Shown piece by piece: positions 1-64,000 of a stretch of DNA of 64,000 nucleotides (positions are counted from its first letter, which is position 1; every line of letters begins with the position of its first letter). A model generated the notes under the pieces. The model was not told where the DNA came from, ran no database searches, and saw only the letters and a list, made by a program, of their open reading frames with translations. The position numbers and the translations under genes are program-made. This DNA is from Abyssibius alkaniclasticus (GTDB taxonomy: Bacteria; Pseudomonadota; Alphaproteobacteria; Rhodobacterales; Rhodobacteraceae): positions 744,001-808,000 of the forward strand of contig NZ_CP095732.1 in the NCBI RefSeq assembly GCF_020447305.1, given 5' to 3'.

Positions 1-258
1 GCTGATTGGCACAACCTTCGAGGCGTAATAGGTTTTGCACGCCTTCACCTTTTCAGCCAGTTGCTCGCGGGTTTTTGACGGGGTCATCGCCGGGTTGAGC
101 TGATTGACATCAACCTTCTTCCAGGCCGCTTCGGCACTTTTCAGCACCGCACCCAGGCCTGTCGAGGTGAGCTTGCCCAGTTTGCCCTTTTTCTTCTGCC
201 AATCGGCATCGGTCAATTCTGTCGGATACACAAGTTGCGTTGCACTGATACCAGCCAT
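1..258 (-). CDS. Unknown protein, 3' end outside window
   Basis: An open frame of 86 codons runs from an ATG at 258 off the left edge, so only the N-terminus is seen. The start is supported by a GGAG motif a few bases upstream (around 262-266). The protein begins MAGISATQLVYPTELTDADW and is rich in lysine and alanine (for example GKLGKLTSTG and AEAAWKKVD), with no signal peptide or membrane segment in the visible part. I do not recognise the family. The leader upstream is clearly more AT-rich than the rest of the window, and the gene diverges from tRNA-Pro. It could be a small stand-alone protein or the start of a longer one. Confidence 0.6.
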   Translation of the reverse strand, partial: MAGISATQLVYPTELTDADWQKKKGKLGKLTSTGLGAVLKSAEAAWKKVDVNQLNPAMTPSKTREQLAEKVKACKTYYASKVVPIS

Positions 259-410
259 TCTAAGCTCCAAATTTATTTACGAATTCGCGTATTCTAATGC
301 GTTTTGCGTTTTCGCAAAGTGTTTTCGTTGCTGTTTCGGGGCGGTTTCGCAATTTCCTGGACTATTTCCCACTTGTGCCGCCTTGCGATTCTCACTAAAT
401 CCCGTTGCGT
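259..410. other. AT-rich intergenic region before tRNA-Pro
   Basis: This 152 bp spacer between a leftward unknown gene and the rightward tRNA holds runs such as AATTTATTTACGAATTC and repeated TTTTGCGTTTTCG-like blocks, unlike the GC-rich surroundings. It must contain the promoters of both neighbours, but I cannot assign convincing -35/-10 pairs. The segment 280-294 recurs, inverted and with one base deleted, at 520-533 on the other side of the tRNA. Confidence 0.5.
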
Positions 411-487
411 CGGAGTGTAGCGCAGCCTGGTAGCGCACCTGCTTCGGGAGCAGGGGGTCGGAGGTTCGAATCCTCTCACTCCGACCA
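411..487 (+). tRNA. tRNA-Pro (anticodon CGG)
   Basis: A complete 77-nt cloverleaf can be drawn. The acceptor stem CGGAGTG (411-417) pairs with CACTCCG (477-483), followed by discriminator A and an encoded CCA (485-487). The anticodon stem CCTGC/GCAGG encloses the loop TTCGGGA, giving anticodon CGG, which reads the proline codon CCG. The T arm has GGAGG, loop TTCGAAT, and CCTCT. The D arm contains GCGCAGCCTGGTAGCGC, typical of bacterial tRNA-Pro. It is a single isolated gene. Downstream, 517-535 forms a 7-bp hairpin without a T-run. Confidence 0.97.
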
Positions 488-601
488 GTCCCGCCACATG
501 CCCATCCCAATAAGGTCGCGAATACGCGATTCGCGCCGCGAACGGGCAAGAGCGCGCGCGCATTTCAGGCCAGATGAAGGCACTGGCTTGAAGGTTGTTA
601 T

Positions 602-1807
602 ATGGCTTTGCATGTGCGTCATCCGGTTTGGGTTTTCAGCGCCCAGCCCGGCGCGTGGACCTTTACGCTGCTGTTTTTCGTCGAATCCGTATCGCGGGCG
701 ACTTTGGCCACGGTCATGCCGCTGGTCGCCTATGGGATTTTCGGTGACAAGCAAAGCGTATCGCTGGCCTATACGGCTGTGTCGCTTGTTGCGCTGGCGC
801 TGAGCTTCACCATTCCCAGCCTCATCCGCCACCTGTCGCGCCGCTGGACCTATTCTTTGGGCGCGCTGTTGCTGGCGGCCTGCGCGCTGTTGCTCAATAT
901 GGGCATGGGGTGGAGCATGGTTCTGGCCATGCTGTTGCGCACTTTCGGGGCGGCGCTGCTGAACATCACGCTCAACCTTTACATCATGGACAATATCCGC
1001 AAACAGCAATTGGTGCGCTCGGAACCGCAGCGTTATGCCATTGCCACAATCGCCTGGACGGCGGCGCCGTTCATCGGTGCCTGGTCCTATGGCAGCTACG
1101 GGGTGCTGGCCCCGACCCTGTTCAGCGCCGGGGCGGCGGTGGCGCTGTTTGCGGTGTTCTGGATGGTGCGGCTGAACGAGAAACTGCCCATACGCGCCGC
1201 AAAAGCAGGCGCGGCACGGGTGATCAACCCGTTATCGGCCGTGCCGCGCTTTGTGGCCCAACCACGCCTGCGGCTGGCCTGGGCGATTGCCTTTTCACGC
1301 TCGTCCTTTTGGGTGACGTTTTTCATCTATACCCCGATTCTGATGCTCGAAGGCGGCTATTCGGCCACCACGGCGGGCGCGATTGTAGCATTTGGCAACC
1401 TGATGCTGTTCACCAATATCTTTGTTGAGCGCATTGCGCGGCGCTACAGCGTGCGCCGCATTCTGGCGGGCGCGCAAATATGTGCAGCCCTTGCGCTTGT
1501 GCCAACCGCGCTTTTCGCCGCCAATAACGCGCTGGCCGCCGGCATTCTGCTTGTCGTGGCCTCCTTCTTTGTTTCGGTGATGGACGGGCTTGGCCCGGTG
1601 CCGTTTCTGCGCGCCGTCCGCGCCCATGAGCGCCCGCAAATGACCACGGTTTACCGCACCTATCTGGATGTTTCCGAGCTGATTCCACCGCTGGTATACG
1701 CCGCGTTGTTTGGCCTTGCAGGCTTTACCGGCGTGTTCCTGGCGCTGGCGGCGCTGATGGGCGCAATGGGGCTGACCGCGCTGCGCTACCTGCCGCGCAG
1801 CCTGTAG
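602..1807 (+). CDS. Major facilitator superfamily transporter
   Basis: This 401-residue, strongly hydrophobic protein has about twelve predicted membrane helices and a charged cytoplasmic loop in the middle (around RLNEKLPIRAAKAG), the layout of an MFS permease. The ATG at 602 is preceded by a GAAGG motif. The first helix carries FFVESVSRATLATVMPLVAY, and a loop RHLSRRWT corresponds to the MFS motif-A area. The substrate cannot be read from the sequence; a drug or metabolite exporter is plausible. It is transcribed alone between tRNA-Pro and asd, and a small hairpin with a TTTT tail lies just after it. Confidence 0.85.
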   Translation: MALHVRHPVWVFSAQPGAWTFTLLFFVESVSRATLATVMPLVAYGIFGDKQSVSLAYTAVSLVALALSFTIPSLIRHLSRRWTYSLGALLLAACALLLNMGMGWSMVLAMLLRTFGAALLNITLNLYIMDNIRKQQLVRSEPQRYAIATIAWTAAPFIGAWSYGSYGVLAPTLFSAGAAVALFAVFWMVRLNEKLPIRAAKAGAARVINPLSAVPRFVAQPRLRLAWAIAFSRSSFWVTFFIYTPILMLEGGYSATTAGAIVAFGNLMLFTNIFVERIARRYSVRRILAGAQICAALALVPTALFAANNALAAGILLVVASFFVSVMDGLGPVPFLRAVRAHERPQMTTVYRTYLDVSELIPPLVYAALFGLAGFTGVFLALAALMGAMGLTALRYLPRSL

Positions 1808-1834
1808 GCCGGGCACCCATTGGCCCCGAAAGCT

Positions 1835-1859
1835 GCGATTTGGCGCAAGAATCGCTTTT
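1835..1859 (+). terminator. Weak hairpin terminator after MFS gene
   Basis: GCGATT (1835-1840) and AATCGC (1850-1855) form a 6-bp stem around a 9-nt loop and are followed by TTTT. It is placed correctly to end the MFS transcript, but the stem is short. Confidence 0.4.
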
Positions 1860-1931
1860 GGCGTTTTATCTTGGCACAACACCCGTTAGAACCGCCTCGC
1901 ATCCGCCCCTTGTTTTCAGGAGAATCGCGTA

Positions 1932-2954
1932 ATGGGCTATAATATCGTCGTCGTTGGCGCCACGGGCAATGTGGGCCGCGAAATGCTGAACATTCTGGCC
2001 GAACGGGAATTTCCCGTCGCCAAGATCGCCGCGCTGGCTTCGCGCCGTTCGCTGGGCACCGAATGCAGCTTTGGCGATAAAACCCTGACCACCCAGGATC
2101 TGGACGGGTTTGATTTCACCGGCTGGGACATTGCGCTGTTTGCCGTGGGGTCCGAGGCCACCAAAAAATACGCGCCCATCGCCGCCAAGGCTGGCTGCGT
2201 GGTGATCGATAACAGCTCGCTTTACCGCTATGACCCGCTTGTGCCGCTGATCGTGCCCGAGGTGAACCCGGACGCCATTGAGCAGTATAAAAACAAGAAC
2301 ATCATCGCCAACCCCAACTGTTCCACCGCGCAAATGGTTGTGGCGCTGAAACCCCTGCATGACCGTGCGCGCATCAAGCGCGTTGTGGTCAGCACCTACC
2401 AGTCGGTTTCCGGTGCTGGCAAGGAAGGCATGGACGAGCTTTGGCTACAGACCAAGGGCATTTATGTGCCCGGTCAGGAATATGAGTCCAAGAAATTCAC
2501 CAAGCAGATCGCCTTCAACGTGATCCCGCATATTGATGTGTTTCTGGAAGACGGCCAGACCAAGGAAGAATGGAAAATGGTCGCCGAAACCAAGAAGATC
2601 GTTGACCCGAAGATCAAGGTCACGGCAACCTGCGTGCGCGTGCCGGTCTTTGTTGGCCATTCCGAGGCGATCAATATCGAGTTTGAAGACCATCTGGACG
2701 AGGCCGAAGCGCGCGACATTCTGCGCGAAGCCCCGGGGATCATGGTGGTCGATAAGCGCGAAGATGGCGGCTATGTCACCCCAACCGAATGCGTGGGCGA
2801 ATTTGCCACCTATATCAGCCGTATCCGCCAGGACCCGACGATTGATAATGGCATCAACCTGTGGTGCGTATCTGACAATTTGCGCAAGGGTGCGGCGCTC
2901 AACGCCGTGCAAATCGCCGAACTTCTGGGCCGCCGTGTGCTGAAAAAAGGCTAA
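1932..2954 (+). CDS. asd: Aspartate-semialdehyde dehydrogenase
   Basis: Asd reduces aspartyl phosphate to aspartate semialdehyde with NADPH, the branch point to lysine, diaminopimelate, threonine and methionine. At 340 residues it has the usual length. The N-terminal nucleotide-binding loop GATGNVG lies at residues 9-15. The catalytic cysteine is C130 in NPNCSTAQM, and a later histidine in GHSEAINIEF fits the substrate-site histidine. The ATG at 1932 has a good AGGAG ribosome site about 10 bases upstream. It appears to be a single-gene unit with a strong hairpin downstream. Identification is secure. Confidence 0.97.
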   Translation: MGYNIVVVGATGNVGREMLNILAEREFPVAKIAALASRRSLGTECSFGDKTLTTQDLDGFDFTGWDIALFAVGSEATKKYAPIAAKAGCVVIDNSSLYRYDPLVPLIVPEVNPDAIEQYKNKNIIANPNCSTAQMVVALKPLHDRARIKRVVVSTYQSVSGAGKEGMDELWLQTKGIYVPGQEYESKKFTKQIAFNVIPHIDVFLEDGQTKEEWKMVAETKKIVDPKIKVTATCVRVPVFVGHSEAINIEFEDHLDEAEARDILREAPGIMVVDKREDGGYVTPTECVGEFATYISRIRQDPTIDNGINLWCVSDNLRKGAALNAVQIAELLGRRVLKKG

Positions 2955-2977
2955 GCGCGCCTTTCCGCGCATGACTG

Positions 2978-3005
2978 GCGGCGCCTGCGGGCGCCGCTTG
3001 CTTTT
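2978..3005 (+). terminator. Hairpin terminator after asd
   Basis: GCGGCGCC (2978-2985) and GGCGCCGC (2990-2997) form a perfect 8-bp stem with a 4-nt loop, followed by TTGCTTTT. It is consistent with intrinsic termination of asd. Confidence 0.65.
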
Positions 3006-3056
3006 CAGCCCATTGTCGGCAAGGCTTGCGCAATCCATGATTGCGGAGCCATTCTC

Positions 3057-4709
3057 ATGAAAACCCTTGTTTATACCAGCATTATCGCGCTTTTGGCCCA
3101 TGCGGCCTGGGCCGAAGAAATTCCGGTCAACAGCGCCATCACGGCGGCTACGGTCTACCCTCAGGGTGCGAAAGTCACCCGCATGGTGCCGTTTGATATG
3201 GATGCAGGTGCGCATCAGCTTATCATCGCCGACCTGCCCGATGCGTTTGATTTTTCAACCCTGCGCATTGTCGGCACGGGTGATTTTACCCTTGGCACAT
3301 TCGAGATGCGCCGCGACAACCTGCCACCAAGCGAACCCGTTTCTACGCCCGAAAGCCGCGCGATAGAGGCCGAGATCGAGCGCCTTGAAGACGCCGTTCA
3401 GGCCAAGGATTACGAGGTTGAAGCCGCAACCCAGCGCCAGCGTGCCGCCGAAGCCCAGATCGCGTTTTTGAACGCCATCGGCCAATCCAAAGCCGCCGAC
3501 CAGTTGGATAGCGCCAGCGCCGAGGATTTGCGCGCCATTGCCGCGATGATTGGCGAAGAGACCAACGCAGCACTTGCTGCCGCCCTGCAAGCACGGATAG
3601 ATGCAACCGCCTTGCGCGGCGAGTCCAACGATTTGCGCGAAGAGCTTGCCGATGCCCGCCAGCGCCTTGCCGCATTGCTGTTGCCCGAAAATGACAGCCC
3701 GCGCCTGTCCATCGCGGTTTCAGCCGAGGCGGCAACATCGGGGACACTGGAGATAAGCTATCTGGTAGAGTTTGCCTTTTGGATGCCCGTATACGATGTG
3801 AATCTTAGCTTGGAAGAAACGCCTGCACTGGATGTTGATCGCAGCATTGTAGTTTCGCAAGAAACTGGCGAAAACTGGGACAATATTTTACTTACTGTTT
3901 CCACGGCCCGCCCCAGCGACCAATCGGCGCCTAGCGATATTTACCCTCTAATCGCGCGCATTAAACCTCCCACTCAAAACGAAGCCCTTTCCGACGCAAT
4001 GGGTGCGACCGCCTTCGCAGCGCCTGCGCCGATCATTGTCGAAGAAGCAATGCGCGCCGAGCCTTTCGCTGCGCGTTATCAGGGCCAGACGGTTGTGTAT
4101 GATATGGCTAGCCCTGTGTCTTTGGCCGGCGATGGCACCGAGGTGCAGCTTGCGCTTGACAGCAAGGCGCTGGAGGTCGATGTGACCGCCCTTGCCGTGC
4201 CGGCCAGCGATGCCACCGCCTTTTACATGGCGGAAATCACCAATGGCAGCGGCGAGATTCTTCTGCCCGGCAATGCCCGCCTGTTCCGCGATGGCGCGAT
4301 GATCGGAGAGGCACAACTGCCGCTTACCGCCGCCGGCAAAACGATAGATCTGCCCTTTGGCGCAATAGAAGGCCTGCTTGTGAGCCGGCGCATCCTGTCG
4401 CGCGAAGAGGGCGATACCGGCGTGTTCACCTCGTCCAACCGGCGCGGCGACCGGTTTGAAATTACGGCGGAAAACGTGACCGGACTGCCCTATGATCTGC
4501 GCATTCTCGACCGTGTTCCGGTATCGGAGCAGGAAGACCTGACCGTGAATGTCACCGCCAACCCGCGCATTTCCGCAACCGAGGTCGACGGCAAACGCGG
4601 CGTTGTCGCATGGGATTTGACACTTTCACCCGGGCAAGAACAAACCATCACCTTTGGCTACGAGCTTGGCTGGCCATCGGATAAGGAACTTTACATGGAT
4701 GGCAACTAG
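3057..4709 (+). CDS. DUF4139/DUF4140 (MuiA-type) exported protein
   Basis: This 550-residue protein opens with a Sec signal peptide (MKTLVYTSIIALLAHAAWA). An N-terminal domain follows with ATVYPQGAKVTR, the opening typical of DUF4140. A long Ala/Glu-rich coiled-coil stretch spans about residues 100-200. The C-terminal beta-rich DUF4139 domain contains SYLVEFAFWMPVYDV near its start and YDLRILDRVPVSE and FGYELGWPS near its end. The family is sometimes annotated as mucoidy inhibitor A, but the biochemical role is unknown; an envelope-linked role is inferred. The middle of the gene (about 3790-4000) uses TTA, CTA, ACT and CCT codons that are rare in the rest of the window. Confidence 0.8.
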   Translation: MKTLVYTSIIALLAHAAWAEEIPVNSAITAATVYPQGAKVTRMVPFDMDAGAHQLIIADLPDAFDFSTLRIVGTGDFTLGTFEMRRDNLPPSEPVSTPESRAIEAEIERLEDAVQAKDYEVEAATQRQRAAEAQIAFLNAIGQSKAADQLDSASAEDLRAIAAMIGEETNAALAAALQARIDATALRGESNDLREELADARQRLAALLLPENDSPRLSIAVSAEAATSGTLEISYLVEFAFWMPVYDVNLSLEETPALDVDRSIVVSQETGENWDNILLTVSTARPSDQSAPSDIYPLIARIKPPTQNEALSDAMGATAFAAPAPIIVEEAMRAEPFAARYQGQTVVYDMASPVSLAGDGTEVQLALDSKALEVDVTALAVPASDATAFYMAEITNGSGEILLPGNARLFRDGAMIGEAQLPLTAAGKTIDLPFGAIEGLLVSRRILSREEGDTGVFTSSNRRGDRFEITAENVTGLPYDLRILDRVPVSEQEDLTVNVTANPRISATEVDGKRGVVAWDLTLSPGQEQTITFGYELGWPSDKELYMDGN

Positions 4710-4717
4710 CGCCCATT

Positions 4718-4737
4718 GGCCCCGCTTGCGCGGGGCC
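4718..4737. terminator. Hairpin between convergent genes
   Basis: GGCCCCGC (4718-4725) and GCGGGGCC (4730-4737) form a perfect 8-bp stem with loop TTGC, between the converging DUF4139 and carbonic anhydrase genes. It lacks a T-run, so it may act as a weak bidirectional stop or an mRNA 3'-end stabiliser. Confidence 0.5.
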
Positions 4738-4742
4738 AGTGC

Positions 4743-5399
4743 CTAGATCTGGTGAAACGCGTTATCGGCGGGGTTGTAGCATTCCAGCCCGCCATCACGG
4801 ATTTCGTTCCACAGCCCGTGCAGGCTGAGCGTTCCCGCCTCGACGGCATCGGCAACGAAGGGGAAGGTCATCAGGTTTTCAAGGCTGACGACAACGGCGT
4901 TTTTCTCAAGCTGGGTCAGGCGCTTGGCGCGGTCTTTTTCATTCGGGTCCAGCCTGTCAAAGCCGGGTTTGAGAATTTCGACCCAGGGGCCGATGAACTC
5001 GGAATTGGTGCGCAGATCTTCAGCCTCGCCGCAGCACAGATCATGCGACGCGGCCACGCCGCCGCAATTGGAATGGCCAACCACAAGCAGGTTCGAGACC
5101 TTCAGAAACTTCACCGCATATTCAATGGCCGCCGAGGTGCCGTGATGGTCATCATCCGGGCGATAGGGCGGCACGAGGTTGGCAATGTTGCGGTGAATGA
5201 AGAACTCGCCGGTTTCCGCCCCGAAAATGCTGGTCACATGCACGCGGCTGTCGCAACACGAAATGATCATCGCGCGCGGGCGCTGGCCCTCATCGGCAAG
5301 ACGCGCATACCAGGCGGAATTTTCCTGATAGGTCGTGGCCTTCCAGCCCGCGAAACGTTTGCTTAGAAATGTCGGGAGCGGCTTTGCGTGTTTCATCAT
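4743..5399 (-). CDS. Beta-class carbonic anhydrase
   Basis: This zinc enzyme interconverts carbon dioxide and bicarbonate, supplying bicarbonate to carboxylases. It has 218 residues from the ATG at 5399. An in-frame TTG at 5402 and a second ATG at 5396 are alternatives; a TAGGG motif lies upstream of all three. The zinc ligands fit the family pattern: C48 and D50 in SCCDSR, then H109 and C112 in GHSNCGG. The active-site Asp/Arg pair is D50/R52. It lacks a signal peptide, so it should be cytosolic. It diverges from the aminopeptidase gene and shares a 120 bp control region with it. Confidence 0.95.
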   Translation of the reverse strand: MMKHAKPLPTFLSKRFAGWKATTYQENSAWYARLADEGQRPRAMIISCCDSRVHVTSIFGAETGEFFIHRNIANLVPPYRPDDDHHGTSAAIEYAVKFLKVSNLLVVGHSNCGGVAASHDLCCGEAEDLRTNSEFIGPWVEILKPGFDRLDPNEKDRAKRLTQLEKNAVVVSLENLMTFPFVADAVEAGTLSLHGLWNEIRDGGLECYNPADNAFHQI

Positions 5400-5465
5400 C
5401 AACCCTACAATTTTGCTTGCCTATCTGTGCCGTGTAATGCGCCCGAATTCAACCCCATCACGGCG

Positions 5466-5495
5466 CTTCACCTTGAGCAGGTGAAGGTCTAGACT
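5466..5495 (+). promoter_or_regulatory. Perfect dyad overlapping a promoter-like site
   Basis: CTTCACCT (5466-5473) and AGGTGAAG (5479-5486) form a perfect 8-bp inverted repeat around TGAGC. TTCACC (5467-5472) and TAGACT (5490-5495), 17 bp apart, resemble -35 and -10 elements reading toward the aminopeptidase gene, with the dyad covering the spacer. This is the layout of an operator. A repressor or MerR-type regulator is possible, but none is encoded nearby. Confidence 0.45.
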
Positions 5496-5519
5496 TCGCG
5501 CGAACATAAAGGAGCCACC

Positions 5520-6902
5520 ATGTCCGCCAGCTTTTCAACCGCCGAAAATGCCACGCCAATTCATGCCATTACCCCGCAAATGCTGCCCCAAACGCTGGCC
5601 GCGCTGGATGAGGCTGCGCGCAAATGGGTTGAAGGTGCGGGCTTTGCCGCCAAGCTGGGCGAGCTTGCGCTTATTCCGAACACCGATGGCAGCCTGCGCG
5701 CCGTGCTGGCGGGCTGGGGTGATGCGACAACGCGGGCGCGCGGGCGCTTCCACATGGCAACGGTTGCCGCAAAACTGCCCGCGGGCGATTATCGTTTCGC
5801 CGATGGGCTGGACGCAAGTGAACGCGCCGAATCGGCTCTGGCCTGGCTGCTGGCTGCTTACCGGTTCGAGCGGTATCGCAAACAGGGCAGCCAGGGCGCG
5901 CGGCTGCTGGCCCCCAACGGCGTTGATGCAGCGCGGATCGAGGTTGAGGCGCGCGCCACCTATCTGGCCCGCGACCTGATCAACACCCCCGCCAATGATA
6001 TGACCCCCGCCGCGCTGGAAGCCGCAATAACCGCGCTCGCCCAGCGCCACAAGGCCAGGGTTTCGGCCATTGTCGGCGATGATCTGCTGAAGGAAAACCT
6101 GCCGATGATCCACGCGGTTGGCCGCGCCGCCGCCACTGCACCGCGCCTGGTTGACCTGATCTGGGGCGACGAGACCCACCCCAAAGTGACCCTTGTCGGC
6201 AAAGGCGTGTGCTTTGATACGGGCGGGCTGAACCTGAAACCCGGTGCCAGCATGGGGCTGATGAAAAAGGATATGGGCGGGGCGGCCACCGCCATTGGCC
6301 TTGCGCAGATGATCATGGAGCTGAACCTGCCGCTGCGCCTGCGCCTGCTGGTGCCTGCGGTTGAAAACGCGGTCTCCGGCACTTCCTTTCGCCCGCAAGA
6401 TATTCTGACCTCGCGCAAGGGGCTGACGGTCGAGATCAACAACACCGATGCCGAGGGCCGGCTTGTGCTGGCCGATGCGCTGGCACTGGCCGATGAGGAA
6501 TGCCCCGATATTCTGTTGTCGCTTGCCACGCTGACCGGCGCGGCGCGCGTCGCCCTTGGCCCCGATACGCCGCCGTTTTACACCGATAACGACAGCTTTG
6601 CGGCGCAGATCGCCGCCGGTGCGGCCACCAGGGCCGACCCGCTGTGGCGTATGCCCTTCCATACCCCCTATGAGGCGATGATCGAGCCCGGCATCGCCGA
6701 TCTGGACAATGCGCCGGGCGGGGGCATGGCGGGGTCGATCACCGCTGCACTTTTCCTGCGCCGCTTTGTGGAACAGGCGAAGGTGTTTACGCATTTCGAC
6801 CTCTATGGCTGGGTGCCCGCCGCCTTGCCCGCCCGCCCCAAAGGTGGCGAAATGCAAGGCGCGCGCGCCATGCTTGCCGCGATCGAGGCGCATTTGAAAT
6901 GA
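5520..6902 (+). CDS. M17 leucyl aminopeptidase family protein
   Basis: This cytosolic two-metal exopeptidase family removes N-terminal residues from peptides. Length is 460 residues; the ATG at 5520 follows an AAAGGAG site. The C-terminal catalytic half is complete: K228 and D233 in VGKGVCFDTGG, K240 in LNLKPG, D251 in KKDMGGAA, and the signature NTDAEGRLVLADAL with D310, E312 and R314, all matching the metal and catalytic residues known in PepA. The N-terminal third is shorter and less typical than in E. coli PepA, as in PepB-like members, so I do not assign pepA or pepB. The next gene overlaps by 4 bp, so the two are translationally coupled. Confidence 0.92.
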   Translation: MSASFSTAENATPIHAITPQMLPQTLAALDEAARKWVEGAGFAAKLGELALIPNTDGSLRAVLAGWGDATTRARGRFHMATVAAKLPAGDYRFADGLDASERAESALAWLLAAYRFERYRKQGSQGARLLAPNGVDAARIEVEARATYLARDLINTPANDMTPAALEAAITALAQRHKARVSAIVGDDLLKENLPMIHAVGRAAATAPRLVDLIWGDETHPKVTLVGKGVCFDTGGLNLKPGASMGLMKKDMGGAATAIGLAQMIMELNLPLRLRLLVPAVENAVSGTSFRPQDILTSRKGLTVEINNTDAEGRLVLADALALADEECPDILLSLATLTGAARVALGPDTPPFYTDNDSFAAQIAAGAATRADPLWRMPFHTPYEAMIEPGIADLDNAPGGGMAGSITAALFLRRFVEQAKVFTHFDLYGWVPAALPARPKGGEMQGARAMLAAIEAHLK

Positions 6903-7663
6903 GCGATGCGCGGCTGACCCCGATGCGCGGCCTGCCCGGCGAGAAGCAGCGCATCCTGCAGGCCATTGCCGACCAAACCGCCACAGCGAATGGGGCGCGC
7001 GAAAACCAGCTTCTATGGGGCGAAGCCTTTACGCCCTTTGACCATGACGGCGGTTTCACCTACGGGCAGGCCGCGTGCGGCTATATGGGCTGGGTGGCGG
7101 CAGATGCGCTTGGCCCGTGGCTTGCGCCAGGTCACCGCGTCTGCGTGCAGGGCAGTTTCCTCTATGAACGGGCCGACCTGAAATCGCCCACACGCGCGCG
7201 CCTGCCTTTTGGGGCGCGGCTGGCGGTAACAGGCACCGAGGGCGAGTTTTCAGAAACCGCCGATGGTTTCGTTTTCAGCCGCCATCTGGCCAGCGGCCCG
7301 GCCAAGGACCATGTCGCCGTTGCCGTGAAATTCATCGGCGCGCCGTATTTATGGGGCGGGCGGTCGGATTCCGGGCTTGATTGTTCGGGCCTTGTGCAAC
7401 TGGCACTACAGGCCGCCGGCCACAGCGCCCCGCGCGATTCCGACATGCAACAGGCTTTGGGTGCGCCGGTAACCGGGCCGCTGAAACGCGGCGATCTGGT
7501 CTTCTGGCGCGGCCATGTCGGCATCATGATCGATGGTGAAAGCCTGCTCCATGCCAATGCTTACAGTATGCAGGTGGCGGTGGAGCCGCTGGAAGAGGCC
7601 GCAACGCGCATTGCCCACAAGGGCGGCGGGCCGATCACCCATCGCCGCCGCCTGGTTATTTAA
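6899..7663 (+). CDS. NlpC/P60 family (C40) cysteine peptidase
   Basis: This 254-residue protein is coupled to the aminopeptidase through an ATGA overlap. The N-terminal ~130 residues look like bacterial SH3-type modules. The C-terminal NlpC/P60 domain has the catalytic cysteine C162 in LDCSGLVQ, histidine H206 in WRGHVGIM, and a third polar residue near H218 in LLHANAYSM. Family members cleave D-Glu to diaminopimelate-type bonds in murein peptides. No signal peptide is visible, so with its aminopeptidase partner it may act on recycled muropeptides in the cytoplasm; that pathway assignment is inference. Its end overlaps the convergent FAH-family gene by 8 bp. Confidence 0.88.
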   Translation: MSDARLTPMRGLPGEKQRILQAIADQTATANGARENQLLWGEAFTPFDHDGGFTYGQAACGYMGWVAADALGPWLAPGHRVCVQGSFLYERADLKSPTRARLPFGARLAVTGTEGEFSETADGFVFSRHLASGPAKDHVAVAVKFIGAPYLWGGRSDSGLDCSGLVQLALQAAGHSAPRDSDMQQALGAPVTGPLKRGDLVFWRGHVGIMIDGESLLHANAYSMQVAVEPLEEAATRIAHKGGGPITHRRRLVI

Positions 7664-8492
7664 CCGAATATTCCTGCCGCCCGAGGCCGGAAATTTCCAG
7701 CCGCAGAATATCGCCTTTGGCCAGAAAGCGCGGCGGTTTTGCCCCCAGCCCCACGCCTTCCGGTGTGCCGGTGGCGATAATATCGCCCGGACGCAGCGCA
7801 AGAAACCCCGACATATAGGAAATGAGATGCGCGACATCGAACACCATATCGGATGTGCGCGCCGCCTGGCGCATTTCGCCATTCAGGCTAAGGTTCAGCG
7901 CCAGCGCCTGCGGGTCTGGCACCTCGTCGGCCGTGACAAGCCAGGGGCCGATCGGGCCAAAACCGGGGGCTGATTTGCCTTTGACCCATTGGCCGCCACG
8001 GTCTTTCTGCCAATCGCGCGCCGATACATCGTTCACAATGCAATAGCCCGCCACATGCGACAGCGCCTCGCGGCGCGACACATTGAAGGTGGGCGCGCCG
8101 ATGACCACGCCAAGCTCGATCTCCCAGTCAATCCTGTCGCTACCCTTGGGCAAAGGCACGGCATCAAACGGGCCGGCAATGCAGCTCGTGGCCTTGTTGA
8201 ACACCAGTGGCTCGTTCGGCAGATCGGAACCGGTTTCGGCGGCATGGGCGGCATAGTTACGCCCGATGGCATAAAAATTCGGTGCATCGGCAAGGCAGGC
8301 GCCAATGCGCTGCTGGCCAGAGACAAGCGGCAGATTGGCCGGGTCCAGCCGGTGCAGGCGTTCCAGCGCGGAAATGGCCACCGTGCTGCCGCCAAAATCG
8401 GTCACATGGTCGGACAGGTCGCGAATCCGGCCTTCGGCATCGATCATGCCGGGGCGCTCTTGCCCCAAGGGTCCATAGCGTAAAAGCTTCAT
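7656..8492 (-). CDS. Fumarylacetoacetate hydrolase family protein
   Basis: This is a 278-residue protein starting at the ATG at 8492, with a GGAAAGG site just upstream; a longer in-frame start lacks such a site. The FAH fold core is visible: AIGRNYAAHAAE followed by EPLVFNKATSC, then the metal-binding WEIELGVVIG with paired glutamates and, further on, an Asp in NDVSARDWQ. Members hydrolyse or decarboxylate C-C bonds of beta-diketo acids in aromatic and sugar-acid degradation; the substrate here cannot be assigned. It is followed convergently by the NlpC/P60 gene, and dxs lies directly upstream on the same strand (72 bp gap), so read-through from the isoprenoid operon is possible. Confidence 0.88.
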   Translation of the reverse strand: MKLLRYGPLGQERPGMIDAEGRIRDLSDHVTDFGGSTVAISALERLHRLDPANLPLVSGQQRIGACLADAPNFYAIGRNYAAHAAETGSDLPNEPLVFNKATSCIAGPFDAVPLPKGSDRIDWEIELGVVIGAPTFNVSRREALSHVAGYCIVNDVSARDWQKDRGGQWVKGKSAPGFGPIGPWLVTADEVPDPQALALNLSLNGEMRQAARTSDMVFDVAHLISYMSGFLALRPGDIIATGTPEGVGLGAKPPRFLAKGDILRLEISGLGRQEYSVK

Positions 8493-8564
8493 GCCGGCCT
8501 TTCCAGATAGGCGCCCGATTGCGCGCCTAGCAGATACCCCGCGCAACCAACTGGTGCAAGGCGT

Positions 8565-10505
8565 TTAGGCGCGCGCCGCCCCAAGGTTGCCAATGCCCAG
8601 CACATGCAACACCCTGGCCTCGATATCGGCGGCCGAGAGCCTGGCGGCCTTATACATCGCCGCCGGGCTGTCATGGTCAAGGAAGGTATCGGGCAGCACC
8701 ATCGAACGGAATTTCAACCCGGTATCGAACACGCCGGATTCGGCCAGATGCTGGGCGACATGGCTGCCAAAGCCGCCAATCGCACCTTCTTCAATGGTGA
8801 TCAGCGCCTCGTGTTCAGCGGCCAAGCGATCAATCAGATCGGTGTCGAGCGGTTTGGCAAAGCGCGCATCGGCAATGGTGGGCGTTATGCCGCGCGCGGC
8901 AAGCGCCTCAGCCGCACGCTGGCATTCTGAAAGCCGCGCCCCGAAGGACAGTATCGCCACGCGGCTACCCTTCTGCACCACGCGGCCCTTGCCGATTTCC
9001 AGGACCGAGCCGCGCGCCGGAAGCTCTACCCCCACACCCTCGCCACGCGGAAAACGAAAGGCGCTGGGCCGGTCGTTGATGCTGGCCGCCGTGGCAACCA
9101 TATGCATCAACTCTGCCTCGTCTGCCGCCGCCATCACAACGAAATCGGGCAGGTTGGCAAGAAAGGCAATGTCAAAGCTGCCGGCATGGGTGGCCCCATC
9201 GGCGCCAACCAGCCCGGCACGGTCGATCGCAAAGCGCACCGGCAGGCGCTGGATGGCAACATCATGCACAACCTGATCATAACCGCGCTGCAGGAAGGTC
9301 GAATAGATCGCGCAAAACGGTTTCAGCCCGCCAGCCGCCAGACCGGCGCTGAAGGTTACGCCATGCTGTTCGGCAATGCCGACATCGAACATCCGGCGCG
9401 GGAATTTGGCGGCGAATTTATCCATGCCGGTGCCATCGGGCATGGCGGCGGTGATGCCCACGACGCGGCTATCGGCCTCGGCCTCGGCGATCAGCGCACG
9501 CGCAAAAACACTGGTATAGCTTGGCGCATTCGGGGCGGCCTTGGCCTGCTCGCCGGTCAGCACATCGAACTTCGCCCGCGCATGGCCCTTGTCGGCGGCC
9601 TGCTCGGCAGGGGCATAGCCCTTGCCCTTGGTTGTAAGAACATGCAGCAGAACGGGGCCATCGGCGCGGTCATGCAATGTGCGCAAAATGCTGGTCAGCG
9701 CGGCCATGTCATGCCCATCGACCGGGCCGACATAGGAAAAGCCAAGCTCTTCAAACAATGTGCCACCCACGGTCAGGGATTTGACCATTTCCTTGGCGCG
9801 GCGCGCGCCTTCGGCCAGCGGTGGCGGCAAAAGCTGCGCAAAGCCCTTGGCGGCGGATTTCAGCTCCTGAAACGGTTCCTGGCTGTAAATGCGCGACAGA
9901 TAGGCCGAAAGCGCGCCCACCGGCGGGGCGATCGACATTTCGTTGTCGTTCAGAATGACAAACAGCCGCTTGTTCATATGCCCGGCATTGTTCAGCGCCT
10001 CGAACGCCATGCCGGCGCTCATCGCGCCATCGCCAATGACCGCCACGGCATCGCCAACCCCGGTCTCGGGTGCGCCGCCAAGCTCGCGCGCTGCGGCAAA
10101 ACCAAGGGCGGCCGAAATAGAGGTGGAGGAATGCGCCGCGCCAAACGGGTCATACGGGCTTTCGCTGCGCTTGGTGAAGCCCGATAGCCCGCCGCCGCTG
10201 CGCAAGGTGCGGATGCGGTCACGCCGCCCGGTCAGAATTTTATGCGGATAGCACTGGTGGCCAACGTCAAAAATGATCTTGTCGCGCGGCGCATCGAAAA
10301 TGGCGTGCAGCGCCACGGTCAGTTCCACCACGCCAAGCCCGGCGCCCAAATGCCCGCCGGTGACAGACACTGCCGAAATGGTTTCGGCGCGCAGCTCGTC
10401 GGCCAGTTGGCGCAGTTGCGCGGCGCTCATGCCCTTCAGGTCGGCCGGGCTGGAAACGGTATCGAGCAACGGGGTTGCCGGGCGCATGGAGTCGGGCTGG
10501 GTCAC
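8565..10505 (-). CDS. dxs: 1-deoxy-D-xylulose-5-phosphate synthase
   Basis: Dxs is the thiamine-diphosphate enzyme that condenses pyruvate and glyceraldehyde-3-phosphate, the first step of the MEP isoprenoid pathway. It has 646 residues from a GTG at 10505 preceded by AAAGG; the ATG at 10487 is an alternative without a clear ribosome site. Key features are H52 in TGGHLGAG, the ThDP/Mg motif GDGAMSAGM at residue 158 continuing to EALNNAG, the pyrimidine-domain [14 protein letters not shown], and a complete C-terminal transketolase domain. It lies 14 bp after ispA in an operon xseB-ispA-dxs, a classic grouping for isoprenoid precursor supply. Confidence 0.97.
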
Positions 10506-10519
10506 TTCGGGCCTTTCGG

Positions 10520-11407
10520 TTATGAGCGGCGCGTTACGATATAGCGCGCGGCTGCACGCAAATTATCGCCGCGCTTACCATAAGGCGCAAGCGCGTCACA
10601 AGCGCGCGCGCAAAGCTGTTGCGCGCGGCCCTGTGCAGCCTCCAGCCCCAGCAGCGAAACAAAGGTGGCTTTTCCGGCCGCCTCGTCCTTGCCAAGGCGC
10701 TTGCCGGCCAGCGTGGCGTCGCCCGCAACATCCAGCACATCATCATGGATCTGGAAGGCGAGGCCAATGGCGGCGGCATAATCGGCCAGTGCCGATGGAT
10801 CATCGCCCGCCACCACGGCCCCCGCCGTGGCCGACCAGCCGATCAGCGCGCCGGTCTTGAGTGATTGCAGATGCGTGATGTCATCCAGACCCAGCGGCAC
10901 GGTCGCGGACTCAGCCGCAATATCCAGCGCCTGACCCTGCACCATGCCGCGCCCGCCCGCCGCATGTGCCAGTGCTTTGATGGCATTCAGCAAACCAGTC
11001 GCATTGGGCGCGTTCAGGTTGGCAAGAATGTCAAAGGCTTCGGCCTGCAGCGCATCGCCCGCCAGAATTGCCGTCGCCTCGTCCCATTTGACATGCAGGG
11101 TCGGCAGGCCGCGGCGCAGATCGTCATCATCCATTGCCGGCAGATCGTCATGCACCAAGGAATAGGCGTGCAGGCATTCCACGGCCGCGGCCAGACCATC
11201 GCCAATGTCGGGGCTGAGCCCGTGCAGTTCTGCACCCTCGATCGCCAGAAACCCGCGCAGCCGCTTGCCCTTGGCCAGCGCGGCATAGCGCATGGCCTTG
11301 GCGATACGACCTTCGGCGGCGGATGGCAGCTCGGCATCCAGACGCGCCTCGCTGCGCGCCGCCGCCCCTGCCAGCACGGCGGCAAAATCGGGTGCGGACG
11401 CTGCCAT
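10520..11407 (-). CDS. ispA: Polyprenyl (farnesyl-type) diphosphate synthase
   Basis: IspA builds farnesyl diphosphate from isopentenyl and dimethylallyl diphosphate. The ATG at 11407 gives 295 residues; a longer frame reading upstream would overlap xseB. The first aspartate-rich motif is [10 protein letters not shown], starting at residue 87 and followed by LRRG, with the extra residues between the first two and later aspartates typical of bacterial farnesyl synthases. The second is DDVLDVAGD, followed by GKRLGKD. The lysine/arginine pair GKRLRG binds isopentenyl diphosphate. It sits between xseB and dxs on the same strand. Chain length (C15 versus C20) cannot be fixed by eye. Confidence 0.94.
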
Positions 11408-11408
11408 A

Positions 11409-11651
11409 TCAGGAAATATCGACCGGCTCGGCCCCGTCCGGCTTGCCATCGGCGCCAAGCGTGATGCGCGTCACCGCCTCTTCCGCCTCTTTCAGCCGCG
11501 CGGCGCAATGGGCTTTCAGCGCGCCGCCGCGTTCATAAAGCCTGATCGATTCATCCAGCGGCACCTCGCCGCTTTCAAGCTGCTTCACCACATCTTCCAA
11601 GGCGGCCATCGCCTCTTCAAAGCTCATCTGCTCTACGGGTTTGTCGCTCAT
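11409..11651 (-). CDS. xseB: Exodeoxyribonuclease VII small subunit
   Basis: This 80-residue protein has the XseB pattern: SFEEAMAALEDVVKQLESGE followed by PLDESIRLYERG and a helical tail. XseB supports the large subunit XseA in degrading single-stranded DNA; xseA is not in this window. The ATG at 11651 overlaps the stop of the upstream deacetylase-like gene by 4 bp, and ispA starts right after its stop, so the four genes HDAC-like, xseB, ispA and dxs form one coupled unit. The xseB-ispA-dxs linkage is widespread in proteobacteria. Confidence 0.95.
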   Translation of the reverse strand: MSDKPVEQMSFEEAMAALEDVVKQLESGEVPLDESIRLYERGGALKAHCAARLKEAEEAVTRITLGADGKPDGAEPVDIS

Positions 11652-12583
11652 TCGCCTGCCTCCATCAACGCGCGCATATGGGCGGTGGCCCCATCGGCCA
11701 GCCCGTCGAGACTATAGCCGCCCTCCAGCACCGACACCACGCGACCCTGTGCGAATTCCTGCGCCAGTTTGCAAATTTCAGCGGTGATCCAGTAAAAATC
11801 ATCGCCCTCAAGGTTCAGATTTGCCAGCGGGTCAAGCCTGTGGGCATCGAACCCTGCCGATATGAACAGCATTTCGGGCCTGTGGTCGCGCAGAAACGGC
11901 AGGGCAAGGCGCTGCATGGCCGCGCGGAATGCCGGCCCATCGCTCAGCCCCGGCAAGGGGATATTCAGCACATTGCCATGCGCGCCGCGCTCATCGGCCC
12001 GGCCGGTGCCGGGGTAAAGCGGCATCTGATGGCTGGAGCAAAAGGCGATGCGCGCATCATCCCATACCAGATCTTGCGTGCCATTCCCGTGATGCACGTC
12101 AAAATCCAGTATTGCCACGCGTGAAAGCCCGTGATGCTCCAGCGCATGTTTGGCGGCAATCGCCACATTGCCCAGAAAGCAAAAGCCCATCGCCTCGGCT
12201 TTTTCGGCATGGTGGCCGGGGGGGCGCATCATGGCGAATGCGTTTCGCGCCGCGCCCGCCATGACCATATCGACCGCCTGCACGGCGGCCCCGGCGCTGC
12301 GCAACACCGCTTGCCAGCTTTCGGGCGAAAGATGGGTATCGGGGTCGATCGCGGCAAAGCCCCGGCTGGGGATGCGCGCCTTGAGGCTGGCAAGATATTC
12401 CGGCGGATGCGCGCGCAAAATCGCCTCATCTGCCACCGCCGGGGCTTCAACGCGCAGCAGGCTGGCATAGGCAGGGGTGGCAAATTCTGCGTTCAGGCGC
12501 ACAACCCGCTCCACCCGCTCGGGGTGGCCATCCGGGGTGACGTGATCAAGCGCCGATTCATGTGTGATGAGTGCTGTTGTCAT
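11648..12583 (-). CDS. Histone deacetylase-like amidohydrolase
   Basis: This 311-residue protein is of the arginase/deacetylase superfamily. The start chosen is the ATG at 12583 ([20 protein letters not shown]); the longer open frame upstream runs antisense to mutM and is not supported. Diagnostic residues are the histidine pair H124-H125 in [11 protein letters not shown], the zinc-binding D162 and H164 in [12 protein letters not shown], and an aspartate in [13 protein letters not shown]. Homologues remove acetyl groups from lysines or polyamines; the substrate here is unknown. It heads the xseB-ispA-dxs operon and diverges from mutM. Confidence 0.93.
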
Positions 12584-12671
12584 GCCTGCAACTTGGCCCA
12601 AGGCGCGGCATTTGCCAAGGGCGATTGCAATTTGCCGCACCGTTGCTAGAGATACCCCGACAGGAGGCCAA

Positions 12672-13529
12672 ATGCCCGAACTGCCCGAAGTTGAAACCAT
12701 CCGCCGCGGCCTGCTGCCGGTCATGGAGGGCGCGGTGATTGCACGGCTGACCCTGCGCCGCGCCGGGCTGCGCTGGCCATTCCCCGCCGCTATGGCCGAA
12801 ACCGTCAGCGGCGCGCGCGTATTGCTGCTGCGCCGCCGCGCCAAATACATTCTGGCCGATCTCGACAACCGCCACACGCTGCTGTTTCATATGGGCATGT
12901 CGGGGCGGATTCTGATAGAGGGCGCCAGCCCCGATGCCCGCGCGCATGACCGTGCCGCGCCCACCCGGCACGACCATGCGCTGTTTGATATGCACAACGG
13001 CGCGCGCATCACCTTCAACGATGCCCGCCGCTTTGGAATGCTCGATCTTTTTGCCACCGGGGCCGAGGCGGCCCAGCCCTTGCTGGCCAAACTGGGGCCG
13101 GAGCCTTTGGGCAATGATCTGAACGCCGCTGCGCTGGCCGACCGGTTTGCCGGGCGCAAATCTCCGATCAAAACCGCGCTGCTGGATCAGCGCATTATTG
13201 CGGGGCTTGGCAATATCTATGTGTCCGAGGCGCTGTGGCGTGCGCAAATTCACCCCGAAACCCCCATCGGCGCGCTGGGCCTTGCACAAATCGAAACCCT
13301 CATCCGCCAAATCCGCGATGTGCTGGACGAGGCGATAGCGGCCGGTGGCTCCAGCCTGCGCGACTATCGCCAGACCGATGGTGAACTCGGCTATTTCCAG
13401 CATGGTTTTGCGGTGTATGACCGCGCCGAACACCCCTGCGCCAGGCCGGGCTGCGCCGGGCAGATTGCGCGCATCACCCAGGCCGGGCGTTCCAGCTATT
13501 TCTGCCCCCTCTGCCAGCCAAAGGGTTGA
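12672..13529 (+). CDS. mutM: Formamidopyrimidine-DNA glycosylase
   Basis: MutM (Fpg) excises 8-oxoguanine and formamidopyrimidines and nicks the abasic site. It has 285 residues. The ATG at 12672 follows AGGAGG at 12662-12667, and the mature N-terminus [13 protein letters not shown] supplies the catalytic Pro2 and Glu3. FHMGMSGR carries the expected lesion-recognition loop, and [12 protein letters not shown] is the helix-two-turn-helix. A C-terminal four-cysteine zinc finger (CARPGC ... FCPLC) is intact. It diverges from the deacetylase-like gene and is followed after 60 bp by an enoyl-CoA hydratase. Confidence 0.98.
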
Positions 13530-13589
13530 TCCGCGCCGCGAAATAGCACAAGACTCAAACCCCATACGCGGCATCAAAGGAGCCTGGAC

Positions 13590-14366
13590 ATGGCCTATGA
13601 AACGATTCTTGTAGACATTGAAGACCATGTCGCCCTGATCCGGCTGAACCGGCCCGAGGCGCTGAACGCGCTGAACTCCACCCTGCTGGGCGAGCTTGGC
13701 AATGCACTGGCCGATGCCGATGAAAACCCGGATATCCGCTGTATCGTGCTGACCGGGTCCGACAAGGCCTTTGCCGCGGGGGCCGATATCAAGGAAATGG
13801 CGGATAAATCCTTTGTCGATATGTTCGGTGGTGACTTTTTCACCCCGGAAACCGAGGCGCTGATGCGCATCCGCAAGCCCATCATTGCGGCGGTTGCCGG
13901 CTATGCGCTGGGTGGCGGGCTGGAACTGGCGATGATCTGCGACATCATGATCGCCGCGGATAACGCCAAATTCGGCCAGCCCGAAATCAACCTCGGCGTT
14001 GTCGCCGGCATGGGCGGCACGCAGCGGCTTACGCGGTTTGTGGGCAAATCCAAATCGATGGAAATGAACCTGACAGGCCGGTTCATGGATGCAAAGGAAG
14101 CGGAAAGCTCTGGCCTTGTCAGCCGGGTCGTGCCGCTGAAAGACTTGCTGAGCGAGGCGCGGGCCACGGCCACCAAGATCAGCGAAAAATCCATGCTCAC
14201 CGTGATGGCCGTCAAGGAAGCCGTGAACCGCAGCTACGAGGTCAGTCTGCGCGAAGGATTGTTGTTTGAACGCCGCATCTTCCACGCGCTTTTTGCGACA
14301 AACGACCAAAAAGAGGGCATGAATGCCTTTGCCGAAAAGCGCAGCCCGCAATTCCGCGACACCTAG
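13590..14366 (+). CDS. Enoyl-CoA hydratase
   Basis: This 258-residue crotonase-fold enzyme starts at the ATG at 13590 with an AAAGGAG site. The oxyanion-hole and CoA segments [10 protein letters not shown] and [18 protein letters not shown] are present, and the catalytic glutamates appear in GGGLELA and GQPEINLG. Family members hydrate trans-2-enoyl-CoA in beta-oxidation; residues fit the short-chain FadB1x/EchS1 type, which is very similar to human mitochondrial ECHS1 in overall layout. It lies directly downstream of mutM, a linkage seen often in Rhodobacteraceae, but shares no obvious function with it. Confidence 0.93.
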
Positions 14367-14390
14367 TCCCAGATTCTGCTGCTTGGCGTG

Positions 14391-14418
14391 TTGACATGGC
14401 CCCCGAGTCGGATGTAGA
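14391..14418 (+). promoter_or_regulatory. Promoter of rpsT
   Basis: TTGACA (14391-14396) is a perfect -35 box, and TGTAGA (14413-14418) sits 16 bp downstream as a -10. It lies 46 bp before the rpsT ATG and is the clearest housekeeping promoter in the window. A GATTC (GANTC) site lies at 14372-14376. Confidence 0.65.
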
Positions 14419-14463
14419 GGGACGCTTCATCTTTCGACCATTCGACAGAACCGGAAATTAAAC

Positions 14464-14730
14464 ATGGCCAACTCGCCCCAATCCAAGAAACGCGCCCGGA
14501 CGGCCGAGCGCCGCACCGCGATCAACAAATCGCGCCGCTCGCGCATCAAGACCTTCATCCGCCGCGTTGAAGAGGCGATCAGCTCTGGCGATCAGTCCAA
14601 GGCGCAGGAAGCGTTGAAAAACGCACAGCCCGAAATTATGCGCGGCGTCACAAAAGGCGTTGTCCACCTGAACACCGCCAGCCGCAAGATTTCGCGCCTT
14701 GCTGGCCGCATAAACGCGATGTCTGCGTAA
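14464..14730 (+). CDS. rpsT: 30S ribosomal protein S20
   Basis: S20 is a small, highly basic primary-binding protein of 16S rRNA. The 88-residue product begins [17 protein letters not shown] and has the expected helical pattern with [19 protein letters not shown] and [19 protein letters not shown]. It has its own promoter (14391-14418) and a strong terminator, so it forms a single-gene unit. Its place just upstream of dnaA is common in alphaproteobacteria. Confidence 0.98.
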
Positions 14731-14752
14731 TATTACGCTTTAAGCTGTTGAA

Positions 14753-14785
14753 AACGCGTCCGAATTTCGGGCGCGTTATTTTTTT
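14753..14785 (+). terminator. Strong intrinsic terminator of rpsT
   Basis: AACGCGTCCG (14753-14762) and CGGGCGCGTT (14768-14777) form a 10-bp stem with one G-T wobble and loop AATTT, followed by A and a run of seven T residues (14779-14785). Confidence 0.9.
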
Positions 14786-15020
14786 GTCATGAATCTTCCA
14801 CAGTTGCCTACCTGTTCTATTGTCCGAATCTATGGGCTTGGGTATGGTGACTTACGCCTTGCGATTCCCTGGTGATCGACTGCTCTGGGCGCTGCCAAAT
14901 TTGAAATACCAACACCGCATGGAGGGCGCAGGCCAAGCATGTGATGGGAAGATTTTGCCTTGTCAGCCCAAGCAGACCCACCTTGCGGAACCGCTTTGGG
15001 GCATTTGTTTGGGGATGTTT
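14786..15020 (+). promoter_or_regulatory. Leader region of rhodanese-dnaA with GANTC sites
   Basis: This 235 bp non-coding stretch between the rpsT terminator and the rhodanese gene must hold the promoter that also serves dnaA, unless dnaA has one in the 62 bp before its own start. It carries three GANTC sites (14791, 14826, 14863) within 77 bp and a TCTTCCACA (14794-14802) that differs at two positions from a DnaA box. GANTC is the CcrM methylation target in alphaproteobacteria. No clear -35/-10 pair is evident. An in-frame extension of the rhodanese frame to 14820 exists but does not look like protein. Confidence 0.45.
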
Positions 15021-15458
15021 ATGCAAAAAGACATTGGCGAGGTCGGGCCGCAACAGGCCTGGGAGATTCTCAGCAATGATCCGACCGCGCGGCTGGTAGA
15101 TGTGCGCACACGCGCCGAATGGAGCTTTGTTGGCGTGCCGGATCTTGCGCCGCTTTCGGGGCAGACCCTGCTGGTTGAATGGAAAAGCTTTCCCCAGATG
15201 CAGCGCAACGAGAATTTTGTCAGCGAATTGCTGACCGGGCTTGATGATGCGCCGGCCAGCAAGCTGCTGTTCATCTGCCGCTCGGGCGCGCGGTCGCTGG
15301 AAGCGGCGCGCCTTGTGGCCAGCGCGCTTGGCGGCCAAGACAATCCACCCGAATGCATAAATGTCGCCGAAGGCTTTGAAGGCGATCTCGACCCTGCCGC
15401 GCATCGCGGCCAATCAAATGGCTGGAAAGCCGCTGGCTTGCCCTGGCGGCAATCCTGA
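15021..15458 (+). CDS. Rhodanese-like domain protein
   Basis: This is a single rhodanese domain of 145 residues starting MQKDIGEVGPQQAWEILSND. The active-site loop is FICRSGARSLEAA, with the catalytic cysteine in CRSGARS. RLVDVRTRAEWSFVGVPD is the usual preceding segment. Such proteins move sulfane sulfur or act in redox or tRNA-thiolation pathways; the acceptor here is unknown. The start at 15021 is chosen because the protein aligns from there with the domain boundary; ATG 15015 is also possible. It precedes dnaA by 62 bp on the same strand and may be co-transcribed with it. Confidence 0.85.
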   Translation: MQKDIGEVGPQQAWEILSNDPTARLVDVRTRAEWSFVGVPDLAPLSGQTLLVEWKSFPQMQRNENFVSELLTGLDDAPASKLLFICRSGARSLEAARLVASALGGQDNPPECINVAEGFEGDLDPAAHRGQSNGWKAAGLPWRQS

Positions 15459-15520
15459 TCACAAAAAGGCTGCCGCGCGCATTGGCGTGACGAGCGGGCC
15501 AAACCGGAACGGACAGATGA

Positions 15521-16867
15521 ATGAGTAACGAAATTTGGGGCAAGGTGCGCAATTCGCTGCAATCTCAGCTTGGCGCACAGGCCTATGGCAACTGGATCGA
15601 GCCGCTGACCTTTGAGCGGTTTGACGCCGGCATCGCCCATATCGCCGCCCCAACCCGCTTCATTGCCACCTGGGTGCAGCGGCATTATGGCGAAAAAATT
15701 CACGGGCTTTGGGCCGAACATGGCGTTGCGATCGACCGTGTCGTGCTGTCCAACACCACACAGCCCGCCGCCGCCAAACCGGCGGCCCCCGCCGTTCAGG
15801 CACCGTTCGAGACGGGCGAGGCCGAGCTGCCCTCGATGCCGCTGAACAACAATTTCACCTTTGATGCTTTCGTGGTCGGCAAACCCAACGAGCTGGCCCA
15901 TGCCGCCGCGCGCCGCGTGGCCGAAGGCGGCGATGTGGCCTTCAACCCGCTGTTTTTCTATGGCGGTGTCGGGCTTGGCAAAACCCATCTGATGCACGCC
16001 ATCGCCCATGACATTCGCGCCAAACGCCCCGGTGCGCGCGTGCTGTATGTATCGGCCGAACAGTTCATGTATCGCTTCGTGCAGGCGCTGCGCTTCAAGG
16101 ATATGCACGGCTTCAAGCAGCTCTTTCGTTCGGTCGATGTGCTGATGGTTGACGATGTGCAATTCATCGCCGGCAAGGAATCCACCCAGGAAGAATTCTT
16201 CCATACATTCAATGCTTTGGTTGAGAACCACAAGCAGGTTGTGCTGTCGGCCGACAAAGCCCCCAGCGATATTGACGGGCTGGAGGAGCGGATTCGTTCG
16301 CGCCTGCAATGCGGGTTGGCGGTTGATCTGCACCCGACCGACTACGAGCTGCGCCTCGGCATTCTGCAATCCAAGCTCGAAGGCCAGATGCAGCATTACC
16401 CCAATATGGTTGTGCAGGATGGTGTGCTGGAGTTTCTTGCCCAGCGCATTTCGCAAAACGTGCGCGTGCTTGAAGGCGCGCTGAACCGGCTTTTTGCGCA
16501 TGGTGGGCTTGTGGGGCGCGAAATTACCCTCGATCTGGCCACCGAATGCCTGTCGGACCTGCTGCGCGCCTCTGAACGCAAGGTGACGATTGATGAAATC
16601 ATCCGCAAGGTGGCCACGCATTACAATCTGCGCATGACCGACCTGCTTTCGGCCCGGCGCGCGCGTTCCGTGGCCCGCCCGCGCCAGATTGCCATGTATC
16701 TCAGCAAAACGCTCACCTCCAAAAGCCTGCCGGAAATTGGCCGCCGTATTGGCGGGCGCGATCATACAACGGTCATCCATGCCGTGAAGAAGATCGAAGA
16801 GCTGCAGATGAGCGACTTTCAAATCGCCGAAGATGTGGAACTGCTGCGCCGGATGCTGGAAGCCTAG
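15521..16867 (+). CDS. dnaA: Chromosomal replication initiator DnaA
   Basis: DnaA is the AAA+ ATPase that binds DnaA boxes and opens oriC. It has 448 residues. The N-terminal DnaB-interaction domain (residues 1-65) contains SQLGAQAYGNWIEPLTF. A Pro/Ala linker follows to about residue 105. Walker A GGVGLGKT is at 148-155, Walker B is in VLMVDDVQFI, and the DNA-binding domain IV ends with the signature GGRDHTTVIHAVKKIEEL. The ATG at 15521 fits the conserved N-terminus. It lies 27.7 kb from the proposed oriC and is followed by dnaN, recF and gyrB. A GANTC cluster in the upstream leader may link its expression to methylation state. Confidence 0.99.
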   Translation: MSNEIWGKVRNSLQSQLGAQAYGNWIEPLTFERFDAGIAHIAAPTRFIATWVQRHYGEKIHGLWAEHGVAIDRVVLSNTTQPAAAKPAAPAVQAPFETGEAELPSMPLNNNFTFDAFVVGKPNELAHAAARRVAEGGDVAFNPLFFYGGVGLGKTHLMHAIAHDIRAKRPGARVLYVSAEQFMYRFVQALRFKDMHGFKQLFRSVDVLMVDDVQFIAGKESTQEEFFHTFNALVENHKQVVLSADKAPSDIDGLEERIRSRLQCGLAVDLHPTDYELRLGILQSKLEGQMQHYPNMVVQDGVLEFLAQRISQNVRVLEGALNRLFAHGGLVGREITLDLATECLSDLLRASERKVTIDEIIRKVATHYNLRMTDLLSARRARSVARPRQIAMYLSKTLTSKSLPEIGRRIGGRDHTTVIHAVKKIEELQMSDFQIAEDVELLRRMLEA

Positions 16868-17009
16868 CGAATCCTGCAGAAATAATGCACCCGGCTGGGG
16901 CGCTAATTCTGCGGTGCCGGTGCGTATTTGCCTTTGAACTGCTTGCAAATTTCGTTAGGGTCATTCCCCAAAGCGCGCGGTATTTTGCGCCAAAAAGACG
17001 GTGGAGACA
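16868..17009 (+). promoter_or_regulatory. dnaA-dnaN intergenic region
   Basis: A 142 bp gap separates dnaA from dnaN. It is more AT-rich than the coding DNA in its second half (around TTTGAACTGCTTGCAAATTT) and is likely to hold a dnaN promoter. TTGCAA (16944-16949) is a possible -35, but no convincing -10 is seen. No DnaA box with fewer than two mismatches was noticed. Confidence 0.35.
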
Positions 17010-18116
17010 ATGAAAGCAAGCATCGAGCGTTCTGCCCTTCTCAGGGCAATGGGCCGCGCCCAGTCGGTTGTCGAACGGCGCAATACCATTCCCATTCTGG
17101 GCAATGTGCTGATCGAGGCTGAGGGCGCGCAAATTGCCTTTCGCGCCACAGACCTTGATATCGAGGTGGTAGACCGCACCGCCGCCGTGGTGGAGCGCGC
17201 CGGTGCCACAACCGTGGGCGCGCATACCTTGCATGAAATCGTGCGCAAACTGCCCGATGGCGCGATGATCGAGCTGCATGACGATGGCGCATCGGGCCGG
17301 CTGGAAGTGCGCGCCGGGCGCAGCCATTTCAGCCTTGCCACCTTACCGCGCGAAGATTTTCCGATTATGGCAAGCTCGGAATATGCCTGCAATTTCGCCG
17401 CCAAGGCGCCCATGCTGCGCCGCCTGTTCGACAAGGCGAAATTCGCCATTTCAACCGAGGAAACCCGTTATTACCTCAACGGCGTTTACATGCATTCCGC
17501 CGAGGGCAAGCTGCGCTGCGTGGCCACCGATGGCCACCGCCTTGCGCGCATCGATGCCGACCTGCCCGAAGGGGCGGAAGATTTGCCCGGCGTGATCGTG
17601 CCGCGCAAAACCGTGGGCGAATTGCGCAAGCTGCTTGATGATGACGATGCGCAGATTGCGGTGTCGGTTTCGGAAACCAAAATCCGCTTTGCCACGCCGG
17701 AAATCACGCTGACATCGAAGGTGATCGACGGGTCTTTCCCCGATTACACCCGCGTCATTCCGACCGGCAACACCAAGCGCATGGAGGTGGACGCCGCCGA
17801 ATTTGCCCAGGCGGTTGACCGTGTTTCAACCGTATCAAGCGAACGGTCACGCGCCGTGAAACTGGTGCTGGAGGATGACCGGCTGATCCTGTCGGTCAAC
17901 GCGCCCGATGCCGGTGCCGCCGATGAGGAACTGGCCGTTGCCTACCAGGACGAACGGCTTGAGATTGGCTTCAACGCCAAATATCTGCTGGAAATCGCCA
18001 GTCAGGTCGACCGTGAGAATGCGGTCTTCATGTTCAATTCATCGGGCGACCCGACCTTGATGCGCGAAGGCAATGACGAATCCGCCGTCTATGTCGTGAT
18101 GCCCATGCGCGTTTAG
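17010..18116 (+). CDS. dnaN: DNA polymerase III beta sliding clamp
   Basis: DnaN forms the ring that tethers DNA polymerase III to DNA and is loaded by the clamp loader. The ATG at 17010 gives 368 residues (MKASIERSALLRAMGRAQSV) with a GGAG site 4 bases before it; a GTG at 17001 is in frame but leaves no room for the site. Three similar clamp domains are evident, with the C-terminal ...YVVMPMRV typical of alphaproteobacteria. KLRCVATDGHRLA is the well-conserved domain II segment. recF follows after 5 bp, so the two are one transcription unit. Confidence 0.98.
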   Translation: MKASIERSALLRAMGRAQSVVERRNTIPILGNVLIEAEGAQIAFRATDLDIEVVDRTAAVVERAGATTVGAHTLHEIVRKLPDGAMIELHDDGASGRLEVRAGRSHFSLATLPREDFPIMASSEYACNFAAKAPMLRRLFDKAKFAISTEETRYYLNGVYMHSAEGKLRCVATDGHRLARIDADLPEGAEDLPGVIVPRKTVGELRKLLDDDDAQIAVSVSETKIRFATPEITLTSKVIDGSFPDYTRVIPTGNTKRMEVDAAEFAQAVDRVSTVSSERSRAVKLVLEDDRLILSVNAPDAGAADEELAVAYQDERLEIGFNAKYLLEIASQVDRENAVFMFNSSGDPTLMREGNDESAVYVVMPMRV

Positions 18117-18121
18117 GCGCG

Positions 18122-19219
18122 ATGCCGACCACCTATATCCGCCAGCTGCGGCTATCGCATTTTCGCAGCCACAAGGCCGCCCATCTGGAACTGGATGGGC
18201 GGCCGGTTGCGCTTTACGGGGCCAATGGTGGGGGCAAAACCAATGTGCTGGAGGCGCTGTCGCTGCTTTCGCCGGGGCGTGGCTTGCGCCGGGCCGATGG
18301 TGCCGAGCTTATGCGCCGCCCCGAAACGCTTGGCTGGCGGATTGATGCGCTGCTGCGCGCCGAGGGCCAGGACCATGCGCTGGCCAGCCGCGCCACGCCC
18401 GGACAGAACCGCACGGTTGAGATTGACGGCAAGCCAGCCCCGCAAACCGCGCTGGGCCAGCTTATGCGCCTGCTTTGGCTTGTGCCGGCAATGGACAGGC
18501 TCTGGACCGAGGGTGCCGCCGAGCGCCGCCGCTTCATCGACCGGCTGGCGCTGTCGTTCAACCCGGCCCATGCCGAGGCAACGCTGACTTATGAAAAAGC
18601 CATACGCGAGCGCAACCGCCTGCTGAAAGACCAGGTGCGCGATGCGGCATGGTATGAGGCGCTTGAACAGCAAATGGCGCAAAGCGGGGCCGCCATCAGC
18701 CAAACCCGCAACTGGGTGGTTGGTCGTCTTGCCCGCGCGCAGGACGGTGCCGCAACCGCCTTTCCGGTGGCCGCGCTTGCCATTGCGCCCGGTGATGATA
18801 CGCCCGATGAGGATTTGGCGAAGCTGCTGGCCCGTGGTCGCAGCCGCGATATGGCGGCGGGGCGCACGCTTTCGGGCCCGCACCGCGCCGATTTACAGGC
18901 CATCTATGCCGAAAAATCCATCGCCGCGCATCTGTGTTCCACCGGCGAGCAAAAGGCGCTGCTCATCTCGCTGATGCTGGCCGCTGCCCGTGCCCTGCTT
19001 GAAGATACCGGCGCGACCCCGCTTTTGCTGCTTGACGAGGTGGCCGCCCATCTGGATGCCACGCGGCGCGCCGCCCTTTACGATGAAATCTGCACCCTTG
19101 GCACGCAGGCCTGGATGACCGGCACCGGCGCGGAACTCTTTACCGACCTAGGCGCGCGCGCCATGCAGTTTGAAGTGGTCGAGCGCGATGGTGCCTCCGT
19201 GATCAACCCGCAATCATGA
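18122..19219 (+). CDS. recF: DNA replication and repair protein RecF
   Basis: RecF is an SMC-like ATPase that, with RecO and RecR, loads RecA at gaps. Length is 365 residues. Walker A GANGGGKT is at 33-40 after the start LRLSHFRSHKAA. The signature-motif segment SGPHRADLQA and the Walker B/D-loop LLLDEVAAHLD are in the C-terminal half. It begins 5 bp after dnaN and overlaps the LysE-type gene by an ATGA. No missing key residue is seen. Confidence 0.97.
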   Translation: MPTTYIRQLRLSHFRSHKAAHLELDGRPVALYGANGGGKTNVLEALSLLSPGRGLRRADGAELMRRPETLGWRIDALLRAEGQDHALASRATPGQNRTVEIDGKPAPQTALGQLMRLLWLVPAMDRLWTEGAAERRRFIDRLALSFNPAHAEATLTYEKAIRERNRLLKDQVRDAAWYEALEQQMAQSGAAISQTRNWVVGRLARAQDGAATAFPVAALAIAPGDDTPDEDLAKLLARGRSRDMAAGRTLSGPHRADLQAIYAEKSIAAHLCSTGEQKALLISLMLAAARALLEDTGATPLLLLDEVAAHLDATRRAALYDEICTLGTQAWMTGTGAELFTDLGARAMQFEVVERDGASVINPQS

Positions 19220-19836
19220 CTCTCGACCTTTCTGAACTTGCGCTTTATGCGGGCGCTTTGGCGGTGCTGTTCCTTACCCCCGGCCCGGTTTGGGCAGCTT
19301 TGGTGGCGCGGGCGGTTTCGGGGGGCTATGCTTCTGCCTGGCCGCTGGCGCTGGGGGTGGCGGTGGGCGATGCGCTGTGGCCCCTGGCGGCAATTTTCGG
19401 GGTCAGCGCGCTGATCGCTCTCTATGCCGATTTTCTGATCTGGCTGCGCTATGCGGGCGCGCTCATGCTGGCGCTGATCGGGCTGCAAATCATCCGCCAT
19501 GCGCGGATGATCCCGGGCAAGGACCGCGCCCTTACCCGCCCCGGATGGCGCGCGGGGTTTCTGGCCGGTCTCATGGTCATCCTCGGCAACCCAAAGGCGA
19601 TATTGTTCTATATGGGCCTGCTGCCGGGGTTTTTCGACATGGGCAATCTCACCCTGCTCGACATCGTGGCCATCTGCGTTCTGTCCTTCGCCGTGCCGCT
19701 TTCGGGCAATCTGGTGCTGGCCGGATTGGTGGGCCGCGCGCAGCGGTTTCTGTCCAGTCCAAATGCGGTGTTCCGCACCAATCTGGTTTCGGGCGGTTTG
19801 CTGGTTCTGGTCGCGCTCGGCATTGCGCTGACATAG
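19216..19836 (+). CDS. LysE/RhtB family exporter
   Basis: This 206-residue membrane protein has about six hydrophobic segments and the LysE-family opening LFLTPGPVWAALVARAVSGG; PGP and the glycine-rich first helix are diagnostic. The middle segment GNPKAILFYMGLLPGF is the typical fourth-region motif. Members export amino acids, homoserine lactones or related compounds; the substrate is not predictable. It is translationally coupled to recF (ATGA overlap), which is a chance-looking functional mix but a real operon arrangement. gyrB follows after 78 bp with its own leader. Confidence 0.9.
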   Translation: MTLDLSELALYAGALAVLFLTPGPVWAALVARAVSGGYASAWPLALGVAVGDALWPLAAIFGVSALIALYADFLIWLRYAGALMLALIGLQIIRHARMIPGKDRALTRPGWRAGFLAGLMVILGNPKAILFYMGLLPGFFDMGNLTLLDIVAICVLSFAVPLSGNLVLAGLVGRAQRFLSSPNAVFRTNLVSGGLLVLVALGIALT

Positions 19837-19911
19837 GCAAAACAGCACCGTCAGCGCGTGACAATCCCGCGCGGGGGCAGTAGTATTGCCACCACAATAT
19901 ACAGGATATGA

Positions 19912-22332
<2,421 letters not shown>

Positions 22333-22468
22333 TCCCGCGCTCTGCCGCGCCGCGCCGGCGCGCCCCAAGGGGCGCTTGCGCAGCTTGGCGGTGGCGGCGC
22401 GGCGAAGTTGCACCTGGCCCAAGCCAGGCACACGCGCCGCCCTGTCCCGTTGCGCTTTTCATCTTTTG

Positions 22469-22511
22469 CTCAAAAATATCCTGCGGGGGTCTGGGGGTGC
22501 AAAACCCCCAG
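22469..22511. repeat. Rhodobacterales-type intergenic repeat with hairpin
   Basis: In the gap between convergent gyrB and maeB, CTGGGGGT (22491-22498) and ACCCCCAG (22504-22511) form a perfect 8-bp stem. It is preceded by GCTCAAAAATATCCTGCGGG. From memory, similar AAAATATCC-then-G-rich-hairpin elements occur many times between genes in Rhodobacteraceae genomes; that was not checked. It probably ends one or both transcripts. A second GC-rich hairpin lies just before it around 22360-22378. Confidence 0.5.
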
Positions 22512-22521
22512 CTCTGCCCGA

Positions 22522-24780
22522 TCAACCCACCTTGCAGGCAGCCATAATGGCCATGTTCACGATGTCATTCACGGTGGATGAGGTTGAACACAGCTTCACC
22601 TGACGGTCGATTCCCGTCAGGATGGGGCCGATCACCGTGACATGGCCCATTTCCTGCAACAGCTTCACCGAGATCGAGGCCGAATGCCGCGCCGGCATGA
22701 CCAGAATATTGGCCGGGCCGGTCAGGCGACAGAAGGGGAAGCTTTTCATCACTTCGATGTTCAGCGCGACATCGACGGTCATCTCGCCATCAAACTCGAA
22801 ATCGACCCCGCGCGCCGCCAGAACCTCTGAGGCGCGCGCCATTTTGACCGCGCGCTCCGAAACCGGATAGCCGAAATTGGAAAAGCTGCAAAAGGCCACG
22901 CGCGGTTCCAGCCCCAGCGAGCGGGCCACATCGGCGGCGCGCATGGCAATATCGGCAAGGTCATTCTCGGTCGGCCATTCCTGCACCAATGTATCGGCCA
23001 GCAGCACCATGCGCCCGCGCGCCAAGAGCGCGGTCACACCCACCGCACCATCGCCGGGTTCGGCGTCAAACACATGGTTTATCAGGTTCAGCACATGCGC
23101 CGATTTGCGCGTCGCCCCGGTGACCATGCCATCGGCCATGTCATGGGCCAGCAGAAGTGCTGCAAAAACATGGCGGTCGCGGCTGGCGAGTTTGTGGCAG
23201 TCGCGCTGGTCAAACCCTTTGCGGTGAAGGCGCTGATACAGAAAATCGGTATAGGTTTCCAGATTGTCGATCATCGCGGCATTGACGATTTCAATCTCGT
23301 CAATCGCCTCGGGCATCCCCAGCGTTGTCAGAAAACCGGCAATTTGTTCAGGGCGGCCCACCACAAGCGGCTGGCCAAGCCCGCTGCGCTTGAAGGTCAC
23401 GGCGGCGCGCACCACACGTTCATCATCGCCCTCGGCAAAGATGATCCGCGCCTGTTCGCGCCGCGCCCGCACCGAAAGCGATTGCAGGATGCTGGCCGTC
23501 GGGTCCATCCGCGCGCGCAAGCTATGCTCGTAGGCATCCATATCGACAATCGGGCGGCGCGCCACGCCGGTTTCCATACCGGCCCGCGCCACAGCGGGCG
23601 GAATCACGTGAATCAGCCGCGGGTCAAACGGCGTGGGGATGATGTATTCCGGCCCGAAGCTGAGCTTGGTGCCATAGGCCATCGCCACCTCGTCGGGCAC
23701 ATCCTCGCGCGCCAGCGCCGCCAAAGCCTCGGCACAGGCGATTTTCATGGCATCGTTGATGGCGGTGGCGTGAATATCGAGCGCACCGCGAAACAGATAG
23801 GGAAAACCCAGCACATTGTTGACCTGATTGGGGTAATCCGAACGCCCCGTCGCCACAATCGCATCGGCGCGCACGGCATGGGCCTCTTCGGGGGTAATTT
23901 CCGGGTCGGGATTGGCCATTGCAAAAATCACCGGATTATCGGCCATGCTGGCCACCATTTCAGCACTGACAGCCCCCTTGGCACTGACGCCCAGAAACAC
24001 ATCGGCCCCAACCATCGCCTCGGCCAATGTGCGGGTGTCGGTCCTGGCGGCATGGGCCGATTTCCACTGGTTCATGCCCTCGGTCCGGCCCTGATAGATT
24101 ACGCCCTTCGTGTCGCACATGATGCAATTGTCATGGGTCGCGCCCATCGCCTTGAGCAGTTCAAGGCAGGCAATGCCCGCCGCCCCGGCCCCGTTCAGCA
24201 CAATGCGGCAATCGGCAATCTTCTTGCCGGAAATATGCAGCGCGTTGATCAGCCCGGCGGCGCAAATCACCGCCGTGCCGTGCTGGTCATCATGGAAAAC
24301 CGGAATATCCATCAGCTCCTTGAGCTGCTGCTCGATGATGAAGCATTCCGGCGCCTTTATGTCTTCAAGGTTGATGCCACCAAAAGTCGGCCCCATCAGC
24401 CGCACGGCATTGATGATCTCATCGGCATCTTCGGTGTCCAGCTCGATGTCGATGGCGTTTACATCGGCAAAGCGTTTGAACAGAACCGCCTTGCCTTCCA
24501 TCACCGGTTTGGAGGCCAGCGCCCCCAGATTGCCCATGCCCAGAATGGCCGAACCGTTGGAAATCACCGCCACAAGGTTGCCCTTGGTCGTATAGTCATA
24601 GGCCGTGGCGGGGTTGTCGGCGATGGCCTGCACCGGCACGGCCACGCCGGGCGAATAGGCCAGCGACAGGTCGCGCTGCGTGACCATCGGGGTCGATGCG
24701 GAAATTTCGATTTTGCCCGGCACCGGCTCCAAATGATAGGCCAGCGCCTCTTCCGGGGTCACTTTGGTGCGCGGCGACAT
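22522..24780 (-). CDS. maeB: NADP-dependent malic enzyme (MaeB type)
   Basis: MaeB oxidatively decarboxylates malate to pyruvate. At 752 residues this is the two-domain form. The N-terminal ~430 residues are the malic enzyme proper, with SLAYSPGVAVPVQAI, the catalytic region VFHDDQHGTAVI and the NADP loop LNGAGAAGIACLELL. The C-terminal ~320 residues are a phosphotransacetylase-like domain, starting near RARREQARIIFAEGDDERV, which in studied homologues is regulatory and binds acetyl-CoA. The ATG at 24780 fits MSPRTKVTPEEALAYH. It converges on gyrB and is followed upstream by mbfA on the same strand, 67 bp away. Confidence 0.95.
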   Translation of the reverse strand: MSPRTKVTPEEALAYHLEPVPGKIEISASTPMVTQRDLSLAYSPGVAVPVQAIADNPATAYDYTTKGNLVAVISNGSAILGMGNLGALASKPVMEGKAVLFKRFADVNAIDIELDTEDADEIINAVRLMGPTFGGINLEDIKAPECFIIEQQLKELMDIPVFHDDQHGTAVICAAGLINALHISGKKIADCRIVLNGAGAAGIACLELLKAMGATHDNCIMCDTKGVIYQGRTEGMNQWKSAHAARTDTRTLAEAMVGADVFLGVSAKGAVSAEMVASMADNPVIFAMANPDPEITPEEAHAVRADAIVATGRSDYPNQVNNVLGFPYLFRGALDIHATAINDAMKIACAEALAALAREDVPDEVAMAYGTKLSFGPEYIIPTPFDPRLIHVIPPAVARAGMETGVARRPIVDMDAYEHSLRARMDPTASILQSLSVRARREQARIIFAEGDDERVVRAAVTFKRSGLGQPLVVGRPEQIAGFLTTLGMPEAIDEIEIVNAAMIDNLETYTDFLYQRLHRKGFDQRDCHKLASRDRHVFAALLLAHDMADGMVTGATRKSAHVLNLINHVFDAEPGDGAVGVTALLARGRMVLLADTLVQEWPTENDLADIAMRAADVARSLGLEPRVAFCSFSNFGYPVSERAVKMARASEVLAARGVDFEFDGEMTVDVALNIEVMKSFPFCRLTGPANILVMPARHSASISVKLLQEMGHVTVIGPILTGIDRQVKLCSTSSTVNDIVNMAIMAACKVG

Positions 24781-24847
24781 GGGCGTATCCTTTTGTCAAC
24801 TCAGACAGAATTGGTAGCCCGCCCGGCGCTACGACGCAAGAAAAGCG

Positions 24848-25822
24848 TTAGCCGCCGCCGATCAGCACACCGGCGGCCAGCACCAGCGCACCGCCCAGCA
24901 CAACCTGAAAAATCGCGCGCAGCATGGGCGTTTCCATATAGCGTTTCTGGATCCAGGCAATCGCCCAAAGCTCCAGAAACACCACAATGAAGGCCACGAC
25001 AGTTGCGGTCCAGAAATCGGCAATCAGATAGGGCAGCGCATGGCCAAGCCCGCCGATCAACGTCATCACACCCGAGGCAAGGCCGCGTTTCCAGGGCGCA
25101 CCACGGCCCGAAATCACCCCGTCATCATGGGCGGCTTCGGTAAAGCCCATTGAAATACCGGCCCCGACACTGGCCGCCAGCCCCACCAGGAACGTGGTCC
25201 ATGTATCTTGCGTGGCAAAGGCGGTGGCGAAAATAGGCGCGAGTGTCGACACCGAGCCATCCATCAGCCCGGCCAGCCCCGGCTGCACCCATGTCAGCAC
25301 AAACTGGCGCTGCGCATCCCTGGTTTCATCATCGCCCGCCGGTCCATCCAGCGCGGCCTTCATGTGTTCGGCGGTCTTGGCATGGCCCGCTTCGGCGGCG
25401 GCCAGCGCGCTCAGCAACTTGCGGGTATCAGGGTCGGTGCTGCGCTGGGCGGCGGCCAGATAGAAGCGATGCGCATCCATCTCCATTTTATGCGCTTCGG
25501 CGCGGATCTGCTCCAATCCCAGCGTTTTTGAAAGCCAGACCGGGCGGCGCGAATAATAGCCCGCCACATGTTCACGCCGGATCAGCGGAATCACCTCGCC
25601 AAACCGCGCCTGAAAGCGCTCGATCAGCCGCGCATGATGCTCGTTTTCCTCAGCCACCATTCCGTCGAACATTTCGGCGGTGGTCGGATAATCGGCCCGC
25701 AGCCGCGCCGCATAGCCCGCATAAATGCGCGCATCATCCTCTTCAGACGAAATTGCCAGCGCGAGAATCTCCGCCTCGTTCAACTCCGAAAAATGCCGAC
25801 GGTTCTCGCCTAAACCAAACAT
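24848..25822 (-). CDS. mbfA: MbfA-type iron exporter (ferritin-like + VIT1)
   Basis: This 324-residue fusion has an N-terminal rubrerythrin/ferritin-like four-helix domain (residues ~10-165) with the di-iron pattern SSEEDDARIY, MVAEENEHHARLIE, EMDAHRFY and AEAGHAKTAEHM. The C-terminal CCC1/VIT1 membrane domain has about five helices, including GSVSTLAPIFATAF and ASVGAGISMGFTEAA. Known homologues (membrane-bound ferritin A of Bradyrhizobium and Agrobacterium) export iron and protect against iron and peroxide stress. Those are controlled by the iron regulator Irr, but I see no Irr box here; instead a TTACCTT dyad lies 17 bp upstream. It diverges from mutS. Confidence 0.9.
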   Translation of the reverse strand: MFGLGENRRHFSELNEAEILALAISSEEDDARIYAGYAARLRADYPTTAEMFDGMVAEENEHHARLIERFQARFGEVIPLIRREHVAGYYSRRPVWLSKTLGLEQIRAEAHKMEMDAHRFYLAAAQRSTDPDTRKLLSALAAAEAGHAKTAEHMKAALDGPAGDDETRDAQRQFVLTWVQPGLAGLMDGSVSTLAPIFATAFATQDTWTTFLVGLAASVGAGISMGFTEAAHDDGVISGRGAPWKRGLASGVMTLIGGLGHALPYLIADFWTATVVAFIVVFLELWAIAWIQKRYMETPMLRAIFQVVLGGALVLAAGVLIGGG

Positions 25823-25839
25823 GATCTGCCCGTTTGTTT

Positions 25840-25859
25840 TTACCTTAAATCAAAGGTAA
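25840..25859. promoter_or_regulatory. Inverted repeat between mbfA and mutS
   Basis: TTACCTT (25840-25846) and AAGGTAA (25853-25859) are perfect inverted arms separated by AAATCA, midway in the 78 bp divergent control region. The region is AT-rich against the local background. The layout suits a dimeric repressor operator for mbfA and perhaps mutS. No known iron-regulator consensus (Irr, RirA, Fur/Mur) is recognised in it. Confidence 0.5.
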
Positions 25860-25900
25860 GCAACACAGGATACAAGTGCAACAGGCAGCTAAGGGCGCAT

Positions 25901-28561
25901 ATGGCCAAGGAAGATTCCGGCACCACCCCGATGATGGCGCAATATCTTGCGCTCAAGGCGCAATACCCCGATGCCTTGCTGTTTTACCGCATGGGTGACT
26001 TTTACGAGCTGTTTTTCGATGATGCCGTTGCCGCCGCCGCCGCGCTTGATATTGCGCTGACCACACGCGGCAAGCACCAGGGCGCCGACATCAAAATGTG
26101 CGGCGTGCCGCACCATGCCGCCGAAGGGTATTTGCTCACCCTCATCCGCAAGGGCTTTCGCGTGGCCGTGGGCGAGCAGATGGAAAGCCCGGCCGAAGCC
26201 AGGAAGCGCGGCTATAAGGCGGTCGTCAAACGCGATGTCGTGCGCCTTGTCACCCCCGGCACGCTGACCGAAGACAGCCTGCTTGATGCGCGCGCGCATA
26301 ACTACCTTGCCGCCTATTGCCGCGTGCGCGACAGTGGCGCGCTGGCCTGGGTCGATGTTTCAACCGGCGATTTTCATATTTCCGAATGCACGCCCGTGAT
26401 GCTGCCCCCGCTGCTGGCCCGCCTTGCCCCGCGCGAAGTGCTGTGCCAGCCGCCGGAAGAAGAAGCCTTGCGCGAACTTGCAGCAGAGCTTGACGGTGTC
26501 ACCACCCCGCTTTCGGCCGCGAGTTTTGACAGCGCGAATGCCGAAACCCGCCTGAAAGCGCTGTTCGGCGTCTCAGCGCTCGATGCTTTTGGCAATTTCA
26601 GCCGCGCCGAGCTTGGCGCGCTTGGCGGCATTGTCGCCTATCTCGACCTTACACAGCGCGGCAAGCTCCCCGCCTTGCGCCCGCCCTTGCGCGAGTCTGC
26701 GGGCCGGGCCATGCAGATTGATGCCGCCACGCGGCGCAATCTTGAACTCACGCGCGCCCTGTCGGGTGGCCGCGCAGGCTCGCTTCTGGCCGCAATCGAC
26801 CGCACGTTGACAGGGGCTGGCGCGCGGCTGCTGGAAACCCGCCTGCAAGCGCCATCAACCGACCTTGCCACCATTCATGCGCGCCAATCCGTGCTGGGGT
26901 ATTTCGTTGAAAACCGCAATGTTTCCGAAGATGTGCGCGACTGTCTGCGCCGCCTGCCCGATATCGAGCGCGCGCTCACCCGGCTGATGCTCGACCGGGG
27001 CGGCCCGCGCGACCTTGGCGCACTGCGCGATGCCATTGCACAGGCGCAGGTTGTGCGTGACTTCTTTTGCACCACAATGCAGCCCGATACATTGCGCGCC
27101 GCGCTTGACGCGCTCACCGGGCATGACGACCTTGCAGCACTTCTTGGCCAGGCGCTGCAACAAGACCTGCCCATGCTGGCGCGCGATGGCGGCTTCATTG
27201 CCAGCGGGTTTGATGCCGAATTGGACGAGGCCCGCCAGTTGCGCGATGAAGGGCGCGGGGTGATCGGCAGGTTGCAAGCGCAATATACCGCCGATACCGG
27301 CATCCAGAGTCTGAAGATCAAGCACAACAATGTGCTGGGTTACTTCATTGAAACCACCGCCACCCATGCCGAAAAAATGCTGAACCCGCCGCTTTCAGCC
27401 CAGTTCATCCACCGCCAGACCACGGCGAATGCGGTGCGCTTTACAACGGTCGAGCTTTCAACGCTGGAAACCCGCATTGCAAATGCAGGCGCGCAGGCGC
27501 TGGAGATTGAAAAGACCCTGTTCGGCGTTCTGCGCGGTGCCGTGCAGGAACGCGCTGCACAACTTCTGCAAACCGCCCGCGCGATTGCCGAGATCGACCT
27601 TGCCGCCGGTCTGGCCGATCTGGCGGTGGAGGGCGATTGGACCTGCCCGCAGGTCGATAGCAGCCGCGCCTTCGCCATTACCGCTGGCCGCCACCCGGTT
27701 GTCGAGGCCGCCTTGCGCGCCGAGGGCAAGCCGCCTTTCGTGGCCAATGACTGCGACCTTGGGGCCGATGGCGACGAAGCCCGCCCGATCTGGCTGCTTA
27801 CAGGGCCGAATATGGCGGGTAAAAGCACCTATTTGCGCCAGAATGCGCTGATTGCGCTGCTCGCACAAATGGGGGCCTATGTGCCCGCCGAGGCTGCGCA
27901 TATCGGTATGGTCGACCAGCTGTTCAGCCGCGTTGGGGCTGCCGATGATCTGGCGCGCGGGCGCTCGACCTTCATGGTTGAGATGGTCGAAACCGCCGCG
28001 ATTCTGAACCAGGCGGGCGAACGGGCATTGGTTATTTTGGATGAGATTGGCCGCGGCACAGCGACATATGACGGGCTGTCTATCGCCTGGGCCTGTCTGG
28101 AGCATCTGCACGATGGCAATAAATGCCGTGGGCTGTTCGCCACGCATTATCACGAACTAACGGCCTTGGCCGGGCGGCTGAAAGGGTTGCGCAACGCCAC
28201 GGTGAAGGTGCGCGAATGGCAGAATGATGTGATTTTCCTGCATGAGGTGGTCGAAGGCGCGGCGGATCGCTCCTATGGTGTGCAGGTCGCGCGGCTGGCC
28301 GGGCTGCCCGATGCGGTGGTCGAGCGTGCCCGCGCCGTGCTGGACCTGCTGGAGGAAGCCGAACGCTCCGGCGGCAAATCGGCCCGGCTGGTTGATGACC
28401 TGCCGCTCTTCTCATCGCCCGCCGCCAGCACCCCGCCGGCAAAACGCGATACCGCGTTGCAGGACAGGCTGAAAACCATCCTCCCCGACACGCTCAGCCC
28501 GCGCGAGGCGCTCGATCTGGTCTATGAGCTGCGCGACCTTGCCCAAGACGCCGATAACTGA
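25901..28561 (+). CDS. mutS: DNA mismatch repair protein MutS
   Basis: MutS recognises mispairs and small loops and starts repair with MutL (not here). The protein has 886 residues. The mismatch-reading N-terminus is FYRMGDFYELFFDDA, with the Phe-x-Glu wedge in GDFYELF. The ATPase has Walker A GPNMAGKST at about residue 634 and the Walker B segment ALVILDEIGRGTATYDG. The C-terminal helices end DLVYELRDLAQDADN. The ATG at 25901 follows a weak GGGCG-rich site. It diverges from mbfA across a 78 bp region with a dyad, and a clean hairpin follows its stop. Confidence 0.98.
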   Translation: MAKEDSGTTPMMAQYLALKAQYPDALLFYRMGDFYELFFDDAVAAAAALDIALTTRGKHQGADIKMCGVPHHAAEGYLLTLIRKGFRVAVGEQMESPAEARKRGYKAVVKRDVVRLVTPGTLTEDSLLDARAHNYLAAYCRVRDSGALAWVDVSTGDFHISECTPVMLPPLLARLAPREVLCQPPEEEALRELAAELDGVTTPLSAASFDSANAETRLKALFGVSALDAFGNFSRAELGALGGIVAYLDLTQRGKLPALRPPLRESAGRAMQIDAATRRNLELTRALSGGRAGSLLAAIDRTLTGAGARLLETRLQAPSTDLATIHARQSVLGYFVENRNVSEDVRDCLRRLPDIERALTRLMLDRGGPRDLGALRDAIAQAQVVRDFFCTTMQPDTLRAALDALTGHDDLAALLGQALQQDLPMLARDGGFIASGFDAELDEARQLRDEGRGVIGRLQAQYTADTGIQSLKIKHNNVLGYFIETTATHAEKMLNPPLSAQFIHRQTTANAVRFTTVELSTLETRIANAGAQALEIEKTLFGVLRGAVQERAAQLLQTARAIAEIDLAAGLADLAVEGDWTCPQVDSSRAFAITAGRHPVVEAALRAEGKPPFVANDCDLGADGDEARPIWLLTGPNMAGKSTYLRQNALIALLAQMGAYVPAEAAHIGMVDQLFSRVGAADDLARGRSTFMVEMVETAAILNQAGERALVILDEIGRGTATYDGLSIAWACLEHLHDGNKCRGLFATHYHELTALAGRLKGLRNATVKVREWQNDVIFLHEVVEGAADRSYGVQVARLAGLPDAVVERARAVLDLLEEAERSGGKSARLVDDLPLFSSPAASTPPAKRDTALQDRLKTILPDTLSPREALDLVYELRDLAQDADN

Positions 28562-28562
28562 A

Positions 28563-28582
28563 CGGGGGGCCGAAGCCCCCCG
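28563..28582. terminator. Hairpin between mutS and membrane-protein gene
   Basis: CGGGGGGC (28563-28570) and GCCCCCCG (28575-28582) form an 8-bp stem closed by the stable tetraloop CGAA, one base after the mutS stop region and before a converging gene. There is only a short TTT tail on the plus side. Confidence 0.6.
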
Positions 28583-28589
28583 CGTAGTT

Positions 28590-29579
28590 TCAGCCTTCTT
28601 TCGGCCCCGTCGCGGGTTCCGGCACCGGGTCGGGGTTGATCCAGCCCACGGCCTTGTCCTTCAGCTTCCTGAATTTCTTCGTCAGCTTGGTCAGGCGCGC
28701 ATCCCATGTCGCATCGGGCGTCTGGCCCTCGATCGCCTTGAAATAGACCTGCATCATGCAGGCCACGGCAAGCGGCTCGATCAGCGCCTTATGCGCGGCA
28801 ATCGCGAAGATGACCGCCACCACAAAGCCACCCGCCGACCATGCGCCGGGGATGAGATAGGCAATGCCCGCAGCAGGCGCGAGCATCAGCAAAAAGATGA
28901 TGAAGGTCAGCCCATACATCATCACCGCCAGCCACGCGGCGTTCTTCAACATGTGTTTGCCGTTTTGTGCATACAAAACCAGTGCCTCTTGCGCCGAGGC
29001 CCAGGGGTTTTCCGACTTGGTGCGAATGGCATGGGCAAGGATGATTTCATCGAGGAAACCAACCGAAACCTGTAGGAACACTTTGAAAATGCCGACAAGG
29101 TTTTTCAGCGCCGGAATCGGGATGAGGCTGACAATGCCCTCCATGATGCCGGTAATGGCGCGGATGACGCCCTTGATAAGCTGATCGACCCCGAACAGCA
29201 CGTTTGCCGCGACAAAGCGCTGCTTCACAATGGCGGTGGCATGGTGGTATTGCGCGCGGCCTGCGGGCAGTTTGCGCCCGTCGATCAACTCGACCAGCAC
29301 GGCGATATGACCGGCCTTGACCATATAGAGAATGTATTCGCGGATGAAATAGAGAATGGCGCTGGCCGCGATCAGCCCGAACACGCCGCCATAGGCGGTG
29401 GAGGTGGCCTGAAAATCGGCCTCGCCCATTGCGCCAATGCCCCAACCAACCCCGGCACCCACGCCGGTGATAAACACAAAGGCCAAGGCAATGCCGAAAT
29501 AGACAACCAGCCGCAGCCCCACAAACGGTGCGGTTTTGAACATCAATCCGAAACTTTTGGAAAGGCTAAAGTCCCACAT
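28590..29579 (-). CDS. Multi-pass membrane protein of unknown function
   Basis: This is a 329-residue protein. The ATG at 29579 is preceded by AAGGTAGG. Hydrophobic segments are seen near residues 20-45 (VVYFGIALAFVFITGVGAG), 65-85, 150-165, 215-240 (YGLTFIIFLLMLAP) and 250-275, with amphipathic glycine-rich stretches between (GVIRAITGIMEGIVSLIP). The C-terminal ~50 residues are cytoplasmic-looking, basic and proline-ended. I do not recognise a named family; the pattern SENPWASAQEALVLYAQNG and HKALIEPLAVACMMQVYFKA look conserved in style. It lies between mutS and grpE, converging on mutS. No function is proposed. Confidence 0.75.
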   Translation of the reverse strand: MWDFSLSKSFGLMFKTAPFVGLRLVVYFGIALAFVFITGVGAGVGWGIGAMGEADFQATSTAYGGVFGLIAASAILYFIREYILYMVKAGHIAVLVELIDGRKLPAGRAQYHHATAIVKQRFVAANVLFGVDQLIKGVIRAITGIMEGIVSLIPIPALKNLVGIFKVFLQVSVGFLDEIILAHAIRTKSENPWASAQEALVLYAQNGKHMLKNAAWLAVMMYGLTFIIFLLMLAPAAGIAYLIPGAWSAGGFVVAVIFAIAAHKALIEPLAVACMMQVYFKAIEGQTPDATWDARLTKLTKKFRKLKDKAVGWINPDPVPEPATGPKEG

Positions 29580-29635
29580 AATCCTACCTTAATTTCAACC
29601 AATTGGTGAGTTATGGCAGGACTTTAGCGCATTCC

Positions 29636-30229
29636 TTATGTTTCAGCATCCGTTTTTTTGGGCTCGGCCGCCGGGGCGGTGTTTGATGACACACCCACAT
29701 GGGCGGCGCGCAACAACCTGTCACCAATGGTAAAGCCGGGGGCCATGACCTGAATGATGCTGCCTTTCTGGGTGTTGGGCACGGGGGCTTCGAACATGGC
29801 CTGATGCAGCTTTGCATCGAACCGGTCGCCGATTTCGGGGGCAACCATGACCACGCGGTGACGCTCGAACACCGAAAGCAGTTCGCGCTGGGTCAGCTCC
29901 AACCCTTCGACCAAACCACCGGCCTGTTCGCGCAATGAATCGTCGATCGTTTCAAGCGCGCGGCTCAGATTGTCATGCACGCTCAGCAAATCGCGGGCCA
30001 GTTTGGTGCCGCCATACATTTCGGCGTCGCGCCGGTCACGCTCGGCCCGTTTGCGGATGTTTTCACCCTCGGCCAAGGCGCGGATGAGCCGGTCTTTCAG
30101 CGCGTCAATCTCGGCCTGCATGTCTTCCGGGGTCAGCAGCCCATCTTCATCGGCCACCTCTTCAGCCTCGATTTCTGCTTCCAGCGCGTCAATATCGTCG
30201 AGAAACGGTTGATCCTTATCGTCCGCCAT
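29636..30229 (-). CDS. grpE: Nucleotide exchange factor GrpE
   Basis: GrpE releases ADP from DnaK and so resets the Hsp70 cycle. The ATG at 30229, with GGAAG upstream, gives 197 residues. The acidic N-terminus DDIDALEAEIEAEEVADEDG leads into the long coiled coil (IDALKDRLIRALAEGENIRK). The beta domain contains HRVVMVAPEIGDRFD and HQAMFEAPVPNTQKGSII. It lies 21 bp after hrcA on the same strand, the standard heat-shock pairing, so HrcA and GrpE are probably co-expressed. dnaK and dnaJ are elsewhere. Confidence 0.96.
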   Translation of the reverse strand: MADDKDQPFLDDIDALEAEIEAEEVADEDGLLTPEDMQAEIDALKDRLIRALAEGENIRKRAERDRRDAEMYGGTKLARDLLSVHDNLSRALETIDDSLREQAGGLVEGLELTQRELLSVFERHRVVMVAPEIGDRFDAKLHQAMFEAPVPNTQKGSIIQVMAPGFTIGDRLLRAAHVGVSSNTAPAAEPKKTDAET

Positions 30230-30250
30230 AACTTCCTGCCTTCTTTCCAC

Positions 30251-31318
30251 TTAATGTGAGCGGCTGTTCACCAGCCGCCCCATCAGCTGGGCGGTATAAT
30301 CCACAATCGGCACGATCCGGGCATAGTTAAGCCGGGTCGGACCGATCACGCCTACAGCGCCCACAATCTTTCGCTCGGCGTTCATATAGGGAGAAACCAC
30401 CAGAGCGGAACCCGAAAGTGAGAAAAGTTTGTTCTCCGAGCCAATAAAAATGCGCACACCGGCGCTTCCCTCGGTCAAAGACAGCAATTGCTCCAGATCG
30501 CGCTTTTGTTCGAGGTCATCAAAGAGCTGGCGAATGCGCTCAAGATCGGCGGACGAGGCGGAATCCTCCAGCAGATTCGCCCGCCCGCGCACCACAAGGC
30601 GGCTGCCCTTGCCCATATCATCGGACCAGACGGCAAGACCGGATTCGATGAGGTTCTGGCTGAGCGTATCAAGTTCGGCACGGTTTTTGGCAATTTCACG
30701 TGAAACAATACTGCGCGCTTCGGACAGGGTATGGCCCTCCAGCACGGCATTGAGAAAATTCGCCGCCTGGCGCATGGCCGAGGGGGTCATCCCCGGTGGC
30801 GGGGTCATCAGCCGGTTTTCGACCTGCCCGTCGGCGGTGACCAGCACCACTAGCGCGCGCTCTGCCGAAAGCGAGACGAATTCCAGATGCTTGATTGGCG
30901 CTTCCAGCTTTGGAGCGGTAACAAGGCTGGCACCGCGCGTCAGCCCCGACAGCATGGCGCCGGCCCGCTCGATCGCGCCGGTCAGGTCGGATTCATTGCC
31001 ATCGATCGAGCGGTCAAGCTCGGCGCGGTCGGGCAAGGGCACGGCATCAAATTCCATGATCCCGTCGACAAACAGGCGCAATCCAAGCTGTGTGGGAATG
31101 CGCCCCGCCGAGGTATGCGGCGCGTTCAGCAGGCCCAGAAGCTCCAGATCCTGCATGGTGTTGCGAATGGTCGCGGCAGACACGCCTTCGGACAGGCTGC
31201 GCGACAGGGTGCGCGAACCCACGGGTTCGCCCGAAGCAAGATAGCTTTCCACAATCAGCCGAAACACTTCGCGTGATCGGGATGTCAAATCACCAAGAGG
31301 GGATGCTTGCTGCGTCAT
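30251..31318 (-). CDS. hrcA: Heat-inducible transcription repressor HrcA
   Basis: HrcA binds CIRCE operators and represses groESL and related operons. Length is 355 residues. The N-terminal winged helix has SRSREVFRLIVESYLASGE, then PVGSRTLSR and SAATIRNTMQDLELLGLL. The following HTSAGRIPTQLGLRLFVD is the family hallmark. The C-terminal dimerisation/inserted domain is complete. No CIRCE inverted repeat (TTAGCACTC-N9-GAGTGCTAA) is visible around its own promoter, so autoregulation is not indicated. The gene carries a near-parS sequence at 30692-30707, read as VSREI in the protein. It diverges from rph. Confidence 0.97.
   Translation of the reverse strand: MTQQASPLGDLTSRSREVFRLIVESYLASGEPVGSRTLSRSLSEGVSAATIRNTMQDLELLGLLNAPHTSAGRIPTQLGLRLFVDGIMEFDAVPLPDRAELDRSIDGNESDLTGAIERAGAMLSGLTRGASLVTAPKLEAPIKHLEFVSLSAERALVVLVTADGQVENRLMTPPPGMTPSAMRQAANFLNAVLEGHTLSEARSIVSREIAKNRAELDTLSQNLIESGLAVWSDDMGKGSRLVVRGRANLLEDSASSADLERIRQLFDDLEQKRDLEQLLSLTEGSAGVRIFIGSENKLFSLSGSALVVSPYMNAERKIVGAVGVIGPTRLNYARIVPIVDYTAQLMGRLVNSRSH
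30692..30707. promoter_or_regulatory. Degenerate parS site inside hrcA
   Basis: The 16-mer matches the parS palindrome TGTTTCACGTGAAACA at 14 of 16 positions, with mismatches only in the first two bases on the plus strand. The core TTTCACGTGAAAC is intact. In hrcA it encodes VSREI, in the same reading phase as the VSRET of the perfect site in rsmG. It lies 12.6 kb from the proposed oriC. Confidence 0.6.
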
Positions 31319-31418
31319 GCCCCAAATCTAGGCACTGGCCGGGGAGAGGTCAATTGCTGGCGCTTTACGCGCGGGGCTGGGCCATGTATGAGCCAAGGCA
31401 GAAAACAAGGAGTTTACC

Positions 31419-32132
31419 ATGCGCCCTTCCGGCCGCGCGACCGACGCGCTACGCGACATTTCGATTGAAACCAACGTCAACAAACATGCCGAGGGCTCGT
31501 GCCTGATCAGAATGGGCGATACGCATGTGCTTTGCACCGCTTCGCTGGAAGAACGGGTGCCGCCCTTTCTGCGCAATTCCGGGCTGGGCTGGGTCACGGC
31601 GGAATACGGAATGCTGCCGCGTTCCACAGGCTCGCGGATGCGGCGCGAGGCTTCGGCGGGCAAGATTGGCGGCCGCACGATGGAAATTCAGCGCCTGATC
31701 GGCCGCAGCCTGCGCGCCGGTGTTGACCGTGTGGCGCTGGGTGAACGCCAGATCACTGTGGATTGCGATGTGATCCAGGCCGATGGCGGCACGCGCTGCG
31801 CGGCCATTACCGGTGGTTGGGTGGCGCTGCGTTTGGCGGTGAATGCGCTGATGACATCGGGCGCAATCAAATCCGACCCACTGACCGACCATGTGGCCGC
31901 CGTGTCTTGCGGCATTTATGCAGGCCAGCCGGTGCTGGACCTCGATTATCTGGAAGACAGCGATGCGGGCACGGATGCGAATTTCGTGATGACCGGCAAG
32001 CTTGGCTTGGTCGAGGTGCAGGGCTCGGCTGAAGGGGCGCCGTTTTCGCGCGCCGAGTTGAACAGGCTGATGGATCTGGCTGAAAGCGGTATTGCGGCGC
32101 TGGTGGCTGCACAGGCTGCGGCGGTTGTATAA
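31419..32132 (+). CDS. rph: Ribonuclease PH
   Basis: RNase PH is a phosphate-dependent 3'-5' exonuclease that trims tRNA 3' ends. It has 237 residues, and the ATG at 31419 follows AAGGAG. Diagnostic segments are [20 protein letters not shown], the RNA- and phosphate-binding [17 protein letters not shown], and [19 protein letters not shown]. It is the first gene of a coupled set: its stop shares a base with the rdgB start, and rdgB overlaps ridA. The rph-rdgB(-hemW) linkage next to hrcA-grpE is common in alphaproteobacteria. Confidence 0.98.
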
Positions 32133-32752
32133 TGCGCAAGCTGGTGGCGCAAAAACTGGTTGTGGCAACGCATAACCACGGCAAGCTTGAAGAGATTGCC
32201 GCGCTGCTGGCGCCATTCGGGGTGGAGGCGGTGTCGGCGGGCCAGCTTGGTCTGCCGGAACCCGTGGAAACCGAGGATAATTTCATCGGCAATGCCCGCA
32301 TCAAGGCCCATGCCGCTGCCAAGGCCACCGGCCTGCCCGCGCTGGCCGATGATAGCGGCATTTCGGTTGACGCGCTTGGCGGTGCCCCCGGTGTTTACAC
32401 CGCCGATTGGGCCGAAACCCCCGATGGGCGCGATTTCGTGATGGCGATGACCGACACTTGGGCGCGGGTGCAGGAAAGCGGTGCTGTCGCGCCCTTTACC
32501 GCGCAGTTCAACTGCACCCTGGTGCTGGCCTGGCCCGATGGCCATGACGAGGTGTTTGAAGGCGTGATGCAAGGCCAGCTTACATGGCCGATGCGCGGCA
32601 ATCAGGGCCACGGCTATGACCCGATTTTCCAGCCCGATGGCTATGACATCACCTTTGGTGAAATGGACCGTTGGGAAAAGAACAAGATCAGCCACCGCGC
32701 CCGCGCCTTCGAGGCCTTTGTGCGCCAATGTTTGGAAGGTGCCAGCACATGA
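32132..32752 (+). CDS. rdgB: XTP/dITP diphosphatase (RdgB/HAM1)
   Basis: RdgB cleans the nucleotide pool by hydrolysing dITP, dXTP and ITP to monophosphates. Length is 206 residues. The N-terminal substrate loop is LVVATHNHGKLEEIA, the metal site includes LPALADDSGISVDALGG, and the C-terminal HGYDPIFQPDGYDITFGEM, ending in ISHRARAF, is complete. The ATG at 32132 overlaps the rph stop by one base, so translation is coupled. Its own stop overlaps the next start as ATGA. Confidence 0.97.
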   Translation: MRKLVAQKLVVATHNHGKLEEIAALLAPFGVEAVSAGQLGLPEPVETEDNFIGNARIKAHAAAKATGLPALADDSGISVDALGGAPGVYTADWAETPDGRDFVMAMTDTWARVQESGAVAPFTAQFNCTLVLAWPDGHDEVFEGVMQGQLTWPMRGNQGHGYDPIFQPDGYDITFGEMDRWEKNKISHRARAFEAFVRQCLEGAST

Positions 32753-33129
32753 CCCGCCGGCTCATCTCGACAGGTTCGCCGTTTGAAAAGAAGCTGGGCT
32801 TTAGCCGCGCGATCGTGAAGGGCGACTGGTGCTTTGTCTCTGGCGTGACGGGGTATGATTATACCACAATGGCCATGCCCAAGGATGTGGCCATGCAGGC
32901 TGAAAACTGCTTTCAGACCATTGCCGCGGTGCTGGATGAGGCGGGCTTTGCACGCGACGATATTCAGCGTGTGCAATACACGATCATCGATGCCGGATTG
33001 GTTGATGTCATCGCGCCCGTGCTGGAACGCTGGCTGGGCGATATACGCCCGGCGGCCACGATGATCGTGGCCGGGTTGATCAGGCCTGAAATGGCCATCG
33101 AGATTGAAGTTACGGCGCTGCGGGGATGA
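32749..33129 (+). CDS. RidA family protein
   Basis: This 126-residue protein starts at the ATG at 32749, overlapping the rdgB stop. RidA-type proteins hydrolyse reactive enamine/imine intermediates made by PLP enzymes. The segments GSPFEKKLGFSRAIVKGDWC, FVSGVTGYDY, AENCFQTIAAVLDEAGFARD, RVQYTII and RPAATMIVAGLIRPEMAIEI fit the YjgF/YER057c/UK114 fold, but this belongs to a divergent subgroup in which the start ISTGSPFEKK replaces the usual APAAIGPYSQ. The catalytic arginine region is near IEVTALRG, where canonical RidA has its Arg before IE(V/I); assignment to active RidA is therefore uncertain. hemW overlaps its end by 4 bp. Confidence 0.85.
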   Translation: MTRRLISTGSPFEKKLGFSRAIVKGDWCFVSGVTGYDYTTMAMPKDVAMQAENCFQTIAAVLDEAGFARDDIQRVQYTIIDAGLVDVIAPVLERWLGDIRPAATMIVAGLIRPEMAIEIEVTALRG

Positions 33130-34283
33130 GCCAGGATTGGCAAAATGGCGGCTTTGGCATCTATATCCACTGGCCCTTCTGCCTTGCCAAATGCCCCTAT
33201 TGCGACTTTAACAGCCATGTGCGCCAACAGGTGGATTATGCGGAATGGCAAAGCGCGCTGATCACCGAATTACGCGCAAATGCGGCGCTGACCGGGCAGC
33301 GGAATGTGCGGTCTGTCTTTTTTGGCGGTGGCACACCCAGCCTGATGCCGCCCGCCCTGGTTGGCGCGCTGATTGATGAGGTTGCCAAGCTATGGGTGTT
33401 GGAGCCGGATGCCGAAATAACGCTGGAAGCGAACCCGACATCGGTTGAAGCCGAGCGGTTTCGTGGGTTTGCTTCTGCCGGCGTGAACCGAATTTCGATG
33501 GGCATTCAGGCGCTGAATGACCCCGACCTCAAGGCACTCGGGCGAATGCACTCGGCTGTTGAAGCCATGCAAGCCTTTGATATTGCACGTGGTTTATTCA
33601 AGCGTGTCAGCTTTGACCTGATCTATGCCCGCCAGAACCAAAGCCTTGCGGCCTGGGAGGCGGAGCTTGCTGGCGCGCTTGAACTGGCGGTCGACCATCT
33701 GTCGCTTTACCAGCTCACCATCGAAGATGGCACACGTTTTGGCGAGCTTGCCGCACGTGGCAAGCTGCGCGGCCTGCCCGGTGATGACCTGGGCGCAGAT
33801 ATGTATGAGATGACCCAGCATCTGTGCGATGCGGCGGGGATGCCGGGCTATGAAGTGTCCAACCACGCGCGGCCCGGTGCCGAAAGCCGGCACAATCTGG
33901 TTTACTGGCGCTATGGCGATTATGCGGGCGTTGGGCCGGGTGCGCATGGGCGGCTGAGCCTGAATGAGGGCCGGTTTGCGCGCGCAAACCAGCGCAACCC
34001 CGAAGCCTGGCTGGCACGGGTGGAAAATCAGGGGCACGGGGCTGTGGAACAGGCGCTGCTAGGCGCCGAAGAGGAGGCAAGCGAGTATCTGCTGATGTCG
34101 ATGCGGCTGGTAGAAGGCTGCGATATGGGGCGATACGAGGCATTGGCTGGACAGCCGCTGAACATGGCCGCTGTGGCCGATTGCGCGAATGAGGGCCTGC
34201 TGGTGCGACAGGGCGCTCGGCTGGCCACCACGCCGCGCGGTCGGATCGTCTTGAACGCAATCTTGCGCGATATTTCGCCATGA
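33126..34283 (+). CDS. hemW: HemW-like radical SAM protein
   Basis: HemW (formerly called HemN-like coproporphyrinogen oxidase) is a radical-SAM protein now known to be a heme chaperone or insertase rather than a true oxidase. Length is 385 residues. The [4Fe-4S] cluster motif is C19-x3-C23-x2-C26 in IHWPFCLAKCPYCDFNSHV; true HemN has a different extended motif. The glycine motif VFFGGGTPSLMPP and the C-terminal HemN_C domain with YRYGDYAGVGPGAH-like sequence are present. It overlaps ridA and DUF454 by 4 bp each, as part of the rph operon. Confidence 0.94.
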   Translation: MSQDWQNGGFGIYIHWPFCLAKCPYCDFNSHVRQQVDYAEWQSALITELRANAALTGQRNVRSVFFGGGTPSLMPPALVGALIDEVAKLWVLEPDAEITLEANPTSVEAERFRGFASAGVNRISMGIQALNDPDLKALGRMHSAVEAMQAFDIARGLFKRVSFDLIYARQNQSLAAWEAELAGALELAVDHLSLYQLTIEDGTRFGELAARGKLRGLPGDDLGADMYEMTQHLCDAAGMPGYEVSNHARPGAESRHNLVYWRYGDYAGVGPGAHGRLSLNEGRFARANQRNPEAWLARVENQGHGAVEQALLGAEEEASEYLLMSMRLVEGCDMGRYEALAGQPLNMAAVADCANEGLLVRQGARLATTPRGRIVLNAILRDISP

Positions 34284-34654
34284 ACAGCGTGCGCCACGGC
34301 ATGTGGCTGGCCATCGGGCTGGTCTTTACGGGGTTTGGGCTGGTGGGTGCTGTGCTGCCGATCATCCCGACGGTGCCGTTTCTGATTGTCGCCGCCTTTG
34401 CCTTCAGCCGTTCATCCAAACGCTTCCACAATTGGCTGGTGAACCACCGGATTTTCGGCCCGCCAATCCGGGACTGGCAGGAGAGCGGCGCGATCTCGCG
34501 GCGCACGAAATGGATTGCGACGCTCACGATGTCGGCGGGGATCGGCGTGAGTTTCCTGGCGCAACTATCGTGGATTATTATTATTATTCAAAGTGTTGCC
34601 ATTGGCGTCGCGTGCCTGTTCATCTGGACCCGCCCCGACACCAAGCCGCGCTAG
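34280..34654 (+). CDS. DUF454 (YbaN-like) inner-membrane protein
   Basis: This 124-residue protein has two N-terminal hydrophobic segments (GLVFTGFGLVGAVLPIIPTV and FLIVAAFAFSRSS) and a C-terminal pair, with the family-specific RFHNWLVNHRIFGPPIRDW in between. DUF454/YbaN proteins are small inner-membrane proteins of unknown function. It overlaps the hemW stop (ATGA) and its own stop overlaps the convergent parB by 4 bp. The codons at 34574-34588 are five consecutive ATT triplets, an unusual choice here where ATC is the common isoleucine codon. Confidence 0.87.
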   Translation: MNSVRHGMWLAIGLVFTGFGLVGAVLPIIPTVPFLIVAAFAFSRSSKRFHNWLVNHRIFGPPIRDWQESGAISRRTKWIATLTMSAGIGVSFLAQLSWIIIIIQSVAIGVACLFIWTRPDTKPR

Positions 34655-35544
34655 CGCGAAAGTAGCTGGCACAGACCGTCAAGCTCTTCGAGGGTTTTGT
34701 AGCTGATCGTGATCGCGCCCGATTCACCCCCCGGCCGGTGGCTGATATCGACCTTCAGGCGCAGATGCGCGGTCAGATCCGCCTCGATGGCACGTGTATC
34801 GCTGTCTTTTCCGGGCTTTAGCACGCGTTTGGCAACGGGGGCCTGCCCCTGACGGGCCAAAGCCTCGGCCTGGCGGACATTCAAACCCTTCTGGATGATG
34901 ATTTTCGCAAGCGAGTCCGGGTTATCGGCGGTAACGAGCGTGCGCGCATGGCCCGCCGAAAGCCGCCCGGCGCGCAGATGTTCAAGCACGGAATCAGGCA
35001 GGTTCAGCAAGCGCAGCAGGTTGGCGATATGGCTGCGGGACTTGCCCAGCGCAATGGCCAGCTGTTCCTGTGTATGGCCAAAACTGTCCATCAACTGCCG
35101 ATAGCCGGCCGCCTCTTCCACGGGGTTCAGATCGGCGCGCTGGATGTTTTCGATAATCGCGACTTCCAGCACCTCGGCATCGGTGAAATCGCGGATGATG
35201 ACCGGCAGGCTGTGCAATTGTGCGCGCTGCGCGGCGCGCCAGCGGCGTTCGCCCGCCACGATTTGGTAGCGCCCCGATACATGCGGGTCGGGCCGCACGA
35301 TCAGCGGCTGCAACACACCTTTTTCGCGGATCGAGGCGACAAGCTCGTCAAGATCTTCGGGTTTGAAGCTGCGGCGCGGCTGGTCGGGATTGGGCGCGAT
35401 CTTCTCAATCGGCAGGGTGGTATCGGCAGCGCGCGCGCGCCCCTCGGCACGGGTGGCCGACGGGGTGTCGGCATTCAGATCGACATCGGCCAGCAGGGTC
35501 GACAATCCACGACCCAGGTTTTTGCGGGGGCTAGGTTTGCTCAT
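34651..35544 (-). CDS. parB: Chromosome partitioning protein ParB
   Basis: ParB binds parS sites near the origin and, as a CTP-dependent clamp, spreads to form the segregation complex that ParA moves. The ATG at 35544 gives 297 residues starting MSKPSPRKNLGRGLSTLLAD. The N-terminal box IAPNPDQPRRSF and the CTP-binding segment GERRWRAAQRAQL are present, followed by the helix-turn-helix LGKSRSHIANLLRLL that reads parS. The C-terminal dimerisation domain is intact. It overlaps parA by 14 bp or more and ends a run of genes from hemE. Two perfect targets lie 1.4 and 3.3 kb upstream. Confidence 0.98.
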   Translation of the reverse strand: MSKPSPRKNLGRGLSTLLADVDLNADTPSATRAEGRARAADTTLPIEKIAPNPDQPRRSFKPEDLDELVASIREKGVLQPLIVRPDPHVSGRYQIVAGERRWRAAQRAQLHSLPVIIRDFTDAEVLEVAIIENIQRADLNPVEEAAGYRQLMDSFGHTQEQLAIALGKSRSHIANLLRLLNLPDSVLEHLRAGRLSAGHARTLVTADNPDSLAKIIIQKGLNVRQAEALARQGQAPVAKRVLKPGKDSDTRAIEADLTAHLRLKVDISHRPGGESGAITISYKTLEELDGLCQLLSR

Positions 35545-36367
35545 GGAGTTCTTCCTCTTGCGTAATCGGGTCATTCAGGCGGCGCAGCAGTTCACCGGCC
35601 AGTTTCTGATAGGCGACGGCGCCGGAACTCCGATGATCATAGATCAGCGCGGGCACGGAATGCGAGGGCGCTTCGCTGAGCCGGATATTGCGCGGAATCG
35701 TGGTTTCATAAACCAGATCACCAAGGTTTTTACGCGCATCCGCCTCGACCTGCAGTGACAGGTTGTTGCGTTTGTCATACATGGTCAGCACGACACCCTG
35801 AATCGATAATCCGGGGTTAAGTGTTTGACGCACCTCACGAATTGTCAGCATGAGCTGCGAAAGCCCTTCCAGCGCAAAGAACTCGCATTGCAGCGGCACC
35901 AGCACGGAATTGGCGGTGACCATCGCGTTGACGGTGAGCAGGTTCAGGGATGGCGGGCAGTCGATAAGAATATAGTCATAATCGCAAGCCAATGCCTCGG
36001 GCGTGTTCAGCGCACGACGCATCCGCAATACGCGGTTGCGGTCTTCCACAAGGTCAACATCGGCCGATGACAGGTCGACCGTTGAGGGCGCAACGAACAG
36101 ACCGGGCACGACGGTTTCAACCGAAACATCGGCCAAACTCGCCTCACCCAAAAGCAGATCATAGGTGGTCAAATCGCGCTGTGCCTGATTGACGCCGAGC
36201 CCGGTCGAGGCATTGCCCTGTGAATCGAGATCAAGAATAAGCACACGCCGCCCGACGGCGGCCAAGGCCGTGCCCAAATTGATAGCGGTCGTGGTTTTAC
36301 CCACACCGCCCTTTTGGTTGGCAACGGCAATAATCTGGCGCTGGCGGTTCGAGTTACGCTGAGACAC
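35531..36367 (-). CDS. parA: Chromosome partitioning ATPase ParA
   Basis: ParA is the deviant-Walker ATPase that binds DNA non-specifically and pulls ParB-parS complexes. The Walker A is ANQKGGVGKTTT, with the signature lysine K19. YILIDCPPSLNLLTVNAM is the Walker B region. The start is ambiguous: GTG at 36367 gives 278 residues (VSQRNSNRQRQIIAVANQKG), TTG at 36373 adds two; neither has a strong ribosome site. Translation is probably coupled to rsmG, whose stop at 36354 lies inside this frame. parB follows with an overlap. Confidence 0.97.
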   Translation of the reverse strand: MSQRNSNRQRQIIAVANQKGGVGKTTTAINLGTALAAVGRRVLILDLDSQGNASTGLGVNQAQRDLTTYDLLLGEASLADVSVETVVPGLFVAPSTVDLSSADVDLVEDRNRVLRMRRALNTPEALACDYDYILIDCPPSLNLLTVNAMVTANSVLVPLQCEFFALEGLSQLMLTIREVRQTLNPGLSIQGVVLTMYDKRNNLSLQVEADARKNLGDLVYETTIPRNIRLSEAPSHSVPALIYDHRSSGAVAYQKLAGELLRRLNDPITQEEELHEQT

Positions 36368-36983
36368 GGGCAAATTCTCGGATTTTCAGGATTGTTGCAT
36401 TCGGGTCGCTCTGGCTTGGCACCAGGTCACAGACAATATGCCAAGCCTTGCGGGCTGCGGTCAATTCCGATTCGGCCTGAATGCCCTTGGGAAACAGACA
36501 AATACCGCCTTTGGCAAGATGTCGCTCGGCATAGGCAAGCAATTGGTCAAGCGCAGCCAGCGCCCGGGCGGAAATGACCTGTGCCTGAAGCGGCGGACAC
36601 TGTTCGATTCGCTTGGAAACCACATTCACCGAAAGCCCCATTTTCTGTGCGGTGGTCAGCAAGAAGGCGCATTTGCGCTGGTCGCTCTCGACCAGTGTCA
36701 TCTGGCGCGTGGGGTCGAGCGCGGCAATGACAAGGCCGGGAAACCCCGCCCCGGCCCCAAAATCGGCCCATTGGCCCTGCGCGGTGCCGGCCAATGCCAA
36801 AAGCTGCGCGGAATCGGCAAAATGCCGTTGCCAGATTTCGGCAACGCTGGCACGGCTGATCAGGTTGATCCGTTCGGTCCAGCGGACCAGCTCGGCATGA
36901 TAGATATCCAGACGCGCGCATGTTTCACGTGAAACATAAAAGCGCGACAGAAACTGAGAACGCCCGACATTATCATTAGACAT
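36354..36983 (-). CDS. rsmG: 16S rRNA (guanine-527-N7)-methyltransferase
   Basis: RsmG (GidB) methylates G527 of 16S rRNA; its loss gives low-level streptomycin resistance. Length is 209 residues, with the SAM-binding glycine motif in WADFGAGAGFPGLVIAAL and VESDQRKCAFL downstream. RISRASVAEIWQRHF-like sequence (LISRASVAEIWQRHFADSA) lies before it. Residues 16-23 (YVSRETCA) are encoded by a perfect parS palindrome at 36921-36936. The ATG at 36983 overlaps the mnmG stop by one base, and the stop overlaps the parA start region. Confidence 0.97.
   Translation of the reverse strand: MSNDNVGRSQFLSRFYVSRETCARLDIYHAELVRWTERINLISRASVAEIWQRHFADSAQLLALAGTAQGQWADFGAGAGFPGLVIAALDPTRQMTLVESDQRKCAFLLTTAQKMGLSVNVVSKRIEQCPPLQAQVISARALAALDQLLAYAERHLAKGGICLFPKGIQAESELTAARKAWHIVCDLVPSQSDPNATILKIREFARVSA
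36921..36936. promoter_or_regulatory. Perfect parS site inside rsmG
   Basis: TGTTTCACGTGAAACA, an exact 16-bp palindrome, is the parS consensus bound by ParB. It lies in the 5' end of rsmG and is translated as part of YVSRET. It lies 6.3 kb from the proposed oriC and 1.4 kb from parB. Confidence 0.93.
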
Positions 36984-38854
36984 CAGGCACTTGCCCGCAT
37001 GGGCGTTGATTTGAGCCGCGCCAGAATCAGGGTAAGTGCGGCCGGTGTCATCCCGTCGATACGCTGGGCATGTTCCAGAGATTCCGGCCTTGCCTTGCCA
37101 AGTTTCGCCTGCAATTCAGCCGAAAGCCCGGCAATGCTGGCATAATCAAACCCGTCGGGAATGCGCCGGGCAAGGTCGCGCCGCATGGCCGCAACATCCA
37201 GCGCCTGCCGCTCGATATAGCTGGCGTAAAGAGAATCATAGGAGAGCTGCGTCAGGATCTGTGGCGCGACCGCAGCCAGTTCTGGCCACAGGGCGAAGAG
37301 CTGCGCCCGGCTTGTATCGGGTCGCGGCAGCAGGTCGAGCGCCGAACGACGCTGGCCATCCTGGTTGAGGTTCAGCCCGACCGTAGCGGCCGCCTTCGGT
37401 GTGGTGGTGAGCGATTCGCACAGAACCCGCGCCGCGGACAGTTCGCTCATCTTCCGCTCAAAGGCCTTGCGCCGCTTGGCCGATACACAGCCAAGCGCAA
37501 TCCCCAGTGGCGTGAGCCGTTGATCGGCATTATCGGCGCGCAGCGACAGGCGAAACTCGGCGCGCGAGGTGAACATCCGATAAGGCTCCGCCACGCCGCG
37601 TGTGACCAGATCGTCAATCATCACGCCGATATATCCGCTTGCCCGGTCGATCATCGCCGGTGCAAGTTCGCGCGCATATGCGGCCGCGTTCAGCCCGGCA
37701 ACCAGCCCCTGCGCACCGGCCTCCTCATAACCCGTTGTACCGTTGATCTGCCCGGCAAGAAACAGCCCGCCAATCGCGCGCAATTCAAGCGTGGAGCTTA
37801 GCGCGCGCGGGTCGAGATAGTCGTATTCAATGGCATAGCCCGGCTGCAGGATCGTGACATTTTCCAGCCCCTTGATCGAGCGCACATAGGCGTGTTGCAC
37901 ATCTTCGGGCAGCGAGGTTGAAATGCCGTTCGGATAGATCGTCGGATCGTCCAACCCCTCGGGTTCCAGAAAAATCTGGTGCGAAGACTTGTCGGAAAAC
38001 CGCACAACCTTGTCTTCGATCGACGGGCAATAGCGCGGACCAACACCATCGATATGGCCGCCATACATTGCGGATTTGGACAGGTTATTCTGAATAATAT
38101 CATGTGTTTGCGGGTTGGTATGTGTGATGCCGCAACTTATCTGTCGCGCTGTCGGCGCGCTGGACAGGAATGAAAACAGCACCGGGTCATCATCGGCCGG
38201 CTGACTTTCTAGCACCGACCAGTCAATCGTGCGCCCGTCAAGCCGCGGCGGCGTGCCGGTTTTGAGCCGCCCCATCGGCAGGCCCAGCCCGCGCAGGCGC
38301 GTGGCCAGCGGAATGGCAGCGCCATCACCCATCCGTCCACCCGTATGGCGTTTGTCGCCGATATGGATGACGCCACCCAGAAACGTGCCGGTTGTCAACA
38401 CGACCGCGCGGGCATGAATTTGAGCGCCATCACCCAGAATCACGCCGGATATGGCGTTGTTTTCCACGCGCAGATCCGAAACTTCGGCCTCGATCACATC
38501 CAGCCCGTCGAGGCCACGAAACGCGTCCTGAATCGCCAGACGATAAAGCTTGCGGTCGGCCTGGGTGCGCGGGCCCTGCACCGCCGGGCCTTTCTTGCGG
38601 TTCAACAGACGAAACTGGATGCCGGATTTATCGGCCGCGCGGCCCATCAACCCGTCTAGCGCATCAATCTCGCGCACCAGATGGCCCTTGCCCAACCCAC
38701 CAATTGCCGGATTGCACGACATTTCGCCAAGCCGGTCGAAGCGATGGGTGACCAGGGCCGTGCGCGCGCCACGGCGCCAGGCGGCATGTGCGGCTTCGGC
38801 GCCAGCATGGCCACCGCCCACAATGATGACATCATAATGTTTCACGTGAAACAC
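36983..38854 (-). CDS. mnmG: tRNA uridine-34 modification enzyme MnmG
   Basis: MnmG (GidA) is the FAD enzyme that, with MnmE, installs the 5-carboxymethylaminomethyl group on wobble uridine-34. Length is 623 residues. The FAD-binding site follows the start: [33 protein letters not shown] and [13 protein letters not shown]-like sequence ([16 protein letters not shown]) are family hallmarks. Translation starts at a GTG (38854) with a weak upstream site. The first codons, read FHVKH, are a perfect parS palindrome. It begins 3 bp after the mnmE stop, so its translation is probably coupled, and rsmG follows with a one-base overlap. Confidence 0.98.
38838..38853. promoter_or_regulatory. Perfect parS site at the mnmG start
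   Basis: TGTTTCACGTGAAACA occurs exactly, beginning at the second base of the mnmG start codon, so codons 1-6 (M-F-H-V-K-H) are made by the site. It is 4.4 kb from the proposed oriC, the nearest of the three parS-like sites. Confidence 0.93.
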
Positions 38855-38857
38855 ATC

Positions 38858-40153
38858 CTATTTGCCAATACAGAAGCTGGAAAATATCACATCCAGCACC
38901 TGTTCGACATCCACCTTACCGATCAATGAGTCAAGGGCGCGCAATGCCACACGCAGGTCTTCCGCCGCCAGTTCGGCATGTGCGCTGCCCCATTCAAGCT
39001 GCGCGCTCGCCGCATTCAGCGCGGTTGCGGCACGTTGCAGCGCCAGCATATGCCGCTGTTTGACAGCCGTGCCAATCGTCGCCGTGCGCTGCTGCAATGT
39101 GGCGCCAATACGCGCAAGCAGCGCGTCAATCCCTTCGCCCGTCAGCCCCGAAACCGCCGGGCCTTCCTTGGGTGCGCGGTCGGCCTTGGCGAATACAACC
39201 TCGTCGCCCTCACGAAAAGCAACACCTAGTGCATCCAGTTCACCCATTTCGCCAAGCAGAAACACCCGCAGATCGGCGCCTTCGGCCCGGTTGCGCGCGC
39301 GTTCAACGCCCATCGTCTCTATCGCATCGCCACTTTCGCGCAGCCCGGCCGTATCGAGCAATGTCACCGCCAAGCCGCCCAGGTCGATTCGCAGCTCGAT
39401 CACATCGCGCGTTGTGCCGGCAATTTCAGATGTCAGCGCAACTTCACGCCCCGCGATCTTGTTCATCAGGGTCGATTTGCCGCTATTGGGCAGGCCGAGA
39501 ATCGCCACCTCAAACCCGTCACGAATCCGCTCGGCTGCGCCTACACCTTTGATTTCCTTATTGAATATTTCAACCAAGCCCCGCAAAAGCGTGTTCACTT
39601 CGGGGTAAACATCTACCGGCACATCCTCGTCGGCAAAGTCGATCGAGGCTTCCAGAAGCGAAAGCGCGCGGACCAGATTTTGGCGCCAAAGCGCGGTTTT
39701 CTGGCTCAGATCGCCCTGCATCAGCCGCATCGCCTGCCGCCGTTGCGCCTCGGTTTCGGCATCAATCAGGTCGGCCAGGCCTTCGACCTGCGCCAAATCC
39801 AGGCGGCCATTTTCCAGCGCGCGGCGGGTAAACTCGCCCGCTTCGGCATGGCGCAAACCATCAACCGCGGCCAATGCCGCCAGCACCGATGCCACCACCG
39901 CCGTGCCGCCATGCAGGTGAAGTTCGACAACATCCTCGCCGGTAAACGAGCCTGGTTCGGGAAAGGCCAGCACCAAAGCCTCGTCCAGAACCGCATCGCC
40001 CTGGCGCAACTTGCGCAAACCCGCCACGCGCGGTGCGGGCATTTCAGCGCCAAGCGCCGCAAGCGCGGCTTGCGAACGCGGTCCGGAAATGCGCACGACC
40101 GCAACGCCAGACCGGCCGCGCGCCGAGGCTAAAGCAAAAATCGTGTCATCCAT
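38858..40153 (-). CDS. mnmE: tRNA modification GTPase MnmE
   Basis: MnmE (TrmE) is the dimeric GTPase partner of MnmG. The ATG at 40153 gives 431 residues ([20 protein letters not shown]). The N-terminal folate-binding domain ends near residue 115. The inserted G domain has G1 GLPNSGKST at about residue 219 and G2/G3 [12 protein letters not shown] and LDTAGLRES. The C-terminal helix ends with the conserved FCIGK, whose cysteine is essential in E. coli. It sits between rho and mnmG on the minus strand; mnmG starts 3 bp after its stop. Confidence 0.97.
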
Positions 40154-40185
40154 CGCGGCCAAAGCCTTGTTGTCAGCCTGCCCGT

Positions 40186-41475
<1,290 letters not shown>

Positions 41476-41577
41476 ACGTGGTGGCACATATGCCACGCTC
41501 TCCAACTTCAGGGGGAAAAACCATAGGGTCAGAACGACCAGGTGGCTGCACTATGAAGATTCGTGGCGAAATGTCAA

Positions 41578-42033
41578 TCAGAACGGCTTGATCACCACCA
41601 TAATGACGATCACCGCCATCAAAACCGTGGGCAGTTCGTTGGCCAGCCGGTAGGTTTTGCCGCTGCGGGTGTTTTCATCGCGCGCAAATTCCTTGCGCCG
41701 GGTTGAAAGCCAGCCGTGAAAGCCGCTCATCGCCAGAACCATTGCCGCCTTGACCCAGGGCCAGACCTGCCCCCAGTCCACCACGCCGGGGGTAAAGACA
41801 AGGCAGAGGCCAAAAAACCACGTGGCGAGCATTGCGGGGTTGATGATCACCCGCAGCAGTTTCAGCTCCATCACTTTGAAGATTTCCGATTGTTCGCTGC
41901 CCACGGGGGCGCGTTCGGCATGGTAAACAAACAGACGCGGCAGGTAGAACATGCCCGCCATCCAGGCAATCACCGACATGATGTGAAGCGCCAGAATCCA
42001 GCGATAGGCATCGGCCAGAAAATCGGTAATCAT
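41578..42033 (-). CDS. hemJ: Protoporphyrinogen IX oxidase HemJ
   Basis: HemJ is the heme-linked membrane enzyme that oxidises protoporphyrinogen IX in most alphaproteobacteria lacking HemG and HemY. Length is 151 residues with about four membrane helices. The conserved histidine lies in the N-terminal segment LALHIMSVIAWMAGMFYLPR, with others in the YHAE stretch and in GFHGWLSTRRKEFA. The N-terminal ADAYRWILALH is typical. It lies 4 bp after hemE, one step later in heme synthesis, so both act in the same pathway. Confidence 0.95.
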   Translation of the reverse strand: MITDFLADAYRWILALHIMSVIAWMAGMFYLPRLFVYHAERAPVGSEQSEIFKVMELKLLRVIINPAMLATWFFGLCLVFTPGVVDWGQVWPWVKAAMVLAMSGFHGWLSTRRKEFARDENTRSGKTYRLANELPTVLMAVIVIMVVIKPF

Positions 42034-42037
42034 CGCA

Positions 42038-43075
42038 CTAACCTTTGATAATATTCAATAATTCTTCAACATGTCGCGGGTCTGCCTCGGGTGTTATGCC
42101 GTGGCCGAGGTTGAAAATCCAGCGCCCGTTGCCCAGAATTTCCTGCAATCGCTCCACCTCGTGACGCAATTGCGCACCACCTGTAACCAGCAACATCGGG
42201 TCAAGATTCCCCTGCACGGCAACATCGGGTTGCAGCACATCGCGCGCCCAGCGCGCGGGCACCGAACTGTCGAGCGCCAGGGCGTCAAAATCGCCGGTTC
42301 TGGCGAATTGCTCATAGCCGCCACCCACGCCGCGCGGAAACCCGATCACCTTCACATGCGGGAAGCGGGATTTCAGCGCACGGGCAATTTTTTGTGCCGG
42401 TTTCAGCGCAAATTCTTCAAATGTGCTGCCCGAAAGCGCACCGGCCCAACTGTCAAACAGCTTTACAACCTCGGCGCCAGCTTCGATTTGCCTGGCCAGA
42501 TATTCGATTGTTGCCAAGGTCAGCAGATCAATCAGATCGGCGAACAGTGCGCGATCATCATACATCATCCGCCGCGCCGGGCCCTGGTCGGGCGTGCCAC
42601 GCCCGGCAATCATATAAGTGGCAACGGTCCAGGGCGCGCCGGCAAAGCCGATCAGCGCCGTCTCTTTCGGCAGTTCCGCCGTCAGCCTGCGCACGGTTTC
42701 ATAGATCGGCGCCAATGTATCATGAATTGCCTCAACCGGATTGAGGCGCTCAAGGTCATCGCGGGTCACAATTGGCACAAGGCGCGGGCCTTCGCCGGTT
42801 TCAAACCACAGCTTGGCACCCAAAGCTTGCGGCAAGAGCAGGATATCGGCAAATAGAATCGCCGCATCAAAGCCAAAACGGCGAATTGGCTGGAGCGTGA
42901 CCTCGACCGCATGGTCGGGCGAATAACACAGTTCCAGAAATCCGCCCGCTGTCGCGCGGGTTGCGCGATATTCCGGCAGATACCGCCCTGCCTGGCGCAT
43001 CAGCCAAACCGGCGGCATGGCCAGAACCTCGCCACCCAACACACGGAGCAGGCTTTTTTCGATCTTTACTGCCAT
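42038..43075 (-). CDS. hemE: Uroporphyrinogen decarboxylase
   Basis: HemE removes four carboxyl groups from uroporphyrinogen III to give coproporphyrinogen III. Length is 345 residues. [17 protein letters not shown] is the signature with the key arginines, and [16 protein letters not shown] and [10 protein letters not shown] are also characteristic. The active-site aspartate is in [12 protein letters not shown]. It is the first gene of the leftward block and borders the proposed oriC, as in Caulobacter and Rickettsia, where the origin lies beside hemE (from published work on those genomes). Confidence 0.98.
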
Positions 43076-43430
43076 GCCTTCTTCTTTCTTAAGATATAGA
43101 AAAATAGAGGTTGTTGTAGAACCCTATGAGTTATGGGGATTACCGTAAAACAAAGGTTTTGCACAGAGTTTTCCACATGAAATCTGGTGCTAAATCCGTT
43201 GAATCGACAAAGTTTTTGCTGGTTTTCAACCAAAACCATAAACAGTGGACGAAACGCTCCCCTGTGGCTGGCTTGGGGCCGGGCTGTGCGCGTGACGGGT
43301 ATGAAACGCCACAAATCCGGTGCTGCAATTTTACCACCAGACTTCTCCCTGGGCTTACCCCCGGTTTCATCCACAGGCGGGATTGGCGCATCATGCTGGC
43401 GAATTTTCGCACCTGTGCTAAGAGCAGTCC
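43076..43430. other. oriC: Putative chromosome replication origin (oriC)
   Basis: A 355 bp non-coding gap separates divergent hemE and maf. The first ~65 bp are AT-rich (for example AAGATATAGAAAAATAG), the rest is mixed. DnaA-box-like nonamers are TTTTCCACA (43169-43177, one mismatch to TTATCCACA), TCATCCACA (43367-43375, one mismatch) and TTTTGCACA (43157-43165, two mismatches). A dyad TGGTTTT (43220-43226) with AAAACCA (43232-43238) and one GANTC site (43201-43205) are present. The gene context matches known alphaproteobacterial origins, and parS sites lie within 4-13 kb. No full CtrA site was seen. Functional proof is lacking. Confidence 0.7.
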
Positions 43431-44030
43431 ATGACAATGCCATTCATTCTTGCCTCATCATCGGAAACCCGCGCCAATATGCTGCGCGCGGCCGGTCTTT
43501 CGGTTGAAATTGCCCCCGCGCGGGTGGATGAAGCCGCCATCAAGGCCGCGCTTCTGGCCGAAGGCGCGCCCGCGCGCGATATCGCCGATGCCATGGCCGA
43601 AGCAAAGGCGCGGCGCATCGGCCAAAAGCGCCCCGATGCCATTGTGCTGGGTGCCGACCAGGTTCTGGTTTGCAATGATGTGCTGTTTGACAAGCCCGAT
43701 ACAATAGAGATGGCGCGCGACCAGCTTGCACAGTTGCGCGGGCAAAGGCATGTCTTGCTTTCCGCAGCAGTCATCTTTCATGAAGGGCGGCCGATTTGGC
43801 GGCATATCGGGCGGGCCGAACTTGTGATGCGTGATTTCAGCGATTCCTTTCTGGAAGACTATCTTGGCCGTGAAGGTAGCAACTTGTTTGCAACAGTTGG
43901 CGCATATCGGCTTGAATATCGCGGGGCACAGCTTTTCACTTCGGTCGCGGGCGACTATTTTTCGATTTTGGGGCTACCCCTGCTCGAATTGTTAGATTTT
44001 TTGCGCGCCAGGAAGATTTGCCAACAATGA
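43431..44030 (+). CDS. maf: Maf-like nucleotide pyrophosphatase
   Basis: Maf proteins hydrolyse nucleoside triphosphates (dTTP/UTP or modified nucleotides) to monophosphates and affect septation. Length is 199 residues. The opening ILASSSETRANMLRAAGL is the family motif. The catalytic stretch contains AIVLGADQVLVCNDVLFDKP with the conserved aspartate, and the C-terminal DYFSILGLPLLELL is typical. It is the first gene to the right of the proposed oriC and overlaps aroE by 4 bp, as in Caulobacter. Confidence 0.93.
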   Translation: MTMPFILASSSETRANMLRAAGLSVEIAPARVDEAAIKAALLAEGAPARDIADAMAEAKARRIGQKRPDAIVLGADQVLVCNDVLFDKPDTIEMARDQLAQLRGQRHVLLSAAVIFHEGRPIWRHIGRAELVMRDFSDSFLEDYLGREGSNLFATVGAYRLEYRGAQLFTSVAGDYFSILGLPLLELLDFLRARKICQQ

Positions 44031-44872
44031 ATGACACGCCGGAAATTCAGCCACCCCAATTGGCCGGGGTCATCGGCCATCCGATCGGGCATAGCAAATC
44101 GCCGCGTCTGCACGGCTATTGGCTGCGAAACTACAAGATACGCGGCTATTACATTCCGATGTCGGTGCGCCCGGCCGATCTGGCTGATGCCTTCAAAACC
44201 CTTCCGAAACTGGGGTTTCGCGGGTTGAATGTAACGCTTCCGCACAAGATTGCCGCGCTGCAACTGGCCGATACATCGACCGACCGCGCCGCACTTATTG
44301 GTGCGGCCAATACGATTTTCATCAAACCCGATGGCTCGATCCGTGCCGATAATACCGATGGTTATGGTTTTATTCAGAACCTGCACCAGAACGCGCCCGG
44401 CTGGCAGCCAAAAGACGGCCCTGCCGTGGTCATCGGTGCCGGCGGGGCGGCGCGCGCGGTGGTGGCGGCCCTGCTGGGCGAAGGGGTGCCGAAAATACTG
44501 CTTTCGAACCGCACACGGCAAAGGTCCGAAATTCTGGCCGAAGATTTTGGTGCGCGTGTCGAGGTGATCGACTGGAACCGTTCGGCCGATGCGATGGAAG
44601 GCGCGGCAACCATTGTAAACGCCACGGCCCTGGGGATGGATGGCCAGCCCGATCTGCCTTTCGCGCTGGATGCCGCCCCGCGCAACGCCCTGGTGACTGA
44701 TCTGGTCTATACCCCGATCGAAACCCCGTTTCTGGCGGCGGCGCGCGCGCGCGGGCTGCAAGTGGTCGATGGCCTGGGGATGCTGCTGCATCAGGGCGTG
44801 CCGGGTTTTGAAAACTGGTTCGGCCAGCGCCCCGAAGTGGATGATGCGCTGCGCGCGCATATGCTGGAATGA
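44027..44872 (+). CDS. aroE: Shikimate dehydrogenase
   Basis: AroE reduces 3-dehydroshikimate to shikimate with NADPH in aromatic amino-acid synthesis. The ATG at 44027 overlaps the maf stop (ATGA) and follows a GGAAG site; a TTG at 44018 is less likely. The protein has 281 residues. The substrate-binding opening is IGHPIGHSKSPRLHGYW, the catalytic lysine and aspartate lie in VTLPHKIAA and RADNTDGYG, and the NADP loop is GAGGAARAVVAAL. It is coupled to coaE through another 4-bp overlap. Confidence 0.97.
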   Translation: MNDTPEIQPPQLAGVIGHPIGHSKSPRLHGYWLRNYKIRGYYIPMSVRPADLADAFKTLPKLGFRGLNVTLPHKIAALQLADTSTDRAALIGAANTIFIKPDGSIRADNTDGYGFIQNLHQNAPGWQPKDGPAVVIGAGGAARAVVAALLGEGVPKILLSNRTRQRSEILAEDFGARVEVIDWNRSADAMEGAATIVNATALGMDGQPDLPFALDAAPRNALVTDLVYTPIETPFLAAARARGLQVVDGLGMLLHQGVPGFENWFGQRPEVDDALRAHMLE

Positions 44873-45477
44873 GCCAGCGCCCTTATCGGCTGGGGCTCAC
44901 CGGGTCAATCGGCATGGGCAAGTCGACCACGGCGGCGCTGTTTGCCGCGGCGGGCGTGCCGGTTTGGGATGCCGATGCAGCGGTTGACGCGCTTTATGCA
45001 AAAGACGGTGCCGGCGTTGCGGCACTTGCGGAACTCGTGCCCGGCGCTGTTGGTGACAATGGCGTTGATCGTGCGGCTTTGCGCAGCGAAATCCAGAAAG
45101 ACCCGCCGCTTTTGGCGCAGATCGAAGCCGCGATTCACCCGCTTGTCGCCACGCACCGCGCGGCTTTCCTTGAACGCCATGCCCGCGCCCCGCTGGTGCT
45201 GTTCGATATTCCGCTTTTGTTCGAAACCAATGCCCAAACCTGGCTCGATGGTGTGCTTGTTGTGTCCACCACGCCCGAAATCCAGCGCGCCCGCGTTCTT
45301 GCGCGCAAGGGGATGAGCGATGATTTTCTGAACAACATCCTTGCCCGCCAAATGCCCGATGCCGAAAAACGCGCCCGCGCCGACTGGGTGTTCGACACAG
45401 GAAACGGAGTCACACCCGTGCGCAAAGCCGTGCTTGCGCTTATCGCCCGGTTGCAGGAAGCTGCGCCCCATGCGTGA
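44869..45477 (+). CDS. coaE: Dephospho-CoA kinase
   Basis: CoaE phosphorylates dephospho-CoA, the last step of coenzyme A synthesis. It has 202 residues. The P-loop GLTGSIGMGKSTTAALFA is at residues 8-25, the substrate region follows in VPVWDADAAVDALY, and the lid and adenine-binding sequence LLFETNAQTWLDGVLVV is downstream. The start overlaps the aroE stop, and dnaQ begins inside the coaE end (8-bp overlap). It is part of the maf-aroE-coaE-dnaQ operon. Confidence 0.97.
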   Translation: MSQRPYRLGLTGSIGMGKSTTAALFAAAGVPVWDADAAVDALYAKDGAGVAALAELVPGAVGDNGVDRAALRSEIQKDPPLLAQIEAAIHPLVATHRAAFLERHARAPLVLFDIPLLFETNAQTWLDGVLVVSTTPEIQRARVLARKGMSDDFLNNILARQMPDAEKRARADWVFDTGNGVTPVRKAVLALIARLQEAAPHA

Positions 45478-46162
45478 AATTGTTCTTGATACCGAAACCA
45501 CGGGGCTAGACCCTGACAAGGGCGACCGGCTCGTTGAAATTGGCTGTGTCGAGCTGTTCAACCATATGCCGACCGGCAATACCTATCATCAATATATCAA
45601 CCCGCAGCGTGATATGCCCGAAGGCGCGTTCAATGTGCATGGGCTTTCGGAAGAATTCCTGTCTGACAAGCCGGTTTTCGCCGCCATTGCGCCCGCGTTT
45701 CTGGAATTTATCGGCGAGGCCAAGCTGGTCATCCACAATGCCAGCTTTGACATGAAATTCCTGAATGCCGAGCTGCGCTGGGCCGAGCTTGCACCCATTC
45801 CGATGAGCCAGGCGCTTGATACGCTTGAAATCGCGCGGCGCAAATATCCGGGCGCGCAAAACTCGCTCGACGCGCTTTGCCGGCGTTTCAATATCGACAA
45901 TTCATCGCGCGTTCTGCACGGCGCATTGCTCGATTCCGAGATTTTGGCCGAGGTCTATCTGGAACTGATTGGCGGCCGGCAGCCGGATTTTGGCCTGTCA
46001 CTCGTGGCCAACAATTCCGGCACGAACAGCACGGCACAAGGCACCGCCACACCTGGCCAACGGCCAAAACCCCTGCCGGCGCGCATTACCGAGGCCGAGC
46101 GCACCGCCCATGCGGCCTTTATTGCCGAGCTGGGCGATGACGCGCTTTGGAACAAGTCTTAG
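45470..46162 (+). CDS. dnaQ: DNA polymerase III epsilon subunit (proofreading)
   Basis: DnaQ is the 3'-5' exonuclease that proofreads for the alpha subunit of polymerase III. The ATG at 45470 gives 230 residues (MREIVLDTETTGLDPDKGDR); the longer frame upstream is coaE read out of phase. DEDDh residues are D7 and E9 in LDTETTG, an aspartate in HNASFDMKFL, and the His/Asp pair in HGALLDSEILAEVYLE. A C-terminal tail after about residue 180 is flexible-looking and Thr/Pro-rich and would hold the alpha-binding segment. It overlaps coaE, and secB converges on its end by 4 bp. Confidence 0.97.
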   Translation: MREIVLDTETTGLDPDKGDRLVEIGCVELFNHMPTGNTYHQYINPQRDMPEGAFNVHGLSEEFLSDKPVFAAIAPAFLEFIGEAKLVIHNASFDMKFLNAELRWAELAPIPMSQALDTLEIARRKYPGAQNSLDALCRRFNIDNSSRVLHGALLDSEILAEVYLELIGGRQPDFGLSLVANNSGTNSTAQGTATPGQRPKPLPARITEAERTAHAAFIAELGDDALWNKS

Positions 46163-46668
46163 CTGATCGTCGCGTTTGCGGCTTCGGCCTGCGCGCGGCG
46201 CTGCACTTCCTGGCGGTAGATATTCAGGAAATCCATTGAATCGAGGTTCAGCGGCAAAAAGCCCCCATCTTGCGTGATGTCACCGACAATGCGGCGCAGA
46301 TAGGGGAAAATCATGCGCGGGCATTCGATCATCAAAAACGGGTGCATCTGTGCTTCGGGCACATTGTCGACCATGAACTGCCCGGCATAATCCAGCTCAA
46401 GAATGAAGATCGGCGTTTCGGCAACCGCGGCGTCGACCTTCAGCTTGATGGCCACTTCAAACCGCTTGTCGGCAATCTTCTTGGCGTCGAGCCCGACCTG
46501 CACCTTGTATTCCGGCTTGCCCTGCTGGGCGTTGCCTTTCTGGGCGGTGATATTCTCAAAGCTCAGATCGCGGATATATTGCGCCAGAACATTCAGCCTG
46601 GGGGGCTGGGGTTGGGTGGGCTGGGGCTGGCTGGGTTGTGTCGGGGCGGCGTTTTGGTCATCGGCCAT
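46159..46668 (-). CDS. secB: Protein-export chaperone SecB
   Basis: SecB keeps preproteins unfolded and delivers them to SecA. The ATG at 46668 follows a GAAGGA site and gives 169 residues. The core contains YIRDLSFENITAQKG-like sequence, the beta-sheet EVAIKLKVDAAVAE, and the SecA-contact region PFLMIECPRMIFPYLRRIV, followed by LPLNLDSMDFLNIYRQEV. The first ~25 residues are a low-complexity Q/P/T segment (PTQPSQPQPT repeats) encoded opposite a dense G-tract (46600-46635). It converges on dnaQ. Confidence 0.97.
   Translation of the reverse strand: MADDQNAAPTQPSQPQPTQPQPPRLNVLAQYIRDLSFENITAQKGNAQQGKPEYKVQVGLDAKKIADKRFEVAIKLKVDAAVAETPIFILELDYAGQFMVDNVPEAQMHPFLMIECPRMIFPYLRRIVGDITQDGGFLPLNLDSMDFLNIYRQEVQRRAQAEAANATIS
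46600..46635 (+). other. G-quadruplex-like tract in secB 5' end
   Basis: The plus strand reads G6, CT, G4, TT, G3, T, G3, CT, G4, CT, G2, CT, G3. Five consecutive runs of three or more G with 1-2 nt loops (46600-46626) satisfy the usual quadruplex rule. The plus strand is the template strand of secB, so the mRNA is C-rich here, encoding the Q/P-rich N-terminus. Confidence 0.6.
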
Positions 46669-46723
46669 GATTTTTCCTTCGGTTTTTGCCATTGGCGCGG
46701 CTTAGCACCTCTGGCGGCAATCC

Positions 46724-47179
46724 TCAATCATCATTGGGTTTGCGGGGCTGGGGCTGGGGCGCATCGGGGTCGATTTCCACGAATTCACCCTCAACCACAT
46801 CGGGGCCGCGCTGGGTTTGCGCAAAACCCGCCACCTTCACCTGCGAACGGATGGCGCGAAAAATAAGGAACCGTGTGGGCGGAAACAGCAAGGCAAGCCC
46901 CAGCGCATCGGTGAAAAACCCTGGCGTCAGCAGCAAAGCACCGGCCAGAAGTATGGCGGCACCGTCGGCCAAAGCGCCGCTTGGGTCTTGCCCGCGCGAC
47001 AGGGCTGTGCGCAGCCGTTCCATTGCAGCGGCTCCCTGCGCGCGGATCAGGAATGTGCCGATGAAGGCCGTGGCCACGACAATCGCCAGCGTTGGCCAAA
47101 GCCCGATCGCCCCACCCACCTGAATGAACAGCGCGATTTCGATGATCGGGATTGCAACCAACAGGACAAATAACAGCAT
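46724..47179 (-). CDS. fxsA: FxsA family membrane protein
   Basis: FxsA-type proteins are small inner-membrane proteins; in E. coli FxsA relieves F-exclusion of phage T7. The ATG at 47179 gives 151 residues, preceded by AAAGG and GGAAG; a longer ATG start at 47209 lacks such a site. MLLFVLLVAIPIIEIALFIQ is the characteristic opening, then VGGAIGLWPTLAIVVATAFI and a third helix LLLTPGFFTDALGLALLF. The C-terminus is hydrophilic and ends PQPQPRKPNDD. It diverges from the Tim44-like gene. fxsA next to secB and dnaQ is common in alphaproteobacteria. Confidence 0.88.
   Translation of the reverse strand: MLLFVLLVAIPIIEIALFIQVGGAIGLWPTLAIVVATAFIGTFLIRAQGAAAMERLRTALSRGQDPSGALADGAAILLAGALLLTPGFFTDALGLALLFPPTRFLIFRAIRSQVKVAGFAQTQRGPDVVEGEFVEIDPDAPQPQPRKPNDD
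46744..46769 (+). other. G-quadruplex-like tract at fxsA 3' end
   Basis: Four G4 runs (46744-46747, 46750-46753, 46756-46759, 46766-46769) separated by 2, 2 and 6 nt lie on the plus strand, opposite the codons for the PQPQPR tail of FxsA. It is 109 bp from the similar tract in secB. Confidence 0.55.
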
Positions 47180-47278
47180 CTTCCAGCCTTTCTTGGCGCG
47201 CCCTGCCATAGACTTGTGGCGCATGGCACCTTACATAGGAAGCGTAAGAACAGAAATAAACCCAAGCTTGAGGCTCGC

Positions 47279-47935
47279 ATGTCTGCTCAGATGATAGAAC
47301 TGGTCATATTGGCCGCTGTTTTGTTGTTTTTGGTGTTACGCATCAAAAACGTATTGGGCACCCGTGACGGGTTTGAACCCGATGACGAGGCGCGCCCGGC
47401 GGCAGCGGACCCGCGGCGCCGGTTTGAGGTAATCGACGGTACGCCCGACCATGATATCACCGATTTTGCCGCGGCCGATAGCGAAACCGGCAAGGCGCTG
47501 ACCGCCATGAAGCGGGTCGAGCCGGGCTTTTCGGTGGACGAGTTCATTCGCGGGGCACGCGCCGCGCATGAAATGGTGCTGATGGCCTATGAATCCGGCG
47601 ATTTGAGCAGCGTCACCGGCTTTCTGGCCCCCGATGTGCTGGCGGCCTTTGAAGCCGGTATTGATGCGCGCGCCGATCAGGGCCTGACGGTCGAGGCAAA
47701 TTTCATTGGCATTCGCGAAGCCAGGCTGTCGAGCGCCAGCTACAACCAATCCTCCGGCCATGCCGAGCTAAGCCTGCATTTCATTGCCGAGATGACCTCG
47801 ATCGTGCGCGATCAGGATGGCAATGTGGTCGAGGGCGACGATACCACCGTGCGGCGCGAGGTCTCGGACTGGACATTTGCGCGCATCATGGGCAGCGATG
47901 ACCCGAACTGGCAACTGGTCGCAACCGGGGAATGA
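47279..47935 (+). CDS. Tim44/TimA domain protein
   Basis: The ATG at 47279 gives 218 residues (MSAQMIELVILAAVLLFLVL). One N-terminal transmembrane helix (residues 5-22) is followed by a Tim44-like domain, about residues 85-215, with FSVDEFIRGARAAHEMVLMA. This is related to the mitochondrial import-motor subunit Tim44; the bacterial TimA protein of Caulobacter is a studied homologue. A peripheral inner-membrane role is likely, but the partner is unknown. mltA overlaps its stop by 4 bp, and it diverges from fxsA across 99 bp, so the two probably share a control region. Confidence 0.9.
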   Translation: MSAQMIELVILAAVLLFLVLRIKNVLGTRDGFEPDDEARPAAADPRRRFEVIDGTPDHDITDFAAADSETGKALTAMKRVEPGFSVDEFIRGARAAHEMVLMAYESGDLSSVTGFLAPDVLAAFEAGIDARADQGLTVEANFIGIREARLSSASYNQSSGHAELSLHFIAEMTSIVRDQDGNVVEGDDTTVRREVSDWTFARIMGSDDPNWQLVATGE

Positions 47936-48993
47936 CGGCAGGGCGCTGGTTCCGGCGCCTTGCGCTTCTGGCCGGCCTTGGGCTGGCGGTGCCGCATGGC
48001 GGTGCCGCACAATCGTTGCAATTGCTGACATTTGACCAGCTCGAAAACTGGCAAAACGACGATCATCTTGCAGCATTGCGCATGTTTCGCGCCGGTTGCG
48101 GGCGCATTCGCGGCAACCGTTACAGCCAGGCAGAAGACTGGAGCCTGCCCTGCGCTGCGGCCTCGGGTGTGCTGGATGCGCCCTATCCGGCGCGGCTGTT
48201 CTTTGAAAGCTGGTTCCAGCCGGCGCTGATTTCCGATGGCAGCCCGCCGCAGTTTACCGCCTATTTCGAGCCGGAACTGCCCGGCTCGCGCCAGCGCACC
48301 GAACGCTTCCGTTATCCGCTTTACCGCCCGCCGCCCGAAGTTGCTGGCGGGCGGCGCTGGGCCAGCCGCGCCGAGATTGAAACCCAGGGCCTGTTGCGCG
48401 GGCGCGGGCTGGAGCTTGTCTGGCTCGATGATCCGGTCGATGCGTTCTATGTGCATGTGCAGGGTTCGGCGCGCATCCGCCTGCCCGACGGGTCGCTCAT
48501 CCGTATCGCTTTTGCCGGGCGCAATGGCTATCCGTTCCAATCGGCGGCGCGCGAACTTATCCGCATTGGCGTGCTGAGCCCGAACAATGCCACGCCAGAC
48601 GGGCTCAAACAGTGGGTGCGGGCCAATCCGGGCCGGGGCGAGGCGGCGTTGCTGCACAATCCGTCCTACATTTTCTTTCGCGAAATCCAGCTCGATCCGT
48701 CGCTTGGCCCGATCGGGGCGTTTCAGGTGCCGCTGACGGCCATGCGCTCTATCGCGGTTGATCCGCGCTATATTCCGCTTGGCGCGCCAGTCTGGCTGGA
48801 AATGAATGCCGGTGGTGAAAGCCTGCGCAGCCTGATGCTGGCGCAAGATACCGGAAGCGATGTGCGTGGCGCGCAACGGGCCGACATATACTTTGGCGAA
48901 GGCGCCGAGATCGGCTTGCGCGCCGGGGTCATCCGCTATGGCGGGCGGGCCATTACCCTGTTGCCGCGGGCGGCCGCGGCGCGGTTGCAATGA
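47932..48993 (+). CDS. mltA: Membrane-bound lytic murein transglycosylase A
   Basis: MltA cleaves the glycan strands of peptidoglycan. It has 353 residues with a signal peptide (FRRLALLAGLGLAVPHGGAAQ). I see no lipobox cysteine, so unlike E. coli MltA this may be a soluble periplasmic protein. The MltA domain starts at FTAYFEPELPGS. The C-terminal 3D domain carries its three conserved aspartates in LMLAQDTGSDVRGAQRADIYFG (D306, D311 and D318, the last the likely catalytic acid). It is translationally coupled to the Tim44-like gene before and to smr after (4-bp overlaps). Confidence 0.93.
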   Translation: MTAGRWFRRLALLAGLGLAVPHGGAAQSLQLLTFDQLENWQNDDHLAALRMFRAGCGRIRGNRYSQAEDWSLPCAAASGVLDAPYPARLFFESWFQPALISDGSPPQFTAYFEPELPGSRQRTERFRYPLYRPPPEVAGGRRWASRAEIETQGLLRGRGLELVWLDDPVDAFYVHVQGSARIRLPDGSLIRIAFAGRNGYPFQSAARELIRIGVLSPNNATPDGLKQWVRANPGRGEAALLHNPSYIFFREIQLDPSLGPIGAFQVPLTAMRSIAVDPRYIPLGAPVWLEMNAGGESLRSLMLAQDTGSDVRGAQRADIYFGEGAEIGLRAGVIRYGGRAITLLPRAAAARLQ

Positions 48994-49592
48994 GCCGGCG
49001 GCGCAAGCGCGTCTTGACGGCGGAAGAGCGCGCGTTGTGGGATGAGGTGCGCAAATCGCTGCGCAAGCCCGCAGCCTCGCCCGCCGCAATGGTGCCGGAC
49101 CTGGCCACGCCCATCCCCCCCGTGGTGCATCCGCGCCCGGTGGATGTGCAAAAACTTGCCCGATTTCGCACAGGTGCAAGCCGTGCGGCGACCACGCATA
49201 TCGATACGGCACCCGACCCCGCCCAGGCGCCCGGCGTCAGCCAGCTTGACCGTCGCACAATGGCGAAACTGCGCACGGGGCGCGAACGCCCGCAGGCGCG
49301 GCTGGATCTGCATGGCATGTTTCTGGACGAGGCGCATGACGCGCTGAACGGGTTTATCCGCCGCAGCCATGCCGAGGGCAAGAAGATGGTTCTGGTGATC
49401 ACAGGCAAAGGCCGGCAGGTTGATCATGCGTTTCACCACACGCCACACCGCCGCGGGGTGTTGCGCCATGCTTTGCCGCAATGGCTGGCGGCACCCGCCC
49501 TGGCACCCATGATCTTGCGTATCGTGCCGGCACAGCCGCGCGATGGCGGCGCGGGGGCCTGGTATATCTGGCTGCGCCGTTCGGCCAAATGA
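48990..49592 (+). CDS. Smr domain protein
   Basis: This 200-residue protein has a basic N-terminus (MSRRRKRVLTAEERALWDEV) and a C-terminal Smr (small MutS-related) domain with the signature LDLHGMFLDEAHDALNGFI and LVITGKGRQVD. Smr domains have nicking or RNA-cleaving activity; the motif LDLHG is intact. Some homologues act on ribosome collisions. It ends the timA-mltA-smr operon and overlaps mltA by 4 bp. A strong hairpin follows. Confidence 0.92.
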   Translation: MSRRRKRVLTAEERALWDEVRKSLRKPAASPAAMVPDLATPIPPVVHPRPVDVQKLARFRTGASRAATTHIDTAPDPAQAPGVSQLDRRTMAKLRTGRERPQARLDLHGMFLDEAHDALNGFIRRSHAEGKKMVLVITGKGRQVDHAFHHTPHRRGVLRHALPQWLAAPALAPMILRIVPAQPRDGGAGAWYIWLRRSAK

Positions 49593-49595
49593 AAA

Positions 49596-49613
49596 CCCCC
49601 GCAAAAGCGGGGG
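49596..49613. terminator. Bidirectional terminator between smr and DUF2125
   Basis: CCCCCGC (49596-49602) and GCGGGGG (49607-49613) pair perfectly around an AAAA loop. CTTTCGTTT follows on the plus strand and AAAA precedes it, giving a T-run on the minus strand, so it can stop both converging transcripts. Confidence 0.8.
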
Positions 49614-49634
49614 CTTTCGTTTATCAGAACCGGC

Positions 49635-51125
49635 CTAGAAGGGCAGCGCGTTGCCGTTGGCGGTAATGCCATTGGGCGAGAACTCGATATCCGAGACGTA
49701 ATGATCGGCCCCTTCGGCGCGGGCAAAACCCATGATCATACCCATCGCCATACCGGCCTGCTGCTGGGGCACAAGGCCAATCTGCACAAGTGCGTTCACC
49801 AGCGTCTGCACGCCTTTGGCGGTGATTGTCACCATCCCGGTCGGAAAGGGGAAGCCCATCGAATTGTCGACCGTCGCATCCCCCGTGGCGGAAACTTCGG
49901 CACCACCGGCTGCCAGCAGGATCTGGCGAATGGTGATGTCTTGCACTTCGGCCACATCCATCGGGTTGCCGCTGTCAAACGATGAGTCCGGGTCGTCCCA
50001 GTTGATCCGGCTGATCACATTCGCCAGAACATCGATATTCAGGTTCAGCGGCGTGCGCGGAATGCTCTGGCCGGGGTCGATCATTGCCAAAAGCGATTCC
50101 GGCATGGTCAGGTTCTCCAGCGACAGTTTCAAGCTGGCTTCCTCGACATCGCCCGAATTGATCAGCGGCAGGCGCAGGCCCATATCGGCAGAGGTCAGCG
50201 CGATCATGAAGGGCGGCACGGGCGTGCCTTCGATCACCAGCTCGTTGAACTGGTAGTTTGCAACACCATTGCGCGAATTGAAGGCGAAGATTCCGTCTGT
50301 CATCGTCGCGGACAGTTCGGTTTCAACCGATTGCGCTGTCATATCAACCGTAACGTCGGGGCCGGAAATGGCCATCTCGATGGACTGGCTGCCCGCGGTG
50401 AAGTTGAAAGACGCGTTGCGCTCACCCTTCATATAGTCGGGCATCTGACGCTCATCGACCGCGTCAAAGGCAAGATCATAGGCGAAATCGACCATATTGC
50501 CCGATTCCGCCACGCGCTGACCGTCATAGGTGTTGACATCGAAAGCAAAAACGAACGCATCCCAGCCGCCTTCCGATGCCACGGTCATGCTGGCGGGCGT
50601 GAAGCTCGACATGGTGGTCAGCCCGGTAATGGCGAAGCTCAGCTCGTTGAAGATCGGGTTCTCACCCGAGCCGGTCAGTTGCAGGCTTGGAATGTTCAGC
50701 ACATAGTTCCATGTCGCGGCGGCATCGCCACCAGCGCCGGGGATGATATTGTCGAGCGTGGCGGTCACACCATCGCTCAGCACTTCGATCGTGTAAGGCG
50801 GTATGTCGTTTTCATTTATGGTCACATTGACGCGCGGCGAAACCGAGATCGTCACCTGTCCGGGCACCGATGCGCTGGGTTCAATGCGCAGCCAGTCAAT
50901 TTCGATGACAGTGCCGTTTTCGGCATCTTCTTCGATGCGCAGGCCGGAATATTCGACCGAATAATCGTCGCCGACCTTCTTGTTGTCATAGGCAATGCGG
51001 GTATCATTCTGGCCAGCCATTGCCTCGACGCCTTCCAGCAGTGCCGGAAGCTGGGCTTGCGACAGCGCGGGTGCCGCCCAGATCAGACCAAGCGCGGTTG
51101 ATGACGCCAATATCACTTTTTTCAT
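49635..51125 (-). CDS. DUF2125 exported protein
   Basis: This 496-residue protein has a signal peptide (MKKVILASSTALGLIWAAPALSQA). The mature part is acidic and beta-rich with long repeats of alternating hydrophobic residues (for example VNVTINENDIPPYTIEVLSD). I assign DUF2125 from the overall pattern and its typical length in Rhodobacteraceae, with moderate certainty. No catalytic residues are known. Location should be periplasmic. It is alone downstream of hslU, separated by 77 bp with a hairpin at 51164-51184, and ends at the bidirectional terminator. Confidence 0.72.
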   Translation of the reverse strand: MKKVILASSTALGLIWAAPALSQAQLPALLEGVEAMAGQNDTRIAYDNKKVGDDYSVEYSGLRIEEDAENGTVIEIDWLRIEPSASVPGQVTISVSPRVNVTINENDIPPYTIEVLSDGVTATLDNIIPGAGGDAAATWNYVLNIPSLQLTGSGENPIFNELSFAITGLTTMSSFTPASMTVASEGGWDAFVFAFDVNTYDGQRVAESGNMVDFAYDLAFDAVDERQMPDYMKGERNASFNFTAGSQSIEMAISGPDVTVDMTAQSVETELSATMTDGIFAFNSRNGVANYQFNELVIEGTPVPPFMIALTSADMGLRLPLINSGDVEEASLKLSLENLTMPESLLAMIDPGQSIPRTPLNLNIDVLANVISRINWDDPDSSFDSGNPMDVAEVQDITIRQILLAAGGAEVSATGDATVDNSMGFPFPTGMVTITAKGVQTLVNALVQIGLVPQQQAGMAMGMIMGFARAEGADHYVSDIEFSPNGITANGNALPF

Positions 51126-51163
51126 GAGACTTCCCTTCGTTTAGTCTTTTTGTTTCAATTATC

Positions 51164-51184
51164 TTCGCGCGTCATGCGCGCGAA
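51164..51184. terminator. Hairpin after hslU
   Basis: TTCGCGCG (51164-51171) and CGCGCGAA (51177-51184) form an 8-bp stem with loop TCATG, 19 bp after the hslU stop. It lacks a strong T-run on the minus strand and may be a partial terminator before DUF2125. Confidence 0.5.
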
Positions 51185-51202
51185 AAGTCTATTGGCGCAA
51201 CC

Positions 51203-52513
51203 CTAAAGCACATAGCGGCTGATATCGGTGTTGCGGGCCAACTCTCCCAAATGTTTATCCACAAATTCTGCATCGACAGTGACCGATTCGCCACTGCGAT
51301 CAGGGGCAGAATAGCTCAATTCCTCGAATACACGCTCTAAAACCGTGTAAAGGCGGCGTGCGCCAATGTTTTCAACGGCAGAATTTACCTCGGCGGCGAT
51401 TTTTGCGAGCGCGCCAATTCCATCTTCCGTAAAGGTCACATCCACGTTTTCGGTGGCCATCAGGGCGGTATATTGGCGGGTCAGTGCATTGTCGGTTTCC
51501 GTCAGGATGCGCACGAAATCCGCTTCTGACAATGCGCGCAGTTCAACCCGAATGGGCAGGCGGCCCTGCAATTCTGGCAGCAAATCGGATGGTTTGGCCA
51601 CATGAAAGGCGCCCGAGGCGATGAACAGGATATGGTCGCTGCGCACGGGGCCGTATTTGGTCGATACACTCGTGCCCTCGATCAGCGGCAGCAGGTCGCG
51701 CTGCACGCCTTCGCGGCTGACATCGCCACCGCGCGCATCGGCACGCGCGCAGACCTTGTCGATCTCGTCCAGAAACACGATGCCGTTTTCCTCAACAGCA
51801 GCAATCGCCTCGCGCGTCACCGCCTCCTCGTCGAGCAGCTTGTCAGCCTCGACGGCGAGCAGAATCTCGTGGCTGTCCTTCACCTTCATCTTCTGGGTTT
51901 TTGTGCGCCCGCCCATTGCTTTGGACAGCATATCGCCAAGGTTCATCATGCCCATGCTGGCACCGGGCTGGCCGGGAATGTCGAACATTGCCGGGCCCTG
52001 GCTGGCGGATTCGGGCAGTTCAACCTCGATCTCGGTGTCATCGAGCAAGCCGTCGCGCAGCTTCTTGCGGAACATCTCGCGGGTCTGTTCGCGCGCGCCG
52101 TCGCCGGCCAGTGCCTCGATCACACGGTTTTCGGCGGCCTCATGCGCCTTGGCGCGCACATTTTCGCGCATATGCTCGCGCACCATGACAATGGCTGAAT
52201 CCATCAAATCGCGGATGATCTGTTCCACATCGCGGCCGACATAGCCGACCTCGGTAAATTTTGTTGCCTCGACCTTGATGAAGGGCGCGCGCGCCAGTTT
52301 CGCCAGGCGGCGGCTGATCTCGGTTTTACCCACGCCGGTTGGCCCGATCATCAGAATATTCTTCGGGTAAACCTCGTCGCGCAGATCATCGGCAAGCTGC
52401 TGGCGGCGCCAGCGGTTGCGCAGGGCCACGGCTACCGCGCGCTTGGCATCGGCCTGGCCAATGACAAAACGGTCAAGCTCCGAAACGATTTCGCGGGGGG
52501 TCAGGTCGGTCAT
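51203..52513 (-). CDS. hslU: ATP-dependent protease ATPase subunit HslU
   Basis: HslU (ClpY) is the AAA+ unfoldase that feeds HslV. It has 436 residues. Walker A is [17 protein letters not shown], the pore loop region GYVGRD follows, Walker B is VFLDEIDKV, and the I-domain between them is of normal length. The C-terminal tail NTDISRYVL inserts into HslV in studied structures. The gene overlaps an upstream membrane-protein gene by 4 bp, which in turn overlaps hslV, so the two subunits are separated by one unrelated frame but remain in one operon. Confidence 0.97.
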
Positions 52514-53592
52514 TCGGTATCCATTATCGTATCATAAGGGGGAAGGCGGTGTTTCAGCGGAAAGCCCGGCAGGGCGCGCATGATGCCCGCGCGGATTGCC
52601 CCCCACCATGTGCCCAGCACGGTGATGAACACGCCAAGAACAAGCAGGGTCAGCACATAGGACCAGCCTTTATTGGACGTGTCGCCAAAGGCGGCAACCA
52701 GCAAGGCGGCCATGTAAAGAATGCCGGCGGTGAGAAAGGAGCGCCGGTCGACAATCAGCGCCATCAGCGAGATGAGCGTGAGCGCCAGCGCGGTAAGCAG
52801 ATAGCCGGTTGTGCCGCCCATATTGTAAAGGCTCAGCGCAATGGTGTTCACCAAAGCCGGTGCCGCAATCAGATGCAGCCAGAAGCCGGCAGCGGATTTG
52901 CGGCCAATGCGGTAAGGGTCTTGCGTGTCAAACCACATGCCCACGACGAAAGCGACCAGCCCGAAGGCCAGCGTGGCATAGGAAAACACCGACGAGCCGT
53001 TCAAATCAAACGGGTTTTCATACCAGGCGCGGCTATAGGCAAAGGCCGAAGGTTCGATCAACGCGGCCAGCGAAAAGGTAACCGCAATGCCGTAAATCCC
53101 CACCAGAAACATGGTGAAGGGCAAATGAAACACGCGATACCAGACCAGCATGGCCCCAAAGCCGATAAGCGACACGATCAAAAAGTCAGTTTCGTCAAAC
53201 CTGATTGGGTCAAAGAGCAGATAGCCAAAGAACAAGCCGATGCTGACGGCAAAAACCGTGGCCAGCCACATGCTTGGCAGGTTCATCCGGCGGTTGAGCG
53301 TGAAGTAGAACGCCAGTGCAAAGGCAAGGCCCGCGCCGCTGAAGGCGACAAAGCCGAATTGTCGGCTGACCATCAGCAGGCCCAAAATGCCGGTGAACAG
53401 AATTGACAGGCCAACGGTGACAAAAATTTCCGCAAAACCCGAGAAAAACTCGAAAGGTTCATCCTCGCGCTTCATGAAGTCGCGATAGCCGATGCGCTTT
53501 TCAATCATCACGCGCATCGCCGTGGCCTGCTTTTCGGTAATGATATCTGCGGCCACAGCGGCGCGCAGATCGTTCAGATCCATTTCAGCCAT
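52510..53592 (-). CDS. DUF2157-like integral membrane protein
   Basis: This 360-residue protein has about ten hydrophobic segments from residue 50 on. The N-terminus (residues 1-45, [20 protein letters not shown]) is a short soluble helix pair that resembles the DUF2157 N-terminus. The ATG at 53592 lies 8 bp inside the hslV end; an ATG at 53583 is also possible. No function is known. It is placed between hslV and hslU, overlapping both, so it is probably expressed with the protease; a link to it is speculative. Confidence 0.68.
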
Positions 53593-54157
53593 CAATGGTT
53601 TCCACTGTAATATTGCCGTTGGTATAGACACAAATTTCTGCGGCAATCGCCATTGCCTTGCGGGCAATCGCCTCGGCGTCCAGATCGCTGTCCATCAGGG
53701 CGCGGGCCGCCGCCAGCGCGTAATTCCCGCCCGAGCCAACGGCGGCAATGCCGTGTTCGGGCTCCAGCACATCGCCGGCACCTGTCAGCACGAACAGATC
53801 GCGGCCATCGGTGACAATCAGCATGGCTTCGAGGTTGCGCAGATATTTATCCATCCGCCAATCCTTGGCGAGTTCAACGGCGGCGCGCGCCAACTGCCCG
53901 CTGGCGGCTTCCAGCTTCTTTTCGAGCCGCTCAAGCAGGGTGAAGGCATCGGCGGTAGAGCCCGCAAAACCGCAGACCACATCGCGCGCGCCGGGGGCAG
54001 CACTTGGCGTTAGCCTGCGCACCTTGCGGGCCGAGCCCTTGATCACGGTCTGTCCAAGGCTCACCTGCCCGTCACCCGCCAGAACAACCTTGCCGCCCTT
54101 CTTCACCCCGATGATCGTGGTGCCGTGCCAGCCCGGAAACGCGTCTTTACCCTGCAT
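53585..54157 (-). CDS. hslV: ATP-dependent protease subunit HslV
   Basis: HslV (ClpQ) is the threonine protease core, a proteasome-like dodecamer. The ATG at 54157 follows AAGGGG and gives 190 residues. The catalytic Thr is T13 in [13 protein letters not shown], so the mature protein would start there after loss of a 12-residue propeptide, as is usual in alphaproteobacteria (E. coli HslV loses only Met). [12 protein letters not shown] and [12 protein letters not shown] are the conserved beta strands. The neighbouring gene inserted before hslU overlaps its end. Confidence 0.97.
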
Positions 54158-54228
54158 GAATAACCCCTTGTTTGGACTGTCACCTAGGGTGTGTGGCCGC
54201 AAATTGCAAATGCTGCTTTGCGTTTCGC

Positions 54229-55332
54229 CTATTCCAGCGTGGCCGGGCGGAAGCCGCGGGCGGACAAAGCGCGCACCAACGGCGCCCAATGGCCGCAGAC
54301 CTTGCTGGAAATCGCGGTATCCGGATGGCGCACAAACGGGCCGATACGGGGGATGGCCTTGCGGATATCCTTGCCAGAATAGCCCGCCCCGTTGCGCAGA
54401 TAGATATGCCAGTCGACCTTGCTTACCGCCGCCTCGTGCCGGTCGAAAAACCCCAGATAGGGGGCGATCAGCAGCGTGCCGGGGCGGGCCTGTTCAACAA
54501 TCCGCGCCTCCATCTCGGCCAGCAGGTCGATATCCGACATGGGTTTGTAGAAATAGATGATGTCATATTCATCGTAATCCTCGAATTCCAGCGCATTGGC
54601 CAGGATCGAGCGGCAGTTGAGCGTATATTCGGTGTTCAGCAAGCGGTTGGCGCGCTCGTGAAAGCCGGGGTCGAACTCGATTCCATGCACAAGCGGAAAA
54701 AACCGCGCGGCCATCAGCAAGGTTGTGCCGCGCCCGCTGCCAACATCAAGATAACGCAGCGGTTTTTCATGCGCGGCGGCGGCCTTGGCACGCATCGCCC
54801 CATGCATCATCGCCATATAGAGATGCGGCAGCATGGGAATATCGCGATAGGCGCCAAAGGCGGCGGCGGCATCATCCTGGTCGACCGCGTTCAAAATCTG
54901 GTCGACCAGCACAAAGGCGCGGGCAAGCGCATCGACCTGCGTATCGGCCATGTCTTGCAGCCATGACGGGTAGATCTCGGCCTCGTCACCGGCAAGCGCG
55001 CGGGCCATACAGGCGCGCAGCGCATTCCAGGCGCGCAAACTGCGGCGCGAAATATGCTGAACGCGGTTGACCAGCGGGCCGGAATGCACGGCGCTGGGCG
55101 AGGCGATGAAATTGCCGCTACGGCGCAGCTCAAATTCCAGCCCACGGGTTGCGCGCCGAAACGGCGATTCCAGCGCGTCGATATCGCCAAGCAATGCGGC
55201 CCCCTCGGCGGCAGGCGGCGGGTTGAGCGGGGTGGCGATCAGGGCAACGGCGCGGTCGATCAGCGCGGCCAGTTTTTCAATTTCACCGTCCAAAAGGGCC
55301 AGTTTGGCGGCGATTTTACGATCATTATCCAT
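54229..55332 (-). CDS. Class I SAM-dependent methyltransferase-like protein
   Basis: The ATG at 55332 gives 367 residues; a TTG at 55353 is an alternative. Residues 1-175 are helical, unrecognised and Ala/Arg-rich ([20 protein letters not shown]). Residues ~190-330 hold a Rossmann methyltransferase core: motif [20 protein letters not shown], then [16 protein letters not shown], with the acidic residue closing strand 2, and [11 protein letters not shown] at motif IV. The substrate is unknown. It lies between infB and hslV on the minus strand, with a terminator separating it from infB and 71 bp to hslV. Confidence 0.75.
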
Positions 55333-55386
55333 AGTCAAATCTTTGGCTGTCAAAGGCCAAGCCTAGCAGATTCGCCAGGAATTCAA

Positions 55387-55425
55387 TAAAAAAAGGGCGC
55401 CCGGTTCCCCGCGCGCCCGATTTTT
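55387..55425. terminator. Terminator of the rimP-nusA-infB operon
   Basis: GGGCGC (55395-55400) and GCGCCC (55413-55418) pair with a loop of 12 nt. A run of seven A (55388-55394) precedes on the plus strand, which is a T-run for minus-strand transcripts, and TTTTTT (55420-55425) follows on the plus side. It lies 14-51 bp after the infB stop and looks bidirectional. Confidence 0.85.
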
Positions 55426-55438
55426 TGCAAACGCGGCC

Positions 55439-57931
55439 CTAGGCAAGGCTGCGTTCAATTTCCTGCGTGGTGAAAATCTCGATAACGTCGCCCACGCGAA
55501 TATCTTCGTAATTTTCAAAGGCCATGCCGCATTCCTGACCCGATGGCACCTCTTTGACCTCGTCCTTAAAGCGTTTGAGGGTTTTGAGCTTGCCTTCGTG
55601 AATGACCACATTGTCGCGCAACAGGCGCACACCGGCATGGCGGCGGGCATAGCCGTCGGTGACAATACAGCCGGCAATCTTGCCAGCACCGGTGATCTTG
55701 AACACCTCTTTGATTTCGGCATTGCCGACAAAGGTTTCCTTGATTTCCGGTGTCAACATGCCCGACGCGGCCAGTTTGATATCGTCTACCAGGTCATAGA
55801 TGATCGAGTAATAGCGGATCTCGACCCCCTTCTGGTTGGCGCTTTCGCGCGCCTGGCTGTTGGCGCGCACGTTGAAGCCGATGATCGGCGCATTCGAGGC
55901 CGAGGCCAGCGTCACATCGGATTCCGTAACCGCACCAACGCCCGACAGAAGAACACGCACGCGCACTTCCTCGTTGCCGATCTTTTCCAGCGCCTGGGTA
56001 ATGGCTTCGGCAGACCCCTGCACATCGGCCTTCACCAGAACCGGCAATTCGATAACGTTTTCATTGGCCTTGGCCTGGGCCAGCAACTGGTCAAGCGTGG
56101 TGGCGGCACCGGCTGCGGCGCGTTTGTCCTTGGAAACGCCAGCGCGATATTCGGCAATTTCGCGGGCGCGCGCCTCGTCGGGCACCACGTTCAGCGTATC
56201 ACCGGCTTCGGGCGTGCCGTTCAGGCCCAGCACCTCGACAGGCACCGAGGGGCCCGCTTCGTCAACGCGGTCGCCCTGGTCATCGATCAGGGCGCGCACA
56301 CGGCCCCATTGCTCGCCGACCACGAAAATATCGCCTTTGCGCAAGGTGCCATATTGCACCAGAACGGTGGCAACCGGGCCACGACCGACATCGAGCTTGG
56401 CTTCGATCACCGCACCGGCTGCCGGGCGCGCGGGGTTGGCCGTCAGCTCCAGCAGTTCGGATTGCAGCGCAATGGCTTCAAGCAGGTTATCAATGCCCTT
56501 GCCGGTTTTGGCGGACAGCTCGACATCCTGCACATCGCCCGACATTTTCTCGACAACAATTTCATGCTGCAACAGGGCTGTGCGCACACGGTTGGGGTCG
56601 GCATCGGGTTTGTCGCATTTGTTGATGGCAACAATCAGCGGCACCTTGGCGGCCTTGGCGTGCTGGATCGCCTCAATCGTTTGCGGCATCACGCTGTCAT
56701 CAGCGGCAACGACCAGCACAACGATATCGGTCACCTGCGCGCCGCGCGACCGCATCGAGGTAAAGGCCGCATGGCCCGGCGTATCAAGGAAGGTCAGCAC
56801 AGCGCCGCTTTCGGTTTCCACCTGATAGGCGCCGATATGCTGGGTAATGCCACCGGCTTCACCCGTGGCAACCGTGGTTTTGCGAATCGCATCCAGAAGC
56901 GAGGTTTTGCCGTGGTCGACATGGCCCATAATGGTCACAACCGGCGGGCGCGGCACCTGCGCGGCTTCGTCATCATCGGGTGTTGCGACGATGATATCCT
57001 CGACCTGGCTGTCGGAGACGCGCACAACGCGGTGGCCGAATTCTTCAACGATCAGCGTGGCGGTTTCATGGTCGATCGACTGGTTCTGCGTGGCCATGAT
57101 GCCATTGGTCATCAGCGCCTTGACCACCGCGGCCGCGCGTTCGGCCATGCGGTTGGCAAGTTCCTGCACGGTAATCGCGTCGGGCACCTGCACATCGCGG
57201 CTGACCTTTTCACGCTCGCCGCTGCCGGTCATCTTGCGCTTGTCACGCTCCTGTCGGCGCTTCATCGCGGCCATAGAGCGCTGGCGGTTGCCCTGATCGC
57301 CCAGAGCCTGCGTAATGGTCAGCTTGCCCGAACGGCGGCGGTTGTCTTCGGTTTTTGCGCGGGTGTTGCGCTTGTCTTCATCGCGGTCGGTGCGTTTGGC
57401 GGCCGGGGCCGAATCGGTCGGGGCCTTGTCGCGCGAGCGCACGGGCTTGTCACCCAGGGGCGCATCGGCAACCGGATCAGGTTCCGCCGCAACCTTTTTG
57501 GTCTTGGCAATTTTCGCGGCCTTGGCGGCTTCGGCCTCGGCCTTGCGTTCCGCTTCCAGCCGTTCGGCTTCCGCCTCTTCGGCGGCGCGGGCTTCTGCAT
57601 CCTTTTCAGCGCGCAGCCGTTCACGTTCGCGTTCGCGGGCCTGGGCTTCTTCCTGTTCCTTGGCGGCGCGGTCGGCCTCGTTGGCCAAGGCGGCTTCCAG
57701 CGCCTTCTTGCGGCGGTCAAACTCGGCATCCGACAGGTTTTGCGCCACAGCGCCCTGGGCATTGGCAACCTTGGCCGCGGTCGAGCCGGGTTTGGGAATG
57801 GCAACCTTGCGCCGTTTCGTTTCAACAACGACACTTTTGGTGCGGCCGTGGCTGAAGCTTTGCTTCACCGTGCCGGCACCACCCTTGATGCTCAGGGTCT
57901 TTTTACCGTCGCCGTTATTCTGATCGCTCAT
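55439..57931 (-). CDS. infB: Translation initiation factor IF-2
   Basis: IF-2 is the GTPase that brings initiator fMet-tRNA to the 30S subunit. The ATG at 57931 gives 830 residues, typical of alphaproteobacteria. The N-terminus has [20 protein letters not shown] followed by a long charged Lys/Glu/Ala-rich region (residues ~50-220), then the G domain with G1 [18 protein letters not shown] at about residue 332 and [16 protein letters not shown]. Domains III and IV at the C-terminus carry the fMet-tRNA site. It is the last gene of rimP-nusA-ylxR-infB. Confidence 0.97.
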
Positions 57932-57950
57932 TCTTCGCCTTAACCTTTCC

Positions 57951-58622
57951 TCACTGCGCCGGATCGCGCAGGGTCTTTGCATTCGTCACAACTTTTGGCG
58001 TTGCGCCATTTGGCATTGCGCCAGTCAGGTTGGCAGAACGCAAACCAGACAATCGCGTCGCTTCAAGCCTGATGCGTTTCGCTATACCGCCCGGTGTCAG
58101 CGCGGCATGTATCACAGTCTCCCGCCCAAAGGCCATGCCCAATTCTTGTGCCGAAAGGCAAAGAATATGGGTATTTGCCCCTTCGGGCGGCCGCAGGGCG
58201 GTTTTTCCGCGGGCTGAACCGTCTGAGGCCTGCAAAAGCAGCGCCGCTTTGCCGGCCACAAGTTCCGCCTTGGTCTTTTCCAGACCGCATACGGCCTGCC
58301 CGGCCTTGCGCGCCAGCGACACCAGGTCGACAAGGCGGCGTGCAAGCCCGGCTTCCACCTGCTCGGCCAGATCGTCCGGCACCTTTACGGCGGCCTTCGC
58401 ACCACGGGCAAACAGCCCTTTTTTGGCGGCCTTCTCAATGGCCGAACGGTCGGCCGAAACCCAAATGCCACGCCCCGGCAGCTTTTCGCCAAGGTCGGGC
58501 CAGATCATGCCATCCGGGCCCAGCACAAAGCGCACAAGCCCGCATTTGGGGCCGCTATCGCCGGTGGTAATGCACCGGCGTTCGCTTTCCTGGTCTGTGT
58601 CCTTGCGGCCGCCTCGTGTCAT
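57951..58622 (-). CDS. YlxR/DUF448 RNA-binding protein
   Basis: This 223-residue protein combines an N-terminal YlxR (DUF448) domain, residues ~12-85, with [32 protein letters not shown] and RGIWVSADR, and a C-terminal L7Ae-like fold (residues ~95-190, [19 protein letters not shown]). The cysteine in RRCIT replaces the common RTCIG style. YlxR is an RNA-binding protein in Streptococcus and is reported to modulate RNase P; in alphaproteobacteria its role is not defined. It sits between nusA and infB in the translation-transcription operon, 19 bp before infB. Confidence 0.9.
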
Positions 58623-58642
58623 AGGGTCTCAGAGGCCGGGCA

Positions 58643-60268
58643 TCAGGCCTCCGCCTCCGCGTCATCGTCGCCGGCAGCTTCAGCCTCGGCGGCGGCTGCA
58701 TCGGCAGCAAGGTCTTCTGCGGTGACCCAGCCCATCAGCAAACGGGCATTCATGACCAGCGCGCGCGCTTCTTCAAGGTTCACATCGAACTTTTCGAGCA
58801 GGCCAACCTCTTTGACGCGCTTGCCATCGTCATCGGTGGTAACACCACCGGCAAGTTCCCAGTCGGCGCATTGGGCGAAATCTTCCAGCGTTTTCACGCC
58901 ATCTTCCGCCAATGCCACAAACATCTGGGGGCTCAGGCCCTCAAAGTCAAACAGCGACTGGTCAACACCCAGCTCGCGCGCCTTGTCCAGCGCCTGACGG
59001 TTGATCTCGTCAAGGCTTTCACGGGCGCGGGCCTGCAACTCTTCGGCGGTGTCGGTGTCAAAACCATCAATCGCGGCAAGCTCTTCGCTATCGACATAGG
59101 CCACCTCTTCCAGCGTGGCAAAGCCTTCGGAGACCAGAAGCTGCGCGACCATTTCATCAACGTTCATCCCGTCCATGAACAGCTGCGTGCGCTCGGTAAA
59201 TTCGGTCTGGCGGCGCTCGCTTTCCGCGGATTCCGTCATGATGTCGATATCGAACCCGGTCAGCTGGCTGGCAAGGCGCACGTTCTGGCCACGGCGGCCA
59301 ATGGCCAAGGATAGCTGCTCGTCGGGCACGACAACCTCGATCCGGTCGGCCTCTTCATCCAGCACGACCTTGGACACTTCGGCGGGCTGGAGCGCGTTCA
59401 CCAGGAAGGTGGCCGCGTCCTGATTCCACGGGATAATGTCGATCTTTTCGCCCTGAAGCTCGTTCACAACGGCCTGCACGCGGCTGCCGCGCATCCCGAC
59501 GCAGGCGCCGACCGGGTCGATCGAGTTATCATAAGAAATCACGCCGATTTTCGCACGGCTGCCGGGGTCACGCGCCACGGCCTTGATTTCGATCACGCCG
59601 TCATAGATTTCCGGCACTTCCATCTTGAACAGCTCGGCCAGAAATTCCGGCGCGGTGCGGGACAGGAAAATCTGCGGGCCGCGCACTTCAGAGCGCACAT
59701 CTTTCACATAGGCGCGCACGCGGTCGCCATTGCGGAAGGGTTCGCGGTTGATCAGCTGGTCGCGGCGCAAAATCGCCTCGCCCCGGCCGACATCGACGAT
59801 CACGTTGCCATATTCCACGCGTTTGACGACACCGTTGATGATGGTGCCGACACGGTCCTTGAATTCTTCAAACTGGCGCTCGCGCTCGGCTTCGCGCACC
59901 TTTTGCATGATCACCTGCTTGGCGGCCTGTGCGGCGATACGGCCCATATCCTGCTGCGGCAGAATATCCGACAGAACCTCGCCAAGCTCGGCATCGGGCT
60001 TGTCAAGGCGCGCTTCTTCCAGCGTGATTTCGGTGAAGTGGTTTTCCACCTCCTCCACAACCGTGCGGCAGCGGGTCAGCGTCAACTCGCCCGACTTGCG
60101 GTCGATATGGGCGCGGATGTCATATTCGCTGCCATAGCGGTGGCGCGTGGCCTTGGCCATGCTCTCTTCCATCGCTTCGATCACCAAGCCGGGGTCGATC
60201 AGCTTTTCACGGGCGACCGCATCGGCGATCTGCAAAAGTTCCAAGCGGTTTGCGCTGGTTACGGCCAT
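58643..60268 (-). CDS. nusA: Transcription elongation/termination factor NusA
   Basis: NusA modulates pausing, termination and antitermination by binding RNA polymerase. The ATG at 60268 follows AGAGGA and gives 541 residues. The N-terminal polymerase-binding domain begins RLELLQIADAVAREKL. The S1 domain contains RDQLINREPFRNGDRVRAYV, and two KH domains follow (around ACVGMRGSRVQAVVNELQGE and LAIGRRGQNVRLASQLTG). A helix-hairpin-helix segment and an acidic C-terminal repeat end AEAEAAGDDDAEAEA. rimP ends immediately upstream (stop at 60270). Confidence 0.97.
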   Translation of the reverse strand: MAVTSANRLELLQIADAVAREKLIDPGLVIEAMEESMAKATRHRYGSEYDIRAHIDRKSGELTLTRCRTVVEEVENHFTEITLEEARLDKPDAELGEVLSDILPQQDMGRIAAQAAKQVIMQKVREAERERQFEEFKDRVGTIINGVVKRVEYGNVIVDVGRGEAILRRDQLINREPFRNGDRVRAYVKDVRSEVRGPQIFLSRTAPEFLAELFKMEVPEIYDGVIEIKAVARDPGSRAKIGVISYDNSIDPVGACVGMRGSRVQAVVNELQGEKIDIIPWNQDAATFLVNALQPAEVSKVVLDEEADRIEVVVPDEQLSLAIGRRGQNVRLASQLTGFDIDIMTESAESERRQTEFTERTQLFMDGMNVDEMVAQLLVSEGFATLEEVAYVDSEELAAIDGFDTDTAEELQARARESLDEINRQALDKARELGVDQSLFDFEGLSPQMFVALAEDGVKTLEDFAQCADWELAGGVTTDDDGKRVKEVGLLEKFDVNLEEARALVMNARLLMGWVTAEDLAADAAAAEAEAAGDDDAEAEA

Positions 60269-60269
60269 T

Positions 60270-60896
60270 TCAGTTGTCCTCTTCTGTGGTCGAATCGGCG
60301 GTCGATTCTTCGACCTCGTCAAAATCTGCTTCATTGAAGGTGCCGGCGTCTTTGCGGGCGCGCAAGGATTCGGCGATCAGCTCATCGGTCAGCACAAGTT
60401 TGGCTTCGGTCAGCCAGTCAAATTGTAACCCAATTGTGCCCTCGGGGATATCTATCAGAATCTCGCCATCCTCGACGCCGCGCAGCACGCCGGTAAAGCG
60501 TTTGCGCCCGTCGATCAGTTCGGATGTCATCAGCTTCACCTGATAGCCTTCATAGGTTTCAAAGTCTTTCAGGCGGGTCAGCGGCCGGTCGATGCCGGGC
60601 GAGGACACTTCAAGCGTATATTCCTCGACAATCGGGTCTTCGACATCGAGCAGCGCCGAGATTGCGGTCGAGATTTTCGCGCAATCCTCAATTTCGATCC
60701 CGCCTTCGGGGCGTTCGGCCATGATTTGCAACGTGGTCGATTTGCCGCCCATCAGGCGCAGACGCACAAGCTCATAGCCCAAACCTTCAATGGTCGGGGT
60801 GATAAGGTCGGCGATGCGGCGGTCGATGGCCGCTTTGGCAATGAGTTCGGGCATGGGTTCGGGCATGGGTTCGGGCATGGGTTCGGGCTGTTTCAT
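60270..60896 (-). CDS. rimP: Ribosome maturation factor RimP
   Basis: RimP assists 30S subunit maturation. The ATG at 60896 gives 208 residues. The core contains [30 protein letters not shown] and [18 protein letters not shown]. Residues 4-17 are a tandem [14 protein letters not shown] repeat encoded by three 12-bp units, and several of its methionines could serve as start codons (60896, 60878, 60866, 60854). Upstream bases show only a weak TCCTGAG site at the first ATG. A terminator-like hairpin lies 31-46 bp before the start. It heads the operon with nusA, ylxR and infB. Confidence 0.95.
60849..60887 (+). repeat. 12-bp tandem repeat with seven G-runs
   Basis: On the plus strand seven GGG runs (60849, 60855, 60861, 60867, 60873, 60879, 60885) are separated by 3-nt loops that alternate CAT and TTC. 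This is a textbook quadruplex-forming array on the template strand of rimP, coding for the PMPEPMPEP segment. The repeat unit is 12 bp, present a little over three times, so copy number can change in frame. Confidence 0.85.
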
Positions 60897-60927
60897 CTCA
60901 GGAAGCGCAAGGCAGGTAACGGGGCAC

Positions 60928-60950
60928 AAAAAAACGGGCGCGCGGCCCGT
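60928..60950 (-). terminator. Terminator-like hairpin in the rimP leader
   Basis: ACGGGC (60934-60939) and GCCCGT (60945-60950) pair with a 5-nt loop. On the minus strand this hairpin is followed by a run of seven T (complement of the A-run 60928-60934), a complete intrinsic terminator. It lies only about 31 bp before the rimP start, so it may end an upstream transcript or act as an attenuator of the operon. Confidence 0.7.
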
Positions 60951-61043
60951 TCAATGTTTCGGTGGTATCGGGTTTGGACGCCGACGCCGCTATCAAGGGG
61001 GCATATACGCCCGGCCCGCATGAAATGCAAGCCGCAAATGGGC
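60951..61043 (-). other. Leader between PAS-like gene and rimP
   Basis: A 93 bp stretch without a gene precedes the terminator-like hairpin. TTGATA (minus strand, about 60990-60995) is a possible -35, but no good -10 follows. If the operon starts here, the transcript would pass the hairpin before rimP. A short hairpin GGGC/GCCC flanks ATATAC at about 60999-61012. Confidence 0.4.
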
Positions 61044-61409
61044 CTAGGCAAACCCGTCGAGATTCAGGACAAGCGCCAAAATCCGGTCACTTCGCCCCGC
61101 CGCCCCGCCGGGCCTTTGCGAAAAACTCAGCGATACCGGCAGTTTTGCACCATTGGCGGCGATGAATACACGCTCAACGCTGGTCATACTGCCCGCCAGA
61201 ATTTTGCGCCATTCCCCCTGCAAGGCTGCATCGGGGTTGGGTTGGCCGCAGAGCGAAAAGAAATCCTGCATCAGCATCCACCCCGGATCGGCCCGCAACA
61301 TCCGCGCCGCATGAAGGTTCAAATCCACCACATGGCCCTGCCCATTGAACCAGATCAGCCCCTGGGTGAGCAGCGCAGCATGGGGTTTGGCAATGGTTTC
61401 AATATTCAT
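61044..61409 (-). CDS. Small PAS-like protein
   Basis: The ATG at 61409 gives 121 residues. Residues ~15-110 have the PAS-fold pattern GLIWFNGQGHVVDLNLHAAR followed by MLRADPGWML, and RVFIAANGAKLPVSLSFS, read here as a sensor-only PAS module without output domain. The ligand is not predictable. It is transcribed on the same strand as rimP, 147 bp upstream of it, and 69 bp after the SDHAF4-like gene. Assignment rests on pattern only; it may be a regulatory adaptor or a remnant of a longer sensor kinase. Confidence 0.6.
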   Translation of the reverse strand: MNIETIAKPHAALLTQGLIWFNGQGHVVDLNLHAARMLRADPGWMLMQDFFSLCGQPNPDAALQGEWRKILAGSMTSVERVFIAANGAKLPVSLSFSQRPGGAAGRSDRILALVLNLDGFA

Positions 61410-61478
61410 GGCGGGCCTCGCTGGGGTTTGCCCCAAGCTTGCCCGTGAAGTGCTAAAAAGCGGTTACGATGCGCGCGA

Positions 61479-61664
61479 TCAAAAATCCACCGCGATGCCC
61501 TTCTTCTCCCAATCGCCATAGCGCACGGGTTCGGGGCCGTCGCGCCCGCCCAACTCCTTGGGCAATTCGGCCACGGGTTCAGCCCGCCGCGCTTCGGCTT
61601 CGGCTAGGGCGCGGGCGGCGGCGGCTTTGATGCGCGCCTCTTTTTGCTTAACATCTTCGTTCAT
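61479..61664 (-). CDS. SDHAF4-like (DUF1674) protein
   Basis: This 61-residue protein starts at the ATG at 61664 (MNEDVKQKEARIKAAAARAL) and ends with GPEPVRYGDWEKKGIAVDF. The motif GPEP(T/V)RYGDWE(R/K)KG...DF is the hallmark of DUF1674 / SDHAF4, an assembly factor that promotes flavinylated SdhA maturation in mitochondria and alphaproteobacteria. It is short but typical in length. It diverges from htpX across 67 bp. The sdh genes are not in this window. Confidence 0.85.
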   Translation of the reverse strand: MNEDVKQKEARIKAAAARALAEAEARRAEPVAELPKELGGRDGPEPVRYGDWEKKGIAVDF

Positions 61665-61731
61665 ATATCCTGTGTAGCGCGCGCCATGCGTGCTGGACAA
61701 GTCTGCTTTCAGATAGGATATGGAGCGGGAT

Positions 61732-62652
61732 ATGGGATATTTTCGCACAAGTTTGCTGCTTGCGGCACTGACCGCGCTGTTCTTGGGCCTTGGCTGGCTT
61801 CTGGGCGGCGGGTTTGGTGTGGTTATCGCGCTGATTTTCGCGATGGGCACGAATTTCTATGCGTGGTGGAACTCCGACACGCTCGCCTTGTCGCGCCATA
61901 ATGCCGAAATGATCAGCGGCGCGAACAACCCCGACCTGTTTCGGCTGGTTGGCGAGCTGGCCGATGCCGCCGGGTTGCCGCACCCGAAAGTGGCGGTGAT
62001 CAGCGCCGATGCGCCCAATGCTTTTGCCACGGGGCGTAACCCCGATAACGCCACGGTTGCCGTGACAACCGGCCTGCTGGCCATTCTGGACCGCGACGAG
62101 CTTGCCGGTGTGATCGCGCATGAGCTTGCGCATATCGAGCAGCGCGACACGCTGACCATGACCATTGCCGCCACGGTTGGCGGGGCAATCTCGATGCTGG
62201 CGCAGTTTGCGCTGTTCTTTGGTGGCGGCCGCGACCGGGGGGCTTTCGGGATCATCGGTGTCATTCTGGGCGCAATTCTGGCCCCGATTGCCGCCATGCT
62301 GATCCAGATGATGGTATCGCGCGGGCGCGAATATGTGGCTGACCGGCGCGGGGCGGAAATTTCGGGCGCACCGCTGGCGCTGGCCTCGGCCTTGCAAAAA
62401 CTTTCCGCGCGCGCCGGGCGTATTGAAATGGAAACCGCCGAACGCGCGCCCGCATCTGCGCATCTGTTCATTGTGAACCCGCTGAGTGGCGCGCGCATGG
62501 ATAACCTGTTCTCGACCCATCCGAACCCCGAAAACCGCATCGCGGCTTTGCGGGCGCTGGCCGAAACCATGCCGCGCCGGCAACCGCGTGAAACGGCGCG
62601 GCGCGCCGGGTCCGTTCCCCTTGTGCGCCGTCGCAAGGGTCCTTGGGCATGA
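61732..62652 (+). CDS. htpX: Protease HtpX homolog
   Basis: HtpX is a membrane-bound zinc metalloprotease for quality control of membrane proteins. The ATG at 61732 follows a GGAG site at about 61722-61725 and gives 306 residues. Two N-terminal helices (SLLLAALTALFLGLGWLLGG and GVVIALIFAMGTNFYAWW) precede the catalytic HELAH (H130, E131, H134), and a later EYVADRRGAEI provides the third zinc ligand Glu. The C-terminal STHPNPENRIAALRAL is typical. It overlaps rsmB by 4 bp, so the two are coupled. Confidence 0.96.
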   Translation: MGYFRTSLLLAALTALFLGLGWLLGGGFGVVIALIFAMGTNFYAWWNSDTLALSRHNAEMISGANNPDLFRLVGELADAAGLPHPKVAVISADAPNAFATGRNPDNATVAVTTGLLAILDRDELAGVIAHELAHIEQRDTLTMTIAATVGGAISMLAQFALFFGGGRDRGAFGIIGVILGAILAPIAAMLIQMMVSRGREYVADRRGAEISGAPLALASALQKLSARAGRIEMETAERAPASAHLFIVNPLSGARMDNLFSTHPNPENRIAALRALAETMPRRQPRETARRAGSVPLVRRRKGPWA

Positions 62653-63947
62653 GCGCAGACGCTCCCGGCCTGGCCGCGCGCCGCGCCGCCCTTGGCCTGC
62701 TGCACGCCGTGCAGGTTGAAGGGCAGATGCTTGACGAGGTGGCCGCACCCTTTGCCCGGCTGGAACCATCCGAAAAGGCGCGCGCGCTAAGCCTTGCGCG
62801 CGGGGTGTTGCGCGATGTCGGGCGGCTCGATGCGGTGCTGGCGCGCTATATGGAGCGCCGCCCCGAGCCGGCAACACTGGATATTCTGCGCCTCGCCGCC
62901 TGGGAATGCCTGCGCGACGGGGTGGCCGCCCATGCGGTTGTCGATAGCGCCGTGCAACTTGCGCAAGGCGCGGGCCGCACACGCCGCACAGCAGGATTGG
63001 TGAATGCCGTCGCCCGCCGCGTTGCCGCCGATGGCCTGCCCGCCGATTGGCAGGAACTTCCGCTGCAAGACCTGCCCAAACCGCTTTCCGGCCCGCTGGC
63101 GCGCAGCTATGGCAAAGCGGCACTGGCCGAGATGATGCGCGTGCAGGCCGAACTGCCGCCGCTGGATATTTCGCTGAAAGAGCCTGCTCGGGCCGCCGAA
63201 TGGGCTGAAAAACTCGGCGCGGACATCCTGACCCCCACGACCTTGCGGCTGCGCGACTGGGGGCAGGTCAGCGCGCTGCCCGGCTTTGAAAGCGGCGATT
63301 GGTGGGTCCAGGATGTCGCCGCCGCCCAGCCCGTGCGGCTTGCAGGCGATGTTTCGGGGCTGCGTGTGCTTGACCTTTGCGCCGCACCGGGGGGCAAAAC
63401 CCTGCAACTGGCCGCCGCCGGGGCCGATGTCACCGCGCTTGACAATTCCGAACACCGTCTGCTGCGGCTGCGCGAAAACCTTGCCCGCACCGGGCTTTCC
63501 GCCAAAATCATCGCCGCCGATGCGCAAATATGGGCGCCACAAGTGCCGTTCGATCTGATCTTGCTCGATGCGCCCTGTTCGGCCAGCGGCACGATTCGCC
63601 GCCACCCCGACCTGCCCTTCATCAAAACGATGGAGGACATTCGCCCGTTGCTGGAGCTTCAGGCCGCGCTGCTCAACCGCGCGCTGGGCTGGCTTGCCCC
63701 GAACGGCCGGCTGATTTACTGCACCTGCTCGCTTTTGCCCGCCGAGGGCGAGGCGCAGATCACCAGGCTTCTGGCCAAACGGCGCAAGTTTCCACAGATC
63801 CGCCCCGCCCTGCCCGAAGGGCTGGAGCCCGGCTGGATGGATGCGGCGGGCAATTTGCGCCTGCGCCCGGACTATTGGGCGGCCAAGGGGGGGATGGACG
63901 GCTTCTTTGCTGCTGTGCTACAGGCCGGGTCAGCACCACAGCCCTAG
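62649..63947 (+). CDS. rsmB: 16S rRNA (cytosine-967-C5)-methyltransferase
   Basis: RsmB (Sun/Fmu family) makes m5C967 in 16S rRNA. The ATG at 62649 overlaps htpX and gives 432 residues. The N-terminal NusB-like RNA-binding domain spans residues ~10-140. The SAM site is LDLCAAPGGKTLQLAA, motif IV DAPCSASGTIRRHPDL and motif VI YCTCSLLPAEGE hold the two catalytic cysteines at about residues 310 and 360. This is the complete C5 methyltransferase pattern. Assignment to C967 rests on length and domain order. A hairpin follows its stop. Confidence 0.93.
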   Translation: MSADAPGLAARRAALGLLHAVQVEGQMLDEVAAPFARLEPSEKARALSLARGVLRDVGRLDAVLARYMERRPEPATLDILRLAAWECLRDGVAAHAVVDSAVQLAQGAGRTRRTAGLVNAVARRVAADGLPADWQELPLQDLPKPLSGPLARSYGKAALAEMMRVQAELPPLDISLKEPARAAEWAEKLGADILTPTTLRLRDWGQVSALPGFESGDWWVQDVAAAQPVRLAGDVSGLRVLDLCAAPGGKTLQLAAAGADVTALDNSEHRLLRLRENLARTGLSAKIIAADAQIWAPQVPFDLILLDAPCSASGTIRRHPDLPFIKTMEDIRPLLELQAALLNRALGWLAPNGRLIYCTCSLLPAEGEAQITRLLAKRRKFPQIRPALPEGLEPGWMDAAGNLRLRPDYWAAKGGMDGFFAAVLQAGSAPQP

Positions 63948-63968
63948 CGGTGCAAACCACGAATTCCG

Positions 63969-63985
63969 GCACGTTCAAGACGTGC
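63969..63985 (+). terminator. Short hairpin after rsmB
   Basis: GCACGT (63969-63974) and ACGTGC (63980-63985) form a 6-bp stem around TCAAG. There is no T-run, and the window ends shortly after, so this could equally be an operator or leader of the next gene. Confidence 0.3.
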
Positions 63986-64000
63986 AGAACAACCAAAGCA

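Follow-up and report, generated by a model that had tools for sequence, protein, structure and literature searches.

Where replication of the Abyssibius alkaniclasticus chromosome begins is the question raised by a short interval between hemE and maf, which a first-pass annotation had taken for the probable origin. The window, that is the whole 64-kb stretch of DNA analysed, covers positions 744001–808000 of a contig of 3.205 Mb, and the interval occupies 43076–43430 within it (355 bp, GC 0.48; given, like the dyad, the parS sites and the unstable stretch described below, without strand). On its left lies hemE (42038–43075, minus strand), which has its start codon end at 43075 and the nearest named relatives of which, at no more than 73% identity, are from Rhodobacteraceae. 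On its right lies maf (43431–44030, plus strand), starting at 43431, such that the two genes diverge from a gap which is, as had been claimed, non-coding. The smaller features ascribed to the gap are likewise in place: a 7-bp dyad, TGGTTTT/AAAACCA, can be read directly from the sequence at 43220–43238, and a single GANTC occurs at 43201. GANTC is uninformative, there being 108 such sites across 61 family gaps and 90.4 in 20 mononucleotide shuffles.

In a bacterial oriC, DnaA boxes are expected to lie closer together than in the remainder of the genome and to have easily unwound, AT-rich DNA beside them; a switch in GC skew is expected at the site, and boxes at the orthologous position in relatives; this background, and the consensus patterns for oriC, parS, dif and KOPS, are general knowledge. 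In the gap, the two one-mismatch boxes reported earlier are present at 43169–43177 (TTTTCCACA) and 43367–43375 (TCATCCACA), as is the weak two-mismatch box at 43157–43165 (TTTTGCACA), all three on the plus strand. To these is added a box absent from the earlier list, TAATCCCCA at 43134–43142 on the minus strand, which has two mismatches and faces the AT-rich end. Only nine boxes with at most one mismatch occur in the 64-kb window, and the hemE–maf gap is the sole 400-bp stretch that holds two of them. When a box matrix built from 60 other family gaps was run on the window and on 632 kb of sampled genome, the gap ranked first in the window with a score of 49.7, followed by 34.0 at 20049 and 30.6 at 14564, and it also exceeded the maximum found in the sampled genome, 38.9. 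In other words, the scan for DnaA boxes that the first-pass annotation had named as a check finds the cluster denser here than anywhere else in the window and the 632-kb sample. Perfect copies of TTATCCACA are not found inside the gap, all eight of the contig being elsewhere. Two of these, at window positions 20061 (minus) and 51255 (plus), flank the gap and may be sites of DnaA titration or regulation.

Whether the cluster belongs to the place or to this one genome can be judged from relatives. Here hemE proved to be a poor anchor: 77 of 80 named hemE loci (L046–L048 and L050–L123), some of which sit on short contigs, carry none of the 16 other block genes tested, such that hemE seems to have left the origin block in much of the family. 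Just three (L044, L045 and L049) keep maf, rho and the remaining block alongside hemE. Since hemE failed, rho was used instead; it was matched in 59 of 61 family genomes, that of A. alkaniclasticus included, and all 58 others were retrieved. In every one of these 58, a leftward gene on the rho side (hemJ in 44, rho itself in 10, hemE in four) diverges from a rightward maf (55) or aroE (three), and the order parA–rsmG–mnmG–mnmE–rho ... aroE–coaE–dnaQ is found in most of 20 long loci. One locus, L183, is an exception to the compact gap, with 2224 bp separating hemJ and aroE and no maf match there.

The orthologous gaps are rich in boxes. With L183 omitted, for which no gap was defined, 61 of 62 gaps were counted; their ends were taken from tblastn matches, prolonged to the start of the query, and not from annotated starts. 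Together these gaps contain 156 boxes of no more than one mismatch, as against 5.9 ± 2.2 in 30 dinucleotide shuffles, and only two of the 61 (L180 and L195) have none. TCCACAG is present in 46 of the 61 and ATCCACAG in 35. Five boxes each are present in L044 and L045, two close relatives that can be aligned with the window at the 43134 box (GGATTACCG) and at about 43157–43174. Among 20 loci, counting the window's, no other 400 bp is as rich in boxes as the gap in 15; in the other five the gap shares first place, one tie being at zero (L180). The orthologous position is thus conserved together with its boxes, and the absence of boxes from relatives, which the first-pass annotation had named as grounds for giving up the origin, was not seen. 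As a whole, the gap is not conserved as DNA: a search of 394 family genomes with its full sequence returned its own genome and nine weak matches of 22–33 bp, one of which, when compared, sits away from the rho place of its genome.

This behaviour bears on the possibility that the boxes reflect DnaA acting as a transcription factor for hemE and maf, with no origin function. The gene layout does make the gap a divergent promoter region, and such regulation would account for boxes in it; the boxes persist, however, while the flanks vary between hemE, hemJ and rho on one side and ppsR, maf and aroE on the other, and low duplex stability and a triplet motif (see below) adjoin a box. Regulation alone is therefore exceedingly improbable, and the reading of the gap as an origin is retained in what follows.

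The first-pass annotation had also equated the hemE–maf arrangement with that of the Caulobacter and Rickettsia origins. The hemE side of this comparison stands and the maf side does not, the published flank being hemE–COG1806, that is ppsR (PMC1914354). What the window shares with Caulobacter crescentus Cori and the Rickettsia origin, as described there, is a divergent gap of ca 350–400 bp beside hemE, DnaA boxes, an AT-rich stretch and maf-side genes beyond (PMC1914354); what differs is that maf, and not COG1806, stands opposite hemE. A search for ppsR (PF03618) gave zero matches in the A. alkaniclasticus genome, while a control search recovers the Caulobacter ppsR, and maf is accordingly regarded as the direct neighbour of the gap. 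In the family, a long ORF before maf, taken as ppsR, occurs in seven loci (five of the 58, L164, L165, L168, L169 and L170, plus L045 and L049), and was trimmed off before the gaps were counted, by eye in L164 and L170. At the level of the class, for which 78 of 115 genomes were matched and the best 29 loci examined, the window's own locus excluded, hemE and ppsR stand opposite each other at the gap in 26 loci, one other having maf without ppsR and two having neither. Read most simply, the window locus has probably kept the old hemE side and lost ppsR; the hemE–maf flank is a local variant of the hemE–ppsR flank already known.

Full CtrA and IHF patterns, as generally known, have no match in the window gap, where weaker sites are possible; one each is found in seven and five of the 61 gaps, respectively, totals that are above those in shuffles (7 against 1.1 for CtrA, 5 against 1.2 for IHF), while CtrA half-sites are not clearly enriched (12 against 22.0). 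In this regard the window gap differs from Cori, for which five CtrA sites and a single IHF site have been described (PMC1914354).

The surroundings of the gap resemble those of an origin in a further respect. The only two perfect parS sites of the contig (TGTTTCACGTGAAACA) lie at 36921–36936 and 38838–38853, both within 6.2 kb of the gap (at 6.1 and 4.2 kb), which bears out the nearby parS sites of the first-pass annotation; a parS-like site with two mismatches occurs at 30692. The parB and parA genes (34651–36373, minus strand) are members of the conserved block. An Ori-Finder survey of Rhodobacteraceae picked oriC on three grounds, a minimum of skew, a local minimum of GC and proximity to parAB (PMC6699656); the gap fits the parAB and low-GC criteria.

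Strand skew is less helpful. Over the contiguous 560–976 kb of the contig, cumulative GC skew has its minimum near 804 kb, ca 17 kb from the gap. The basin around this minimum is broad, at about 756–852 kb, and includes dnaA (760 kb) as well as the gap (787 kb). A coarse skew from 40 samples has its maximum near 2.5 Mb and places the switch, in its 15 best-listed fits, at 580–640 kb, away from the gap. Within the 64-kb window GC skew is too jagged to serve as a locator, and a test with skewed octamers, trained outside the region, failed to localise the origin, its minimum being at 877 kb with a 5–95% range of 573–951 kb. The skew check named in the first-pass annotation is consequently divided, the local minimum speaking for the gap and the coarse fits and octamers not pointing to it; as the basin covers both candidates, the skew agrees with the gap loosely and is unable to decide between it and dnaA. 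Of all octamers in the samples, GGGCAGGG has the strongest leading-strand bias (91 occurrences against 18); it resembles a polar motif of chromosome segregation.

It is conceivable in this light that the origin lies beside the initiator gene dnaA (15521–16867, plus strand, ca 26 kb from the gap), somewhere within about 14.4–17.0 kb of the window, and that the gap is a divergent promoter with chance boxes. Besides sharing window and skew basin with the gap, dnaA has, immediately upstream, the box cluster that ranks third in the window (14564–14913, with boxes at 14745 and 14794). The score of this cluster is, however, 30.6 against the 49.7 of the gap, boxes with one mismatch or none are absent within 3 kb of dnaA, and the enrichment of boxes in the 61 orthologous gaps, with the unwinding motif common to them, favours the gap. 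An origin at dnaA is thus highly improbable, if slightly less so than a purely regulatory role for the boxes.

At the other end of the chromosome, a dif-like site with one mismatch occurs at 2.5397 Mb (L002 1501–1522; G000:C1:2539734–2539755), close to the sampled skew maximum; it rests on one pattern, and at three mismatches control patterns matched as often, such that it is perhaps a candidate mark of the terminus. The arms from the gap to this site are unequal, at 1.75 and 1.45 Mb.

The AT-rich left end noted in the first-pass annotation turns out to be the least stable DNA in the window. With a nearest-neighbour energy table taken from general knowledge, the 50 bp at 43084–43133 sum to −56.9, compared with a window mean of −78.2 (SD 4.89), which makes this stretch, directly beside the boxes, the candidate unwinding element. 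Inside it, on the minus strand, lies a triplet element, CTA CAA CAA CCT CTA (43105–43119), which follows the box at 43134–43142 after 14 bp. It is not peculiar to the window. In many family gaps, read on the strand running from the boxes to the left gene, a box (often TAATCCACAG) is followed by a spacer, CCCTAC, triplets, CTTTTCTTTT and an AT-rich run. A motif matrix was obtained by expectation-maximisation on 60 other gaps, the window being left out of training, from a period-3 seed that was composed after the gaps, the window's included, had been viewed. Its best match in the 64 kb is at 43097–43121 on the minus strand, with 17.3 bits, the next independent match having 10.3, and no match in the 632 kb of sampled genome reaches 17.3 bits. 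In three family gaps (L165, L188 and L219) the best match is found away from the left gene; two others, L166 and L220, score below 7. Class-level gaps show similar triplets after tandem boxes (L236 and L245), and at least 17 bits is reached in only two of 29 (L229 and L244).

The placing of this element recalls the basal unwinding system of Bacillus subtilis and others, in which DnaA takes hold of one strand at DnaA-trios that come after a box and a spacer (PMC8287927). The order of box, 14-bp spacer, triplets and AT-rich DNA is the same, and the first unit is CTA, or 3'-GAT-5' on the opposite strand, which holds for the window and for 29 of the 45 gaps that score at least 17. Under the published search rule a site needs three or more 3'-NAN-5' units within 16 bp, spacers having their peak at 10–13 and a limit of 16 (PMC8287927). 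In the family the later units are for the most part CAA or CAT, and those of the window read CAA CAA CCT; unlike published trios, they are without the middle adenine of 3'-NAN-5'. Leftward, towards the AT-rich end, the rule finds no match in the window even when two box mismatches are allowed, while rightward it finds two. In the family it matches leftward in 22 and rightward in 12 of 61 gaps with one box mismatch, and in 39 and 23 with two. The rightward matches, in window and family, mark the rule as permissive. A canonical (TAG)n reading of the word GATGATGAT, present in 19 of 61 gaps, was dropped because its letters run the opposite way. In other words, the triplet element is placed like an unwinding module and falls outside the published trio class, since place and order fit and the middle base does not.

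Two readings of the element deserve weighing, both of which leave the origin where it is. According to one, Rhodobacteraceae origins, and perhaps more loosely those of other alphaproteobacteria, would open by way of a deviant DnaA-trio, C-anchored, with CTA and then CAA/CAT (3'-GAT then 3'-GTT/GTA-5') and no middle adenine; deviant trios of this kind, lacking the middle adenine, have been suspected by the authors of the trio survey (PMC8287927). According to the other, the triplets are a mere low-complexity pyrimidine tract of an AT-rich region and not a repeat gripped by DnaA. A tract is suggested by the run of the element into CTTTTCTTTT, by the variable middle base and the direction in which the published rule finds its matches, by the period-3 seed of the motif search and by the 16 of 61 gaps that score below 17. 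Against it stands the register of the cytosines: counted from the CTA over those 45 of 61 gaps, the window's among them, that have a motif score of at least 17, the first base of units 1 to 5 is C in 36, 39, 23, 44 and 42, respectively. Moreover, a count independent of any seed, of C at strict 3-bp spacing in G-free runs, finds 20 of 61 gaps on this strand compared with one on the other and 1.4 in shuffles, and none on the motif strand at periods of 4–6. The rightward rule matches slightly lower the odds of the deviant trio, which is a tentative proposal somewhat short of an even chance; the pyrimidine tract is a real possibility, slightly further below even. What is new here is the family motif itself, a box, a spacer and cytosine-anchored triplets leading into AT-rich DNA, the function of which we infer. 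Among the literature titles listed for DnaA-trio together with Rhodobacter or Caulobacter, none reports such a motif in the group, a statement about titles which is not a claim of its absence from print.

Taken with the rest, the hemE–maf gap is very probably oriC, together with the steps proposed for it, and an origin of the known alphaproteobacterial kind would be placed here with confidence by comparison. The origin reading of the first-pass annotation is supported by what is directly observed, namely the clustering of the boxes, the conservation of place and motif across the orthologous gaps of the family, the low duplex stability and the closeness of parS. From general knowledge of oriC, DnaA would occupy the boxes at 43134–43177 and 43367, and may then spread leftward from the minus-strand box across the triplet element at 43105–43119, upon which the AT-rich stretch at the hemE end (ca 43084–43133) would open. 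Helicases would load at the opened stretch and two forks depart to a terminus that may lie close to the dif-like site at 2.54 Mb. That DnaA binds, that the duplex unwinds and helicases load, and that the steps follow in this order, is predicted by analogy.

For A. alkaniclasticus the outcome is that the origin of its chromosome can be placed. For the family, it is that the origin gap keeps its place whether or not hemE and ppsR are beside it, from which it follows that rules based on flanking genes can mislead. The motif offers a testable, family-wide candidate for unwinding in a group where the origins of eight surveyed strains were left unassigned by software (PMC6699656). Of all that is described here, the cytosine-anchored triplet element is the part most deserving of specialist attention; were it a true deviant trio, it would be a case of those suspected in the trio survey (PMC8287927), and the code by which DnaA recognises single strands would differ between lineages.
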